This document shows, one piece after another, positions 1-64,000 of a stretch of DNA of 64,000 nt. Below the pieces are notes generated by a model that saw only the letters and a program-made list of their open reading frames with translations, had not been told where the DNA came from and did no database searches. Position 1 is the first letter of the stretch. Each line of letters starts with the position of its first letter. The stretch lies in assembly GCA_030754885.1 (NCBI GenBank), contig JASLZL010000021.1, positions 1-64,000 on the forward strand, in the 5' to 3' direction. Origin of the DNA: Rhodospirillales bacterium (GTDB lineage: Bacteria > Pseudomonadota > Alphaproteobacteria > Rhodospirillales > JASLLZ01). The position numbers and the translations under genes are program-made.

Positions 1-7
1 ATATATT

Positions 8-891
8 ATGGAACGCATGACGGCCAAGGACTTCGATCAGGAACTGTTGGATCTGTATGACGGTTACGCCATGGGCTGATCGAGCGCCGCGAGTTTTTTG
101 ATCGCGCCGCCAAATTCGCCGTCGGCGGGGCTACCGCCGCCACCCTTCTTGAAACGCTGTCGCCCGATTACGCGCTCGCCGATCAGGTCGATAAGGCCGA
201 CCCGCGCATCAAGGGCGAGACCATCGAATACGCCTCGCCCAAGGGCTACGGAACCGTTCGCGGATACTTGGTCCGGCCGGCCGGCGGGGGCAAGCGGGGC
301 GGCGTCGTTGTCGTCCACGAGAACCGCGGCCTCAACCCCTATATCGAAGACGTCGCCCGGCGCGTCGCGGTCGCCGGTTTCACGGCGCTTGCGCCCGATG
401 GCCTGACGCCACTCGGCGGCTATCCCGGCACCGATGACGAAGGCAAGGTGATGCAGAAAAAGCTCGACAGAGGTAAGCTGTTGGAAGACTTCTTTGCCGC
501 CTTCGAGCGCCTAAAGTCCGATGCCAATTCGAATGGTAAGGTCGGGGTGGTCGGCTTTTGCTATGGCGGTGGGGTGTGCAATGCCATGGCCGTCCAATAT
601 CCCGATCTGGCCGCCGCGGCACCTTTTTACGGAAGTCAGCCGAAGGAATCCGACGTTGCCAAGATCAAGGCTCCCTTGCTGTTGCATTACGCCGCCCTGG
701 ACAAAAGGATCAACAAGGGGTGGCCGGCCTACGAGGCGGCGCTGAAAGCGCAAGGCAAGGAATACACCGCCCACGTCTATCCGAACGTCAACCACGGTTT
801 CCATAACGACACCACACCCCGATACGACAAGGCGGCGGCGGAACTGGCGTGGTCGCGGACGATCGCGTTCTTCAAGGCGAATTTGGCTTAG
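8..891 (+). pseudogene. Dienelactone hydrolase family protein, frameshifted near base 70
   Basis: This is an alpha/beta hydrolase of the dienelactone hydrolase family, which cleaves lactone or ester bonds. The nucleophile motif GFCYGGG (Cys) is visible, with a downstream Asp (ALDKRIN) and His (VNHGFH) to complete the triad. The ORF track starts at an internal TTG, but homologous-looking sequence continues upstream in that frame ([13 protein letters not shown]), and an ATG at base 8 opens a second frame ([17 protein letters not shown]) that stops at TGA 77-79. Restoring one C at about base 70 (gcc-atg to gcc-cat-ggg) joins both into one protein of about 294 residues. The RREFF plus small hydrophobic run looks like a Tat-type leader. 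The family call is firm; whether the lost base is real or an assembly error cannot be seen. Confidence 0.8.
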
Positions 892-926
892 GACACTGGG
901 GGGCCGTTGCCCGTCGGGTGTTGGTA

Positions 927-1781
927 TTACTTTGGTTGCGGGCCGAGACGGTGCTCTTGATGCTCGACCGCGAAGACGTGACCAAACAGGTTGGCGACCG
1001 TTTGTTTCCCGCTCTGGGTTACCTGGAGATACCTGAGAGCATCCTTGATATAGGGATAGACCGATTCCCAAAAGAAGGCGGGATAGGCTTCCGCCAAGTC
1101 GGCTGGAGTTTTAAATTCATATTGTTTGGCAGCGCCGGTTTCCACGAACTCATAGAATAAGCAATTGATTTTTCGCATGTAGTTGGGATCGGCAAGTTGG
1201 CCGATCAAATCAGCCGCCCGCACCAATCCCGCGAAGTCCGTAGTATCTGGGTTGTCGGTAACGTCGGGAATCGGAAAGCGCGTCAATTCCAAACCCGCGA
1301 TGATCCGGTCCGCATCAAGGACCTCTGATCCTTCGCCAATTCGCTCACGCACGAAAATTTTTCCTCTTTCTACATGATATGGAGTGAGGAAAGCATCGGA
1401 TGCGCCGGGGGGCGGTTTTACTTTGTCCCCCTTTTCGTTGACCACGAATTCAGTTTCTGTATCGCCTCGGCAAATACCCCGGACGTAACCGATATCGTGG
1501 CACAACAAGGAAATAGTGAAGTGAAGCCAATCGTACGGCGTGACGCCGCCGTCTTTGATGTGTTTGCCCCTTAGGATGTCTTGGCCGACGACGGTCACCA
1601 GAATGGTATGCTCGACATCATGGTACAACGAATCGGTGTCGGAAATGCGCTCAAGAGCCATCCTTGCGCACCACGCGATGATGCCGGGATAACCCGGTTC
1701 CAGATTGCTGAAATTATGCTGATAGATTGTTTTTAAATGCTCGACAAAGGCGTCGATGACGATTTCGGTGGAGTTGAACAC
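927..1781 (-). CDS. HD-domain metal-dependent phosphohydrolase family protein
   Basis: A 284-residue protein of the HD superfamily, whose members usually hydrolyse phosphate esters or nucleotides using a divalent metal. The metal-binding signature is visible as YHDVEH in the first third and CHDIGYVRG further on, the latter being the diagnostic HD pair. No extra sensory or membrane domain is seen. The ORF track begins at an upstream ATG (1844), but a GTG at 1781 has a near-perfect GGAGGA about seven bases upstream, so I place the start there (VFNSTEIV). It stands alone, convergent with the preceding hydrolase. The substrate cannot be told from sequence. Confidence 0.8.
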   Translation of the reverse strand: MFNSTEIVIDAFVEHLKTIYQHNFSNLEPGYPGIIAWCARMALERISDTDSLYHDVEHTILVTVVGQDILRGKHIKDGGVTPYDWLHFTISLLCHDIGYVRGICRGDTETEFVVNEKGDKVKPPPGASDAFLTPYHVERGKIFVRERIGEGSEVLDADRIIAGLELTRFPIPDVTDNPDTTDFAGLVRAADLIGQLADPNYMRKINCLFYEFVETGAAKQYEFKTPADLAEAYPAFFWESVYPYIKDALRYLQVTQSGKQTVANLFGHVFAVEHQEHRLGPQPK

Positions 1782-1945
1782 GCAAATCCTCCGACTTAAT
1801 GCGGGGTAGCGGATATCATGGCACGGTGAACACGAACCGTCCATACTGAGGGTAGAATTTCACCACTCATTTCGGCCTTAATTGGACCTATGACTTTCGT
1901 CTAAGGATATTATCCAAATGCTTGCATTTCCCCGCTTCGCGCCCC

Positions 1946-3049
1946 TTAACGAAAGTCGATAACCGGCTCGCCCAGAACCTCAGGCAAAGGCGTGATGCCG
2001 AGGCCGGGTTGCCGCGATGCCGAGACGCGTCCGTCCCGGGCCTCCGGGGCGCCGTCGGCGGTCTTGAGCGACACCTTGAGACCGGCCAAGGTTACCGATA
2101 GAAGATATTTCTCGGGCGTCGATTGGGCGAGGTGGGCGACAGTTGCGTTGGTCACGTCGCCGCCGCCGGCGTCTTCGGTTGTCACAGCGATGCCGAGCGC
2201 GACGCAGAGGTCGCGCACCTGGCGCGCCCGGGTCAACCCGCCGACTCGCGAGATCTTGAGGTTGATGGCGTCCATGGCTCCGTCGGCGTGGCCGCGCACC
2301 ACCATGCTTAAGTCTTCCATGCATTCGTCCAAGACGAAGGGAAGATCGGTGCGTCGGCGGATCGCCAGGCATTCCTCATAAGTCGGGCAGGGCTGTTCGA
2401 TATAGACGTCGATGTCGGCCACGGCGCGCACGATCTTGGCCGCTTCGTGCATCAGCCAGCCGGTGTTGGCGTCGGCGATCAGGGTGTCGCCCGGTTCGGT
2501 CTCGGCGGCGCAGGCGCGGATGCGCTGGATGTCCTCTTCGATGACGCCGCCGACCTTGAGCTGGAACTTGTGGTGGCCCTGGGCGCGGTACCCCTTCAGC
2601 TTGGCCGCCATGGCCTCGGGCGAATCCCTGGATACCGAACGATAGAGCGCCACGTCGTCGCCGTAACGTCCGCCCAGAAGTTCGCACACCGGCATGCCGG
2701 CAGCCTTGCCCAGGATGTCCCAGCACGCGATGTCGATGCCGCTTTTGGCATAAGGGTGACCCTTCAGTGCCATATCCATGGTGCGGTTGAGGCGTTCCAG
2801 TTGCGTCGGGTCCTCGCCGATTAGCCTTGGTGCCAGCTCCGTAATGCCGGCGCGCACGCCGCCGGCGTAGGACGGCAGATAGACCGGTCCCAGGGGACAG
2901 GATTCGCCCCAGCCGATCAAGCCGTCGTCGGTTTCGATTCGAACAATGGTGCTGTCGAAGGCGGTGATCGACTTGCCGTCCGACCAGGCATAGATGCCGT
3001 CATGTAGCGGCAGGTCGACTTGATAGGCGCTAAGGCGCGTGATCTTCAT
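1946..3049 (-). CDS. Enolase-superfamily dehydratase, probably cis-3-hydroxy-L-proline dehydratase
   Basis: A 367-residue member of the mandelate racemase/muconate lactonizing enzyme branch of the enolase superfamily. It has the N-terminal capping domain (MKITRLSAYQVDLPL) and a TIM barrel with the expected catalytic features: FQLKVGG with the strand-2 lysine, metal ligands in IADANTG, YIEQPC and VLDECMED, and a strand-8 acidic pair EDAGGGD. The overall pattern (KGHPYAKSGIDIACWD, GLGITP near the C-terminus) resembles cis-3-hydroxy-L-proline dehydratase, which yields delta-1-pyrroline-2-carboxylate. A hydroxyproline-betaine epimerase or a related racemase is the main alternative. It is last in a minus-strand run after gabD and gor, with 57 bases to gor. 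The superfamily is certain; the substrate is inference. Confidence 0.85.
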   Translation of the reverse strand: MKITRLSAYQVDLPLHDGIYAWSDGKSITAFDSTIVRIETDDGLIGWGESCPLGPVYLPSYAGGVRAGITELAPRLIGEDPTQLERLNRTMDMALKGHPYAKSGIDIACWDILGKAAGMPVCELLGGRYGDDVALYRSVSRDSPEAMAAKLKGYRAQGHHKFQLKVGGVIEEDIQRIRACAAETEPGDTLIADANTGWLMHEAAKIVRAVADIDVYIEQPCPTYEECLAIRRRTDLPFVLDECMEDLSMVVRGHADGAMDAINLKISRVGGLTRARQVRDLCVALGIAVTTEDAGGGDVTNATVAHLAQSTPEKYLLSVTLAGLKVSLKTADGAPEARDGRVSASRQPGLGITPLPEVLGEPVIDFR

Positions 3050-3106
3050 CGGTGTTCTCCTTGGTGAAACCTGAAGGGGAGACGGCGGCGATCCCCGGAG
3101 GAGGGC

Positions 3107-4486
3107 TCAACCCGCCTTACGGGCCGTTGGGGCAGGCCGCTTGTCGCGCATTGTGACGAATTCCTCGGCGGCGCTGGGATGGATGCCGATAGTGGCGTCG
3201 AACTGGGCCTTGGTCGCCCCCGCCTTGAGCGCCACGCCGAAGCCCTGCATGATTTCGGGTGCGTCCATGCCGACCATGTGGCAGCCCAGTACCCGGTCCG
3301 TCTCGCCGTCGACGACCAATTTCATCGCCGAGCTTTCGTCGCGTCCCGAAAGGGTGAACTTCATCGGCTTGAAGTGCGACAGATAGATATCGACGTTGGC
3401 ATGATCAGCCCGTGCCTCGGCCTCGGTCAGACCGACCGTGGCCAGGGGCGGCTGGCTGAAAACGGCGGTCGGGATGTTCGAACGATCGACCACCGTTGGG
3501 TTGTTGTTGAACAAAGCTTGAGCCACTTCCGCGCCCTCGGCGATGGCCACCGGGGTGAGGTTGAAGCGTCCCGTCACGTCGCCGACGGCAAAGATATGAT
3601 CGACCGATGTGCGCGAAGAGTCATCGACGGCGACGGCGCCCATGTCGTTGATCCGGACGCCTGCTTCTTCCAGCCCAAGACCCTTGATGTTGGGCGCCCG
3701 GCCCGTGGCATACATGACCAAGTCGGTTTCGATCGCCTCGCCCTCGGCAAGGCGCAGGCTGAAGGTGCCGCCGTCGGTCTTCTCAATGCCTTCCACCACC
3801 GTCCGGCTTTTGAGGTCGATGCCGCGCTTGATCATCTCTTCGGCGAGGGTCACGCGCATGTCTTCGTCGAAGCCGCGCAAGATGGTGTCGGCGCGCACCA
3901 CCTCAACGACGTCAACGCCAAGGGAATTAAAAATGCCGGCGAACTCGACGGCAATGTAGCCGCCGCCGACAATCACCATGCGCTGGGGCAGGCTGTTGAG
4001 CTCCAGCGCCTCGTTCGACGTGATGGTGTGCTCGATGCCGGGAATGTCGGGCATCACGGGCCACGATCCCGTGGCGACCAAAATATTTTCGGCGGTGATC
4101 GTCTTTTTACCGACTTCGATGGTGTGGGGATCAATGAGGCGCGCCCGCGCCGCCAATATCTCGACCCCGTTCTCGCTCAGAATGCGGATATAGACCTTGT
4201 TGAGGCGGTCGATCTCGCGGTTTTTGTTGGCGATCAATTGGGCCCAGTCGAATGGTGGCGTGATGGCGGACCAGCCGTAGTGCGCGGCGTCCTCAAAATC
4301 GTCGGCGTAGTGGGCGCCATAGATTAAAAGCTTCTTGGGCACGCAGCCGCGAATGACGCATGTGCCGCCGACGCGGCCTTCCTCGCAGATGGCGACCCGG
4401 GCGCCGAATTGGGCTGACATGCGCGACGCCCGAACACCGCCCGAGCCCGCGCCAATGGTCACCAGGTCATAGTCGTAGCGGGCCAT
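3107..4486 (-). CDS. gor: Glutathione-disulfide reductase
   Basis: A 459-residue FAD-dependent pyridine nucleotide-disulfide oxidoreductase that reduces glutathione disulfide with NADPH in the cytoplasm. The N-terminal FAD fold (TIGAGSGGVRASRM), redox-active disulfide (GGTCVIRGCVPKK), NADPH fold (VGGGYIAVEFAG, followed by Arg residues that favour NADPH), second FAD motif (HIFAVGDVTG) and C-terminal dimer-interface HPSAAEEF with the catalytic His are all present. The track ORF starts 13 codons earlier; I choose ATG 4486 (MARYDYDLV) because AGAGGA lies just upstream and the FAD motif then sits at the usual distance from the N-terminus. It lies 35 bases after gabD and is probably cotranscribed with it. 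Confidence 0.93.
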   Translation of the reverse strand: MARYDYDLVTIGAGSGGVRASRMSAQFGARVAICEEGRVGGTCVIRGCVPKKLLIYGAHYADDFEDAAHYGWSAITPPFDWAQLIANKNREIDRLNKVYIRILSENGVEILAARARLIDPHTIEVGKKTITAENILVATGSWPVMPDIPGIEHTITSNEALELNSLPQRMVIVGGGYIAVEFAGIFNSLGVDVVEVVRADTILRGFDEDMRVTLAEEMIKRGIDLKSRTVVEGIEKTDGGTFSLRLAEGEAIETDLVMYATGRAPNIKGLGLEEAGVRINDMGAVAVDDSSRTSVDHIFAVGDVTGRFNLTPVAIAEGAEVAQALFNNNPTVVDRSNIPTAVFSQPPLATVGLTEAEARADHANVDIYLSHFKPMKFTLSGRDESSAMKLVVDGETDRVLGCHMVGMDAPEIMQGFGVALKAGATKAQFDATIGIHPSAAEEFVTMRDKRPAPTARKAG

Positions 4487-4521
4487 GACCGATCCTCTTC
4501 CGCCTTGCGCCGGCGCCCGGC

Positions 4522-5979
4522 TCACCCATCCAGGCCGCCCATGCAGATGTATTTGATCTCAAGGAAGTCATCGATCCCGTACTTCGAGCCCTCGCGCCCG
4601 ATGCCCGATTCCTTGACCCCGCCAAACGGCGCCACTTCGGTCGAGATGATGCCGACGTTGACGCCGACGATGCCCGATTCCAGGGCTTCGGCGACCCGCC
4701 ATACGCGGCCGATGTCGCGGCTGTAAAAATAGGAACACAGCCCAAACTCGGTATCGTTGGCCATGGCCACGGCTTCGTCTTCGGTCTTGAAGCGGAACAG
4801 CGGCGCAACCGGTCCGAAGGTCTCTTCGCGGCTGATCGCCATGTCGGTGGTCACGTCGGCAAGAACCGTGGGCTCGAAGAAGGTGCCGCCAAGCGCGTGA
4901 CGATTGCCGCCGGCGATGACGCGCGCCCCCTTGGTGGTTGCGTCGGCGATATGCTCCTCCACCTTTTCGACGGCCGCCATTTCGATCAGCGGGCCTTGTT
5001 GCGCGCCGTCCTCGAAGCCGTCGGACACCTTCAACTCCCCGGCCGCCTCCGCCATGCGGGCAGCGAACTCGTCATAGATTCCATCTTGGACAAGGACCCG
5101 GTTGGTGCAGACGCAGGTCTGTCCCGTGTTGCGGTACTTGGATTGCACCGCACCGGCGACCGCGGCGTCGAGATCGGCATCGTCGAAGACGATGAAGGGC
5201 GCGTTGCCGCCCAGCTCGAAGGACACCTTCTTGACCGTTTCCGCGCATTGCGCCATCAAAATCTTGCCGATCTCGGTCGAGCCGGTGAAGGTGAGCTTGC
5301 GGACGATGGGGTTCGATGTCAGTTCGCCGCCGATGGACCTGGCCGCTCCCGTGACGACATTGAAGACTCCCTTGGGGAAGCCGGCGATCTCACCCAGTTC
5401 GGCCAGCGCCAGGGCCGAATAGGGTGTCATGCTGGCCGGCTTGACGACGACCGGACAGCCAACGGCGAGGGCCGGTGCGCACTTGCGCGTGATCATGGCG
5501 TTGGGGAAGTTCCAAGGCGTGATCGCGGCGACCACGCCGATCGGCTCCTTGGCCACGACGAGGCGGCGGTCGGGGCTTGGGGTGGGAATGGTGTCGCCAT
5601 AGACCCGCTTGGCCTCTTCGGCGAACCACTCGACGAAGGACGCGCCGTAGGCCACCTCGCCCATGGACTCGGCCAGCGGCTTGCCCTGTTCGGCGGTCAT
5701 AATGGCGGCCAGGTCTTCCTGGTTCGCCATCATGAGGTCGAACCACTTGCGTAGGATGGCGCCGCGTTCCTTGCCGGTCTTGGCGCGCCAGGCGGGAAAG
5801 GCGGCATTGGCGGCCTCGATGGCGCGCCGCGTCTCGGCCTCGCCCATGTCGGGAACGGTTCCCATCACCGAGTTGTCGGACGGGTTGACGACATCGAACG
5901 TGGCACCGCCGTCGGCATCGGCCCAGGCACCGTCGATGTAACACTTTTGGCAAAAGAGTTTGGGGTCTTTGAGTTTCAT
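4522..5979 (-). CDS. gabD: NAD(P)-dependent succinate-semialdehyde dehydrogenase
   Basis: A 485-residue aldehyde dehydrogenase that oxidises succinate semialdehyde to succinate, the last step of GABA degradation. Visible signatures are the cofactor-binding ITPWNFPNAM, the Glu motif FELGGNAPFIV, and the catalytic cysteine in GQTCVC. Sequence style throughout (KLKDPKLF, YIDGAW, TGSTEIGK, FGGVKESG) matches GabD closely, although a glutarate or ketoglutarate semialdehyde preference is not excluded. The track ORF has 51 extra N-terminal codons of unrelated sequence; ATG 5979 is preceded by AGAGG and matches the family N-terminus. It is first in the gabD, gor, dehydratase run. No transporter or GABA transaminase is beside it. 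Confidence 0.92.
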   Translation of the reverse strand: MKLKDPKLFCQKCYIDGAWADADGGATFDVVNPSDNSVMGTVPDMGEAETRRAIEAANAAFPAWRAKTGKERGAILRKWFDLMMANQEDLAAIMTAEQGKPLAESMGEVAYGASFVEWFAEEAKRVYGDTIPTPSPDRRLVVAKEPIGVVAAITPWNFPNAMITRKCAPALAVGCPVVVKPASMTPYSALALAELGEIAGFPKGVFNVVTGAARSIGGELTSNPIVRKLTFTGSTEIGKILMAQCAETVKKVSFELGGNAPFIVFDDADLDAAVAGAVQSKYRNTGQTCVCTNRVLVQDGIYDEFAARMAEAAGELKVSDGFEDGAQQGPLIEMAAVEKVEEHIADATTKGARVIAGGNRHALGGTFFEPTVLADVTTDMAISREETFGPVAPLFRFKTEDEAVAMANDTEFGLCSYFYSRDIGRVWRVAEALESGIVGVNVGIISTEVAPFGGVKESGIGREGSKYGIDDFLEIKYICMGGLDG

Positions 5980-6125
5980 GACGACCTCTTGATCTGTCGG
6001 GAATGGGGAAATCGGGGAAATATTATAGAACCTCGTAAAGCGGCTGTTAATCGATTCCGTGGCAATCTCGACTTTTCCGCGACCCGGGGTGCCAGCGGAA
6101 GGCAACCGCCATGAGGAAGAAAACA

Positions 6126-6311
6126 ATGACAAGCCTTGATGCCATCAAGGGTACTTTCTACGTGGATCTGATCGCCGAATGGAAGGCCGGCACTTCTCAG
6201 CCGCCAAAAGAATCTGGCAAAAGCCAGCCCAAGGGCCGTCGGGCGCAACGTTCCCGCCGAACCAAGAGAGGCAAACTCGACCGTTCACCCGTCGCGGTGC
6301 TGGCCGCCTGA
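6126..6311 (+). CDS. Small basic hypothetical protein
   Basis: A possible 61-residue protein starting MTSLDAIKG, with AGGAAG six bases upstream of ATG 6126. The C-terminal half is rich in Lys and Arg (KGRRAQRSRRTKRGK), so it would be strongly basic. It fills the space between gabD and the end of glmS, divergent from gabD. I do not recognise the family. The binding site and the lack of an overlapping gene argue for it; short length and lack of homology argue against. If it is not real, the roughly 360-base stretch from 5980 to 6337 holds only the gabD upstream region. Confidence 0.35.
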   Translation: MTSLDAIKGTFYVDLIAEWKAGTSQPPKESGKSQPKGRRAQRSRRTKRGKLDRSPVAVLAA

Positions 6312-6337
6312 GGCAACCCGCAGGGGCGTCGCCACCC

Positions 6338-8161
6338 TTATTCCACCGTCACGCTTTTCGCCAGGTTGCGCGGCTGGTCGACGTCGGTGCCCTTGATCAC
6401 GGCCACGTGGTAGGCCAAAAGCTGCACCGGGATGGCGTAGAGGATGGGGGCGACGAAGGCATCGACGGCGGGCAGCGCCACGGTGGAGGCGGCCACCTTG
6501 CCCAGGCGGTCGACGCCGGCCTGATCGGAGAAGAAGATAACCCGACCGCCGCGCGCCACCACTTCTTGAATGTTGGACGCGGTCTTGTCGAACAGGTCGT
6601 CGGTGGGTGCGATGACGATGACCGGCACGCCGTCGTCGATAAGGGCAATGGGGCCGTGCTTCATCTCGCCGGCGGCATAGCCCTCGGCGTGGATGTACGA
6701 GATCTCCTTTAGTTTCAGCGCCCCTTCCATGGCGATGGGGTAGCTGGTTCCGCGCCCCAGATAGAGCACGTCGCGGGCCTCCGCCACCTCGTGGGCCAGT
6801 TCGCGCAGGCGCTGGTCGTGATAGAGCACCTCGGCGGCATGCGCCGGCACCTCGACCAGGGCTTCTTCCAGGCGTGCCTCGGTGGCGTGGTCGATGGCGC
6901 CACGGGCGCGCGCCACGGCGATGGTGAAACAGGCCAGGACCGTCAACTGGGTGGTAAAGGCCTTGGTCGAGGCGACGCCGATTTCCGGACCGGCATAGGT
7001 CTGCAATACGGCATCCGATTCCCTGGCGATGGTGCTTTCCGCCACGTTGACCAAGGAGACGATGTGCTGTCCCTGGGAGCGGGCATAGCGAAGCGCCGCC
7101 AGGGTGTCCGCCGTTTCGCCCGATTGCGAGATGAACAGCGCCACGCCGCCCTTTGGCATGTCGGCGCCCCGGTAACGGAATTCTGACGCGATATCGACCT
7201 CGACCGGAACGCGGGCAATGCTTTCCAGCCAGTACTTAGCGACCAAGGCGGCATAGGACGACGTGCCGCAGGCAACCAACGTCACCTTGCTTGACCGCGC
7301 CGCATCGAAGGACATATCGGGAAGGACGACGGAGCCCTCGGCGGGATTGATGAAAGCCTTCAAGGTGTCGCCGATGACCTGGGGCTGTTCGTAAATCTCC
7401 TTCAACATGTAATGGCTGTGCCCGGCCTTGCCGATGACCTCATCCGAATGCTCGGTCTCGTGGATCGTGCGGTCCACTTGTTTCCCATCGGCGTCGTGGA
7501 TGGTGGCGCCTTGCGACGTCATCACCACCCAATCGCCTTCCTCCAGATAGGCGATCCTTCGGGTCAGGGGCGCCAGGGCCAGGGCGTCCGAACCCAAATA
7601 CATCTCACCCTCGCCATAGCCGACGGCCAGCGGGCTGCCGCGCCGGGCACCGATCATCAGGTCCTCATTGCCGGTAAACACAATGGCGAGCGCGAAGGCG
7701 CCGTGCAGGCGCTCCAGTGCCGCCCGGGTCGCCTCGGCCGGGCTTTTGCCTTCGTCCAGATAGAGGGTGATCAGGTGCACCACGACCTCTGTATCGGTGT
7801 CCGAAACCAAGGTCCGTCCATGGGCCTCGACCGCGTCGCGCAATTCTTGGAAGTTTTCGATGATGCCGTTGTGGACGATCGCGACGCGCTCGGTGGCATG
7901 AGGGTGGGCGTTGCGCTCGTTGGGCACGCCGTGGGTCGCCCAGCGGGTGTGGCCGATGCCGGTGTGTCCGGCGATGGGGTCTTCGGCCAAGCGCGCCTCC
8001 AGGTTGACGAGCTTGCCCTCGGCGCGTCGTCGTTCAATGCCGCCGTTGATCAAGGTGGCGATGCCGGCCGAATCGTAGCCCCGGTATTCAAGGCGCTTGA
8101 GGGCAGCCAGTAAATGTGCCGCTACGTCGTCGTTGCCGATGATGCCGATGATGCCGCACAT
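6338..8161 (-). CDS. glmS: Glutamine--fructose-6-phosphate aminotransferase (isomerizing)
   Basis: A 607-residue enzyme that makes glucosamine 6-phosphate from fructose 6-phosphate and glutamine, the entry to peptidoglycan and lipopolysaccharide amino-sugar synthesis. The N-terminal glutaminase domain begins MCGIIGIIG, with Cys2 as nucleophile after Met removal, and GHTRWATHG follows. Two SIS sugar-isomerase domains follow (CGTSSYAAL, SQSGETADT; LGRGTSYPIA), and the C-terminus ends in the conserved DQPRNLAKSVTVE. It starts only six bases after glmU ends, so the two form an operon for UDP-GlcNAc synthesis. No glmS ribozyme is expected or seen at this spacing. Confidence 0.97.
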   Translation of the reverse strand: MCGIIGIIGNDDVAAHLLAALKRLEYRGYDSAGIATLINGGIERRRAEGKLVNLEARLAEDPIAGHTGIGHTRWATHGVPNERNAHPHATERVAIVHNGIIENFQELRDAVEAHGRTLVSDTDTEVVVHLITLYLDEGKSPAEATRAALERLHGAFALAIVFTGNEDLMIGARRGSPLAVGYGEGEMYLGSDALALAPLTRRIAYLEEGDWVVMTSQGATIHDADGKQVDRTIHETEHSDEVIGKAGHSHYMLKEIYEQPQVIGDTLKAFINPAEGSVVLPDMSFDAARSSKVTLVACGTSSYAALVAKYWLESIARVPVEVDIASEFRYRGADMPKGGVALFISQSGETADTLAALRYARSQGQHIVSLVNVAESTIARESDAVLQTYAGPEIGVASTKAFTTQLTVLACFTIAVARARGAIDHATEARLEEALVEVPAHAAEVLYHDQRLRELAHEVAEARDVLYLGRGTSYPIAMEGALKLKEISYIHAEGYAAGEMKHGPIALIDDGVPVIVIAPTDDLFDKTASNIQEVVARGGRVIFFSDQAGVDRLGKVAASTVALPAVDAFVAPILYAIPVQLLAYHVAVIKGTDVDQPRNLAKSVTVE

Positions 8162-8167
8162 GGGTTT

Positions 8168-9556
8168 TTAGGTCTTCCCCGGCCGCTTGGCGGCCGCCTT
8201 CTTGCCCGCCCGCAGCCGTTTGCGCATGCGCGCACCGCCGCCCTCGACTTCCCTTGCCGGGGCGCGGGTCAGGGCCAGGGCATCCGCCGCCACGTCACGG
8301 GCGATGACGCTGCCGGCGCCGACGATGGCGCCATCGCCGATTTTGACCGGCGCCACCAGGGCGGTGTTGGAGCCGATGAAGGCGCCGGCGCCGATGTCGG
8401 TCCAGTGCTTGGCGACGCCGTCATAGTTGCACGTAATGGTGCCGGCCCCGACGTTGGCCCCGGCACCGACCCGGGCGTCGCCGATGTAAGTCAGATGGGC
8501 GGCACCGGCTCCGGCCTCGATAACGGCGTTCTTGATCTCGACGAAGTTGCCGATTTTGGCGTCGCGCCCGATGCGGGTGCCGGGCCTGAGCCGCGCGAAG
8601 GGGCCGACGAAGGTGCCGGCGCCGATGGTGGCGCCCTCAATGTGAGAGAACGGGCGGATCTCGGCGCCCGCCTTGACCGTCACACCGGGGCCGAAAACCA
8701 CGTAGGGGCCGACCACGACATCGCGGCCGAGGCGGGTATCGAAACTGAGGTGGACGGTGTCGGGCGCCGTCAGCGTCGCGCCGCCTTTCATGGCCTTGGC
8801 GCGCAGCCGTGCCTGGGCCACCGCCTCGGCCCGGGCCAGGTCGGCGCGGCTGTCGACGCCGATCAGCTCACTGGCATCGCCCTCGATGACGGCGCATCGG
8901 CGTCCCTCGGCGCGGGCCACGGCCACGATATCGGTGAGATAGTGCTCACCCTTGGCGTTGTCGGCGCCGATGTGTCTTAAAAGACGGAACAGCACGGCGC
9001 CGTCGACCACCATGATGCCTGAATTGCAGAACCCGATACGGCGCTCGGCCGGTGTCGCGTCGCGGGCCTCGACGATGGCGTCGAGCGACCCGTCGTCGGC
9101 CACGATCAGGCGCCCGTAGTTGCCGGCATCGTCGGGCCGAAAGCCAAGCACGGCCACCGCCGGGTTGCTCTTGGCGCGCCTGGCCTTGATCAAGCGGCGC
9201 ATGGTTGCCGGCGTGATCAGGGGATCGGCGCCGAACACCACCAAAACGTCGCCGGTGAATCCCTTGAGCGCCTTCTTCGCCGCCAATACGGCGTGGGCGG
9301 TGCCCAATGGGGGGTCTTGAACCACGGTGCGGTGGGGCGCCACGGCTTGGGCTACCGCCTCCATACCCTTGCCGACGACGACGACGATGCGCCCAGGTGA
9401 AAGCCGGCTTAAGTTTTCCACCAGATGAGCGATCATCGGCCGCCCGGCCAGGGGATGCAGGACCTTGGGCGCATCGGACGCCATGCGCGTGCCCCGTCCC
9501 GCCGCAAGGACGATGACGGCGATGTCTTTCTTAGGCGTCGGCGATGGATTTTTCAG
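8168..9556 (-). CDS. glmU: Bifunctional UDP-N-acetylglucosamine pyrophosphorylase / glucosamine-1-phosphate N-acetyltransferase
   Basis: GlmU acetylates glucosamine 1-phosphate and then uridylylates it to UDP-GlcNAc. The N-terminal nucleotidyltransferase domain and a C-terminal left-handed beta-helix of hexapeptide repeats (IGAGTFVGPF, VGAGANVGAGT, CNYDG) are clear. The track ORF begins at MASDAPKVLH, but this Met is the last residue of the nucleotide-binding signature LAAGRGTRM, whose other residues are encoded in frame upstream (DIAVIVLAAGRGTR). No in-frame ATG, GTG or TTG exists between that point and a region with no similarity. The best candidate is CTG at 9556 with GGGGGA about eight bases before it, giving 462 residues. 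The stop is certain; the start is not. Confidence 0.93.
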   Translation of the reverse strand: MKNPSPTPKKDIAVIVLAAGRGTRMASDAPKVLHPLAGRPMIAHLVENLSRLSPGRIVVVVGKGMEAVAQAVAPHRTVVQDPPLGTAHAVLAAKKALKGFTGDVLVVFGADPLITPATMRRLIKARRAKSNPAVAVLGFRPDDAGNYGRLIVADDGSLDAIVEARDATPAERRIGFCNSGIMVVDGAVLFRLLRHIGADNAKGEHYLTDIVAVARAEGRRCAVIEGDASELIGVDSRADLARAEAVAQARLRAKAMKGGATLTAPDTVHLSFDTRLGRDVVVGPYVVFGPGVTVKAGAEIRPFSHIEGATIGAGTFVGPFARLRPGTRIGRDAKIGNFVEIKNAVIEAGAGAAHLTYIGDARVGAGANVGAGTITCNYDGVAKHWTDIGAGAFIGSNTALVAPVKIGDGAIVGAGSVIARDVAADALALTRAPAREVEGGGARMRKRLRAGKKAAAKRPGKT

Positions 9557-9696
9557 AACGATTATCCCCCGCTTCCCGGGTTCGACACCCCTTGAGGAAG
9601 CGAGCTGAACTTGCCACAGGGCCGCCAGTGCGCCAAGTCAAAGATTGTTACGGATTCTTGCAGCAAACGGCGGCCAATCACACCGCCGCCGCTTCC

Positions 9697-9725
9697 TTGA
9701 CAGCCCCCGCGCCGCCGCCTTATAT
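9697..9725 (+). promoter_or_regulatory. Sigma-70-type promoter of tRNA-Val
   Basis: A perfect TTGACA at 9697-9702 and TTATAT at 9720-9725 with a 17-base GC-rich spacer sit about 17 bases before the tRNA. Position and match make this the likely tRNA promoter. The GC-rich stretch after the -10 resembles a stringent discriminator, which is inference. Confidence 0.7.
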
Positions 9726-9741
9726 GGCCGTCGCCGCCGGA

Positions 9742-9816
9742 GGGCGCGTAGCTCAGCGGGAGAGCGCTCGCCTCACACGCGAGAGGTCGCTGGTTCAATC
9801 CCAGCCGCGCCCACCA
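9742..9816 (+). tRNA. tRNA-Val (anticodon CAC)
   Basis: A full cloverleaf can be folded by eye. The acceptor stem GGGCGCG pairs with CGCGCCC, the D arm is GCTC/GAGC, the anticodon stem CTCGC pairs with GCGAG around the loop CTCACAC (anticodon CAC, reading GTG), and the T arm is GCTGG-TTCAATC-CCAGC. A discriminator A and an encoded CCA end the gene. The integrase 100 bases downstream suggests that its 3' end is the attachment site of the adjoining island. Confidence 0.96.
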
Positions 9817-9919
9817 TTTTAACCCTGGAGTATCAAGGGGTTATAGGCGGCTCCATCTTTCCAAAAACCATCGCAGACCAGACTGCTGCAACATTGGCAC
9901 AGTTAATGGGAGATTTGTG

Positions 9920-10903
9920 ATGGCTACCCTTCGCAAACGTGGAAGCAGATGGCACGTACAGGTCCGCCGCAAGGGATTTCCTTCAGTGAGCCGATCCTTC
10001 CAGTCGAAATCCAACGCCAAGGCCTGGGCACGAAACACGGAAGCCTCTATTGACCGCTACGACCTCCCCCGCAATTTTCGCTGTCTCGATACCCTTACCG
10101 TAGGCGACATTATCGAGCGATATCGCGATACGGTGACAATCAAGAAACGGGGCCGCAGGAACGAGATCATCATCCTCAATGCGCTAATTCGTCAACGCTT
10201 CGCAAGGTTGAGCCTGGCAGAAACTACACCCGACGTATTCAGCGCTTACCGGGATGCTCGCCTGCAGGTGGTTAAGCCGACCACGATCCGACGTGAGCTC
10301 TCCCTGCTGAAGCACGCCTTTGGGCTAGCTAAACGAGAATGGGGCATACCCTTGAAAGATAATCCGCTCGACGGGATCAGACGTCCTCCACCCGATCAGC
10401 CTCGGCAAAGACGTTTGAAAGATGGCGAACTGGCCCGTTTGCTTGAGGGATGCCAAAGGGGTCGGACGCTCCTACTTAGGCCCCTTGTCCAACTCGCAGT
10501 AGAGACCGGGATGCGACGGGGTGAACTTCTCAACATCCACTGGGAAGACATCAACTTCGAAAAACGGACACTTCGGATACCGATAACCAAGAATGGCCAT
10601 GCACGGACGATCCCTCTGACTTTGACAGCGATTTCAGTGTTGCGGGACCTTCCTCAGAATGGTGACGGCAGAGCCATTCCGACCACGGGCAACGCCATCC
10701 GATTGGCGTGGTGCCGCCTAACCAGGCGGGTAGGCATTGACGATCTCCACTTCCACGACCTACGACACGAAGCCATCAGCCGCTTCTTCGAGATGGGCCT
10801 GTCCGTGCCCGAGGTTGCCCTGATTTCGGGTCATCGGGATTACCGGATGTTGTTTCGGTATACGCATTTGAGGGCGGAGGATGTGGTGAAGAAACTCAAC
10901 TAG
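9920..10903 (+). CDS. Tyrosine-type site-specific integrase
   Basis: A 327-residue phage-type integrase that catalyses recombination between att sites. The C-terminal catalytic domain shows the full set of active-site residues: Arg in TGMRRGELL (about 199), HDLRH (His 279, Arg 282), SGHRDY (His 305) and the Tyr nucleophile in RYTHL (314). The N-terminal part has a basic arm (RKRGSRWHVQVRRKG) and a SAM-like core-binding region. I prefer ATG 9920 over the GTG three bases earlier, with GGGAGA upstream. It lies 100 bases after tRNA-Val in the same orientation, the usual arrangement for a tRNA-targeting island integrase. It appears intact. Confidence 0.93.
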   Translation: MATLRKRGSRWHVQVRRKGFPSVSRSFQSKSNAKAWARNTEASIDRYDLPRNFRCLDTLTVGDIIERYRDTVTIKKRGRRNEIIILNALIRQRFARLSLAETTPDVFSAYRDARLQVVKPTTIRRELSLLKHAFGLAKREWGIPLKDNPLDGIRRPPPDQPRQRRLKDGELARLLEGCQRGRTLLLRPLVQLAVETGMRRGELLNIHWEDINFEKRTLRIPITKNGHARTIPLTLTAISVLRDLPQNGDGRAIPTTGNAIRLAWCRLTRRVGIDDLHFHDLRHEAISRFFEMGLSVPEVALISGHRDYRMLFRYTHLRAEDVVKKLN

Positions 10904-10915
10904 CCCGGAGAATTC

Positions 10916-11566
10916 CTAATGTAAGGGGGATGGGTCCTCGACCCGGCCCATTGCCCCGAGACCAATCCGCCGAAGCTCTTTTGTTACGGCCATGATTGCG
11001 GTCAACATGGTCTCCACGTCCTTGGTGCTGAGCTCGATGATTTCACGGTAGTCGGCTATCGACATATCATCCTGATCCCGCTGCGGACCTTGAACACGTT
11101 CAGCCATTTCATCGGATCTGTCGGCAATATCCTTCAAACCGTCGAGAGCTTCTTCGAGGCTATTCGGAAGATTTTGATCCTCTCCGCTTCCAAAGAACCC
11201 CACCAGGAATCCGTCCCGTATTTCTTCCGCTCTCATGTGGAGAGCAGCCGTAACATCCTCCCATTCACGGAGCTTCTTCGGTTTTACCAACTTCACCACG
11301 ACACCGCCCTGATGCCGAGCCATGCGGTTCCACAAGCTCATCATTAGTTGGAAGAACTGTGAAGCCTCGTCCTCATTCTCAAACGTAGGGAAATTATCAC
11401 CCCAGAATGCATTGATCATTCTTGTGGGGCTTACACCAGGAATGAGACTGGCAATTCCACCCAGAAAACGCATCCGCACCACGTGGAACGGGGTTGGACA
11501 GTGGTATTTCTCCAGCAACTTTTGGAGAACTCGATCACCAGGATATTTTAGGTTCTGCCGTTTCAT
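10916..11566 (-). CDS. UPF0149-like hypothetical protein
   Basis: A 216-residue protein of unknown function. Residues of roughly 20-85 (MRFLGGIASLIPGVSP, AFWGDNFPTF, then ASQFFQLMMSLWNRMA) have the layout of the UPF0149/YecA fold: a hydrophobic helix, a conserved W-G with acidic loop, then an Asn-containing helix. The C-terminal SEC-C-type cysteines found in YecA are absent; instead the C-terminal half is acidic and helical (EEALDGLKDIADRSDEM). It converges with the integrase (12 bases apart) and diverges from the mini-MucR gene. Membership in UPF0149 is my pattern judgement, not a search result. Its role in the island is unknown. Confidence 0.7.
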   Translation of the reverse strand: MKRQNLKYPGDRVLQKLLEKYHCPTPFHVVRMRFLGGIASLIPGVSPTRMINAFWGDNFPTFENEDEASQFFQLMMSLWNRMARHQGGVVVKLVKPKKLREWEDVTAALHMRAEEIRDGFLVGFFGSGEDQNLPNSLEEALDGLKDIADRSDEMAERVQGPQRDQDDMSIADYREIIELSTKDVETMLTAIMAVTKELRRIGLGAMGRVEDPSPLH

Positions 11567-11640
11567 GCTTGTCGTAGCTTCGGGTGGTCGAACAGGTCAC
11601 CTTCAGTTATTTTACACGAATTGCATCGTAAGTGGGGACC

Positions 11641-11805
11641 ATGTCAGAGACACCTGAGACTCGCCTTCTCAAACTGACCGCCGTGATTGTGGCAGCCCAT
11701 GTCAGCAAGAACCCGACTTCCATCGACCAGCTATGCGATATGATTATGGATGCATTCGACAAAGAATACTTCGCAACCGTTCTGCGTGAGTGGGAACCTA
11801 AATGA
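11641..11805 (+). CDS. MucR/Ros N-terminal mini-protein
   Basis: A 54-residue ORF too short for the track. Its core (LLKLTAVIVAAHVSKNP, then IDQLCDMIMDAF) matches the N-terminal segment of MucR/Ros regulators, which mediates oligomerisation. The zinc-finger DNA-binding half that normally follows is entirely missing: the stop falls within an ATGA overlap with the next gene. A weak GGGGA precedes the ATG. The overlap implies translational coupling with the BglII-like nuclease, so it may control nuclease synthesis, bind the nuclease, or act as a dominant-negative partner of chromosomal MucR. It could also be a decayed regulator whose end became the nuclease start. The MucR similarity is strong; function is open. 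Confidence 0.7.
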   Translation: MSETPETRLLKLTAVIVAAHVSKNPTSIDQLCDMIMDAFDKEYFATVLREWEPK

Positions 11806-12305
11806 ACCACCAGGTCACCTATTTACACTGTGGAGAACATCTCAAAGGGACTTTGAAGAGCGAAATGGATGAGGTGGTCCATATCGTGGAACTAATAGAG
11901 TGGGAGAGAGAATTCAAAGTTGGCAAATCAGGCTCAACACTTCTTCATCAAACTGCCTACAACAAGAGATTTGAGGCGGAATTCAAGAAGTTGGGGTGGG
12001 AAACGAAACCGATGTTGAGTCAGAGACCTCGACTAATAGGGGATTTTCGGAAAAACCTGGTGTTTGTGGAGGTCCAATTTGGAAACAGCGCAACCCTTTA
12101 TCGAGATTTTTATAAATTTCAGTATGGTCTCCAGAATGGACTTCTTTCACTGAGTGTCTTAATCGTACCCATCAATCCGAAGGAGTTCTTTCCCACTCGA
12201 CCTCGAAGTGTCAGCAACATGGCAGAGTATGATTTGGCACTTCGATATTTTTCTGTTCTGCCAATTTCAGTCCCTACAATGGTCATTGGTTTGCTTGCGA
12301 GTTGA
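11802..12305 (+). CDS. BglII/BstYI-family type II restriction endonuclease-like protein
   Basis: A 167-residue protein whose centre and C-terminus match the BglII/BstYI endonuclease family: NKRFEAEFKKLGWE, then DFRKNLVFVEVQFGN, YKFQYGLQNGLLSLSVLIVP, and a C-terminal hydrophobic VPTMVIGL. The active site is readable as Asp81, Glu90 and Gln92, exactly the D-x8-E-x-Q spacing of BglII (Asp84, Glu93, Gln95). It is shorter than BglII (223 residues), and the loop that carries specificity may be reduced. It overlaps the mini-MucR gene by four bases (ATGA). No DNA methyltransferase lies in the island or window, so it is an orphan nuclease here. The target site cannot be predicted. Family assignment is by motif recall, quite sure. 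Confidence 0.82.
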   Translation: MNHQVTYLHCGEHLKGTLKSEMDEVVHIVELIEWEREFKVGKSGSTLLHQTAYNKRFEAEFKKLGWETKPMLSQRPRLIGDFRKNLVFVEVQFGNSATLYRDFYKFQYGLQNGLLSLSVLIVPINPKEFFPTRPRSVSNMAEYDLALRYFSVLPISVPTMVIGLLAS

Positions 12306-12367
12306 GGGATCCTGTTGCGAAGAGTATCCAACCTATGAATTGATCTTGGGCCATAGATGCGTTGGGG

Positions 12368-12559
12368 TCACCATGGTAACAATCTCCTCTGACTTTCTCT
12401 CGATTGCTTGGGCACGACGGTGTTAAGGCCGTCGTTGCCGCCGAACAGTTCGACCAGCACCACGGTCCGATCCCAGCGGGCGTCGCCGAGGGGTGAACGG
12501 AAAGGTATCAGCGCCATGGGAAGCGCGCCGGCAAGGCTCAAGAAATGGCGGCGGTTCAC
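12368..12559 (-). pseudogene. Truncated DUF1501 protein (N-terminus only)
   Basis: Starting at GTG 12559 with GGAGAG upstream, this reads VNRRHFLSLAGALPMALIP, a Tat-type leader, then VVLVELFGGNDGLNTVVP, which is nearly identical to the same region of the intact DUF1501 gene at 21385-22596. After that Pro (about base 12411) similarity stops abruptly and 14 unrelated codons run to a stop in island DNA. About 350 residues of the usual 400 are gone. The intact partner DUF1800 gene is directly upstream, so this was once a DUF1800-DUF1501 pair. The break marks the right edge of the tRNA-Val island. Confidence 0.85.
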
Positions 12560-12570
12560 GAACCCTCTCC

Positions 12571-13983
12571 TCACTTGAGTTGAAACGCCGGATCGAGCAA
12601 CAGGCGGCGCTGGCGTGCGTGAGGCCCCTCGCCCGCGATCACCGGCACCGCTGCCGGTAGCGGCAAAAGCAAAGGCGCCAACCGGCCCGCCGGGGCAATC
12701 GCCGTCTTTTCCGCGCTTTGCCACACGTCGAGCAGGAAGGCGTGGCGCGCCGGCAGTGTGGCCGAGGTGATCCACGTCGTCCCTCCCGGCCATCCTCTGA
12801 CGTTGGGCGGGTCGAGAACGTCCTGGCCGAGCCGGCGGTTGAACGACGCCAACCAGCCCCTGTCGTCGGACCTGAGCTGCAACAGGCGCAAGGTGCCGAC
12901 GCTCAGGTCGATCGGCGATTTAACGAGGACACCACGATTGGCGGCGGCGCGGAATTGGGGTGAATTCAGAAGGCCCCTCAACAGCGGTCCAAGGACATGG
13001 CTCGAACGGCGGAATTGGGTGGCCAGCCGGTCAACCTCGGTGGGCGCCGGGGAAGGGGAGACGAAGACGCGCCATAGCTTCTCTGTGATGTGTTTGGCGA
13101 CGCGCGGCTCGTCGAGCACGATGTCGATGATGTCGTCGCCGGTGAAGCGGCCCCGGCGCCCCATGAAGGTCTTAATGCCGCCGTCGTGCAGGTCGCTGGC
13201 GAAGGTAAAGCCGCCACTCTCGGGATCGATCCGCCAACCGGTGAAGGCGCGGGCCGCCTCGCGGATATCGCCCTCCGTATAGCCACGGCCTTCGCCGAAG
13301 GTGAACAGCTCAAGGAATTCGCGGGCGAAGTTCTCGTTCGGATTGCCGGCGCGATTGGTCTGACCGTCGAGATAGAGAAGCATGGCCGGCTGCTTGGCCA
13401 CTTGGCGCAGGAGGTCGGCGAAATTGCCCGCCGCGTGGCGCCGGAACGTAGCGTTCTGGCGGTAGATGTAGGCCGGCCACTTGACCTGGCGCAGGGACGA
13501 GGGAAGGTGGTTGTGCCAAAAGAGGACGAGGCGCTCGGTCAACGGCGAGGTGGTCTCCAGCATTTCGCCGAGCCACCATTCCCGAAGGTCGCGGCCGCGC
13601 TCTCTCCTTCGTGCCCGCAAGGCCCGCTGCTCTGCCGCCGAGAGTGCCGCCCAAGCGGCGGGTGGCGGCGGCCTTTCCCCGACCCAGGGCGGCGGCGGCG
13701 TCATCGGTTCCCGGCGCAGGCCGCCGAGCAGGCGGTCCACCGCCGCCGTGTGATCGAGGGGCATCAGGGCGGTGACGCTGTCGACACTTGGCGCGCCGAA
13801 CCCGGTGCGGCTCAACAGATGGCGCGCCTCATCGAAGGTCAGGGCGTGGGCCGGCCAGCCGAGGGCCAGGACGAGGGCGAGGGACGCCACGGCGGCAGGA
13901 CCGAGCACGGGAAATCCCCAGCCCGCCCTGCCGCGCCGGGCGCCCGTCCGGCGCCCAGCGATAGTGTTTTGCCCGGCGAACAC
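12571..13983 (-). CDS. DUF1800 family protein (copy 1)
   Basis: A 470-residue secreted or membrane-anchored DUF1800 protein. A hydrophobic leader (AAVASLALVLALGWPAHA) is followed by LTFDEARHLLSRTGFGA, the family's opening motif. Further conserved blocks are LVLFWHNHLPSS, NENFAREFLELFTFGEGRGY, ARAFTGWRI, DDIIDIVLDEP and a C-terminal PPNVRGWPGG. The function is not established; the family is found paired with DUF1501 proteins. The track start at 14133 runs into the upstream gene; GTG 13983 has a GAGGG motif upstream and gives the leader. It parallels the gene at 22608-23951, so the pair was duplicated. Its DUF1501 partner downstream is truncated, so this copy may now be without its partner. Confidence 0.88.
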   Translation of the reverse strand: MFAGQNTIAGRRTGARRGRAGWGFPVLGPAAVASLALVLALGWPAHALTFDEARHLLSRTGFGAPSVDSVTALMPLDHTAAVDRLLGGLRREPMTPPPPWVGERPPPPAAWAALSAAEQRALRARRRERGRDLREWWLGEMLETTSPLTERLVLFWHNHLPSSLRQVKWPAYIYRQNATFRRHAAGNFADLLRQVAKQPAMLLYLDGQTNRAGNPNENFAREFLELFTFGEGRGYTEGDIREAARAFTGWRIDPESGGFTFASDLHDGGIKTFMGRRGRFTGDDIIDIVLDEPRVAKHITEKLWRVFVSPSPAPTEVDRLATQFRRSSHVLGPLLRGLLNSPQFRAAANRGVLVKSPIDLSVGTLRLLQLRSDDRGWLASFNRRLGQDVLDPPNVRGWPGGTTWITSATLPARHAFLLDVWQSAEKTAIAPAGRLAPLLLPLPAAVPVIAGEGPHARQRRLLLDPAFQLK

Positions 13984-14006
13984 TAGGCCGCCCTCGCCGG
14001 GGCTTT

Positions 14007-14348
14007 TTATTTCCCTGCCGTGGCCACGATCTCGACTTGGAAGTCGTTGGCCAGGACCGCCTGGACGCAGGCGCGGGTCGGGCAGTTGTCGGGATCGACC
14101 CATTCCATCCACGCCTCCTGCATCTCCTCCCACTTATTCATGTCGGAGACATAGATCAGGGCGTTCAACAGCTTCGACTTGTCGGTACCGGCGGTGGCCA
14201 GATATTCGTCGATCTTGGCCAGAACCTGTTGGGTCTGGCCCTTCATGCCCTGGGTGATGTCGGGCGCCGTGCCGACGCACATCACCATTCCGTTGTACTC
14301 AACGATCTGGCTGCGGCCTGGGTTTCCGGGGGTGCGGGTAATAGTCAT
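14007..14348 (-). CDS. RidA family protein (copy 1)
   Basis: A 113-residue RidA/YjgF/UK114 protein. RidA enzymes hydrolyse reactive enamine/imine intermediates released by PLP enzymes and act as cytoplasmic trimers. The family pattern is readable, with GMKGQTQQVLAKIDEYLA, SKLLNALIYVSDM and the C-terminal CVQAVLANDFQVEIVA. The usual C-terminal Arg of canonical RidA (around R105) appears as the Thr-Arg-Ala-Cys segment (PTRACVQA), so imine deaminase activity is possible. ATG 14348 has a strong AAGGAGG ribosome binding site; the 23 extra track codons are discarded. It follows a paralogue 75 bases upstream, so the two are a tandem duplication. Confidence 0.9.
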   Translation of the reverse strand: MTITRTPGNPGRSQIVEYNGMVMCVGTAPDITQGMKGQTQQVLAKIDEYLATAGTDKSKLLNALIYVSDMNKWEEMQEAWMEWVDPDNCPTRACVQAVLANDFQVEIVATAGK

Positions 14349-14423
14349 TGTTTCCTCCTTGGACATTCGGTGAAAGTCGGTCGGAGGAGTTATAGACCGT
14401 GCCCGCCGCGCGGCCAACCGTGG

Positions 14424-14753
14424 CTATTTGGCCGCCTGGGCGACAATTTCAATCAGGCAGCCACCGGCCAGGCCAACCTCGACGCAGGCGCGCAAGGGAC
14501 GGGCCTCGGGATCGACCCACGCCATCCAGGCTTCTTGCATGTCTTCTTTGCGTTCCATGTCGGTGATGAAGACGGTCGCCGACAGCAGCCGCGACTTATG
14601 GCTGCCGGCCTCAACAAGAAGTGCATCGATGGTTGCCAATGCCTGCTCGGCCTGCCCCTTGAGGTCGGCGGCGGTGGCGACCATTTGAACCACGCCATTG
14701 AACTCAACGTATTTGCTTCTTCCCGGATTGCCGGGCGCGCGGGTGATTGTCAT
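14424..14753 (-). CDS. RidA family protein (copy 2)
   Basis: A 109-residue paralogue of the next RidA gene. The N-termini are nearly identical (MTITRAPGNPGRSK against MTITRTPGNPGRSQ) and the rest aligns without large gaps (EQALATIDALLVEAG, RLLSATVFITDM, RACVEVGLAGGCLIEIVA). ATG 14753 has AAGGAGG just upstream; the 84 codons upstream in the track are not coding. It probably handles reactive enamines in the cytoplasm. It lies downstream of hisG, separated by a long hairpin, so it is probably transcribed from its own promoter, or by read-through. Confidence 0.9.
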   Translation of the reverse strand: MTITRAPGNPGRSKYVEFNGVVQMVATAADLKGQAEQALATIDALLVEAGSHKSRLLSATVFITDMERKEDMQEAWMAWVDPEARPLRACVEVGLAGGCLIEIVAQAAK

Positions 14754-14815
14754 GACGTCCTCCTTCAATGGGATAAGATGAAGTGCCGCGGCCTTGATAG
14801 ACCACATTCGAGGTA

Positions 14816-14896
14816 CGGCACCAGCCCGCACCCCTGCTCGGCCACCCATGGCATTGTAAGCTCGGGGTGGCCGGGCGGGGTTGCGGGCTGGTGCCG
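14816..14896. terminator. Long imperfect hairpin between hisG and ridA
   Basis: Arms of about 32 bases pair almost fully: CGGCACCAGCCCGCA at the left pairs exactly with TGCGGGCTGGTGCCG at the right, and GGCCACCC pairs with GGGTGGCC nearer the 16-base loop. The structure lies just past the hisG stop. No long U-run follows, so it may be a weak terminator, an mRNA stabiliser, or a structured leader of the ridA transcript. Confidence 0.65.
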
Positions 14897-14913
14897 CATA
14901 AACCCTTAACGCC

Positions 14914-15786
14914 CTAAACGATTTTTTGGATCGGCAGTTCCAGAATGCCCTGGGCGCCGGCGGCGCTGAGCCTGGGGACGAGGGCGCGCACTTGGTCGCG
15001 CTCAACCACCGTCTCGACGGCCAGCCAGTCGGTATCGTAGAGGTGGCTGACGGTGGGGGCGTTTAGGCTGGGCAACAGCTTGACGATGGCATCGACCTTG
15101 TCGGACGGCGCGTTCAGCTTCAACAGCACCTTGCCGCGTGCCGTAAGCGCGCTGGTCAGCATCATGGCCATCTGGTCGATCTTGGCCTTCTTCCACGGAT
15201 CGGCGAGGGCCGACTTGTTGGCGATCAAGACGGTGTGGGTTTGCAACAGATCGCAGACGATGCGCAGGCCATGGGCGCGAATAGTGCTGCCGGTTTCGGT
15301 AATCTCGACGGCGGCGTCGGCAAGTCCCTGGACCACCTTGGCCTCGGTGGCGCCCCACGAGAACTCGACATCGGCCTTGACACCGCGCTCCGTTAGGTAA
15401 CGCCGCGTGAAGCCGACCAGCTCGGTGGCGATCTTGCCGCCCTCCAGTTCCTCGACCTTGGTGACGTCTGAGTCCTTGGGCACCACCAGTACCCAGCGCG
15501 CGACGCGGTCGGAGGCCTTGGAATAGACCAAATCGCAGACCGTCTCCACGTCGGCCTCGGTTTCCATCACCCAGTCGAGACCGGTCAGCCCGGCGTCCAG
15601 CGCGCCGCCGGCGACGTAGGGCCCCATCTCTTGTGAACGGACCAGGGCACAGCTCAGCTCGTCATCGTCGACGGACGGGAAGTAGTTGCGCGAGCGCGAA
15701 GATATGGCCCAGCCCGCATCGGCGAAGAGCTCGACTGTGGCAGCCTCTAGGCTACCCTTGGGGATTCCCAGTTTCAGTTGCGGCAT
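14914..15786 (-). CDS. hisG: ATP phosphoribosyltransferase (long form)
   Basis: A 290-residue HisG that commits ATP and PRPP to histidine biosynthesis. The N-terminus is typical (LKLGIPKGSLEAATVELF), and the PRPP-binding loop region appears as VEITETGSTIRAHGLRI. At 290 residues it is the long form with a C-terminal ACT-like regulatory domain (LPSLNAPTVSHLYD is typical), so it should be a histidine-inhibited hexamer not needing HisZ. ATG 15786 replaces the track start at 16011, which extends into the prmA 3' end. Other his genes are absent from the window. It lies 70 bases after prmA. Confidence 0.95.
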   Translation of the reverse strand: MPQLKLGIPKGSLEAATVELFADAGWAISSRSRNYFPSVDDDELSCALVRSQEMGPYVAGGALDAGLTGLDWVMETEADVETVCDLVYSKASDRVARWVLVVPKDSDVTKVEELEGGKIATELVGFTRRYLTERGVKADVEFSWGATEAKVVQGLADAAVEITETGSTIRAHGLRIVCDLLQTHTVLIANKSALADPWKKAKIDQMAMMLTSALTARGKVLLKLNAPSDKVDAIVKLLPSLNAPTVSHLYDTDWLAVETVVERDQVRALVPRLSAAGAQGILELPIQKIV

Positions 15787-15856
15787 GACGGTTTCCAGCT
15801 TCGGCGTTTCGGCCCGAGCCAATAGCAGGGCCGGCCGCCCGTGGCAAGCTTGGCAA

Positions 15857-16732
15857 TCACCGACGCAGCACCAGGGTTGTCCAACCATCGAGGGTGATGC
15901 GGCGTTGGAGACGCAGGCCACGGCGGCGGTGCGGCGAGAGCACGCGGGCGGCCTCGTCATCCAAAAGGCCGGCAAGGACGACGACGCCGCGCCGCGCAAG
16001 GTGGCGTTCAAGACCCGCCGCCAGACGGCACAGGGGCCGGGCCAGGATGTTGGCGACGATCAGGTCGTAGGGCGCCCGGCGACGTAGCGCCGGCGCCCGG
16101 TAGCCGTTACTCGCGACCGCCTTGAAGAGCGCCGCCACCCCGTTGCGCTTGGCGTTCTCGGCGGCGACGCGCACCGCCTCGCCGTCGACGTCGGCGGCGA
16201 CCACCCGGCAGCCCCAGGTCTTGGCCATGGCGATGGCAAGGATGCCCGAGCCGCACCCAAGGTCGAGGCCATTGCGGAAATGGCTTTTGGGCGCCAGTTC
16301 GTCGAGGGCCATGAGACAGCCCCGGGTCGAGCCATGCTCGCCCGAGCCGAAGGCGGTGGCAGCGTCGAGCCGAAGCCCGATCCGGCCGGCTGGCACGGAG
16401 CCCCGGAAATGGGAGCCGTGGATGAAGTAGCGTCCAACCTCGACAGGTGGGAAAGCACGCCGGTTCAGGGCCAGCCAGTCGCGCCCCGCCAGCCAATCGA
16501 CGTCGAGTGCCGGCGGCGCCAGGCCGAAGGCCGCCGCGACCTCGCCGAGCAGCGCCTCAAGCAGCGCCCGGTTGGGCTTGTTTTCCGAAATCACCTCGAC
16601 GCGCGCCCGGCCGCCAACGGGTTCGGTCCACGAGGTACTGCTGGCATGGGGTTCAAGGGCCTCGGCGAAGGCCGCCGCCGCTTGGCCCGCAACGTCGAGC
16701 CGGATCCGCCACAGGCCGGGGGAGACGGCCAT
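15857..16732 (-). CDS. prmA: Ribosomal protein L11 methyltransferase
   Basis: A 291-residue SAM-dependent methyltransferase that trimethylates ribosomal protein L11. It has the N-terminal substrate-recognition domain, the linker segment RLDAATAFGSGEHGSTRGCL typical of PrmA, and the Rossmann SAM site LDLGCGSGILAIAMAK with motif IV NILARPL. Start ATG 16732 is six bases after the uvrD stop, so it is very likely cotranscribed with uvrD. Confidence 0.93.
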   Translation of the reverse strand: MAVSPGLWRIRLDVAGQAAAAFAEALEPHASSTSWTEPVGGRARVEVISENKPNRALLEALLGEVAAAFGLAPPALDVDWLAGRDWLALNRRAFPPVEVGRYFIHGSHFRGSVPAGRIGLRLDAATAFGSGEHGSTRGCLMALDELAPKSHFRNGLDLGCGSGILAIAMAKTWGCRVVAADVDGEAVRVAAENAKRNGVAALFKAVASNGYRAPALRRRAPYDLIVANILARPLCRLAAGLERHLARRGVVVLAGLLDDEAARVLSPHRRRGLRLQRRITLDGWTTLVLRR

Positions 16733-16738
16733 ACCCCC

Positions 16739-18958
16739 TCACGCCTGGGTGACGAAGCTTGTCATCACCTTCTTATGGCCGGCCTTTTCGAAGTCGATCT
16801 CCGCCTTATCGCCGTCGATGGCGACGATGCGGCCGTAGCCGAATTTTTGGTGAAAGACCCGCTGGCCTGTTGCCAGGTTCTCGTCTCCGCCGCTGGGCGG
16901 CGCCAACCAGGTCGCGTCGGCCAATGGAATGGCGTGGGGGACGGCGCGCTGCCTTCGGCGCCACGAACGGTCCTCGCCACCCCCTTGGCCGCCGTAGAGG
17001 CCGGGCTCGGTGGTGTGATCAACGCAATCGGCGGGCAGTTCGTCGATGAAGCGCGACGGAAGGGCGCTTTGCCACTGGTTGTAAATACGCCGGCTGGCAG
17101 CGAACGAGATTATGGCCCGGTGACGCGCCCGGGTGAGGCCGACGTAGGCCAGGCGCCGTTCCTCCTCCAGGCCCTTTTCCCCTTCTTCGTCGAGGGCGCG
17201 TTGGTAGGGAAACAGCCCTTCCTCCCAACCGGGCAGGAAGACAGTTTCGAATTCCAGGCCCTTGGCACCGTGCAGCGTCATCAGGTTAACCTTGTCGTCG
17301 ATGGTTTGGTCGTCGTTCTCCATGACCAAGCTGACGTGTTCCAAAAATCCGCCCATGGTATCGAACTCGGCCAGCGCCACGACCAGTTCCCTGAGGTTAT
17401 CCAGGCGGCCCGGCGCCTCTATGGACTTGTGGTTCTTCCACATCTCGGTATAGCCCGATTCGTCGAGCATCAAGCCGGCCAGTTCGGCGTGGGGCATGGT
17501 ATCGAGGAGCGAACGCCAACGCTCAAAATCGACCATCAGCCGCGCCAGGCTGCCCCGTGCCCGGGGTCTGATCTCGTCGGTTTCAATAAGGCGGCGGACC
17601 GCTTGGGTCAGCGGAATGCCCTCGGCGCGAGCCAGGCGATGCACGGTCTGCAAGGTTGCCGCGCCGAGGCCGCGCCGGGGCACGTTGACGATGCGTTCGA
17701 AGGCCAGGTCATCGCTGGGCTGGACGATGATGCGGAAGTACGCGATGGCGTCGCGGATCTCCATGCGCTCATAGAAGCGGGGGCCGCCGATGATGCGGTA
17801 GGGAACGCCCAAGGTGATCAGGCGTTCCTCGAACTCACGGGTCTGGAAGCCGGCCCGTACCAGGACCGCCATCTCATCCAGCAAATGGTCCTTGGCGTGC
17901 AGGGCCTCGATTTCGTCGCCGACCAGGCGCGCTTCTTCGGCGCCGTCCCAGACACCCCTGACGCGCACCTTCTCGCCTTCGTTAACCTCGGTCCACAGCG
18001 TTTTACCAAGGCGGCCCTGGTTGTTGGCGATGAGGCCGGAAGCGGCGCCCAGGATGTGGGGCGTCGAGCGGTAGTTGCGTTCCAACCGGACGATGCGGGC
18101 GCCGGGAAAATCGCTTTCGAAGCGCAAGATGTTGCCGACCTCGGCACCGCGCCACGAATAGATCGACTGATCGTCGTCGCCGACGCAACAGAGATTGCTG
18201 TGCGAACGGGCAAGCAGGCGCAGCCACAGGTATTGGGCGACGTTGGTGTCTTGGTATTCATCGACCAAGATGTAGCGGAATTGGCGCTGGTATCTATCCA
18301 GCACCTCGGCGTTGTCCTGGAAAAGTTCCAGCGCCAGCAATAAAAGATCGCCGAAGTCGACGGCGTTGAGGGTCTTGAGCCGCTCTTGGTATTGGGCGTA
18401 AAGGACCAGGGCCTTGCCGTCGGCCACCTCCGAGCCCTCGGCGTCGGTAACCTTGTCGGGGGTCAGCCCGCGGTCCTTCCAGCGCTGTATGACGCCGAGC
18501 ACGACCCGGGGCGGCCATTTCTTGAGGTCGATGTCTTCGGCCTCTAAGAGCTGCTTCAACAGCCTTTCTTGGTCGTCCGTATCCAAGATGGTGAAGTTAG
18601 GGCGTAGTCCCACCGCCTCGGCGTGGCTGCGTAGGATGCGGGCGCTAAGCGCGTGGAAGGTGCCGATCCACCAGCCTTCTACCGGTCTTCCAAGGAGCCC
18701 CGCGACCCGGTCCTTCATCTCGCGTGCTGCCTTGTTGGTGAAGGTGACGGCGAGCATTTCCATGGGCCGCGCCTTGCCTTCCAGCAAGATGTGCGACAGG
18801 CGCGAGATCAGCACCCGGGTCTTGCCGGTGCCCGCCCCGGCCAGCACAAGAACCGGCCCCTCGGTCGTCTCAACGGCTTCGAGCTGGCTCTCATTGAGGC
18901 CGTCGAGATGGGTGGCGGCGGGCGGCGCGGATGGGTGGGGGTCGAGGGAGCCGGACAT
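16739..18958 (-). CDS. uvrD: ATP-dependent DNA helicase UvrD/PcrA
   Basis: A 739-residue superfamily 1A 3'-5' helicase for nucleotide excision and mismatch repair. In order, it shows LNESQLEAVE (Q motif), AGAGTGKTRVL (Walker A), FTNKAAREM (Ia), VDEYQDTN (Walker B), GDDDQSIYSWRGA (III), ERNYRST (IV), LMTLHGAKGLEFETVFLPG (V) and RRLAYVGLTRAR (VI). The C-terminus has the FGYGRIVAIDGDKAEIDF Tudor-like tail that binds RNA polymerase in UvrD/PcrA. Length is normal. It heads a run with prmA and perhaps hisG. Confidence 0.96.
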   Translation of the reverse strand: MSGSLDPHPSAPPAATHLDGLNESQLEAVETTEGPVLVLAGAGTGKTRVLISRLSHILLEGKARPMEMLAVTFTNKAAREMKDRVAGLLGRPVEGWWIGTFHALSARILRSHAEAVGLRPNFTILDTDDQERLLKQLLEAEDIDLKKWPPRVVLGVIQRWKDRGLTPDKVTDAEGSEVADGKALVLYAQYQERLKTLNAVDFGDLLLLALELFQDNAEVLDRYQRQFRYILVDEYQDTNVAQYLWLRLLARSHSNLCCVGDDDQSIYSWRGAEVGNILRFESDFPGARIVRLERNYRSTPHILGAASGLIANNQGRLGKTLWTEVNEGEKVRVRGVWDGAEEARLVGDEIEALHAKDHLLDEMAVLVRAGFQTREFEERLITLGVPYRIIGGPRFYERMEIRDAIAYFRIIVQPSDDLAFERIVNVPRRGLGAATLQTVHRLARAEGIPLTQAVRRLIETDEIRPRARGSLARLMVDFERWRSLLDTMPHAELAGLMLDESGYTEMWKNHKSIEAPGRLDNLRELVVALAEFDTMGGFLEHVSLVMENDDQTIDDKVNLMTLHGAKGLEFETVFLPGWEEGLFPYQRALDEEGEKGLEEERRLAYVGLTRARHRAIISFAASRRIYNQWQSALPSRFIDELPADCVDHTTEPGLYGGQGGGEDRSWRRRQRAVPHAIPLADATWLAPPSGGDENLATGQRVFHQKFGYGRIVAIDGDKAEIDFEKAGHKKVMTSFVTQA

Positions 18959-19076
18959 GGAGCCTGTATAGCACGGCCCGGCCCCGGCTTAAGAGCCTAT
19001 CGTCGGCACGGGTTTGCGCCCGGGACCCAGACGGGTACCATTGGAAGGCTCAAGCCTGGAATAAAGGATGCGCGCC

Positions 19077-19559
19077 ATGGCTCAGTGCCCCTGTGGCTCC
19101 GGCCTCGATTTCGATGGATGCTGCGGTCCCATCCTGGGCGGTGCGCCCGCGCCGTCTCCGGAAGCGCTGATGCGGTCCCGGTTCACGGCGTTCGTTCGCG
19201 GCGATCTGGATCATATCGAAAGCACCCATGCCGCCGAAGTGCGCGATACCTTCAACCGCTCGGCGGCCGAAAGCACGGCCAGTTCGGTCGAATGGGTCGA
19301 TTTGGAGATTTGCGAGACTTCCGACGGCGGCGAGGGTGACGACATTGGCACGGTCGAGTTCAGGGCGCGCTTCAAGAAGGACGGCGAGTTGATGGTTCAT
19401 CACGAAAAATCAAATTTCCGCCGCGAAGAGGGACTATGGGCCTACGTCGATGGCAAGATGAACCCCAAGGGCAAACCGCGCCGGGTCGAAAAGGTGGGAC
19501 GTAACGCGCCGTGTCCGTGCGGGTCGGGAAAAAAATACAAAAAATGTTGCGGGGCCTAA
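19077..19559 (+). CDS. YchJ-like SEC-C motif protein
   Basis: A 160-residue protein of the YchJ type. A zinc-binding SEC-C motif lies at each end: [13 protein letters not shown] at the N-terminus and [13 protein letters not shown] at the C-terminus, framing an NTF2-like domain ([39 protein letters not shown]). SEC-C motifs bind zinc and, in SecA, contact SecB or ribosomes; the function of YchJ proteins is not known. ATG 19077 has AAAGGA eight bases upstream and puts the first motif right at the N-terminus; the track ATG 19068 lies within that binding site. A Cys-cluster gene follows after six bases. Confidence 0.9.
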
Positions 19560-19565
19560 GCGACG

Positions 19566-20351
19566 ATGGACCGCCGATTCTCGTGCACCGCCTGCGGTAA
19601 GTGCTGTTACGGCTTGGTGCCGCTGACGATCGATGATGCTCTTGCCCATGCCGATAAATACCCGCTGGTCGTGATCTGGACGCCGGTGCGCCAAGGCGGG
19701 CGTTCGTTTCGCATCACCGCCGATTTGGGCATCACCATCGAGATTAAGAAACACAAACGGGCGGCTGTTCAGATTGCGCCGACTGCCTATATTCCGCCCA
19801 CTTTGCCCTGTCCCGAGCTGAGCGAAGACGGACTTTGCCGCATCCACGACGCGAAACCTCAGAGGTGCCGGACCATGCCGTTCTCGGCCTATCGTGATGA
19901 AAACGATCAAGAGGATCTGACTTTACCCCGACCCGGCTGGGAGTGTGATACGTCGGACGCGGCGCCGGTCGTTTATGGCGACAAAAGCATCCTTGATCGA
20001 AACGACTTCGAGATTGAGCGCAAACAGCTTGTTCGCGATGCGGCTATCTTGAAGCCCTATGCCGAATGGCTGCTCGACAGCGTGCCGTCCCTGAGACCGG
20101 AACTTCAGAAAATTGCCATGAAACCTAGCGGCGGTCGGGTCGTGGTCGGTTTTTCCACCCTTATCCCCAGGCTCCCGAAAGTCGATATCTATGCCTTCGC
20201 CCGCAAACAATTGCCTGTGATGAAGACTTTCGCGGAAAGAACCGTGGGTGATCCGGGTCTGGTGGATTTTCACCAACGCTACGTCGATGGCCGGACGGAG
20301 TGGGAAAAGGTTGCTCGCCCAAATTCTGGTACGCGCGCCGGTTCCGTCTAA
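19566..20351 (+). CDS. YkgJ-family cysteine cluster protein
   Basis: A 261-residue protein with the YkgJ-type metal-binding cysteine pattern: FSCTACGKCCYGLVPLT near the N-terminus and CPELSEDGLCRIHDAKPQRC about 80 residues on. These form a zinc or iron-sulfur site in the family, whose role is unsettled. The C-terminal 140 residues show no motif I recognise. It begins six bases after the SEC-C gene, so they are probably cotranscribed. Both are metal-cysteine proteins, which could mean a shared metal-related role, but that is inference. Confidence 0.85.
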   Translation: MDRRFSCTACGKCCYGLVPLTIDDALAHADKYPLVVIWTPVRQGGRSFRITADLGITIEIKKHKRAAVQIAPTAYIPPTLPCPELSEDGLCRIHDAKPQRCRTMPFSAYRDENDQEDLTLPRPGWECDTSDAAPVVYGDKSILDRNDFEIERKQLVRDAAILKPYAEWLLDSVPSLRPELQKIAMKPSGGRVVVGFSTLIPRLPKVDIYAFARKQLPVMKTFAERTVGDPGLVDFHQRYVDGRTEWEKVARPNSGTRAGSV

Positions 20352-20408
20352 CCCGGCTTTGGGTTAGGCTTCCCTTCACGGACACAATTTTCGACGGGGG
20401 GAAAGCGG

Positions 20409-21377
20409 ATGACGCACATTTTGGTCGCGGGACGCATTCACGACAAGGGCATGGAATTGCTGGAGGGCCGCGCCGATGCCACGGTCGAGGTGCTGGAGGC
20501 GCCCGACCAGGCGGCGGTGCTGTCACGTATCGCCGAGGCCGACGCCGTCCTTGTGCGCTCCGGCCTTACGGCCGAGGCGGCGACGGCCGGCGAGCGCCTG
20601 CGCGTCGTCTCGGTGCACGGCGTCGGCTATGACGACGTTGCCGTCGCCGATTTGAGTAAACGTGGCGTGCCGGTGGCGGTGATCGGCGGTGTCAACGCAA
20701 CCACGGTCGCCGAGCACGCGATGTTCGTGATGCTGGCCCTGGCCAAGCAATGCTTCGCCCATGACCGCGCCGTGCGCGAAGGACGCTGGGCGGTGCGTTC
20801 CAGCTTTGCCGCCCGCGATGTCTTGCAAAAAACCCTGCTCATCGTCGGCATGGGGCGTATCGGACGCGAGGTGGCGAAACGGGCCGCCCCCTTCGGCATG
20901 GAGGTTCTTGCCTACGATCCCTACGTCGACGCCCCCGCCATGGGCGCCGATGGTGCTGCCAAGGCGGAAGACCTGCAGGCGGCTCTTGGGCGCGCCGACG
21001 TCGTCACGCTTCACGTGCCCAGTACCGATGAGACCGAGAATATGATCGGCGCCGCCGAGCTGGCTGCCATGCGGCCCGACGCCCTTCTCATCAACACGGC
21101 GCGGGGCGAGGTGGTCGACCACGCGGCGCTTTGCGACGCGCTCAAATCAGGCGCCATCGCCGGCGCCGGCATTGACGTCTTCGCCGGCGAACCGCCGCCC
21201 GCCGACGATCCGCTCTTTGGGTTCGACAACGTGATCCTCAGCCCCCACACGGCCGGCCTAACGGAAGAATGCGGGGCACGCATGGGGATCGCCACCGCCG
21301 AAAACGCACTCGCCGGTCTCGACGGCCGCCTCGATCCAGACCTCGTGGTCAATGCTGAGGTGTTGGGGAAGGGTTGA
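20409..21377 (+). CDS. D-isomer-specific 2-hydroxyacid dehydrogenase
   Basis: A 322-residue NAD(P)-dependent 2-hydroxyacid dehydrogenase. The Rossmann signature is VGMGRIGREVAKRA, and the catalytic residues are the Arg in NTARGEVVD, Glu in DVFAGEPP and His in LSPHTAGLT. It resembles phosphoglycerate dehydrogenase and hydroxypyruvate reductase but lacks an ACT domain, so a short hydroxyacid reductase is more likely than SerA. No neighbour fixes the substrate. The gene ends inside a terminator hairpin that it shares with the convergent DUF1501 gene. Confidence 0.92.
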   Translation: MTHILVAGRIHDKGMELLEGRADATVEVLEAPDQAAVLSRIAEADAVLVRSGLTAEAATAGERLRVVSVHGVGYDDVAVADLSKRGVPVAVIGGVNATTVAEHAMFVMLALAKQCFAHDRAVREGRWAVRSSFAARDVLQKTLLIVGMGRIGREVAKRAAPFGMEVLAYDPYVDAPAMGADGAAKAEDLQAALGRADVVTLHVPSTDETENMIGAAELAAMRPDALLINTARGEVVDHAALCDALKSGAIAGAGIDVFAGEPPPADDPLFGFDNVILSPHTAGLTEECGARMGIATAENALAGLDGRLDPDLVVNAEVLGKG

Positions 21378-21410
21378 ACCCGCCTCAGGCGATACAGCCC
21401 AACCCTTTTT
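21369..21410 (+). terminator. Rho-independent terminator
   Basis: AAGGGTTG pairs with CAACCCTT, with an inner CGCCTCAGGCG stem, and a T-run follows on the plus strand. It overlaps the stop codon of the hydroxyacid dehydrogenase and the 3' end of the convergent DUF1501 gene, so it probably ends the plus-strand transcript. Confidence 0.75.
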
Positions 21411-22596
21411 CCTTTATAAAGTCGGCCTTCAGGCCCCACCATTCGCGGGCCGCCGTGGCGTAGAGGCTGCGGAAATGGAGCCTGTGCTTCAGGTTGCGCG
21501 CGACCAGATCGTCGAGGGGCGGCTGTTCGCCGTAGAAGCCGCCCCGCACCCGCCCGCCCATCAGGAAATGGGGCGCGGACGTGCCGTGATCGGTGCCGTC
21601 GCTGTCGTTCTCCTTGGGGCGGCGTCCGAATTCCGAGTACGTCATCACAAGCACCCTGTCCCAGTGCCCCTTGGCTTTGACAGTCTGGACGAAGGCGGCT
21701 AGGCCGTTGGCGAGTGAGGCCAGGAGTTCCGGGTGGTCGACCGACTGGCCGGCGTGGGTGTCGAAGCCCTTGATCGCCGTCTTGATGACCGGCACCGGGG
21801 ACGAGCTGACTATCAGGCGGGAGGCGATTTCCATTTGCTGACCGAAGGCATCTTCGGGAAATTCGGTGCCCAGTTCGACGTCCTCAAGGTGTTTTTCAAG
21901 GATCACCCGGGCGGCGTGACGGGCATCGGTCTGCACCCCCGTCAGGTGGGCCAGGGCGGGGTTCTCCTCGGCCATGGGAAGTTTCCGCATGCGCTTCGCC
22001 ACCTTCAACAGATTGGGATTGTTGAGGACGGCCGTGCGTATGTTCTTGCCCTTGACCGGGCCGATGGCGTTGCGCCCCAACACAACTGCGTCGGCGGCGA
22101 ACTCGGCCGGCGGGCGGGCCTCGGCAAAGAGCCTGGATATCCACCCCTCGGAAAGGAATTCGTTGGATCCGGACGCGGTGTCCCAAATGTCGATGGAACG
22201 GAAGTGCGAGAAGTTGGGTCCGGGATAACCAACGCCGAGCGCCACTGCCATCTGGCAGCTTTTCCACAGCGGCAGCAGGGGCTCCAAAAGCGAATTGAAG
22301 CCCAGGCGTTCATCCAACTGGATGACGTTCTCGCGTGCCAGGGCCTTGGTTGGGCGCAGATCGTGGTAGTTGGCGTCGGAGTAGGGGACGACGGTATTGA
22401 GGCCGTCGTTGCCGCCGGCCAGCTCGACCAGTACTAGGACCTTGTTCCAACGCTCGGTGTCCTCGAATGTGGGGGCTTGGCAGGCCGGTACGATGGGAAC
22501 GTCGGAAAAGCGCATGGCCTCGGTCGAGCGGCAGGCGGCGGGGAGCATCAACAAAGGCAGGCCGGCGGCGCGGCGGAGAAACTGTCGGCGGTTCAC
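21385..22596 (-). CDS. DUF1501 family protein (intact copy)
   Basis: A 403-residue DUF1501 protein, a family in the alkaline phosphatase/sulfatase-like fold group with no settled function. The N-terminus NRRQFLRRAAGLPLLMLPAAC combines a twin-arginine motif with a lipobox-like Cys, so export by Tat, perhaps as a lipoprotein, is likely. Conserved blocks include VLVELAGGNDGLNTVVPY, LNNLG-type spacing and YSEFGRRPKEN, then DHGTSAPHFLMGG near the C-terminus. GTG 22596 is preferred over GTG 22611 because AAGGGGAG sits before it and the truncated copy starts the same way (GTG AAC CGC CGN). It is coupled to the DUF1800 gene directly upstream. Confidence 0.88.
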   Translation of the reverse strand: MNRRQFLRRAAGLPLLMLPAACRSTEAMRFSDVPIVPACQAPTFEDTERWNKVLVLVELAGGNDGLNTVVPYSDANYHDLRPTKALARENVIQLDERLGFNSLLEPLLPLWKSCQMAVALGVGYPGPNFSHFRSIDIWDTASGSNEFLSEGWISRLFAEARPPAEFAADAVVLGRNAIGPVKGKNIRTAVLNNPNLLKVAKRMRKLPMAEENPALAHLTGVQTDARHAARVILEKHLEDVELGTEFPEDAFGQQMEIASRLIVSSSPVPVIKTAIKGFDTHAGQSVDHPELLASLANGLAAFVQTVKAKGHWDRVLVMTYSEFGRRPKENDSDGTDHGTSAPHFLMGGRVRGGFYGEQPPLDDLVARNLKHRLHFRSLYATAAREWWGLKADFIKEKGLGCIA

Positions 22597-22607
22597 GGGG
22601 CTCCCCT

Positions 22608-23951
22608 TCACTTCAGTTGGAACGACGGGTCAAGCAGCAAGAGCGCCAGTCGTTGGCGGGAACGCGCCGTCTCCTCGGGCGGCGTCACCGGCGCGACGGC
22701 CAGCAACAATTCCATCAGGTCCTCGTCGCCGCCGTCGGGCATCGCCACATTCATCGTGCCGCCGCGCGCGACGCGGTTGAGGAACTGGTGGCGCAGCGGC
22801 AAGGTATTGGTGGTGACCCAGGCCTCGCCGCCCGGCCAGCCCTTGACGTTGGGCGGTTGGAACAGGTCCTGGCCCAGCCGACGCTGAAAGGATGTCACGT
22901 TGCGGGGTTCAAGGCCGGGGTTTCCCAGTACGCGCAGGGTGCCGACCACCAGATCGACCGGCGACTTGATCATGGTGCCCGGGTTGTCGGCGGCGCGGAA
23001 CTGGGGCGTTGTCAGCAGGCCTTTCATCAACGGGCGAAGTTCGTAGCCCGAATTGCGGAAGGCGGCGGCCAGGCGGCTTACCTGTCCCGGTTCGGGCTCG
23101 GCTGAGACGAACTCGCGCCACAGCTTTTCGGTAATGAACTCGGCGACGCGTGGTTCTTCGAGCAAGATATCGATGACATCGTCACCGCTGAACCGGCCCT
23201 GGCGCCCAAGGAAGGATTTGGTCCCGTCGTCGTGACGTTTGGGGTCAAAGACGAAGGTGCCCTTGGCGGGATTGATGGACCAGCCGGTAAAAGCCCGCGC
23301 CGCCTCGACAATGTCGTCTTCGGAGTAGCCCCGGCCCTCGCCCAAGGTGAAGAGCTCCATGATCTCACGGGCGAAGTTCTCATTCGGGCGGCCTTTGCGG
23401 TTGGTCCGTCCGTCCAGATAGATGAGCATGGCCGGCCCCTTGGCCATGCCGCGCAGCAGTGTGGCGAAGTTGCCCAGTGCGTGATGCCGAAAAAGGGCGT
23501 TCTGGCCGTACATATACCCGGCCCATTTGACCTTCTTGACCTCGGAAACGAAGTGGTTGTGCCAGAACACGACGAGGTGCTCGGTCAGGGGTGACGGGGT
23601 GGCCAACATCTCGCCCGCCCACCATTGCTTGAGCGGCTGCCACCGGGTGCGTGTGGCCTTGTTGAATTCCACACGTTGGGCCGCCGTCATCGCTTTCATT
23701 TCCTTGGAAGTCGGCGGCAACTCATCAATCCAGGGCGGCGGCGACGTTGCCGGTTGGGTGCGCACGCCGCCGAGTACGCGATCCACCGCCGCCTCGTAGT
23801 CGAGCTGTTGCAGGGCTGCAACTTCGGCGGCCCTGGCGATGCCGAATCCGGTGCGGGCCAAAAGGTGCCTGGCTTCTTCGAAGGGCACGGCGCCGGCCGG
23901 CAAGGCAAAAATCAGCGCGGCGAGGAATGAAACGACGCGGGTCTTACTCAT
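22608..23951 (-). CDS. DUF1800 family protein (copy 2)
   Basis: A 447-residue DUF1800 protein with a cleavable-looking signal peptide (VVSFLAALIFALPAGAVP) ahead of FEEARHLLARTGFG. The blocks shared with copy 1 are LVVFWHNHFVSE, NENFAREIMELFTLGEGRGY, ARAFTGWSI, DDVIDILLEEP, and PPNVKGWPGG. ATG 23951 has GGAGGGG just upstream. The downstream DUF1501 gene starts within its last codons or 12 bases later, depending on the start chosen. The DUF1800-DUF1501 pair is a recurrent combination in bacteria and suggests a joint extracytoplasmic function, which is not established. Confidence 0.9.
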   Translation of the reverse strand: MSKTRVVSFLAALIFALPAGAVPFEEARHLLARTGFGIARAAEVAALQQLDYEAAVDRVLGGVRTQPATSPPPWIDELPPTSKEMKAMTAAQRVEFNKATRTRWQPLKQWWAGEMLATPSPLTEHLVVFWHNHFVSEVKKVKWAGYMYGQNALFRHHALGNFATLLRGMAKGPAMLIYLDGRTNRKGRPNENFAREIMELFTLGEGRGYSEDDIVEAARAFTGWSINPAKGTFVFDPKRHDDGTKSFLGRQGRFSGDDVIDILLEEPRVAEFITEKLWREFVSAEPEPGQVSRLAAAFRNSGYELRPLMKGLLTTPQFRAADNPGTMIKSPVDLVVGTLRVLGNPGLEPRNVTSFQRRLGQDLFQPPNVKGWPGGEAWVTTNTLPLRHQFLNRVARGGTMNVAMPDGGDEDLMELLLAVAPVTPPEETARSRQRLALLLLDPSFQLK

Positions 23952-24056
23952 GGCCCCTCCGTGGTGAGGCGCGATCGAATGACCGGAACCCCTTTTCTGG
24001 CGAACCGGAGTTATTAAATATAATGTAGTGGACCGTGTCTAATGGAAGGATACCCC

Positions 24057-25094
24057 ATGACCGTTTCCAGCACGCGAGCCCGGAATCTTTGGTCGCGGGT
24101 CGCCATAGCGGTTTTGGCGTTTGGCGCCTTGGCGCCGGGCCTGGCGGCGGCGCAGGAAAAAGGACAAGAAGTCGAACTGTCCGACGTTCTTGGTGCCATG
24201 GTGATGGTGCGCTCCGAAGTCGCGGCCGACGCCCGCACGGCGGGAAGCCTGGGCACGCGACGCGTTGGCAGCGGCGTCGTCATCGATGCCGAAGGATTGG
24301 TGCTGACCATCGGTTGCCTCATCTTGGAGGCCGAGCGCACCGAGCTCGTCATCCCCAGCGGCGACGCGGTGGAGGCAACGGTCGTCGGTTACGATCACGA
24401 GACCGGCTTCGGCCTTGTTCGCGCCGTTCGGCCGCTGGCGATCAAACCCATGCGCATGGGGAACTCGTCCGATCTGGCGGCCGGCAACCCGGTGGTGGCG
24501 GTAAGCATCGGTCCGCGTCCCATCACGCCCGGCATCGTCGTCGCCAGGCGCCCATATGCCGGCTATTGGGAATACCTGCTTGAAGACGCCATCCTGACCA
24601 CGCCGCCCCATCCCCAGTTCGGTGGCGCCGCCCTGGTCGGTGTCGACGGCCGCCTGCTGGGCATCGGTTCGCTCTATATCAACGTTGCCGAGGAGGGCCA
24701 GGAACCTCTTCCCGGTAACATGTTTGTTCCCATCGATCGGCTCAAGCCGATCCTGGCCGATCTCATCGAGAGCGGCCGTTCGGTACAGCCGCAGCGCCCC
24801 TGGCTTGGGCTCAGCACCGCCGAGGCCGGCGGCCGCATCCTGGTGCGCCGGGTGTCCCCCGGTGGCCCTGCCGAGAAGGTCGGGCTCAAGGCCGGCGACG
24901 TCATCGTCGGCGTCGGCGGAAAACGGGTCGACGGCCTGGCCGATTTCCTGCGCAAGGTGTGGGGTCAGGGCGGTCCCGGCGCGGCCATTCCCCTCGACGT
25001 GCTGCACCTGGATACCGGCGATTTGGCCATCAAACGCTACGACGTGCCGTCGATCAGCCGCTACGACTGGCTGAAATTGAAGCGCGATCTATAA
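24057..25094 (+). CDS. Trypsin-like/PDZ protein lacking the catalytic triad
   Basis: A 345-residue exported protein built like a small DegP/HtrA protease: signal peptide (VAIAVLAFGALAPGLAAA), trypsin-like double barrel (GSGVVIDAEGLVLT...) and one C-terminal PDZ domain (GGPAEKVGLKAGDVIVGVGG). The active site is gone: the usual LTNAHVV is LTIGCLI (His to Cys), TDLALI is TGFGLV (Asp to Gly), and GNSGGAL is PQFGGAA (Ser to Phe). It should be a non-catalytic peptide-binding or scaffold protein in the periplasm. ATG 24057 has GGAAGG eight bases before it, and a TATAAT at 24019-24024 is a possible -10 box. It converges with the ClC gene. Confidence 0.88.
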   Translation: MTVSSTRARNLWSRVAIAVLAFGALAPGLAAAQEKGQEVELSDVLGAMVMVRSEVAADARTAGSLGTRRVGSGVVIDAEGLVLTIGCLILEAERTELVIPSGDAVEATVVGYDHETGFGLVRAVRPLAIKPMRMGNSSDLAAGNPVVAVSIGPRPITPGIVVARRPYAGYWEYLLEDAILTTPPHPQFGGAALVGVDGRLLGIGSLYINVAEEGQEPLPGNMFVPIDRLKPILADLIESGRSVQPQRPWLGLSTAEAGGRILVRRVSPGGPAEKVGLKAGDVIVGVGGKRVDGLADFLRKVWGQGGPGAAIPLDVLHLDTGDLAIKRYDVPSISRYDWLKLKRDL

Positions 25095-25097
25095 CCC

Positions 25098-26873
25098 TCA
25101 ATCGCCGCGTTCCTCGCGCCGGCTTTCGACCAGGGCCCGGTTGTAGGCGTTCATGACGTCCCGTTCGTGGACACAGCCCAAGTAGACCAAGGTGTCGGCG
25201 TCCTCGACCACGGCGATGTGGGGCTCGCCGGTGCTGCGGAACAGTTTGAGCGCCGTCTCAAGGTCGTCGCCGGCGGTCAAGGTCAAAGGCGTCAACCGAG
25301 CCACGTCACCGGCGTTGATCAAGGTGTCCACGGCGTGGTCGAAGGCCGCCTCACTAAGATCGGCCAGGGTAATGGTGCCGAACAAGTGGCCGCCTTCGTC
25401 GACGACGAAAAGCTGGCCCACCGCACTGGCTTGCAACTTGGCGCGTACGGTGGGCAGGTCCGTCTCCGGACGGACCACGCCGCTGTCGCGGGCCATTACC
25501 TGGCTGACGTCGCGGGCCCGCAACAGAGCCGATTCGAATCCTTCCTTGAGATCGTAGCCGCGCCGCTCCAACTGCTTGGCGAAAAACGACTGGCCATAGA
25601 AATTCTGTGTGATCACCGAGGCTACTACCACCGCCACCATGACAGCCATGGTCAGCGCGTAGTCGCCGGTCATCTCGAAAATGATCAAGGTTGTCGATAT
25701 GGGTGCCCCCAGCACCGCCGCCGCCACCGCCCCCATTCCGACGATGGTGTAGGCACCGGGTCCGGACGAATATTCCGGCAGCAACGCGGTGACGGCAAAC
25801 CCGTAGGCGCCGCCGAGCATGGCGCCGATGACCAGAGACGGGCTGAACACACCGCCGCCGAAGCGAAACCCCAGGCACACCGCCGTTGCCGCGACCTTGG
25901 CGAACAACAGCGCCACCAAAAGCCAGAACGGAAACACCACCTTGAGGGCCGCCTCGGTGGCGCCGTAGCCCACTCCCAGCACCTGGGGGAATGCAATGGC
26001 AAGCGCGCCCACCGCCAGGCCCGCTGCCGCCGGGCGCAGCCAGATCGGCAGGCCCGACCTTTCGGCCACGGTCGCCGCCAGACCGACGCTGCGCATGAAG
26101 GCGATGGCCGTGATCGCCGACGCCACTCCGAGACCAAGAAACGCGGCATATTCCCAGACCGAAGTAATTCCCGAATGAACGAGTGTGAAGGCCGGGAAAT
26201 CACCGAAATAGACCCGCGAGATAACCGTGCCGGTGACGCTGGCGATGACGATGGGGGCGAAAGCGCGGAGCGCGTAGTGCCCGACGACCACTTCGGTGGC
26301 GAACAGCGCCCCGGCGATGGGGGCGTTGAACGATGCCGCCACCGCGGCAGCGACGCCGCATCCAAGAAGGGTGCGTGAATTGGACCGGGTTAATTCGAGC
26401 CGGCCGGCCAGCCAGCCGCCGAAGGTGGCGCCCAGGTGCACTGCCGGCCCTTCGCGCCCGGCAGAGGCGCCAACGCCAAGCGAGACCGCGCTGATCAGGG
26501 CCGCCACCAAACCGGTTTTGGCCGACATACGTCCGCCGCGGAGCGCCGCCGCCTCAATCACGTCGGCCACCGCCTGGGGGCGCTGGCTGGGCATGAAGTG
26601 GCGCACCAGCAAGCCGACGATCAGCCCACCCGCGGCCGGCGCCAACAGGACCCGCCACCACGGCAGGTCTTGGACGTACAGGTACAAACGCTCGCTGCCG
26701 GTGGTGAAGAAGACTGTTTGAACCAGGCCGATGGCCTCGCGGAATCCAATGATTGCTCCGCCCGCGGCGGCACCGACGACGAACCCCAGGATCGACAAGG
26801 TAAGCTGGTCGTTTCGAATGATACGCCGAAGCCGCACATAGAGGCGGCCCAATCTGAACCGTCGTCGGGTCAT
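25098..26873 (-). CDS. ClC-family chloride channel/antiporter with CBS domains
   Basis: A 591-residue ClC transporter with about ten membrane segments. Visible signatures are GREGPAVHLGATFGG, carrying the gating glutamate, FNAPIAGALFATEVV, and GGGVFSPSLVIGAMLGGAYG. The C-terminal part (from about residue 450) carries two CBS domains (VMARDSGVVRPETDLPTVR; LINAGDVARLTPLTLT), which usually bind adenine nucleotides and regulate gating. The GSGIP selectivity motif of the best-known members is not obvious. It moves chloride or another anion, perhaps coupled to protons. It ends three bases from the convergent PDZ gene. Confidence 0.92.
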   Translation of the reverse strand: MTRRRFRLGRLYVRLRRIIRNDQLTLSILGFVVGAAAGGAIIGFREAIGLVQTVFFTTGSERLYLYVQDLPWWRVLLAPAAGGLIVGLLVRHFMPSQRPQAVADVIEAAALRGGRMSAKTGLVAALISAVSLGVGASAGREGPAVHLGATFGGWLAGRLELTRSNSRTLLGCGVAAAVAASFNAPIAGALFATEVVVGHYALRAFAPIVIASVTGTVISRVYFGDFPAFTLVHSGITSVWEYAAFLGLGVASAITAIAFMRSVGLAATVAERSGLPIWLRPAAAGLAVGALAIAFPQVLGVGYGATEAALKVVFPFWLLVALLFAKVAATAVCLGFRFGGGVFSPSLVIGAMLGGAYGFAVTALLPEYSSGPGAYTIVGMGAVAAAVLGAPISTTLIIFEMTGDYALTMAVMVAVVVASVITQNFYGQSFFAKQLERRGYDLKEGFESALLRARDVSQVMARDSGVVRPETDLPTVRAKLQASAVGQLFVVDEGGHLFGTITLADLSEAAFDHAVDTLINAGDVARLTPLTLTAGDDLETALKLFRSTGEPHIAVVEDADTLVYLGCVHERDVMNAYNRALVESRREERGD

Positions 26874-26927
26874 TGTCCCATATACTAGATTCTATCCACT
26901 AGAGCACTTCGATGCCCCGCGAGCGCA

Positions 26928-27983
26928 CTACGATTTGTCGGCCATGTTGGCTGTTATCTGGCGTTCCGTCAGCACGCGGTCGCGCCCGGCGTGCTTGGCG
27001 GCATAAAGCGCCGCATCGGCGCGGGCAATAAAATCGGACAGGTCCTCTCCGAGCAGATAGCACCCGACACCGATGGAGACGGTGACGCGGCCCATAATTT
27101 CGCCCGTTGACCTGTTCTTGAGTTCCTTCTCTTTGGTTCGCCTACGAATGGTCTCGGCGACCTTGACGGCGTTCTGCAAGCTGGTTTCGGGTAAGATGAC
27201 GGCGAATTCCTCGCCCCCATAGCGCGATGCGGTGTCGCGGCCCTTGATGGTGTCGGTGAGCATGTTAGCCAACAATTTCAAAATCAGGTCGCCGATGAGA
27301 TGACCATAGGTGTCGTTAAAATTCTTAAACTTGTCGATGTCGATCATGAGGAGGCATAGGTTCTCGCTGCTCTCCTCGGCCAAGACTGCTTCCTCGCGAA
27401 GGGATATGTCGAAAAACCGCCGGTTGAAAATGCCGGTCATGGCGTCGGTGATGGCCTCGCGCCGTACGTCCTCCAGATCCTCACGTAGGCGGGAAATCTC
27501 GGACGACGACGACTCAAGCTGCTGTTCCAGATCGTGATTTTGGCGCTCCATGGCGCGGGTCGCCGTCGCGATGTCGGAAAGGACGGCACCGAACGCTTCG
27601 CTCTCCTCGGCCCCCGCGAGTTGTTCCGAGAACGTGTCCAAGGTGCGCCCGTATTGGGCCGCGTCGTCGCCGGCGGTCCCCAACCGTTTAAGGATTTCGT
27701 TCAGTTCTTGTTTGATCTCGGTGGCGGTGTTGTGGACGACGGTGTTTTGGCCTTCGCCCAAAATGAATTCCCGGTGGATTTCGGCGCTGCGTTCCATACT
27801 GATCGCTTCGTCGCCTTTGAGCAGCGTGTCCAGGGACCGATTCATTTTCGGGTCCCGGCCCGCGAAGTATAGGTACCATATGGCGAAGTTATCGGGGGTC
27901 GCGGCGATCCCCCTCTCCTCCATGAGGTTGAACGCCGAGCGGGCGAATTCCGCCGCCTGTTCCAAGGTGTCCGAGTGGTCCAC
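26928..27983 (-). CDS. Diguanylate cyclase (GGDEF)
   Basis: A 351-residue cytoplasmic protein that should make cyclic di-GMP. The C-terminal GGDEF domain has an intact active site RYGGEEFAVILPE and upstream DAMTGIFNRRFFD and MIDIDKFKNFNDTYGH. The allosteric inhibition site (RxxD, five residues before the active site) reads KGRD, so product feedback may be weakened. The N-terminal 120 residues (NLMEERGIAATPDNFAIWYLYFAGRDP) match the region seen in a group of diguanylate cyclases without named ligand, followed by a coiled coil (QQLESSSSEISRLREDLEDV) feeding into the catalytic domain. No membrane segment is seen. Confidence 0.92.
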   Translation of the reverse strand: MDHSDTLEQAAEFARSAFNLMEERGIAATPDNFAIWYLYFAGRDPKMNRSLDTLLKGDEAISMERSAEIHREFILGEGQNTVVHNTATEIKQELNEILKRLGTAGDDAAQYGRTLDTFSEQLAGAEESEAFGAVLSDIATATRAMERQNHDLEQQLESSSSEISRLREDLEDVRREAITDAMTGIFNRRFFDISLREEAVLAEESSENLCLLMIDIDKFKNFNDTYGHLIGDLILKLLANMLTDTIKGRDTASRYGGEEFAVILPETSLQNAVKVAETIRRRTKEKELKNRSTGEIMGRVTVSIGVGCYLLGEDLSDFIARADAALYAAKHAGRDRVLTERQITANMADKS

Positions 27984-28226
27984 GTCCGCCTCATCACGAC
28001 TTACCGGACGGCACGTCCCGTCCGACTTGGAACGTCATTTCAATCATCCACGGCGCCCGTCGTCAACCGGAACGTTTGTTCGACAACCCGAGGCATTCCG
28101 TCTGGACCGCTTGACGTCGGCCAAGACCGGATCGCGGGGTCTTTGCGGCGGAAAGGGATTTGCCGCGTCGGTCCGCCCGTGCCATAACCGGCCTTCCAGG
28201 CACCGGATATCCCGTATTCGAGAACC

Positions 28227-29048
28227 ATGGCCGCGCCGCAGACCAAGAACGCCGCCCCATCCCCGTCACCGGGTTCGCCGGTGCTCTCAGTCGTCGTGCC
28301 GGTCCTGGACGAGGCCGAGAACCTGCGTCCCCTGATCGAGGAGATCGCCGCCGCCCTCGACGAAGGCCCCGACTATGAGATCGTCTACGTGGACGACGGC
28401 AGCGGCGATGGAACCCCGGATCGCCTCGCCGATCTCGCCGCCGAGCTTCCACGCCTGCGTTGGGTGCGCCACCGCACCCGATGCGGCCAAAGCGCGGCTA
28501 TCTGGAGCGGCGTTGAGGCGGCGCGGGCATCACTCATCGCCACCCTCGACGGCGACGGACAGAACGACCCCGCCGACATCCCCAAGTTGCTCGCCCGCTT
28601 TGACGCCGAGGGTGGGGACAATGATGGCCCGATGATCGTCGGTGAGCGTGCTAAGCGGCGGGACACACGCCTGAAACGGATATCGTCGCGGATTGCCAAT
28701 GGCGTGCGCGCCGGCCTCTTGGCTGACCAGACCCCGGACACCGGCTGTGGCCTGAAGGTGTTTCCGCGCGCCGCTTTTCTTGCCATGCCGCGCTTCGACC
28801 ATATGCACCGCTTCCTGCCCGCCCTGATGATGCGTAGCGGTGGAAGGGTCGTTTCCGTTGTGGTCGGCCACCGGCCCCGCGGCACCGGCACGTCGAAGTA
28901 CGGTGTCCTGGATCGTTTGTGGATCGGTATCGTCGATCTCCTTGGCGTGATGTGGCTTCAGCGCCGCCCCATGACCCCCGATATCGTGGACGACGGGAAG
29001 GACAAGACATCAAGACCTGCCCAAGGCCCAAGGAGCCACGCACCATGA
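28227..29048 (+). CDS. Family 2 glycosyltransferase, polyprenyl-phosphate type
   Basis: A 273-residue GT2 enzyme of the DPM1/ArnC type, which transfers a sugar from a nucleotide donor to a polyprenyl phosphate at the inner face of the membrane. The fold signature LSVVVPVLDEAENLRPLIEEI is followed by YVDDGSGDGT and the metal-binding TLDGDGQNDP. There are no C-terminal membrane helices as in longer GtrB proteins. The stop overlaps the next ATG (ATGA), so it is coupled to the TVP38-type gene, with a GT39 enzyme after that. Together they suggest a route that makes a lipid-linked sugar and transfers it outside. Confidence 0.9.
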   Translation: MAAPQTKNAAPSPSPGSPVLSVVVPVLDEAENLRPLIEEIAAALDEGPDYEIVYVDDGSGDGTPDRLADLAAELPRLRWVRHRTRCGQSAAIWSGVEAARASLIATLDGDGQNDPADIPKLLARFDAEGGDNDGPMIVGERAKRRDTRLKRISSRIANGVRAGLLADQTPDTGCGLKVFPRAAFLAMPRFDHMHRFLPALMMRSGGRVVSVVVGHRPRGTGTSKYGVLDRLWIGIVDLLGVMWLQRRPMTPDIVDDGKDKTSRPAQGPRSHAP

Positions 29049-29746
29049 ATCCGCGCATCTTGTTGCGTGGCTTGATCTTGATCGCCGTACTGGCAGCCAT
29101 CGCCTGGGCCTTCGAAAAGACGGGGCTGAGCACCGCCCTCGATACGACCTGGATCGATAAGGAGGTGCGCGGCAAGGGCGTACTGGGCGAGGTCCTCTTC
29201 TTCGCCGTGGCGGCGCTGTTCTTGTCGGTTGGCCTGCCGCGACAAGTGGTTAGCTTCCTTGGCGGCTATGCCTTCGGTTTTCTTGTCGGGACGTTGCTGG
29301 CGCTGGCGGCCACGGCATTGGGGTGCGTCATTGCCTTTGGCTACGCGCGCTTGCTTGGCCGCGCCATGGTGCGCAAACGGTTTTCAGCGCGCATCCAACG
29401 GATCGACGCTTTTCTGCACGAAAACCCCTTTTCCATGAGTCTTCTCATTCGCCTGCTCCCCGCCGGCAGCAACTTGCTCACCAATCTGGCGGCTGGCGTC
29501 TCCAGCGTTTCGGCAGCGCCCTTTATCGCCGGCTCGACCCTCGGATTCATACCGCAGACCATGATCTTCGCCCTCGCCGGCAGCGGAGTCAGCCTCGACC
29601 CCACCTTGCGCATCGGCCTTGCCATGGCGCTTTTTGTCGTCGCCGGAGCGATCGGCCTCTCTCTCTACCGCAAGCATCGCCACGGCAAGGTTTTGGATGA
29701 ATCCGTCGACCGCGCCATCGGGGCGTCGGAAACGGATCTCCGTTGA
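29045..29746 (+). CDS. TVP38/TMEM64 (DedA-like) family membrane protein
   Basis: A 233-residue inner-membrane protein of the TVP38/VTT group. It has an N-terminal helix (LILIAVLAAIAWAF), the VTT core with LSVGLPRQVVSFLGGYAFG and the re-entrant-like LLPAGSNLLTNLAAGVSSV, and two later helices. Family members scramble or flip lipids, including polyprenyl phosphates in DedA-related proteins. Here, placed between a polyprenyl-phosphate glycosyltransferase and a GT39 enzyme, recycling or flipping of the lipid carrier is a reasonable inference. AAGGAG lies nine bases before the ATG, and overlaps of ATGA on one side and TTGA on the other couple it to both neighbours. Confidence 0.88.
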   Translation: MNPRILLRGLILIAVLAAIAWAFEKTGLSTALDTTWIDKEVRGKGVLGEVLFFAVAALFLSVGLPRQVVSFLGGYAFGFLVGTLLALAATALGCVIAFGYARLLGRAMVRKRFSARIQRIDAFLHENPFSMSLLIRLLPAGSNLLTNLAAGVSSVSAAPFIAGSTLGFIPQTMIFALAGSGVSLDPTLRIGLAMALFVVAGAIGLSLYRKHRHGKVLDESVDRAIGASETDLR

Positions 29747-31389
29747 CTTCCCCCTTCTCAGATTTACGCCAGACGCCGATCCCGATTGCGGCGGTGCTAT
29801 GGCTGGGGGTTGTGGCCGTCGCCCTGGCCAGCCGTCCGGTGTTGCCCGTCGATGAGACTCGGTATCTCGCTGTCGCCTGGGAAATGTGGAGCCGGGGCGA
29901 CTTCGTTTTGCCCACTCTCAACGGCGAAGCCTATAGCCACAAGCCGCCGCTGCTGTTTTGGATCATTCACGCCGGGTGGGCCGTCTTTGGCGTTAACGAA
30001 TGGTGGCCGCGTCTGGTGGCGCCACTGTTCGGCCTGGGCGCCTTGTTCCTGACCGCCGAACTGGCGCGCCGGTTGTGGCCCGAACGGCGCGACGTGGCAT
30101 CGGCGGCGTCCCTGATCCTGATGGCAAGTGGATTTTGGGCGATGTTCACCACGCTGACAATGTTCGACATGATCCTTGCCTTCTTTGCCCTCTTGGGCCT
30201 GCTCGGCATCCTCGACGCATGGCGCCACGGGGGTTGGAGGGGCTGGGCGATCCTTGGTGCAGCAATCGGATTTGGTCTCTTGACCAAGGGGCCCGCCATC
30301 GCGCTGCATGTCCTGCCGGTCGCTTTGCTAGCGCCGTTGTGGGGCGGGCGTCTCGAGGGTGCGGGGCGCGTGCGCCCGGGTTGGGGCGCCTGGTACGGCG
30401 GCATCGTCCTTGCCCTTGTTCTGGGCCTGGCGATGGTCCTGGCCTGGGCTGTTCCGGCCGGGGATAAGGGCGGTGCGGCCTTTCGCGATGCCATTTTCTG
30501 GGGCCAGACGGCGGGGCGCGTGGTGGATTCGTTTGCCCACGGCCGCCCCTGGTGGTGGTACCTGGCGATGACGCCGCCGCTTCTTGCGCCGCTGATTTTT
30601 TGGCCGGGCTTGTGGCGGTCTCTGGGTCGGCGCGCCGTTGGCTTCGGTGACGGGGGACTTCGTGTCTGTCTCTGCTGGTTCGGACCCGCCTTCCTTGCCT
30701 TCACGGCAATCAGCGGCAAGCAACTGCACTACCTCCTGCCCATTTTTCCCGCTCTGGCCCTGGCCCTGGCACGATTTCTGACGGCGCCCGACGAAGAGAC
30801 ATCGGTGGTGCGCCGCGATCTGGCCGTGCCCGGTGCGATAGTGGCGTTCGTGGGTCTGGCCATCCTTGCCGTTGACGTCGCCACGCCATATCTGGACCTT
30901 CCCTCATGGGTCAATAACTTGACGCTTTGGTGGGCCCTAATTGCTCTCGGCGCCGGCATCACGGCGGCGGTTGTCCCATTGGCTGGATTGACGGCACGTT
31001 TGGCGATGCTCGCCTCTTTAAGCGCCGCCCTGGTGGTAACGGTCCATCTGGTGGCGCGCCCGGCCCTGAGCGCGGTTATGGACCTTGGCTCCTTGTCGGT
31101 TCGCCTTGGCGCCTGGGAACGCGAAGGCCTTCCCCTGGCCCATTACGGGAAGTATCACGGCCAATTTCATTTCCTGGGGCGGCTGTCAAAGCCCTTGGCC
31201 ATCATCGGCGATGGCGAGGTCGCGGACTGGGTACGGCGCAATCCCCGGGGCAAGATCGTCACCTACCACCGCCGGGTGCCTGACCGCGCCCAACCCGACT
31301 TCGTCCAGCCTTTCCGCGCCATGACGATTGCGGTGTGGGACGTGGCACTGGTCAAAACTGATCTGGACCTGGTTAAGCGGCCAAAATAG
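29743..31389 (+). CDS. GT39/ArnT-like membrane glycosyltransferase
   Basis: A 548-residue multi-pass enzyme of the ArnT/protein-O-mannosyltransferase family, which moves a sugar from polyprenyl phosphate onto lipid A or another periplasmic acceptor. The first periplasmic loop has the catalytic acid DETRY, then NGEAYSHKPPLLFW, as in ArnT. About 11 hydrophobic segments follow, and the C-terminal ~90 residues form a periplasmic soluble part. It starts at TTG 29743, overlapping the previous stop; no ATG would preserve the N-terminal region. The acceptor and sugar are unknown: no arnA, arnB or arnD lies nearby, so aminoarabinose is not assumed. Confidence 0.88.
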   Translation: MTSPFSDLRQTPIPIAAVLWLGVVAVALASRPVLPVDETRYLAVAWEMWSRGDFVLPTLNGEAYSHKPPLLFWIIHAGWAVFGVNEWWPRLVAPLFGLGALFLTAELARRLWPERRDVASAASLILMASGFWAMFTTLTMFDMILAFFALLGLLGILDAWRHGGWRGWAILGAAIGFGLLTKGPAIALHVLPVALLAPLWGGRLEGAGRVRPGWGAWYGGIVLALVLGLAMVLAWAVPAGDKGGAAFRDAIFWGQTAGRVVDSFAHGRPWWWYLAMTPPLLAPLIFWPGLWRSLGRRAVGFGDGGLRVCLCWFGPAFLAFTAISGKQLHYLLPIFPALALALARFLTAPDEETSVVRRDLAVPGAIVAFVGLAILAVDVATPYLDLPSWVNNLTLWWALIALGAGITAAVVPLAGLTARLAMLASLSAALVVTVHLVARPALSAVMDLGSLSVRLGAWEREGLPLAHYGKYHGQFHFLGRLSKPLAIIGDGEVADWVRRNPRGKIVTYHRRVPDRAQPDFVQPFRAMTIAVWDVALVKTDLDLVKRPK

Positions 31390-31401
31390 CTCGGCCTTCC
31401 C

Positions 31402-31430
31402 TTGACATCGGACTCAAACGGACCTACATC
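31402..31430 (+). promoter_or_regulatory. groES promoter
   Basis: TTGACA at 31402-31407 and TACATC at 31425-31430 with a 17-base spacer lie just before the CIRCE element. The -35 is perfect and the -10 is modest. The inverted repeat begins two bases after the -10, so HrcA binding would block initiation. Confidence 0.65.
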
Positions 31431-31431
31431 C

Positions 31432-31458
31432 TTGGCACTCGATGGGGGTGAGTGCTAA
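31432..31458 (+). promoter_or_regulatory. CIRCE operator (HrcA-binding site)
   Basis: TTGGCACTC and GAGTGCTAA are separated by nine bases, matching the CIRCE consensus TTAGCACTC-N9-GAGTGCTAA with a single mismatch in the left arm. It lies 50 bases before the groES start codon. HrcA repression relieved by heat is the expected control; hrcA itself is not in the window. Confidence 0.95.
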
Positions 31459-31507
31459 CAACGCCCCTTCAATCGTGTTTTTTCAATGGGTTGACGGAGA
31501 TATAACC

Positions 31508-31822
31508 ATGAAGTTCAGGCCACTGCATGATCGCGTTGTCGTAAGGCGGATCGAGCAGGACATAAAGACGGCAGGCGGGATCATTATCCCCGACACCGCG
31601 CAGGAAAAGCCCATGGAGGGCGAAATCGTCGCCGTTGGTTCTGGAACGCGTTCGGAGGACGGCAAGCTTACGCCGCTCGACGTCGAAGCGGGTCAGCGGA
31701 TTTTGTTCGGCAAATGGTCCGGTACCGAAGTCAAGATCGACGGCGAGGAGCTGTTGATCATGAAGGAATCCGACCTTCTCGGCATCATCGAGAGCGGTGC
31801 CAAGAAGAAGTCGAAGAAATAG
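31508..31822 (+). CDS. groS: Co-chaperonin GroES
   Basis: A 104-residue 10 kDa co-chaperonin that caps GroEL. The N-terminus [16 protein letters not shown], the mobile-loop region [15 protein letters not shown] and [22 protein letters not shown] are typical. ATG 31508 follows GGAGA by eight bases; the 22 extra track codons run back through the CIRCE element and are not coding. The C-terminus ends in a Lys-rich tail (GAKKKSKK), slightly longer than the common form. It is first in the groESL operon. Confidence 0.97.
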
Positions 31823-31855
31823 TCGATCCCAACAGAATTCCCAAGGAAGGGTTAG

Positions 31856-33511
<1,656 letters not shown>

Positions 33512-33536
33512 TCCACCGACCACCGGCAAGACTAAC

Positions 33537-33567
33537 AAGGGCTGCGCCTTCGGGTGCGGCCCTTTTC
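33537..33567 (+). terminator. Rho-independent terminator of groESL
   Basis: GGGCTGCGCC and GGTGCGGCCC pair (with G-T pairs and one mismatch) around a TTCG loop and are followed by TTTTC. It lies 25 bases after the groL stop. Confidence 0.8.
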
Positions 33568-33574
33568 GTCGGTC

Positions 33575-33733
33575 GTGAAAAAGTCCCTCGCCTTTGGCTC
33601 GCTGTACTTTTTCCCGCTTTCAATATGGCCAAATCGGCCCTTGAGGCGGGCGCCGGGCCGCCCCAAGCGCGCCTTTCTCATTGTCGATATTGAAGAAAAG
33701 TACACTGAGCGATAGCGAAGGACTTTTCTTCAC
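33575..33733. repeat. MITE-like element with long imperfect terminal inverted repeats
   Basis: The left arm (33575-33626, beginning GTGAAAAAGTCC, ending TTTCAATAT) and the right arm (33687-33733, ATATTGAAGAAAAGTACACT ... CTTTTCTTCAC) are inverted copies of each other, about three quarters identical. They flank about 60 bases of GC-rich sequence. There is no ORF inside. It fills the space between the groL terminator and the end of a convergent dehydrogenase gene. It could be a miniature transposable element or an intergenic palindromic repeat. Confidence 0.65.
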
Positions 33734-33739
33734 GGGCAA

Positions 33740-34621
33740 CTATTCTGGGTCCAGGACCTTGATCAGGGCGCTGTGGTCCAGATCGCCGAACCCGTCGGCG
33801 ATGAGGCGGTCATAGAGCTCCCTATTCAGAAGCGTGGCCGGCATCTCGAAGCCCAACTCGGCGGCGAGATCGAGGGCTTGGGCCAGGTCCTTGCGCTGGG
33901 TCGTCGCCTTGCCGCCGGGGCGAAAGTCGCCGCTGACCATGCGTTGGCCGTGCAGCTCCAGGATGCGCGAGTCGGCGAAGCCGCCCTTGAGCGCTTGGCG
34001 CACCTTGGCCGGGTCGGCGTCGGCGCGCCGGGCCAGCGTCAACGCCTCGGCGACGGCGCCGATGACCAAACCGACAATCACCTGATTGGCCGCCTTGGCG
34101 ACCTGGCCGGTGCCGATGGCGCCGACGTGGGTAAGGCTGGCGCCCAGAACCTCGAACACCGGTGTGGCGCGCCCGACGGCCTCTTCCGGACCGCCCGCCA
34201 TGATGGTCAGGGTGCCGTCTTCGGCCCCGACCGTACCGCCCGAGACCGGCGCATCCACATATTGGCCGCCGGCGCCGACGACAGCGGCGGCTAGGCGGCG
34301 CGTCGCCGACACCGCCGTGGTGCCCATGTCGATGATCAAGGAATCGGGGCCGACGGCGCCCAGGATTCCGTCCGCGCCGCCGATGACGGCCTCCGTCGCC
34401 GGTGTGTCGCTGACCATGACGATGACGGTCTTGGCCTTGGCCGCTACGGCGCCCGGGGTATCAGCGGCGACCATGCCCTTGGCCGCCATCTCTTCGACGA
34501 CCGGGCGCGAGCGGTTGTGGACGATCAAGCGCGCTCCCGCCTTCATTAAATTCAGGCTCATCGGCCGCCCCATCAGGCCAAGCCCGATGAAGCCGATGGT
34601 CTTACCGTCGAGTGACGTCAT
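33740..34621 (-). CDS. 3-hydroxyisobutyrate dehydrogenase family NAD(P)-dependent oxidoreductase
   Basis: A 293-residue beta-hydroxyacid dehydrogenase (HIBADH/tartronate semialdehyde reductase family). The N-terminal Rossmann site is IGFIGLGLMGRPMSLNLMKAG, the substrate motif is DAPVSGGTVGAEDGTLTIM, and the catalytic Lys sits in GTGQVAKAANQVIVG. GarR (2-hydroxy-3-oxopropionate reductase) and MmsB (valine degradation) share this layout and cannot be told apart here. No partner gene of either pathway is adjacent. The stop lies seven bases beyond the inverted repeat. Confidence 0.92.
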   Translation of the reverse strand: MTSLDGKTIGFIGLGLMGRPMSLNLMKAGARLIVHNRSRPVVEEMAAKGMVAADTPGAVAAKAKTVIVMVSDTPATEAVIGGADGILGAVGPDSLIIDMGTTAVSATRRLAAAVVGAGGQYVDAPVSGGTVGAEDGTLTIMAGGPEEAVGRATPVFEVLGASLTHVGAIGTGQVAKAANQVIVGLVIGAVAEALTLARRADADPAKVRQALKGGFADSRILELHGQRMVSGDFRPGGKATTQRKDLAQALDLAAELGFEMPATLLNRELYDRLIADGFGDLDHSALIKVLDPE

Positions 34622-34657
34622 GGGGTCTCTCGGAAGTGGAGCCGAATATAGACAACA

Positions 34658-35068
34658 CTACATCGTCGCGAAACGCGCCCGGGCACCGCGTTCAATGGCG
34701 GCGGCGGTCAGGCGGTCGATCCTCAGTTCATGGCGGATCATCTCCAGCATCCTAAGCTCTTCTTGGTGCGCCTCGCCGTCGACGGCGACGACGTCACAGG
34801 CAAGCGCATAGGCCGTTTCGCGGAGCTTGCCGGGCAACGCATCCTTGATCAGTTGGAAGACGCTGTCCAACCCGTCGTCATCTTCAAGAAGATCGGCGCA
34901 GCTGGCGACCGTGTCGGTTAACAGCGCGCTTTGGTAATCGGCGAACACGGGAAGGAAGTTGATGGTCTCGCCCATGGTCCGCATTTCGGCGTCGGTCATC
35001 TCGTTGTCGGCGGCCGATACCATGACCATGGTGTAGATCAGGGCAGCGTGGTGGCTGATCGCGGACAT
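34658..35068 (-). CDS. TerB-like tellurite resistance family protein
   Basis: A 136-residue, all-helical acidic protein resembling TerB. The pattern of two helical repeats with acidic loops is visible: MVMVSAADNEMTDAEMRTMGE in the first half and ALACDVVAVDGEAHQEELRML in the second, each with the A-D-G/N-E metal-binding type loop of TerB. No other ter genes are present, so tellurite resistance itself is not implied; many stand-alone TerB-like proteins have unknown roles. It begins 36 bases upstream of the dehydrogenase start region on the same strand. Confidence 0.8.
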   Translation of the reverse strand: MSAISHHAALIYTMVMVSAADNEMTDAEMRTMGETINFLPVFADYQSALLTDTVASCADLLEDDDGLDSVFQLIKDALPGKLRETAYALACDVVAVDGEAHQEELRMLEMIRHELRIDRLTAAAIERGARARFATM

Positions 35069-35219
35069 CCGAACCTCGCGTGTGGTTTGCCAATCTCCAC
35101 CATACCCCCCCCGCCCAGCGCGCCGTCAAGGGCGGTGAACCAAGACGATTTCGACGATCCCGAGTTTAGTGCTACTTTGGCACGAAGCGGCAACAGATGG
35201 GCAAGCGGTTTTGATCCCC

Positions 35220-35498
35220 ATGATCTGGGTAAGATTGAGCAAGATTTTGATGGCTCTCGGCGGCGTGATGTTTATTGCCGCCACCGCCTGGTGGTACGTC
35301 TTTTTCGAGTCCATGCTGGGCGACGACGTAAAGGCGGCCAGCGCGTGTTTCTATCGCACGACGGAGAGCTGCGCTCTGGGAAACTTGGTGGGCATGTTGA
35401 GTGAAATCCCCGCTTACTCGCCCTGGGCCTTTTGGGCCGCGGTCGGGATGACGGCGGCGGGGATCGTCATTTACGCCGTGGCACCGCGCGGAAATTAG
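35220..35498 (+). CDS. Small two-helix membrane protein, hypothetical
   Basis: A protein of about 92 residues, starting at MIWVRLSKILMAL. Two hydrophobic helices (ILMALGGVMFIAATAWWYVFF and AFWAAVGMTAAGIVIYAV) flank a loop of about 30 residues with two Cys (ASACFYRTTESCALG) that would lie in the periplasm and could form a disulfide. I do not recognise the family. No clear ribosome binding site precedes ATG 35220, and the track start at 35169 is equally unsupported, so the start is uncertain. Codon use agrees with the neighbours. Confidence 0.6.
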   Translation: MIWVRLSKILMALGGVMFIAATAWWYVFFESMLGDDVKAASACFYRTTESCALGNLVGMLSEIPAYSPWAFWAAVGMTAAGIVIYAVAPRGN

Positions 35499-35622
35499 CG
35501 TTCTCTGACGGGTGGATCAGCGCACCAACGCGGCATCGTCGGCGCAACATTTATGGTATGATCGCGTCTCAAAGGGGGGGACAGGCTAGCCTTGCGTTGG
35601 GGGTGAACGAACGAGGTAAACA

Positions 35623-36114
35623 ATGATCAAGGGACTACACCATAATGCCTATCGCTGCCGGGATTCGGAGGAGACACGCGCTTTCTACGAGGACTTTCTT
35701 GGATTGACGCTTGAATCCACACTGGAAATTGGCGAATCCAAGACCGGGCGCAAGACCAGCGCCCTGCATACGTTCTACAGGCTCGATGACGGTTCCTTCC
35801 TGGCGTTTTTTGAGGTGCCGGACCAGTCCTTCGAATTCAAGGACCAACATGACTATGACCTGCACATCGCGCTTGAGGTTACGAATGATGTGCTGCACGC
35901 GATGTTCGAGAAGGGAAAAGCGGCGGGCATCGAAACGCGCGGCATTGCGGATCACAAATTCATCGATTCGATCTACTTCCGCGATCCGAACGGCTATGTC
36001 ATCGAACTGACCGCCAAGCGGGCCAATCACGACGAAGCCATGAACCCGGCGACCAACGGGGCGCGGGCCAAGCTCGACGCCTGGCAAGCCGAAAAGGAGA
36101 AGGCGCCTGCTTAG
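35623..36114 (+). CDS. VOC family (glyoxalase/bleomycin resistance) protein
   Basis: A 163-residue vicinal-oxygen-chelate protein with two beta-alpha-beta-beta-beta modules. The metal ligands are probably His6 or His7 (GLHHNAYRC), the His of DLHIALEV and the Glu of GYVIELTA. Substrate families range from glyoxalase I to dioxygenases and fosfomycin or bleomycin resistance. The C-terminal extension (ANHDEAMNPATNGARAKLDA) is typical of alphaproteobacterial VOC proteins of unknown substrate. It has AGG a few bases before the ATG and converges with the DinG-like gene (six bases apart). Confidence 0.88.
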   Translation: MIKGLHHNAYRCRDSEETRAFYEDFLGLTLESTLEIGESKTGRKTSALHTFYRLDDGSFLAFFEVPDQSFEFKDQHDYDLHIALEVTNDVLHAMFEKGKAAGIETRGIADHKFIDSIYFRDPNGYVIELTAKRANHDEAMNPATNGARAKLDAWQAEKEKAPA

Positions 36115-36120
36115 AGCTTG

Positions 36121-38931
36121 TTAATCGGGTTTCTCGCTCAGGAAAGCGCGCACCTCGGCTAGGGCCTCGGCCAATCCCAGGCGGCGAGGCGCGACACCTT
36201 CAGGGAAGGCGCCGCCGAGGCGCGACGGCATGGCCCTGTCCAGCATGACGAAAACGCCGCGGTCGGTAGCCCGGCGGATCAGCCGCCCATAGGCCTGCTT
36301 GATGCGCAGCCGGGTCAGCATCTCGTCGTAGGCACGACCGCCAAAGGTGTCGCGCCTGGCCCGGTGCAAGATGTCGGGGCGCGGCCACGGTACGCGCTCG
36401 AAGACGATGAGCCGGAGCGCCCGGCCCGGCACGTCGACGCCGTCGCGGACCGCGTCGGTGCCCAGCAGACAGGCATCGTCCTCGGCCCTGAAGATGTCGA
36501 TCAACGATCCGGTATCAAGCGCATCGACGTGCTGGGCAAGGAGCGTCAGGCCGGCTTGCTCAAGGGGCTGGGCAATGCGCTCGTGAACGGCACGCAGGCG
36601 CGAAATGGCGGTGAACAGGCCGAGCCCGCCGCCGCCCGCCGCCATGAACAGCTCGCGGTAGGCGGCCGCCACCTGATCGGCGTCATTCTTGGCCACGTCG
36701 GTGATCACCAGGACGCGGGTTTGGGCGGCGTAGTCGAAGGGCGACGGCACCTCGGCCAGTACCGCCTCCGCCGCCATGTGGCGGGCCCCGCTACGTCCTT
36801 CCGCCACCGCCCAATCGGCTTCTTCGTCGCCGCTGCCGTCGCGCAGGCTGGCCGAGGTGACGAGGAGACCCTGGGCCGGGCCGGCCATTGTTTCGGCGAA
36901 GGGCCGCGTCGGATCAACCCAGTGGCGGTGGAATCCGACGTCGAGGTCGCGGCCGTCGATGCGCTCGACGCTGAACCAATCGACAAAATCATCAGGCGTT
37001 TCGCCGCCCAAGGAGCGCAGCATGGATCGCCAGGCCTGAACGACCAAGCCGCCGCGTCTTTCGAGGCTTCGGCTGACGGCCTCCAGGCGCAGGCGCTGAC
37101 CGGTATCCAGGCTGTCGGCCTCGTCATCCAGGAAAGCCATCAGGGCCTGGACGAGCACGGTGACCGGTGCGCCGAGGCGCGCCAGGGCGGTCTCCAGTGT
37201 TGCCGCCGCGTCCAACAGGCCGGGCACGGCTGGGCGGGTCTCGGTCTCCAGGCTATAGGCGGTGCCGCCTTCGCGGTCGCGGGCGTAAACCTGTTGGCGG
37301 ACAAAGGTGAGGAAGGCCTCCGCCGGTCCCACAGGGGCGCCGCCGGCGAGGCGCTGGTGCCAGCCGGGGCCGGGCAGGGCGCGTGCCGCGCGCAACACCT
37401 CATCTAGGGCTTCGGCGGCTTCGGCGTTGCCCGAGAGCAGATCTTCGATGCGCGCCCTGAGCCCCCGTGAGCGCGATCGAGACCGGCTTTCGGCGCCTAA
37501 CAGCCAGCGCCTCAGCTCCTCTGCCTCGCGGCCCGAAAAATGGGCTGAAAAGGCCCCATCGGCGGCGTCGAACAGGTGGTGTCCCTCGTCGAAGACGTAG
37601 CGCGTCGGAAGGAACGCCTGGGCTGCCTCGTCACCGCCGCCGAGCGCCGCCTGCGCCATGATCAGGGCGTGGTTGCCGACCACGATCTCGGCGCGCCGGG
37701 CGCGCCTGACCGTGCGCTCGATGAAGCACTTGGCATAGTGGGTACAGGCCGAATAGACGCACTCGCCCCGGGTGTCGGTCAGCTCCATGGTCGCGCTCCG
37801 GCCCAAAAGGTCGGTAAGCCAGCCCGGGAAGTCGCCGCCCACCATGTCGCCGTCGCGGCTGACGCCGGCCCAGCGCGCCATCAGTCCCAGGGCCACAACA
37901 TCGGCGGCTCCGCCTGCCGGGACCCGGCCCACGGCTTCGTCGAAGTTCAACAAACAGAGGTAGTTTTCGCGCCCCTTGCGGACGACGACCTTCTTCTCCT
38001 TGACGGCGCGCTCGGGGTAGAGCCGGTCAAGCTCGGCGTCGAGCTGGCGTTGCAGGTTGCGGGTATAGGTCGAAATCCATACCGGACCCTTGTTCTTTTC
38101 GGCCCACACGCTGGCCGGTGCCAAATAGCCGAGCGTCTTGCCGACGCCGGTGCCGGCCTCGGCCAGGACCAGGCGTGGCTCACCGGCCTGGTCGCGGGGC
38201 AGAAAGGCGGCCGAGACCTGGCCCGCGTAATCCGCCTGCTCGGGCCGTTCCTCGGCGTCGGCACCCAACAGACGGACCAGCCGTGCCCGCGCTTCGACGG
38301 GCTCGACCGGCTGGTTGTCGGGCAGCGGCTCGGGGCCGCTGTCGTTCCAGTGCGGAAGTTTGTTCCACACCTTGAGCCCGTCAAGCAGGTTGGCCGAATG
38401 GGGGGCCTCGGAAGAACCGCCGAAGGCGGCGACCACAGCGGAGCCCCACGGCCATCTACCCCGCGCCATGACCTCCGCTGTGGCCAACGCGTCGGCGCCC
38501 GGCGGCGGTTTGCCCCGGGCCAAGGTGGCGAGCAGTGACTGGGCGGCACCAAGCAGCGCCGCCGCCTCGTCCCCAAGGCTCTCGGGAAGGGCTAGGCCAA
38601 GGGTGCGGGCAAGGCCGCGCGGCGTCGGCACGCAAAACCGCGCCGGGTGCGCGAAGGCGAATAGCTCAAGCACGTCGAGGGCCGGGAACCTGGCCGTCCC
38701 CAGGCGCCGGGCGGCGGCCCGCGCATGGCACACGACCGGCACGGCGCCGCCTTCGACGCGCCGGACGGCCTCGGCCAGCGTTAGGCTTTCGACCTTGCCA
38801 TCGGCCGATATCCATGCCGCCCCACCGACGCCGGCCACCAGGACCGGCGCTTGGGGCATTCTCACGGGAATAGACTCAGAGTCAGTGGCGGCCATGGGCC
38901 GGAGTATAGGCAATGAAGGGTCTGCGTCCAC
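36121..38931 (-). CDS. DinG/XPD-like ATP-dependent DNA helicase
   Basis: A 936-residue superfamily 2 helicase related to DinG and XPD, unwinding DNA 5'-3' in repair or R-loop removal. Visible motifs are LAEAGTGVGKTLGYLAPA (Walker A), FDEGHHLFDAADGAF (the DEAH box reads DEGH), a cysteine group for a 4Fe-4S cluster (NYLCLLNF, ECVYSACTHYAKC), GTDAVRDGVDVPG (motif V) and QAYGRLIRRATDRG (VI). The N-terminal 230 residues are unlike DinG and typical of long alphaproteobacterial homologues. An alternative ATG lies 12 codons in (MAATDSES). It is transcribed alone. Confidence 0.9.
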   Translation of the reverse strand: MDADPSLPILRPMAATDSESIPVRMPQAPVLVAGVGGAAWISADGKVESLTLAEAVRRVEGGAVPVVCHARAAARRLGTARFPALDVLELFAFAHPARFCVPTPRGLARTLGLALPESLGDEAAALLGAAQSLLATLARGKPPPGADALATAEVMARGRWPWGSAVVAAFGGSSEAPHSANLLDGLKVWNKLPHWNDSGPEPLPDNQPVEPVEARARLVRLLGADAEERPEQADYAGQVSAAFLPRDQAGEPRLVLAEAGTGVGKTLGYLAPASVWAEKNKGPVWISTYTRNLQRQLDAELDRLYPERAVKEKKVVVRKGRENYLCLLNFDEAVGRVPAGGAADVVALGLMARWAGVSRDGDMVGGDFPGWLTDLLGRSATMELTDTRGECVYSACTHYAKCFIERTVRRARRAEIVVGNHALIMAQAALGGGDEAAQAFLPTRYVFDEGHHLFDAADGAFSAHFSGREAEELRRWLLGAESRSRSRSRGLRARIEDLLSGNAEAAEALDEVLRAARALPGPGWHQRLAGGAPVGPAEAFLTFVRQQVYARDREGGTAYSLETETRPAVPGLLDAAATLETALARLGAPVTVLVQALMAFLDDEADSLDTGQRLRLEAVSRSLERRGGLVVQAWRSMLRSLGGETPDDFVDWFSVERIDGRDLDVGFHRHWVDPTRPFAETMAGPAQGLLVTSASLRDGSGDEEADWAVAEGRSGARHMAAEAVLAEVPSPFDYAAQTRVLVITDVAKNDADQVAAAYRELFMAAGGGGLGLFTAISRLRAVHERIAQPLEQAGLTLLAQHVDALDTGSLIDIFRAEDDACLLGTDAVRDGVDVPGRALRLIVFERVPWPRPDILHRARRDTFGGRAYDEMLTRLRIKQAYGRLIRRATDRGVFVMLDRAMPSRLGGAFPEGVAPRRLGLAEALAEVRAFLSEKPD

Positions 38932-39028
38932 GCGGACGAAGACTAGCTTCCCTCATTCCGTCACACCGGAAACCGCGGTTGGGGACCTTAAACCACGCAC
39001 GCGAGCAAAACACAAAATCTCCAGAGGG

Positions 39029-39946
39029 TCATGCCGATTTCAGAAACCTATCGTAGTACTTCAAAATTAGGTCTTTGTGCCGTGGGTTGCGTGAGATGAC
39101 GTGGCGGATGATGTTAGAATTGGTGTGATCGATATAGGGTGAGGTTAGTTTAATTAACTTTCCAGCCTCTCGCACGGTAATCCTAATTATTTCTAGTTCT
39201 TTTTCCAAAGGCCCTCCTTCGTATTTTATTTTCTCGTATTGTTTCCACAGACAATTTATGGATCCCATAGAAGGTTCACGCGAAAGATTTCTAATGCAAT
39301 ATTGTGGGGGAGTATCCTTATAGTTCTTATATATTCGTGCGAAACTTGGCCTTACATGTTTTTCGACAAATTCAAGGTATGGCGTGTCGTAGTCTACGGC
39401 TGGATTCCAAGGATTCTCGACGAGGGGATTGCCGTCCGACGTCAGCCTGTCCGGATCCAACACAAAATTCCAGGAAGGGAAAATCTTAACCGCACTCCCA
39501 ACCGTCCGGTTGTGATTGTAGTCGTGGAAAACCGCATTGCCGATAACGGATAGGTGTACGTGGCTCGTGCCGCTGCTGCCGGTCCCGGTGGCTCCCTCGC
39601 GTCCGATCACAGTGTATCGGTCAACTTCGGTTCCTGGCTCAATAAGCAGTTCTTCTTGATGAGCCAGCAAGACTTCGGTGAATCCGTACTGGATGGTCGT
39701 TGTTTTCCCACTGACAGGAGAATTTCTAACACTGCTTATCCGACCCTTTACGGGACTGACAATTGGGACTCCGTGGCCAAAGGTCAGATCAATGCCGCCG
39801 ATCCCTCGAGTGCTGGTCTCCGCCTCATTCTCCACGTGCTCCTGGAAGGTTGCCATGCCGCTCGAGCCTGGAAGATATCTCGGCACACCCAGGGCGCACC
39901 CGCCCACACCCAGAAGGGCCAACCCGCCACCACCGAGGCGAAGCAT
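39029..39946 (-). CDS. M23 peptidase-like lipoprotein with a degenerate metal site
   Basis: A protein of about 305 residues. The N-terminus LRLGGGGLALLGVGGCALG ends in a lipobox, and the codons just before the ATG continue sensibly as LNRRE, giving a Tat-lipoprotein-like leader; no ATG, GTG or TTG lies in frame there, so the start is uncertain. Residues 45-145 form a LytM/M23 fold (GGIDLTFGHGVPIVSPVKG; SHVHLSVIGN). The HxH zinc motif is kept, but the first ligand of HxGxD is replaced by Ile, so endopeptidase activity is doubtful. The remaining 150 residues are unknown. AT content is well above the neighbours, suggesting transfer. Confidence 0.75.
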   Translation of the reverse strand: MLRLGGGGLALLGVGGCALGVPRYLPGSSGMATFQEHVENEAETSTRGIGGIDLTFGHGVPIVSPVKGRISSVRNSPVSGKTTTIQYGFTEVLLAHQEELLIEPGTEVDRYTVIGREGATGTGSSGTSHVHLSVIGNAVFHDYNHNRTVGSAVKIFPSWNFVLDPDRLTSDGNPLVENPWNPAVDYDTPYLEFVEKHVRPSFARIYKNYKDTPPQYCIRNLSREPSMGSINCLWKQYEKIKYEGGPLEKELEIIRITVREAGKLIKLTSPYIDHTNSNIIRHVISRNPRHKDLILKYYDRFLKSA

Positions 39947-40047
39947 TTCCCTGCGGTTCAGCCAATGAATTGATTGCTGAATTTTGCCCTCCGATGCGCC
40001 AGTGTCCGCCCCGGATTGACCGAGTCAATTAAACGCAATTCCCCTCC

Positions 40048-43724
<3,677 letters not shown>

Positions 43725-43728
<4 letters not shown>

Positions 43729-44672
43729 GGCTTGGACTCTCCTTGATCGGGATGGCGCACGCCCAGGATATGGCAAATGGCAAAAACCAGATCGGCACGG
43801 TTCAGGGTGTAAAAATGAAATTGCTCGACGCCGTGGGCATTGAGCACGCGGCACTGTTCGGCGGCAATGGTTGCCGCCACCAGTCGGCGGGTGTCCGGGT
43901 CGGCGTCCAGGCCGTCAAACAGATCCGCCATCCAGCCCGGCACCGAGGCGCCGCAAGTTTTGCTGAAGTCGAGAATGCGGGAGTAATTGGTTACCGGCAG
44001 GATGCCGGGCACGATGGGAACGGTGATGCCAGCCGCCGCCACACGATCGCGGAAGCGAAGAAAGACGTCGTTGTTGAAGAAGAACTGAGTGATGGCGCGC
44101 CCGGCGCCGGCGTCGATTTTGCGCTTCAAATTGTCCAGGTCGGCGGCGGCGCTGGCGGCCTCGGGATGGACTTCGGGATAGGCGGCGACGCTGATCTCGA
44201 AATCCGCGACGCGCTTCAGTCCAGCGACCAAATCGGCGGCATAGGCGTAGCCGCCGGGATGGGCCTGGTATGCCTCGGTCGCGTCCGGCGCGTCGCCACG
44301 CAGTGCCACGATGTGGCGGATGCCGGCTTCCCAGTAACGCTTCGCAATGGCATCGATCTCGTCTCGGGTCGCCTCGACGCAGGTCAGATGGGCGGCGACC
44401 TGAAGCGCCGTCTCGCGGCGGATGCGCAAGACCGTGTCGTGGGTGCGCCGCCGGGTCGAGCCGCCGGCCCCGTAGGTGACGGAGAAGAAGGCCGGATCCA
44501 GGGGCGCCAGACGACTAACGCAGGACCACAGCGAACGCTCCATCTTCTCCGTTCGGGGGGGGAAGAATTCGAACGACACCTTGACGCCGAGCGGCGCCGC
44601 GACCGCCAGGGCCGACAGTGCCGGGGTTACGCCGGTGGTGGTTTCTTCCGTGGAATTCCTTGTCACGGTCAT
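43725..44672 (-). CDS. metF: 5,10-methylenetetrahydrofolate reductase
   Basis: A 315-residue flavoprotein that makes 5-methyl-THF, the methyl donor for MetH. Signatures include [42 protein letters not shown] and [12 protein letters not shown] 44672 with AAGGA just upstream overlaps the stop of the ArsR-methyltransferase gene, and its own stop overlaps the metH start, so all three are translationally coupled. Product and next enzyme being encoded together fits a methionine-cycle operon. Confidence 0.96.
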
Positions 44673-45643
44673 GATCCTTGCGCTCCACGCTTGCTGGCCA
44701 ACCAGACGGTCACTGTTAACGGATCGCCCGGTAGATGTTCGATCGCCTTGATCTCTAAATAGGTTGCCTCGCACCAATCGCACAGCTGGTAATCGCCGAA
44801 CCCCAGGCGCCGGTGTTCGTGCTCGCGGCGCAGATACTCAAGATCGTGGGGCGCGAAGTCGGCAATCAACAGGTGCCCGCCCGGACGCAGCACGCGCGCC
44901 GCCTCAACCAGGGCGCGGGCCGGATCGTCGGCGAAGTGCAGGACCTGATGCACGCTCACCGCGTCAAACGAGGCGTCGGGGAAATCGAGTTGATACATAT
45001 CGCCCTTGCGCAGTGCCAGGTTCTTCAGGCCCGAGCGTTCCAAATTGACGCGCGCCACCGCCAGCATGTCGTGCGAGAGGTCGATACCCAGTGCCCGGCT
45101 GAACCGGGGTCCAAAAACCTCAAGCATGCGCCCGGTTCCGGTGCCGATGTCCAACAGATCCCCAACGCCGGTGGCCGGAAGCAAGCGCTTGAGGACGTCC
45201 TCCACTTCCCCTTCGTCGACATGGAGCGAACGCAGTTCGTCCCACCGTTTTGCATTGCGGCGGAAATAGTCGGCGGCCGCCCGGGACCGTTCCTCCTTAA
45301 CCTCGGCCAGACGTTTGAGGTCGAGCGTAAGAACCGGGTCGTCCGCCGGCATAAGGGCGCACAAGCGCCTGGCGGTCTCGGCGCCCGGACCTTCCTCGAT
45401 CAGTCTGTGAAAGACCCAGCTGCCCTCACGGACCCGGTCCAGCAGGCCGGCCTCGGCGAGCAGCCTAAGGTGGCGCGACACACCGGGTTGGCTTTGGCCG
45501 AGGATGTGAACCAACTCGCTCACCGTCAACTCGGCCTGGGCGCATAGGCCCAGGATGCGCAACCGGGTTGGCTCCGCCGCCGCTCGCAAGGCGCTTAACA
45601 GGGCATCCAAGGGTCGGCTCTCCATGCTCCAATTGCCCACCAT
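44669..45643 (-). CDS. ArsR-type regulator fused to a SAM-dependent methyltransferase domain
   Basis: A 324-residue two-domain protein. Residues of about 10-95 form an ArsR winged helix (AAAEPTRLRILGLCAQAELTVSELVHILGQ; recognition helix SQPGVSRHLRLLAEAGLL). Residues of about 150-310 form a class I methyltransferase with DIGTGTGRMLEVFG as SAM motif I and LRPGGHLLIADFAPH. It leads the metF-metH operon through an ATGA overlap. The likely role is an SAM- or SAH-sensing repressor of its own operon, comparable to SahR, an ArsR-family regulator of methionine genes; whether the domain methylates anything is unknown. ATG 45643 is kept, though ATG 45625 (MESRPLDAL) is possible. Confidence 0.9.
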   Translation of the reverse strand: MVGNWSMESRPLDALLSALRAAAEPTRLRILGLCAQAELTVSELVHILGQSQPGVSRHLRLLAEAGLLDRVREGSWVFHRLIEEGPGAETARRLCALMPADDPVLTLDLKRLAEVKEERSRAAADYFRRNAKRWDELRSLHVDEGEVEDVLKRLLPATGVGDLLDIGTGTGRMLEVFGPRFSRALGIDLSHDMLAVARVNLERSGLKNLALRKGDMYQLDFPDASFDAVSVHQVLHFADDPARALVEAARVLRPGGHLLIADFAPHDLEYLRREHEHRRLGFGDYQLCDWCEATYLEIKAIEHLPGDPLTVTVWLASKRGAQGS

Positions 45644-45663
45644 CAGGCTGAGCAGTGAATTAA

Positions 45664-45690
45664 TGATATATATATATCTTTATATATATT
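45664..45690 (-). promoter_or_regulatory. AT-rich palindrome, candidate ArsR-type operator of the met operon
   Basis: About 25 bases of the form ATATATAT-ATCTTT-ATATATAT lie 20-45 bases upstream of the ArsR-methyltransferase start in an otherwise GC-rich genome. On the minus strand TTGCAA just before it could serve as a -35 with an AT-rich -10 inside the palindrome. An autoregulatory operator overlapping the promoter is likely but inferred. Confidence 0.5.
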
Positions 45691-45746
45691 GCAAGGGTTG
45701 TCCCTATCCCCTTGTTTTCATTTTGTTGCCCTGTCTGGCGGCGCAT

Positions 45747-45760
45747 TGTAAATTTACAAC
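45747..45760. promoter_or_regulatory. Perfect 14-base palindrome, candidate operator
   Basis: TTGTAAATTTACAA is fully self-complementary and is flanked by partly matching GCA and TGC. It lies between divergent operons, far enough (about 105 bases) from the met start and 270 bases from mlaA. Its binding protein is unknown. Confidence 0.45.
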
Positions 45761-46032
45761 ATGCGTGTCTTTTTGCTCACATTGAACCCCCATCTCTCTG
45801 GTTTTTTGGCCTCGGCTGTGGTACGACAACCATGATCGCATCTGTATGGCAATGATTTGTCGGTTTCAGCGACGGCAATCGTAACAGTCCGTCGAATAAC
45901 AAAATCTAGTGTAAGGCCGGCTTTTCGATCCCAACAGGTAGAGATAATTGAATCGGACACCGGGGAATTGTCCCGGGAAGAACCCCTAAGGGGCCGGGAG
46001 ATGGGCGTAACCACAAACGTTCGGTGATCGAT

Positions 46033-46863
46033 ATGAAACGACGAACAGGAATCCTTTTCCCTACCCGGCTGGGCGCTGTCCTTTTGGCGGCTTTCATGTT
46101 CGCCGGTTGTGCCACTATGCCCGACCCCGCCGATAAGGAAGCGGTGGCCGAGTTCAAGGAAATTAATGATCCAGGTGAGCCCGCCATGCGGGCCATATTC
46201 GAATTCAACCTGGTCCTCGACAAGATGGTCCTGAAACCCGCCGCCGAATTCTACAAGGGTTTCATTCCCCCTGTCCTACAGAGCGGCGTGCACAATTTTC
46301 TCAACAACCTGCGCACGCCGATCATCCTGCTCAACGACGTTTTGCAGGGCAAGTTTGAACGGGCGGGAACGACCCTTTCGCGGTTTATTGTCAACACCAC
46401 CGTTGGTGTTCTCGGTTTAAGTGACAAGGCGGCGGAAATGGGGATGGAATACCACAACGAGGACTTCGGTCAGACCCTCGCCGTCTGGGGTGCCGACGAG
46501 GGACCGTACTTGATGCTGCCTATCTTCGGTCCCTCCAATCCGCGTGACGCCGTTGGCCTTGCGGTTGATTTCCTTACCGACCCCATCAACTTATGGGCCA
46601 ACAATACGAACCGCGAAGAGGTGGTTTGGGCGCGTACGGGAACGCGAGCCGTTGACGAGAGAGCGCGCAACTTCGACGTCATTGAGGATCTGGAAAAATC
46701 GTCGCTCGATTTCTACGCCACCGTCCGCAGCCTCTATCGACAACGGCGCAAGGACGAAATCAACGACGGCAAAGCGTCGGGCAACATGCCGGCGCCGGGG
46801 CTTGGCGAGAACTCTCCATTCCCCATGACGATCGACGGTTCAGAGATCTCGCAGTCGAAGTGA
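46033..46863 (+). CDS. mlaA: MlaA (VacJ) outer-membrane lipoprotein
   Basis: A 276-residue lipoprotein that removes misplaced phospholipids from the outer leaflet of the outer membrane in the Mla pathway. The signal peptide ends in the lipobox FAGCA. The MlaA core is clear: MRAIFEFNLVLDKMVLKPAAEFYKGFIP, VHNFLNNLRTPIILLNDVLQGK, and DFGQTLAVWGADEGPYLMLPIFGPS. ATG 46033 with GGTGAT before it is preferred over GTG 46024. It is coupled to the mlaC-like gene that follows; the inner-membrane mlaFEDB genes are not in the window. Confidence 0.94.
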   Translation: MKRRTGILFPTRLGAVLLAAFMFAGCATMPDPADKEAVAEFKEINDPGEPAMRAIFEFNLVLDKMVLKPAAEFYKGFIPPVLQSGVHNFLNNLRTPIILLNDVLQGKFERAGTTLSRFIVNTTVGVLGLSDKAAEMGMEYHNEDFGQTLAVWGADEGPYLMLPIFGPSNPRDAVGLAVDFLTDPINLWANNTNREEVVWARTGTRAVDERARNFDVIEDLEKSSLDFYATVRSLYRQRRKDEINDGKASGNMPAPGLGENSPFPMTIDGSEISQSK

Positions 46864-46865
46864 CC

Positions 46866-47504
46866 ATGGCGTTTCGCCGCTGCCTTGCCATCGGCCTCGT
46901 GGGTTTGGTGCTGACTTCAATGGTCAGCGGCCCGGTACGCGCCGCCGACCCCCTTGAGGCCCACGCCGAAACCTTTATCGCATCCCTTGCCGACAAGGCG
47001 GTCCAGGCGCTTACCGTCGAGGGTGCCCAGCGATCGGAGCGCGTGAGCCGGTTCCGCCGACTGTTCAACGATCACTTCGCCGTCCACGGCATCGCCAAGT
47101 GGGTACTCGGGCGCTATTGGCGCCGCGCGAGCGATGACGAGCGCAGCGAATACTTGATCCTCTTCGAGGACATGATCGTCGTTTCCTACGTCGATCGCTT
47201 TGCCGGCTATACGGGCGAGGCCCTGGCCATTACCAAGGCGGTGGCGTTGAACGACGACAGCGCCATGGTATATTCCGAGATCGTGCGGCCAACTGGCGGC
47301 CCTCCGGTCCGTGTCGATTGGCGTGTCGCCACCGAGGATGAAAACTTGCACGTCGTCGATGTGGTCATCGAGGGGACCTCCATGAGCACGACGTTGCGCT
47401 CTGACTTCAGCTCCATCATCCGCCGCGAGGGCGGCAAGGTTGCCGGCCTCCTCAAGGTGCTGCGCGACAAAACGAAGAGCCTGCGCCAAGACCTGGCTAA
47501 GTAG
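46866..47504 (+). CDS. mlaC: MlaC/Ttg2-family periplasmic phospholipid-binding protein
   Basis: A 212-residue exported protein with signal peptide (CLAIGLVGLVLTSMVSGPVRA) and the MlaC/Ttg2 fold, which ferries phospholipids between MlaA and the inner-membrane complex. Typical segments are RRLFNDHFAVHGIAKWVLGRYWRRAS, FEDMIVVSYVDRFAGYTGE and the C-terminal IIRREGGKVAGLLKVLRDK. A GTG at 46860 overlapping the mlaA stop is an alternative start. Position directly after mlaA agrees with the role. Confidence 0.9.
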   Translation: MAFRRCLAIGLVGLVLTSMVSGPVRAADPLEAHAETFIASLADKAVQALTVEGAQRSERVSRFRRLFNDHFAVHGIAKWVLGRYWRRASDDERSEYLILFEDMIVVSYVDRFAGYTGEALAITKAVALNDDSAMVYSEIVRPTGGPPVRVDWRVATEDENLHVVDVVIEGTSMSTTLRSDFSSIIRREGGKVAGLLKVLRDKTKSLRQDLAK

Positions 47505-47517
47505 CCTTTCTCTGAAT

Positions 47518-49242
47518 TTACCAGACCAGTGCCTGGCCATCGCGCCGGGGATCGGCGGCCGCCATCAGGGCGCCGCTTGCGCCGTCCACTTGGATCGCCC
47601 CGGCACTGCCCGTTGCCCCCCAGGCTTCCAGGACCTCGACGGTGTGGCCCAGGCGGCCAAGCTCGGCCGCGACATCGCCACCGAGGCGGTCCTCGATCTC
47701 CAAGGCGTTGCGCTTGGCATGGGGGAACGTGGAATTCATGCGTTCTTGGTGATGGGTCCAACGCGGCGCTGCCATCGCCTCGCCGACGTTCAAACCGTGG
47801 TCAAAAATAGCCGAGACCACCTGCATGTTGGTTTGGACCTGGGTATCGGCGCCGGGCGTTCCGCATATCAGCTCCAACCGCCCTCCGGCGTCGGCCGGTG
47901 CGGCGAAGACCATGACCGGGTTCATGGTATGGCGCACCCGCTGGCCGCCATGCAGGCGATCGATATGATCGGGGTCCAGGTGCCAATAGGTCATGCGGTT
48001 GTTGAGCAAGATGCCGGTGCCGTCGGCGACGATTTGGGAACCGAACAGGGTCTGGATGCTCTGCAATTCGCTGACCGCGTTGCCCCAGCGGTCGACGACG
48101 CAGAAATGGGTGGTATCGGACCCTCCGTCAGCACCGCCGTCCGGCCGGTGAAAACGTTTGGTCCCATCGGGGGGAGCCGTTTGGAAGGCCCAGGCGTCGC
48201 CTTCGCGAACGTTTGCACTGGCGCGTCCGGGGTCGATCAGGTTCGCGCGTTGGGCGGCGTAGTCTTTCGATAACAGACCGGCGACGGGAACGTCGACGAA
48301 TTCCGGGTCGGCGAGATAGGCCTCACGGTCGGCAAAGGCAAGGCGCTTTGCCTCCACCATTACGTGGATGGCGTCAGCCGTATTGTGGCCCAGCGCCGCC
48401 ATGTCGAAGGCTTCAATCAGGTTGAGCTGCTGCAAAAGCACGTGGCCGTTGGTGTTAGGCGGCGATTCATAGACGCTGCGACCGCGATACGTGGTGGTAA
48501 TGGGGTCCTGCCATCGGCTGCGGTGGCGGCGTAAATCCTCAAGCGTCAGGAGACCGCCTTGTTCCTCCGAGAAACGAACCAGTCGATGGGCGATCTCACC
48601 GTCATAGAAGGCGTCGCGTCCGCCCTCGGCAATAAGACGGTAGGTGCCGGCCAGGTCCGGGTTGCGCCGCACCTCGCCGGCCCGCAGCGGCCGTCCATCA
48701 GGTGCGAAGATGGCGGCTGAAGCGGGAAAGCGATGCAATTGTTCATAGTCGGACGCGATCCGTGCCTGATAATGCGATACTGGCACGCCGTCCTCGCACA
48801 GTGCGATCGCCGGCTCCAGACAGCGTGCCACCGCCAGCGTTCCGTAGCGCCCGTGTGTCTCCAAAAGCGCGTCCACGACGCCCGGTACCGAGACCGAAAG
48901 AATACCGGTCAAGGGGATGGTGCCCTGGTAACGCTCTGGCGTCGCCGCCAGGGGCGCGGCCCCGGTGCCGTTGACGACCTCAAGCGTGCCGGCCTTTTGC
49001 ATGTGCACCATGACGATGCCGTCGCCGCCGATGCCTGAGCCCTGGGGCTCGGCGGCACCAAGTGCAAAGCCAATGGCCAAGGCCGCGTCGACAGCGTTAC
49101 CGCCGTCAATCAGCGCCTCCATGCCGGCCATGGCGGCCAGGGGATGATTGGCAACCACGGCGCCTTGAGTGCCCATGGAAGTCGGCGAGAATGCTTCGGA
49201 TTTGATACCGTGGGGAGAGGGTTGCATGGTTTGCCCGCTCAT
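47518..49242 (-). CDS. ggt: Gamma-glutamyltransferase
   Basis: A 574-residue N-terminal nucleophile hydrolase that cleaves gamma-glutamyl bonds, for example in glutathione, and self-processes into two chains. The nucleophile is Thr377 in SDTTHFCVVDRWGNAVS, matching the TTHxSVVD consensus. There is no signal peptide, so this copy is probably cytoplasmic or exported by another route; it may act on a gamma-glutamyl metabolite rather than glutathione. It starts five bases after ettA and is probably cotranscribed. The second GGT-like gene at 55134-56801 is divergent in sequence. Confidence 0.92.
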   Translation of the reverse strand: MSGQTMQPSPHGIKSEAFSPTSMGTQGAVVANHPLAAMAGMEALIDGGNAVDAALAIGFALGAAEPQGSGIGGDGIVMVHMQKAGTLEVVNGTGAAPLAATPERYQGTIPLTGILSVSVPGVVDALLETHGRYGTLAVARCLEPAIALCEDGVPVSHYQARIASDYEQLHRFPASAAIFAPDGRPLRAGEVRRNPDLAGTYRLIAEGGRDAFYDGEIAHRLVRFSEEQGGLLTLEDLRRHRSRWQDPITTTYRGRSVYESPPNTNGHVLLQQLNLIEAFDMAALGHNTADAIHVMVEAKRLAFADREAYLADPEFVDVPVAGLLSKDYAAQRANLIDPGRASANVREGDAWAFQTAPPDGTKRFHRPDGGADGGSDTTHFCVVDRWGNAVSELQSIQTLFGSQIVADGTGILLNNRMTYWHLDPDHIDRLHGGQRVRHTMNPVMVFAAPADAGGRLELICGTPGADTQVQTNMQVVSAIFDHGLNVGEAMAAPRWTHHQERMNSTFPHAKRNALEIEDRLGGDVAAELGRLGHTVEVLEAWGATGSAGAIQVDGASGALMAAADPRRDGQALVW

Positions 49243-49247
49243 CGCCG

Positions 49248-50930
<1,683 letters not shown>

Positions 50931-51076
50931 GGCGCTCTCCTTGGGCGGCTGTGAGTGGCGCGATAAAACCCCGGTGCGCCCGTCGCCGGATGAAAGCACC
51001 GCCGCCGCCTGGGTTCAAGGGGTCCCGTGTCGTCGACGGTGAAATGCGGTGGCTTTTGCCGGCGCGACGTGAAACC

Positions 51077-53059
51077 ATGCGCGCGTTAGAGTTAAATCCG
51101 GCGTATGGAGAGGCCTTCTTGACGGCAAAGGGTGTCTGGCTGTTCTCGTTGCTCGCCGCCTACTGGGCCTATTGCATTGCCTGGGGCTGGCGCGGGGCGC
51201 GGCGGACGAATTCCCCCAGCGATCATTTCGTCGCCGGTCGCGGGATCGGGCTTTGGGTCTATGTCCTGGCGGCCACCGCCACATCGCTCTCGGCCTGGGT
51301 TTTTGTGGGCCACGCGGGCCTCGTCTACAGCGACGGCTTGCCTTACGCCACCGTCGGATTAATCGCCATTACCGTCCCCCTGAGCGGGGTCCTGTTCCTC
51401 AAGCGCCAATGGATGGTCGGCCGGCGTTTCGGCTATCTGAGTTCGGGCGAGATGTACGCCGATTATTACCGGGGCGAGGCTATTGGAATACTTGCCGTCG
51501 TCGTCGCGGTTCTTTTCGCCGTTCCCCTCGTGGCAATACAGTTCAAGGCATCGGGCTATCTGATCGAGGGGCTCACGGAAGGTCGGGTAAGCCGCCAGTG
51601 GGGCATGGGGATCATTGCCCTGGCTGTCCTTGTCCACGTGGCGATGGGCGGCGTGCGCGCGGTGGCCCGGGTCGGTGCCGCACAGTTCGTCCTTTTGGCC
51701 CTGGGTCTGGTGATAGCCACTTTTTGGATCCTCGATACCGTCGGTGGCTGGGAAGCGGTGCAGGACGGGTTGGCCAGGTTGGGTGCCTCCAAAGACGCCA
51801 TCGGAGGGACGACGGGCGGCCAGGGTGGCGGTGATTTTGACGCCGCCTTCGCTATTCCCGGTGTCATCCAGTTCACCGCTGGCGTGGATCTGGCGGCCCC
51901 CGTCGGCAGTTCGTGGACCGGCGTCATGGGACTCAGCTTTATTATCGCCATGATGGGCGTCCAGGCGTCCCCGGCGTTCACCATGTGGGCGTTCTCCAAC
52001 GCCTCACCGCGCGCCTTTGCCGCGCAGCAGGTTTGGGCGTCGTCCTTTGTCGTCGGCCTCTTGCTCGTGGTTTTTGCCGCCGGGCTTGGCATGGGCGCCC
52101 GTTTGCTCGGCGCCGACGGGTTAGCGGCAGCCGTCGGCGAGACCCCCGATACCTTGGTGCCCCATACTCTTAACCTGCTGGCAAGTTCGGCCCCGTGGCT
52201 GGCCGGCCTGATCGCCGCCGCTGCCCTTGTCGTCATGCAGGCTCTCGGCACCGCTTGCCTGTCGACGACCGGCGCCATGCTGTCGCGCGATCTCTATCGG
52301 CGTATTTTCAACCCCAAGGCGGGAGATGGGGCACAAGTGATGGTGAGCCGCCTGAGCACCTTTGGCCTCGCCGCACTGGCGCTCGCGGTGGCCGGTGTCT
52401 CGGACGACGCCGTGGTAATTCTGGGCGGCTTGGCGGTGGCCTTCGGAGTACAGATGGTACCGCCTTTGGCCGGGCTCGTGTGGTATCCGTGGGTCACGCG
52501 CCAAGGGGCGACATGGGGCTTGGCGGCGGGTCTTCTCGGCGTTTTTCTGACCGAGTCCGCCGGTTCCGCCATCCTCCAGGCCGTCGGCCTGGAATTGTGG
52601 GGCCGCTGGCCCGGGACCATCCATTCGGCGGCCTGGGGCTTGGCGGCCAACGTCGTTGTTTGCGCTCTCGTCTCGGCTTTAACCCAAGACGGGCGCGACT
52701 TAGAGCACCGCATGACGGTGCATGGCTTCCTCGGCCGCCACGCCGCCTTGCCGGCCGACAAGATGAGCCTTAGGCCCGTCGCCTGGATCATGGTTCTTGT
52801 CTGGTTGTTCTTCGGCGCCGGGCCGGGGGCGGTCATTGGCAACGACGTCTTCGGCGCACCGGACGCCGGGGTCCAAGGCTGGACCTTCGGCATTCCATCC
52901 TTATGGGCGTGGCAGATCGTGTTCTGGGGGCTCGGCGTCGCGATGATGTGGTTCCTTGCCTACAAGATGGAGATGTCCACCGTGACCAAGGATGAAATCG
53001 TGGCCTTGACCAAGGATGAGGATTCCACATCCACCGCCTTGGAGACGCCATGCATTTGA
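51077..53059 (+). CDS. Sodium:solute symporter family protein
   Basis: A 660-residue membrane protein of the sodium:solute symporter (SSF) family with about 13 hydrophobic helices. The N-terminal periplasmic-side helix (GVWLFSLLAAYWAYCIAWGW) is followed by SPSDHFVAGRGIGLWVYVLAATATSLSAWVF, matching the family's first core helices, and GFGVQMVPPLAGLVWYPWVT-like helices come late. The C-terminal ~120 residues carry two further helices and a short hydrophilic tail. The substrate is unknown. ATG 51077 is chosen because the upstream codons in the track do not look coding, though only a weak GTGA precedes it. It diverges from ettA. Confidence 0.88.
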   Translation: MRALELNPAYGEAFLTAKGVWLFSLLAAYWAYCIAWGWRGARRTNSPSDHFVAGRGIGLWVYVLAATATSLSAWVFVGHAGLVYSDGLPYATVGLIAITVPLSGVLFLKRQWMVGRRFGYLSSGEMYADYYRGEAIGILAVVVAVLFAVPLVAIQFKASGYLIEGLTEGRVSRQWGMGIIALAVLVHVAMGGVRAVARVGAAQFVLLALGLVIATFWILDTVGGWEAVQDGLARLGASKDAIGGTTGGQGGGDFDAAFAIPGVIQFTAGVDLAAPVGSSWTGVMGLSFIIAMMGVQASPAFTMWAFSNASPRAFAAQQVWASSFVVGLLLVVFAAGLGMGARLLGADGLAAAVGETPDTLVPHTLNLLASSAPWLAGLIAAAALVVMQALGTACLSTTGAMLSRDLYRRIFNPKAGDGAQVMVSRLSTFGLAALALAVAGVSDDAVVILGGLAVAFGVQMVPPLAGLVWYPWVTRQGATWGLAAGLLGVFLTESAGSAILQAVGLELWGRWPGTIHSAAWGLAANVVVCALVSALTQDGRDLEHRMTVHGFLGRHAALPADKMSLRPVAWIMVLVWLFFGAGPGAVIGNDVFGAPDAGVQGWTFGIPSLWAWQIVFWGLGVAMMWFLAYKMEMSTVTKDEIVALTKDEDSTSTALETPCI

Positions 53060-53065
53060 GAGGCA

Positions 53066-53773
53066 TTAGCGAGACAGCAAGATTCCCGACACATGGGCTT
53101 GGGCCGGCGTCTCGGCGGGCTGGCCGGCGACGCCGATGAAGACGATCCCTACTTGGCCTTGGTCGTCTTGCGGCCACGCACGAGCATAAAGGTCGGCCAG
53201 GTCGGCCGTTTCCAGCCACCACGAACCGGTGTTCTCTCGTCCGCCGCGTTGGAAGTAGCGATGACCGGTTTTCCGGACGTATTCATCAAAACTTCCCCTT
53301 TTCAGGGCCGCCGCGCCCCAAACGATGGTCACTCGGCGGTCATGGATAGGCAGGGCCGTTCCCGGCCAGCCCCAGGTGGTGGCGCCCGCGCCTTGCAGGT
53401 TGCCACCCCGGAAGCCGACGACAAGGCTGACGGGGTGGGTCACACCATCGTGGGGTCCCATATTCCAGGCCCAGCTCAGATAGGGCGTGGCGAGCAATTT
53501 CGCCCGGGTGAGCCGAGCCAGGAGAAAGCTGTCCGAACCGCTGTTGAAAAGCAGCGCCGGCACCCCGTCCTTATTGACCACCGAGGCCCGCCCGGGTTTG
53601 TCCAGCGTCCCCTCGATTACCCAGCTGCTGGGCGGGGTGGTGGGGGAAAAACCGGGCGCGGGACCCAGGACCCGGATCTGTCCGCCGTCCGGCTCAATCA
53701 CGGTGTGGGGCACCGCGCAACCGACGAGTAGCACGATCGCAAGGGCGAGAAACTTAATCGAGCGGGCCGCCAT
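53066..53773 (-). CDS. DUF3047 family lipoprotein
   Basis: A 235-residue exported protein with a lipoprotein signal (LALAIVLLVGCAVP). The body is typical of DUF3047: SLLLAR-type LLARLTRAKLLATPYLSWAWNM, then VVGFRGG, IVWGAA and a C-terminal IGVAGQPAETPAQAHVSGI. The family function is unknown; the fold is likely a beta-sandwich. It converges with the symporter gene (six bases apart) and lies downstream of an M48-type protease on the same strand, so the pair may be cotranscribed. Confidence 0.85.
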   Translation of the reverse strand: MAARSIKFLALAIVLLVGCAVPHTVIEPDGGQIRVLGPAPGFSPTTPPSSWVIEGTLDKPGRASVVNKDGVPALLFNSGSDSFLLARLTRAKLLATPYLSWAWNMGPHDGVTHPVSLVVGFRGGNLQGAGATTWGWPGTALPIHDRRVTIVWGAAALKRGSFDEYVRKTGHRYFQRGGRENTGSWWLETADLADLYARAWPQDDQGQVGIVFIGVAGQPAETPAQAHVSGILLSR

Positions 53774-53782
53774 GGACGGTGC

Positions 53783-55165
53783 TCACTCCTTCTTTTCCTC
53801 GGCGGCTGCTTGGATGTCCTGGGCCTGGAGCCAGGCCGGCGAGCCTCGAGGGAGGACTTTTTCAGCACGCTTTGCATGGTAGCGCGCGTCGCGCTTTTTA
53901 CCCTTGAGGAAAGCCTCTTCGGCCATGGACAGGGCGCTCATGCCCATTTGGCCATCGCGGCCGTAGGCGATCGCCAGTTGATGCCAGATAGAGGCGCTAT
54001 TGGGCTGATTCAGTAAGGCGGCACGCAGGTTGAGGATTGCCGAGGCAAGGAGGGCCGGATCGTTATTTTCCAATTGGGCGCGGGCCAGCCCGATGCGCAG
54101 TAAATAGGAACCGGGTTGAAGTTGAACGGCGCGGCCAAAAGGATCAAGGGACTCGGCCACGCGACCGTTCTCGAACAACATCTGGCCCCGTAACTCTTGG
54201 AAAAAAGGGTCGGCGGGGCGTTCGCGAATGAGCCCTTCGATCAACGCCAGCGCTTTATCCAGTTCGGCCCTGCGTTGACCGGGTCCGCATCCGCAATAGG
54301 CGATGGCGCGGGCATACCGTGCCTCGATAGCGGTGTCCGTCGCCTTGTATTCCCGCAAAGTTCGAGAGATGGGATTGAGGAAGGCCATGAGTTTGGCGCG
54401 CATGCGCCGATGCCTTTCACTGTAGTCAGCCGGCAGCGCCCTTGCACTCGTGGAGCGCGACAAGTGGTCGCGCAGGGCTTCGACGCGGTCGAAGGTCAGC
54501 GGGTGCGTGCGGACATAGGGATCTTGGTGACGGACGCTCAACAACTCCTGATCACCCAGGATCTCGAAAAATTCCAACAAGCCTTGCGCCGAGGTGTTGG
54601 TGGCTTCGAGCAATCGAAACGCTGCCTGATCGGCCGCAGATTCCTGGGTCCGGGTATAGCGCAGAAAAGTGCGCAAGGCGGCTTGTTGTCCGCCCAAGAT
54701 GATAGCCTGGCCAAGCTCCGGGCGTCCCGTGCCAATGGCTGCGGCGCCCCCCAGAACGTAAGCCAGAATGGATTGCGCCGTAGTGTCGCGCATGGCATCG
54801 TGGATGCGCGACAGATGGCCGCCCGCGATGTGTCCAATTTCGTGGGCGATAACCCCGATCACTTGGCCGGCGTGTTCGGTCCGCATCAACAGACCCGTAT
54901 TGAGGAACAGGTTCTGTCCGCCGGCGACGAAGGCGTTAAGCGACTTGTCGCCAACCAGATGAATGCGTACTGACGAAGGGTCAAGGCCGGCTGCTTGGAA
55001 GAGTGGCGTCGCATAGACGCGGATGGTATTTTCAATTTCCGCGTCGCTGACGAACGAGAGTTTTTTGGCTGCCTTGGCGGGTGACCACGGCGATAGGGCG
55101 CAGATCACGGCAAACACCGCAATCAGGGCAAGCATGGGACCAGGAACCGAATTCAAGCGTTTCAT
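53783..55165 (-). CDS. M48 family metalloprotease with TPR repeats (BepA/YfgC-like)
   Basis: A 460-residue periplasmic zinc metalloprotease. A signal peptide (MLALIAVFAVICALSPWSPAKA) is followed by the M48 domain with HEIGH (His108, Glu109, His112) and a downstream Glu in ESAADQAAF. The C-terminal ~200 residues hold TPR-like helices (DPFGRAVQLQPGSYLLRIGLAR, NSASIWHQLAIAYGRDGQ). BepA-type proteins of this layout assist or degrade outer-membrane proteins such as LptD and BamA. It starts inside the 5' end of the divergent GGT-like gene and is followed after nine bases by the DUF3047 gene. Confidence 0.92.
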   Translation of the reverse strand: MKRLNSVPGPMLALIAVFAVICALSPWSPAKAAKKLSFVSDAEIENTIRVYATPLFQAAGLDPSSVRIHLVGDKSLNAFVAGGQNLFLNTGLLMRTEHAGQVIGVIAHEIGHIAGGHLSRIHDAMRDTTAQSILAYVLGGAAAIGTGRPELGQAIILGGQQAALRTFLRYTRTQESAADQAAFRLLEATNTSAQGLLEFFEILGDQELLSVRHQDPYVRTHPLTFDRVEALRDHLSRSTSARALPADYSERHRRMRAKLMAFLNPISRTLREYKATDTAIEARYARAIAYCGCGPGQRRAELDKALALIEGLIRERPADPFFQELRGQMLFENGRVAESLDPFGRAVQLQPGSYLLRIGLARAQLENNDPALLASAILNLRAALLNQPNSASIWHQLAIAYGRDGQMGMSALSMAEEAFLKGKKRDARYHAKRAEKVLPRGSPAWLQAQDIQAAAEEKKE

Positions 55166-56801
55166 CCGAACAATAGGTAGTGTCCGGCAGCTTCGCCGTC
55201 AATTCGCCGTCGGTGCCGTGGCGCTGCTGGCTTGGGGATGTGCCTCGGACGATGAAAAGAATCTGGGCGAGATCGGTATCGTCGAGGGCTTCCTTGGCGG
55301 CGTGGCGGCGGACGAGCCGCGGGCGGCGTTGATCGGGCGAGACGTCTTGAGCGCCGGCGGCACAGCTGCGGACGCTGCGACGGCAGTCTATTTCGCCCTT
55401 TCCGTTACCTTGCCGTCTTCGGCCAGCCTCGGCGGTGGTGGGGTTTGCCTGGTTCATGACGCCACGAGCGCGCGAACAGAGGCCTTGCGGTTCCTGGTTC
55501 GCCGACCGGCCGCCGTGCCGCCGGGGACGGCGCGGCCAACTGCCGTTCCCGGCAACCCGCGCGGCTTCTTTGCCCTTCACTCCAAATATGGCGTCCTGCG
55601 CTGGGCGCAGCTTGTGGCGCCGGCAGAGAGCCTGGCCCGTTTCGGCACGCCGGTATCGCGCGCTCTGGCCCACGACTTGGGTCAGGTGGGCGATGCCCTG
55701 CTGGCCGAGCCGGGCAATCGGACCCTGTTCGGGCGACGAGACGGCCAAGGCGTTCTTCGCGAAGGCGATTTTATGACCCAGGTGGGGCTGGCGGCCCAGT
55801 TGTCACGGCTGCGAAGTTTGGGGCCGGGCGACTTCTATGTCGGCCGTTTGGCGCGCACCTTGGTCAATGCGGTGGCTCAAGCGGGCGGCTCATTGAGCGC
55901 TGGGGACTTGAGGTCGTTCGCCCCCATCTGGAGCGATACCGTCACCGTCGCTTTCGGAAATGAAACAGCCCATTTTGCACCGCCACCGTCGGCGGCGGGA
56001 AGCGTGGCAGCACAGATGTGGGCCCTGTTGACGCGCGACGACGGGTATGACGATTCGGATATCGACGAACGGTCCCACCTGTTTGTCGAGGCGGCGTTGC
56101 GCGCCTTTGCCGACCGCGGGCGATGGATGAATGATGACGGATCAAGCCGCGTTGTCCCCGGTGACCTGACCTCGAAGGCCCGCCTCAACGCTCTCATGGC
56201 CACTTTTCGGTCCGACCGCCACGTACCGGCGGCGCAATTGGACCCGGCGCCCGTTCAACGCCTCGAAAATCCCGCCGCCACCAGCTTCGTGGTGCTGGAT
56301 CGCCATGGCTCCGCCGTCACTTGCGCCTTGACGATGAACAATCTGTTCGGAAATGGCCGCGTCGCGCCAGGTACCGGCATCGTGATGGCCATGCCTCCCG
56401 GGCAAGGCGGTCGCGGTCCCATCTCACTTGGTCCCATGATTGTGGTCAACAAACACGTCAACGAGTTCTATTTCGCCGCCGCCGCTACGGGCGGTGTCGC
56501 GGCGCCGACGGCCTTGTTGAACGTAGCGGCCAAAACGTTGGTTGGCGAAATTTCGCTGGAGGATGCCGTACAAGCGCCGCGCCTCCATCACAGCGGTGCC
56601 CCGGATCTGGTCTATTTCGAGCAAGGTTTCGACCGTGATCGACTCGGCGCATTGACCGGCCTTGGCCATCGTATCGGCGCCACCAATACCCTGGGCCGGG
56701 TCAACGCGGCGTTTTGTTCCGGTGGCCTGCCGCCCAAGCCCGAGACCTGCACGGTCAAGACCGATCCGCGCGGGTTTGGGTTGGCGGCCAGCGCCGATTA
56801 G
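55134..56801 (+). CDS. Gamma-glutamyltransferase-like lipoprotein, nucleophile apparently lost
   Basis: A 555-residue member of the GGT fold, with a lipobox leader (FAVGAVALLAWGCASDD). Its N-terminal block (AADEPRAALIGRDVLSAGGTAADAATA) and SLGGGGVCLVHD match GGT. At the processing site the consensus TTHxSVVD reads ATSFVVLD (around residue 383), placing Ala where the catalytic Thr should be, with a Thr next to it. Autoprocessing and transfer may be absent, or the adjacent Thr may substitute. ATG 55134 overlaps the divergent M48 start by 32 bases; there is no better start. It precedes the aminotransferase gene by six bases. Confidence 0.82.
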   Translation: MGPGTEFKRFIRTIGSVRQLRRQFAVGAVALLAWGCASDDEKNLGEIGIVEGFLGGVAADEPRAALIGRDVLSAGGTAADAATAVYFALSVTLPSSASLGGGGVCLVHDATSARTEALRFLVRRPAAVPPGTARPTAVPGNPRGFFALHSKYGVLRWAQLVAPAESLARFGTPVSRALAHDLGQVGDALLAEPGNRTLFGRRDGQGVLREGDFMTQVGLAAQLSRLRSLGPGDFYVGRLARTLVNAVAQAGGSLSAGDLRSFAPIWSDTVTVAFGNETAHFAPPPSAAGSVAAQMWALLTRDDGYDDSDIDERSHLFVEAALRAFADRGRWMNDDGSSRVVPGDLTSKARLNALMATFRSDRHVPAAQLDPAPVQRLENPAATSFVVLDRHGSAVTCALTMNNLFGNGRVAPGTGIVMAMPPGQGGRGPISLGPMIVVNKHVNEFYFAAAATGGVAAPTALLNVAAKTLVGEISLEDAVQAPRLHHSGAPDLVYFEQGFDRDRLGALTGLGHRIGATNTLGRVNAAFCSGGLPPKPETCTVKTDPRGFGLAASAD

Positions 56802-56807
56802 GTAAAG

Positions 56808-57974
56808 TTGAAACCCATGGTTTTGAAGACAGCCAATCGCGGGCGGGTGCCGCCCTTCATCGTCATGGACGTGATGCGCGCCGCCAATGAACGCGAGGCC
56901 GAGGGCGAACGGGTGCTGCATCTAGAGGTCGGGCAGCCCAGCACCGGCGCCCCCGCCCTTGTCGTCGAGAGAGCCAAGGCGGCCCTGGAGTGCGAACGGC
57001 TTGGATATACCGATGCATTGGGCATCCCCGCATTGCGCCAGGGCATCGCCGGCCACTACCGGACCGCCTATGACATAGAGGTCGATTTCCGCCGCGTCGT
57101 TGTTACCACGGGATCGTCGGGTGCATTCATTCTGGCCTTTTTGGCCGCTTTCGACGTCGGCGACCGGGTCGCCCTGGCCAGCCCCGGATATCCCGCCTAT
57201 CGCAATATTCTAAAGGCCCAGGGAGTCGAAGTGGTCGATTTGGCCGTCGGGCCGGAAACTAATTTTCAGCCGACGCCAGAAATTCTGGACTCCGTCGCAG
57301 GCGGACTGGACGGTTTGATCGTCGCCAGCCCGTCCAACCCGACGGGGACCATGATGGGCAGGGACGATCTGAAGTCCTTGGTCGCCTATTGCGCCGATCA
57401 GGGCATCCGCGTCGTATCGGACGAGATTTACCACGGCATCACCTATGGCGAGGCGGCCTCTTCGGCTCTGTCGTTCACCAACGACGCCTTGGTGATCAAC
57501 AGCTTCTCAAAGTATTTCTCAATGACCGGTTGGCGTCTGGGCTGGATGGTCGTACCCGAGGATTTGCTGCGGCCCATTGAATGTCTGGCCCAAAATCTCT
57601 TCATCTCAGCGCCGAGCTTGTCCCAGTACGCGGCGGTTGCCGCCTTTGACTGCACCGACGAATTGGACGGCCACGTTGTGCGCTATGGCCGCAACCGGGC
57701 ACTCTTGCTGGACGAGTTGCCGAAGGCGGGCTTTCACAAGCTGGCCTCGGCTGACGGCGCGTTCTACATCTATGCCGACGTCGGCCAAATGACCAACAAC
57801 AGCCAGGAGTTCTGTCAGCGGATGCTGGCCGAGACCGGCGTCGCGGTCACCCCCGGCGTCGATTTTGATCCTTCTCGCGGCAACCGGTATGTGCGATTTT
57901 CCTTCGCCGGTTCCTCCGAGGACATGGCGGCTGCGGCTCGCCTGCTACGGGACTGGCGGCACGTCAATCCGTGA
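56808..57974 (+). CDS. Class I/II PLP-dependent aminotransferase
   Basis: A 388-residue fold-type I aminotransferase. The cofactor Lys lies in NSFSKYFSMTGWRLGW; SPSNPTGTMMGRDDLKSL and VSDEIYHGITY provide the Asn and Asp/Tyr that bind PLP, and NRYVRFSFAGS holds the substrate Arg. It resembles aspartate/aromatic aminotransferases of the AspC/AAT-like type 1 group, but the substrate cannot be fixed. Start ATG 56808 gives the usual N-terminus. Its last 11 bases overlap the convergent rne gene. Confidence 0.92.
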   Translation: MKPMVLKTANRGRVPPFIVMDVMRAANEREAEGERVLHLEVGQPSTGAPALVVERAKAALECERLGYTDALGIPALRQGIAGHYRTAYDIEVDFRRVVVTTGSSGAFILAFLAAFDVGDRVALASPGYPAYRNILKAQGVEVVDLAVGPETNFQPTPEILDSVAGGLDGLIVASPSNPTGTMMGRDDLKSLVAYCADQGIRVVSDEIYHGITYGEAASSALSFTNDALVINSFSKYFSMTGWRLGWMVVPEDLLRPIECLAQNLFISAPSLSQYAAVAAFDCTDELDGHVVRYGRNRALLLDELPKAGFHKLASADGAFYIYADVGQMTNNSQEFCQRMLAETGVAVTPGVDFDPSRGNRYVRFSFAGSSEDMAAAARLLRDWRHVNP

Positions 57975-60423
57975 GGCGTTTCCACCATCCGGTACGCCCC
58001 GCACCGGCGGCCCTATTTCCACTTACTACTGACCCGACTTCGGTTACGCTCGGATTGTCGGTTCCCGGCGATTCTCCGGCGCTCTTGCTCGACGCCGCCA
58101 CAGTGATTGCCGGTACCGGTTCGGGGCGCTGGATTTCGGTTTGAGTGCGGTCCGTCGGCGGAGTCGCATCACCGGTCGACGGCTTCTCCGTCTTCTCCTC
58201 CACCGGTAATTTCTCCTCAACGCCGGCCTTGGAAGCAGCCCGTCCCACCTTCTTCGGCCCATCTTTGTTGGTCGATGGGCGGGCGGCGCGCCGGCGCCGG
58301 CGCGGTTTCTTGGCCTTAGGTTCGGCTTTGCCCTCGGATGGGGCTTCCGGGGCGGGCTCCACGGCGGTTGGCGCCGGGTCGATGGTCGCCGGTTCCGGTG
58401 CGGCCCGGGTAACGGCACTCTCAGATGCCGTTTCGTTGGTCGCCTCACCGGCCTCACGGGTTTCGCCCTGGTTCGCAACGGTTTTTTGCCGCCTGCGCCC
58501 ACCGCGCCTGCCGCGGCGACGGCGCTTGGCGCGCCCTTCCTCGCCGCCGGCCTTGGCCTCCGTCGCCGGGGTCTCCTCAGCCGTGGTCTCGGGCTCGGTC
58601 GAAGCGCCGGTACTGGCGGCCTCAGTGGCGGTCTCGGTGGCCGCCTCGGTGACCGCCTCGCCGCCGTCCTCGCTGCGGCCACGTCGCCGGGGCTTGCGCC
58701 GCCGCCGCCGTTTGCCGTCTTGATCGCCGCTTGCCTGTTCGTCGGTGGTTTTGTCCGCCTCGCCTTGGCCGGAGGACGGTCCTTTTTCGCGCTCGATCCG
58801 ATGTTGGGGCGGGATCAGCGAGTCGTCGCCGGCGAAGGTCACCGTCAGCTCGTAACGACTTTCCAGTTCCGCTACGGCCGGGCGTTTGGCGTTGAGAATA
58901 TAAAGCGCCACCGTTACCGATACGTGGATGATCAGCGAAGACTTAGGCCGGCGCAGGCCCTCTTCCTCGATGGCGCGCAGTACGTGGAGAGCGGTCGATT
59001 CGGTTGAGCGCCGGAAGCCCGAACCGCCACAGTGCGGGCACGGGCCAAAGCTGGTTTCAAAAAGACTTGGGCGGAGCCGCTGGCGCGACAATTCCATCAG
59101 ACCGAAGGGGCTGATCCGTCCCAATTGTATACGCGCCCGGTCTTGGCGCATGGCCTCTTTGAGGCGGCGCTCCACCTGGATCTGATTGCGCGTGTTCTCC
59201 ATGTCGATGAAATCGATGACGATGAGGCCGGCCAGATCGCGCAGGCGCAACTGGCGGGCGACCTCGTCCGCCGCTTCGATGTTGGTTTTGAGCGCCGTCG
59301 ACTCGATATTTCGTTCACGTGTCGAGCGCCCCGAGTTGACGTCAATGGAGACCAGGGCCTCGGTGGGGTTAATGATGATGTAGCCACCCGACTTCAATTG
59401 CACATCCGATCCGTGCATGGCATCAAGCTGGTCTTCCACCTTGTAATGGCGGAACAAAGGGGAATTGCCGGCAGGCCACGGCTTGATCCGTTTGACGTGG
59501 CTCGGCATCAAAAGCTTCATGAACGCCTTGGCCGTTTGGCAGGCTTCCTCGCCGTCTATGACGATCTCGTCGATGTCGCGGCTATAAACGTCGCGGATTG
59601 TGCGTTTGATCAGGTTGGCTTCTTCGTAAACCATGGTCGGCGCCGAGGACTTGAGCGTCAGATCGCGCACACTGCTCCATAGCCTGAGAAGGTAATCGTA
59701 ATCGCGCTTGATTTCGGCCTTGTTGCGTTCCTCGCCGGCGGTTCTGACGATGACGCCCATGCCGTCGGGAATATCGAGGTCGCCGAGAATGCTTTTCAGG
59801 CGCCGACGGGTGGCGCCGTTGTTGATTTTGCGCGAGATGCCGCCTCCACGCGCCGTATTCGGCATCAACACGCTATAGCGCCCGGCGAGCGACAAATAGG
59901 TGGTCAGTGCCGCTCCCTTGTTGCCGCGCTCTTCCTTGGCCACTTGGACAAGCAGGATCTGGCGCGCCTTGATAACCTCTTGGATGCGGTAGCGACGTGG
60001 CGAGGCCTTGCGTCGGCGGACGTCGACCTCCTCGGTGTCGTCGCCACCCACCACTTCGACATCGCTGGGTGAACCTTCGCCTTCGCCTTCGCCGTCGTCG
60101 GCGCCGGTTTCGGCGTCGTCATCGACCTTTTCGGCGGCGTCATGCTCGGCCAGCACAACCTCGCGGTCGGCGACCGGGATCTGATAATAGTCCGGGTGAA
60201 TTTCGCTAAAGGACAGAAAACCGTGGCGATTGCCGCCATATTCGATGAACGCTGCCTGTAGGGACGGCTCTACCCTCGTGACTTTCGCGAGATAGATGTT
60301 CCCTTTGAGCTGCTTGCGCGATGCGACCTCGAGGTCATATTCCTTCAAACGGTCTTCGTGCAGAACCACCACCCGGGTTTCCTCCCGGTGGGTGGCATCG
60401 ATCAACATGCGTTGAGTAGCCAT
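57964..60423 (-). CDS. rne: Ribonuclease E/G
   Basis: An 819-residue endoribonuclease that processes rRNA and tRNA and starts mRNA decay. The catalytic half has the S1 domain (LKGNIYLAKVTRVEPSLQAAFIEY) interrupted by an acidic insert (DDAETGADDGEGEGEGSPSD), then SIDVNSGRSTRERN and IVIDFIDMENTRNQ with the catalytic Asp residues, and the Zn-link CPHCGGSG. The C-terminal ~300 residues are low-complexity Ala/Glu/Pro with Arg-rich patches (RRRRGRRGGRRRQKT), suited to RNA binding and degradosome assembly. It has a structured leader upstream. Confidence 0.96.
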   Translation of the reverse strand: MATQRMLIDATHREETRVVVLHEDRLKEYDLEVASRKQLKGNIYLAKVTRVEPSLQAAFIEYGGNRHGFLSFSEIHPDYYQIPVADREVVLAEHDAAEKVDDDAETGADDGEGEGEGSPSDVEVVGGDDTEEVDVRRRKASPRRYRIQEVIKARQILLVQVAKEERGNKGAALTTYLSLAGRYSVLMPNTARGGGISRKINNGATRRRLKSILGDLDIPDGMGVIVRTAGEERNKAEIKRDYDYLLRLWSSVRDLTLKSSAPTMVYEEANLIKRTIRDVYSRDIDEIVIDGEEACQTAKAFMKLLMPSHVKRIKPWPAGNSPLFRHYKVEDQLDAMHGSDVQLKSGGYIIINPTEALVSIDVNSGRSTRERNIESTALKTNIEAADEVARQLRLRDLAGLIVIDFIDMENTRNQIQVERRLKEAMRQDRARIQLGRISPFGLMELSRQRLRPSLFETSFGPCPHCGGSGFRRSTESTALHVLRAIEEEGLRRPKSSLIIHVSVTVALYILNAKRPAVAELESRYELTVTFAGDDSLIPPQHRIEREKGPSSGQGEADKTTDEQASGDQDGKRRRRRKPRRRGRSEDGGEAVTEAATETATEAASTGASTEPETTAEETPATEAKAGGEEGRAKRRRRGRRGGRRRQKTVANQGETREAGEATNETASESAVTRAAPEPATIDPAPTAVEPAPEAPSEGKAEPKAKKPRRRRRAARPSTNKDGPKKVGRAASKAGVEEKLPVEEKTEKPSTGDATPPTDRTQTEIQRPEPVPAITVAASSKSAGESPGTDNPSVTEVGSVVSGNRAAGAGRTGWWKRLTD

Positions 60424-60910
60424 GAGATAGTTGTCTCCAAGAACCCTGTCGCGCCTGCCGCGGAGACCGCGGCGGACGGCAGGGCACTATGTGTAGATGG
60501 CCGGCGGCGCATGCGAACGCGGGTGTCCCTTCCCGAATAGGAAAGATCCCCTGAAGTGTCGTTCGCGCTGCTCTAACCGGCATGAATAAACCCCAAAACT
60601 TGTGAGGCGATGAATATGCGACCGTGCCGCCTCTGGCGGAGATCACAAACCTGCTCGAAGAGCAGGATTACCAACCGCACCACTACCGGCGGAAAAACAC
60701 ACCTGAAGTATGCGGTTGCGGTAAAACGCTCCATTAACATAGCGTTCGGACGGCTGATCCACAATGCCCTTGTTCAAATTCACATGTGGCGTGAAGGGCC
60801 GATGAGGGTGGCGATCACGATTGGAGTCGGTTGGATTGAGATTGCGAATAAGCCCGCAAACGCGGTATATCTAGGGGGAGGCGGAAGCGATACATACGCT
60901 ATATAGGGAT
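60424..60910. other. Divergent regulatory region and rne leader
   Basis: This 487-base region separates rne and the amidase gene. A strong hairpin GCCGCGG-AGA-CCGCGGC at 60457-60473 lies 34-50 bases before the rne start on its transcript. A 98-codon ORF on the plus strand (60610-60906) has no recognisable similarity and no ribosome binding site, and is not accepted. RNase E leaders are autoregulatory targets in enterobacteria; whether this long leader works that way is not known. AGGGAT just before 60911 serves the amidase gene. Confidence 0.55.
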
Positions 60911-62260
60911 ATGGGACGAACTGCTCCTAGCTTGCGTAGGGTCCTGGGATCGCTGATGACGGTGTCGGTTTTGGTGCTGTCGTGGGCTCTCTTTGGTGTG
61001 CCCCGCCCGGCTTCAGCCGAGGCCATCGTCGTCACTGACATCCGCGTTGGCCAACACGGAGATGTGACCCGGTTCGTTCTCGATTTCACTCAAAAGATTG
61101 AGTTTACCCTCTTTACCCTGGCTGAACCCGACCGGCTGGTCATTGATCTGCCCGAGGTCGGCTGGCGGTTGCCGCCGCGTCCCCTGCCCCGGCGGACAGG
61201 CGTGCTTGACGCCTTGCGTTATGGCCTGTTCAAGCCCGGCCTGTCGCGCGTGGTGGTGGACCTGACACGGCCGGTAGCGGCGCAACGGGCCTATCTCATG
61301 GACCCGGAGGGCGAGCGCGGCTACCGCTTGATCCTCGATCTGGTGCCGGCTTCTCGCGAGGCCTTTCTTGCGGTTGGCAAGAACCCACTGGCGCCAAAGG
61401 CGCCCGGGCAAGAAGCGCCAAAGGCGCCCGGGCAAGAAAGGCCAAAGGCGCCCGGGATAGCCGCTCCTCCGGCATCGCCAACCGGAGCCCCGCGACGCGA
61501 CGTCGTTGCGACGGTCGGTCGTCTGTCCTTCCCAACGCCACCCCGCAAACCTGAAATGGGTACCGTGAAACGGGTTATCGCCATCGATCCGGGCCACGGC
61601 GGCGTTGACCCGGGCACCGTCGGTGGATCGGGTATATACGAGAAGCAAATTACACTTTCCATGGCTCGTGAAATCCGTGACCGGCTACAGGCGACGGGGC
61701 GCTACAAGGTCGTATTGACCCGTGAGCGTGATGTATTCGTGCGACTGCGCGACCGCATCGCCGCCTCGCGCGAGGCGGGCGCCGAGCTTTTCATCTCAAT
61801 CCACGCCGACGCCATTAAGAACAGCAAGATTCGCGGACTTTCGGTCTATACCCTTTCTGAGAAGGCGTCCGACAAGGAGGCCGCGGCCCTGGCGGAAAAG
61901 GAAAACAAGGCCGACCTTATCGCCGGTATTGATCTGACCAAGGAAACGCCGGAGGTTACCAATATCCTCATCGACCTGGCGCAGCGCGAATCGATGAACC
62001 AGTCGGCCCGCTTCGCGGCGCACCTGGTCAAGGAACTGGCGCGCGAGACCAAGCTGTTGCGCAATACACACCGTTTCGCCGGCTTCGTCGTCCTCAAGGC
62101 TCCCGATGTTCCCTCGGTGCTGATGGAGCTCGGATTCCTTTCCAATCGCCAAGACGAGGCGGCCCTCAAGCGCAAAAGCTATCGGGCCAAACTGATCGCC
62201 GCCATGGCGCGCGCCTCCGACGCCTATTTCTCGCGCATCGAAGAAGCGGTCCGACCTTAG
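60911..62260 (+). CDS. amiC: N-acetylmuramoyl-L-alanine amidase (AMIN + Amidase_3)
   Basis: A 449-residue periplasmic cell-wall hydrolase that cuts the amide link between MurNAc and the stem peptide at division. After a signal peptide (VSVLVLSWALFGVPRPASA) comes the AMIN septal-targeting domain (DIRVGQHGDVTRFVLDFT), then a linker with the repeat APKAPGQE, and a zinc amidase domain: IAIDPGHGGVDPG (His), Glu in YEKQITL, SIHADAI (His), and the catalytic Glu in VLMELGFLSN. All ligands are present. Activation would require an EnvC-like LytM factor. ATG 60911 has AGGGAT upstream. Confidence 0.94.
   Translation: MGRTAPSLRRVLGSLMTVSVLVLSWALFGVPRPASAEAIVVTDIRVGQHGDVTRFVLDFTQKIEFTLFTLAEPDRLVIDLPEVGWRLPPRPLPRRTGVLDALRYGLFKPGLSRVVVDLTRPVAAQRAYLMDPEGERGYRLILDLVPASREAFLAVGKNPLAPKAPGQEAPKAPGQERPKAPGIAAPPASPTGAPRRDVVATVGRLSFPTPPRKPEMGTVKRVIAIDPGHGGVDPGTVGGSGIYEKQITLSMAREIRDRLQATGRYKVVLTRERDVFVRLRDRIAASREAGAELFISIHADAIKNSKIRGLSVYTLSEKASDKEAAALAEKENKADLIAGIDLTKETPEVTNILIDLAQRESMNQSARFAAHLVKELARETKLLRNTHRFAGFVVLKAPDVPSVLMELGFLSNRQDEAALKRKSYRAKLIAAMARASDAYFSRIEEAVRP
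61391..61456 (+). repeat. 24-base tandem repeat in the amidase linker
   Basis: Nearly three copies of GCGCCAAAGGCGCCCGGG plus CAAGAA encode APKAPGQE-type octapeptides between the AMIN and amidase domains. The first two copies are identical; the third has one substitution and is incomplete. Copy number may vary by slippage. Confidence 0.9.
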
Positions 62261-62349
62261 AAAAGAAGGCAAGGGGCGCCCGCTGTCGCCCGCAGGCGGC
62301 GAAAAAGTGTCGGACGGAATTCCCCGGGGCTAAAGGGAGAGAGAGTTCC

Positions 62350-62377
62350 TTTACACCCGGTATCAGATGTGCATAAT
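62350..62377 (+). promoter_or_regulatory. Promoter of the amino-acid ABC transporter genes
   Basis: TTTACA at 62350-62355 and CATAAT at 62372-62377 with a 16-base spacer, each one mismatch from consensus, lie about 70 bases before the permease start. The gap to the previous gene is only 89 bases beyond its stop, so this probably starts a new transcript. Confidence 0.6.
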
Positions 62378-62449
62378 CCCGCTGGAAAATTGAGGGAAAA
62401 TAATACCCCTGGTTCCCACCCAACTTGGATCACTTGAGGAGCGTAAATC

Positions 62450-63130
62450 ATGGGCTACGTATGGGACTTTGATGTCGTCCTAGCGTTCACTGATTTCTGG
62501 TTGAAGGGTGCCAGTATCACACTCGCTTACGCGTTCGGGACTATCGTTGGCGGTCTCATCCTTGGCGTTTTTTGCGGTATGGCGCTTCTTTTCCAATCCA
62601 GGAAATACCCCTGGTTAGGGCCCATCGTCTCGGCTCCGGTATACGGCTACGTACAAGTCTTCCGTTGTACGCCGCTACTGGTCCAGATCGTATGGTTTTA
62701 TTATGCCCTACCGGTCCTCTGGGGGGCCGCAATGCCCGCCTGGATGGCTTCGGGATTGGGGTTGATGCTCTACATGGGAGCTTTCTCGTCGGAAATTTTC
62801 CGTGCCGGTATCATGTCCATCGACAAGGGGCAGTGGCAGGCGGCGCGGGCCTTGGGCATGACCTACCAGCAGATGATGTCTCGTATCATTCTGCCCCAGG
62901 CGACGCGGCGCATGGTGCCGCCGTTCGTCAACCAGTCGATTCTGCAGCTCAAGAATACGTCGCTGCTGTACGTGGTGGCGGTGCCTGATCTGATGTACAC
63001 GGGCGCGATCATTGTCGCCGAGACGTTCCGGCCTCTCGAAGTTTATACCAGTGTTGCGATCATGTACTTCTGCATGCTTTTCCCGCTGCAAAGGTTTGCG
63101 GCACGAATGGAGGCGCGTCGTGACATCTAA
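62450..63130 (+). CDS. Polar amino-acid ABC transporter permease
   Basis: A 226-residue HisM/GlnP-type inner-membrane permease with about five helices. The EAA signature that docks the ATPase reads [25 protein letters not shown], and [16 protein letters not shown] is the family's early motif. GAGGAG lies eight bases before the ATG. It is followed by its ATPase. No periplasmic binding protein and no second permease is in the window, so the system is either a homodimeric permease or is completed by genes to the right of the window. The substrate is not assignable, though polar amino acids fit the family. Confidence 0.92.
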
Positions 63131-63149
63131 TGGAAACGGAAAGGAAGTG

Positions 63150-63944
63150 ATGATCCGGATCAAGGATCTTCACAAATACTTTGGTAACGTGCAGGCGGTG
63201 CGCGGCGTATCGATCGATGTGAACGTAGGCGAGGTCCTTTTCATCATCGGGCCCAGCGGCTGCGGCAAGTCGACGACGCTACGCTGCATAAACCTCTTGG
63301 AGCATCCGACCAAGGGCACCATCCAGGTGGGTGAGGATTCGCACTCCTTCGGTGCCGGAATGAGCATGCCGCCGGGCGGCGTCCTGGCGCGCTATCGCAC
63401 CCACATCGGAATGGTGTTCCAGCAGTTCGACCTCTTCCCCCACATGACGGCGATCGAGAATGTCATGGAGGGGCCGGTCACCGTCCTCAAAAAACCGAAC
63501 AAGGAGGCCGAGAAAATAGCCGTCGATCTCCTTGCCAAGGTCGGGCTGTCGGACAAGGAAGATGTCTTCCCGGCGCAGCTTTCCGGTGGCCAGGCCCAGC
63601 GTGTCGCCATTGCCCGGGCTTTAGCCATGCAGCCCAGGGTGATGCTGTTCGACGAGGTTACCTCGGCGCTTGACCCCGAATTGGTGAGCGAAGTGCTCCA
63701 CGTCATGCGCAATCTTGCCGAGGAGGGGACGACCATGGTCGTCGTCACCCACGAGATGCAGTTCGCCCGCGATACGGCCGACCACATCGTGATGATGGAT
63801 CAAGGCCAGTTTATCGAGCAGGGGGCGGCGGACCAGATTCTCGACAATCCGCAGAACGAAAGGACCAAGTCGTTCCTCGCCCGCTTCCACGGCGCCGCCG
63901 ACATTCGGGGCTCGGCGGGTGTCGTCCTTGAGAAGGAAGACTAG
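63150..63944 (+). CDS. Amino-acid ABC transporter ATP-binding protein
   Basis: A 264-residue cytoplasmic ATPase of the polar amino-acid class (GlnQ/HisP type). It has Walker [11 protein letters not shown] loop [14 protein letters not shown], signature [15 protein letters not shown], Walker [15 protein letters not shown] and the His switch [13 protein letters not shown] 63150 has AAAGGAAG upstream; the overlapping GTG 63120 within the permease end is an alternative. The first 46 track codons overlap the permease in another frame and are rejected. It pairs with the preceding permease. Confidence 0.94.
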
Positions 63945-64000
63945 TCCTTCGGAGGGAACTCTCGCGCCGACGGATTGGGGGGAATGCCCGAAAAGGCCGA

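Follow-up and report, generated by a model that had tools for sequence, protein, structure and literature searches.

The open reading frame at positions 24057 to 25094 of a 64,000-nucleotide stretch of Rhodospirillales DNA (hereafter the window) encodes a protein resembling the HtrA proteases, and an earlier note on this DNA proposed that all three of its catalytic residues had been replaced. The locus raises two questions: whether the protein has truly lost proteolysis and, if so, whether the gene is kept and what for.

An Intact Gene for an HtrA-Like Protein

The gene had been described as open, and its frame is indeed intact, running through 345 codons from the right start (Table 1). Two observations support the ATG at 24057: an RBS-like GGAAGG lies just 5′ of it (24044–24049), and a 91%-identical sister gene (L035) retains the same start. 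Residues 6–21 of the signal-like N terminus are helical in the AlphaFold2 model, at low pLDDT, and a crude regular-expression check found a signal-like N terminus in 99 of 126 family ORFs. Judged by its sequence, the product is probably an exported, periplasmic HtrA-like protein.

Pfam detected a Trypsin_2 domain (55 bits against a cut-off of 27.6) and one PDZ domain, with no other domain in the protein. The PDZ domain, which the earlier note took to be intact, exceeds the cut-offs of three Pfam models and retains the W-x-G loop and the GDVI strand. The AlphaFold2 model has a mean pLDDT of 91.7 over its full length; for the protease-like domain, the mean is 93.8. The best Foldseek matches in the PDB are DegP, DegQ, DegS, and mycobacterial HtrA. 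In the structural comparison with DegP and DegS that had been suggested, the protease-like domain alone matches their protease domains with a TM score of 0.77; the full-length comparison gives a TM score of ∼0.5 and a high rmsd, which is consistent with a different domain arrangement in the model. The predicted structure keeps the HtrA fold.

Table 1. Features of the pseudoprotease gene and of its surroundings in the window
Feature	Coordinates	Strand	Basis or remark
HtrA-like pseudoprotease ORF	24057..25094	+	Complete, 345 aa plus stop; ATG at 24057
N-terminal hydrophobic helix with Ala-rich end (LAAAQ), residues 1–32	24057..24152	+	Read as cleavable signal peptide
Chymotrypsin-like (Trypsin_2) domain, residues 41–239	24177..24773	+	Pfam PF13365
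Codon 87, TGC (Cys)	24315..24317	+	Catalytic His column (hhalign, MAFFT)
Codon 117 (Gly)	24405..24407	+	Catalytic Asp column (hhalign, MAFFT)
Family hallmark GYWEY, residues 169–173	24561..24575	+	G169, W171, E172, and Y173 invariant; not conserved in canonical HtrA
Codon 187 (Gln)	24615..24617	+	Oxyanion-hole Gly column, first G of GNSGG
Codon 189 (Gly)	24621..24623	+	Catalytic Ser column (hhalign, MAFFT)
Single PDZ domain, residues 249–317	24801..25007	+	PF13180, PF17820, and PF00595, all above cut-off
DUF1800 gene, divergent neighbor	22608..23951	−	Pfam
ClC-type channel gene with CBS domains, convergent neighbor	25098..26873	−	Pfam
DUF1501 gene and two DUF1800 genes, among them the divergent neighbor	12571–14133, 21385–22611, 22608–23951	All −	Pfam

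Loss of the Catalytic Residues Is Ancestral to a Clade

Catalytic positions were mapped by hhalign of 53 family members against six canonical HtrAs (Prob 99.9, E 3.7e-31), and MAFFT agrees with the result. The catalytic His is matched by Cys87 and the catalytic Asp by Gly117, both in agreement with the earlier note. Its replacement of Ser by Phe was one residue off: Phe188 pairs with the Asn that precedes the catalytic Ser (QF-G-GAAL against GN-S-GGAL), and the Ser column is occupied by Gly189. With this correction, the loss of all three catalytic residues holds; the features of a serine endopeptidase, the His-Asp-Ser triad and the oxyanion-hole Gly, are both absent from the window protein.

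We compared 124 aligned family members with 23 canonical HtrAs drawn from the same genome set. The catalytic His column holds Tyr in 123 of the 124 members, the single Cys being that of the window protein, and the catalytic Asp column holds Gly in every one. The catalytic Ser column is more varied (Gly in 81, Ser in 32, Ala in 10, and Val in 1), and the 32 members that carry Ser always lack the catalytic His and Asp. The oxyanion Gly is found in 9/124 family members vs. 23/23 canonical HtrAs, all 23 of which have His-Asp-Ser; there were no intermediates among these 124 and 23 sequences. Gly117 (invariant) and Tyr87 (99%) are among the most conserved columns, as strict as the structural glycines. 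The clade carries its own hallmarks, TIGYL in the His loop, TGFGL in the Asp loop, GYWEY, and GNMFVPID, all of which the window protein displays as TIGCL, TGFGL, GYWEY, and GNMFVPID. Its Cys87 is found in the window gene alone, and the sister codon is TAC (Tyr), a single base away from TGC; Cys87 may be a true substitution or an assembly error and is without meaning at the family level.

A tree of 55 family members and 23 canonical proteins, built by a quick method without bootstrap, splits the clade from canonical HtrA with an SH-aLRT of 100 and a branch length of 1.63 on either side of the drawn root; the window protein clusters with the L006 member inside the clade (SH-aLRT 100). Triad loss is ancestral to a pseudoprotease clade that is fully separate from canonical HtrA. 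The loss within the window gene itself that the earlier note implied is, therefore, wrong: the event is old and common to the whole clade. Its suggested orthologous group was found in part: a large group with degenerate catalytic positions exists, but the usual residues are Tyr-Gly-(Gly/Ser/Ala) rather than the same substitutions.

The earlier note had also raised an intact triad elsewhere in the protein as the finding that would speak against it. We looked for one and found none. The best-conserved His in the family alignment, His185, reaches 82%; with no His conserved throughout the clade, relocation of the Ser-His-Asp triad is ruled out at the family level. From their residues, the clade members are almost certainly noncatalytic as serine proteases. 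Some other hydrolytic activity might be built from the conserved residues Ser205, Glu172, Tyr173, Tyr87, and Arg69, the first three and Arg69 being invariant, but Ser205 pairs with a Thr or Ser that is present in canonical HtrAs as well, and the family has no invariant His or Lys to act as general base; we regard such an activity as highly improbable.

The Gene Is Under Purifying Selection

A protein departing from even its family's norm at the His position, with Cys in place of Tyr, could be the product of a decaying pseudogene. The open frame and the conserved start and RBS-like site speak against this, as does the NG86 comparison of one gene pair, the window gene and its 91%-identical sister, which gave a dN/dS of 0.15 (0.051/0.340). 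In the same comparison, the adjacent ClC gene also gave 0.15 (0.066/0.427). The window gene is under purifying selection equal in strength to that on its neighbor, and we rejected decay on dN/dS, giving it almost no credence. Elsewhere in the family, one member (G544:C22:285443-286387) contains an in-frame TAG, which may reflect recent pseudogenization or an error in sequencing.

The earlier note had argued for selection for a nonenzymatic periplasmic binding role. The nonenzymatic part and the maintenance by selection stand, given the loss of the triad and oxyanion Gly, the invariant replacements, and the dN/dS; specific binding is plausible.

Relation to Known HtrA Proteins

The window protein shares with canonical HtrA/Do proteins (DegP, DegQ, and DegS; MEROPS S1C, TIGR02037) the order of chymotrypsin-fold and PDZ domains, the predicted fold, and probable export to the periplasm. 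It differs from them in belonging to a clade with its own motifs that lacks the catalytic His and Asp, mostly has the Ser column replaced, and mostly lacks the oxyanion Gly. Moreover, it has one PDZ domain and falls far under the NCBIfam cut-offs, scoring 83.3 bits against 416.2 for TIGR02037 (Do) and missing the lower cut-offs for DegS and DegQ as well.

Two protease-dead relatives of HtrA have been described. MamO, a magnetosome protein of Magnetospirillum, is HtrA-derived but retains H116 and D149, with Thr as nucleophile, and has a TauE domain and a di-His metal site (PMC4794232). Like the window protein, it is an alphaproteobacterial protein with a substituted oxyanion position. The window protein, in contrast, has lost both His and Asp, ends in a PDZ domain rather than a TauE-like transporter domain, and has no magnetosome context. 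PflC, a Campylobacter flagellar medial-disk protein, is an HtrA homologue with two PDZ domains that has lost the His loop (PMC12222027); it too combines protease-like and PDZ domains without a triad and is noncatalytic, whereas the window protein has a single PDZ domain and a substituted His.

The MamO precedent (PMC4794232) makes it conceivable that the window protein binds metal, as His185 (82%) and His114 lie within the remodeled catalytic loops. However, the two occur together in only 49/124 members, neither is invariant, and the magnetosome setting is missing. The family sequence alignment shows no conserved His pair, and a di-His site is apparently not family-wide. We consider a metal-binding pseudoprotease very unlikely.

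Existing annotation does not distinguish the clade. Pfam and NCBIfam hold no model specific to it, and a literature search of limited scope returned MamO and PflC and no paper on the clade. Two tblastn matches with 46–50% identity (WP_227705700.1 and WP_262292264.1) are entered in RefSeq/PLSDB as "S1C family serine protease," one named family record is labeled "signal protein PDZ," and the Neorhizobium petrolearium locus (L133) falls within the clade in the tree. To judge from the conserved residues, the protease label is contradicted. The clade is an HtrA-derived pseudoprotease lineage separate from MamO and PflC and is unusually widespread.

Distribution and Co-Occurring HtrAs

Of 60 genomes sampled from the same order, 29 carry the family, as do about one-quarter (94/385) of alphaproteobacterial genomes. 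Many genomes have two copies, which then belong to two subgroups. A search with the window protein by tblastn matched one homologue in Azospirillum brasilense. Outside Alphaproteobacteria, two genomes of the same phylum carry the family, and it appears in metagenome-assembled genome (MAG) records labeled Binatia/Binatota, Nitrospinota, and delta-, beta-, and gammaproteobacterial, with the caveat that MAG labels can be wrong. Two complete alphaproteobacterial genomes of 1.2 Mb and 31% GC (G156 and G430; loci L170 and L171) each have just two Trypsin_2 genes, a canonical HtrA gene and a pseudoprotease gene. Within the taxonomic family of these streamlined genomes, the pseudoprotease was found in 4 of 118 genomes sampled; therefore, the gene has been retained in one lineage rather than being essential in general. 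At both levels, order and streamlined family, the distribution is patchy.

Canonical HtrAs accompany the pseudoprotease. The window genome has four Trypsin_2 genes, and the other three are full-strength HtrA-like genes with His-Asp-Ser intact; a canonical HtrA was also present in all 18 family-carrying genomes checked. This co-occurrence would suit a regulatory partner that joins or contacts trimers of active HtrA paralogs and tunes their activity, for which MamO, a promoter of MamE-dependent proteolysis (PMC4794232), offers a precedent. Nevertheless, Trypsin_2 proteins are near-universal (12/14 control genomes), so that co-occurrence tells little; MamO acts on MamE through its C-terminal TauE domain, which the window protein lacks; and the pseudoprotease and canonical HtrA genes of the window genome lie on different contigs. 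Such a partnership is possible, but we think it unlikely.

By analogy with PflC, a triad-less HtrA homologue that forms a scaffold lattice (PMC12222027), and given that HtrA folds oligomerize, the protein might instead be a structural scaffold of a multiprotein envelope machine. However, flagellar rod proteins were undetected in 10/32 family-carrying genomes, about one-third of the hosts checked, and the loci of the family encode no conserved machine alongside it. It is not a general flagellar part, and a flagellar role was rejected as its general function; a PflC-like scaffold seems improbable.

Gene Neighborhood

At many Rhodospirillales loci, genes for a UvrD-like helicase and PrmA lie on one side of the family gene and the ClC channel gene on the other. 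These flanking genes are housekeeping in Rhodospirillales, and the flanks are variable elsewhere. A consistent partner gene was sought among the neighbors of the family genes, and none was found, nor any functional thread. An association with DUF1800/DUF1501 genes was considered and rejected, as it is confined to the window, L026, and L122 and the adjacency is not conserved in the family.

Several local features were recorded in passing. In the window, the paired DUF1501 and DUF1800 genes share 4 bases and are transcribed divergently from the pseudoprotease gene, and L026 and L122 likewise have a DUF1800 gene next to the family gene. On Neorhizobium secondary replicons (L133:4288-4831 and L135:4194-4845), a gene for a DUF992-type small secreted protein is found directly upstream of the family gene; the DUF992 annotation is on the L133 gene, the L135 gene is alike in sequence, and both are Rhizobiaceae plasmid records. 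Elsewhere in the window, tRNA-Val(cac) (9742–9816) is followed by a tyrosine recombinase gene (9917–10903), and GC drops to 0.49–0.57 across 10–13 kb. Positions 9742–13000 are likely an integrative-element remnant; a second copy of the tRNA-Val end, of 12 nt or more, was not found within the window.

A Proposed Binding Role

The account that we favor, with moderate confidence overall, has two parts. The gene almost certainly specifies a protease-dead protein of an ancient HtrA-derived lineage, and this protein is probably secreted. In the periplasm, it would work through binding and not through cleavage. Its PDZ domain would hold envelope proteins by their exposed C termini or loops, and the remodeled cleft region (Tyr87, Trp171-Glu172-Tyr173, and Asn221) would form a fixed interaction surface. 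In this way it would serve as an adaptor, a holdase, or a scaffold and might modulate active HtrAs in its own cell. Binding of envelope proteins is argued because the PDZ domain is intact, the remodeled invariant residues presumably surround the former active site, and export is likely. The gene neighbors show no consistent partner and so lend the binding role no support, and the patchy distribution also counts against this account; we put a specific binding role at only slightly better than even.

HtrA pseudoproteases are already known as a kind, but this clade reaches far more taxa than MamO or PflC as described. One profile could correct the annotation of its members. On a bolder reading, which we hold to be less likely than not, the clade binds the termini of envelope proteins or controls active HtrAs in trans; periplasmic quality control would then include an unnoticed noncatalytic layer, present in about one-quarter of Alphaproteobacteria as well as in several further phyla. 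The clade lets one ask why the HtrA scaffold is kept when it is unable to cut.
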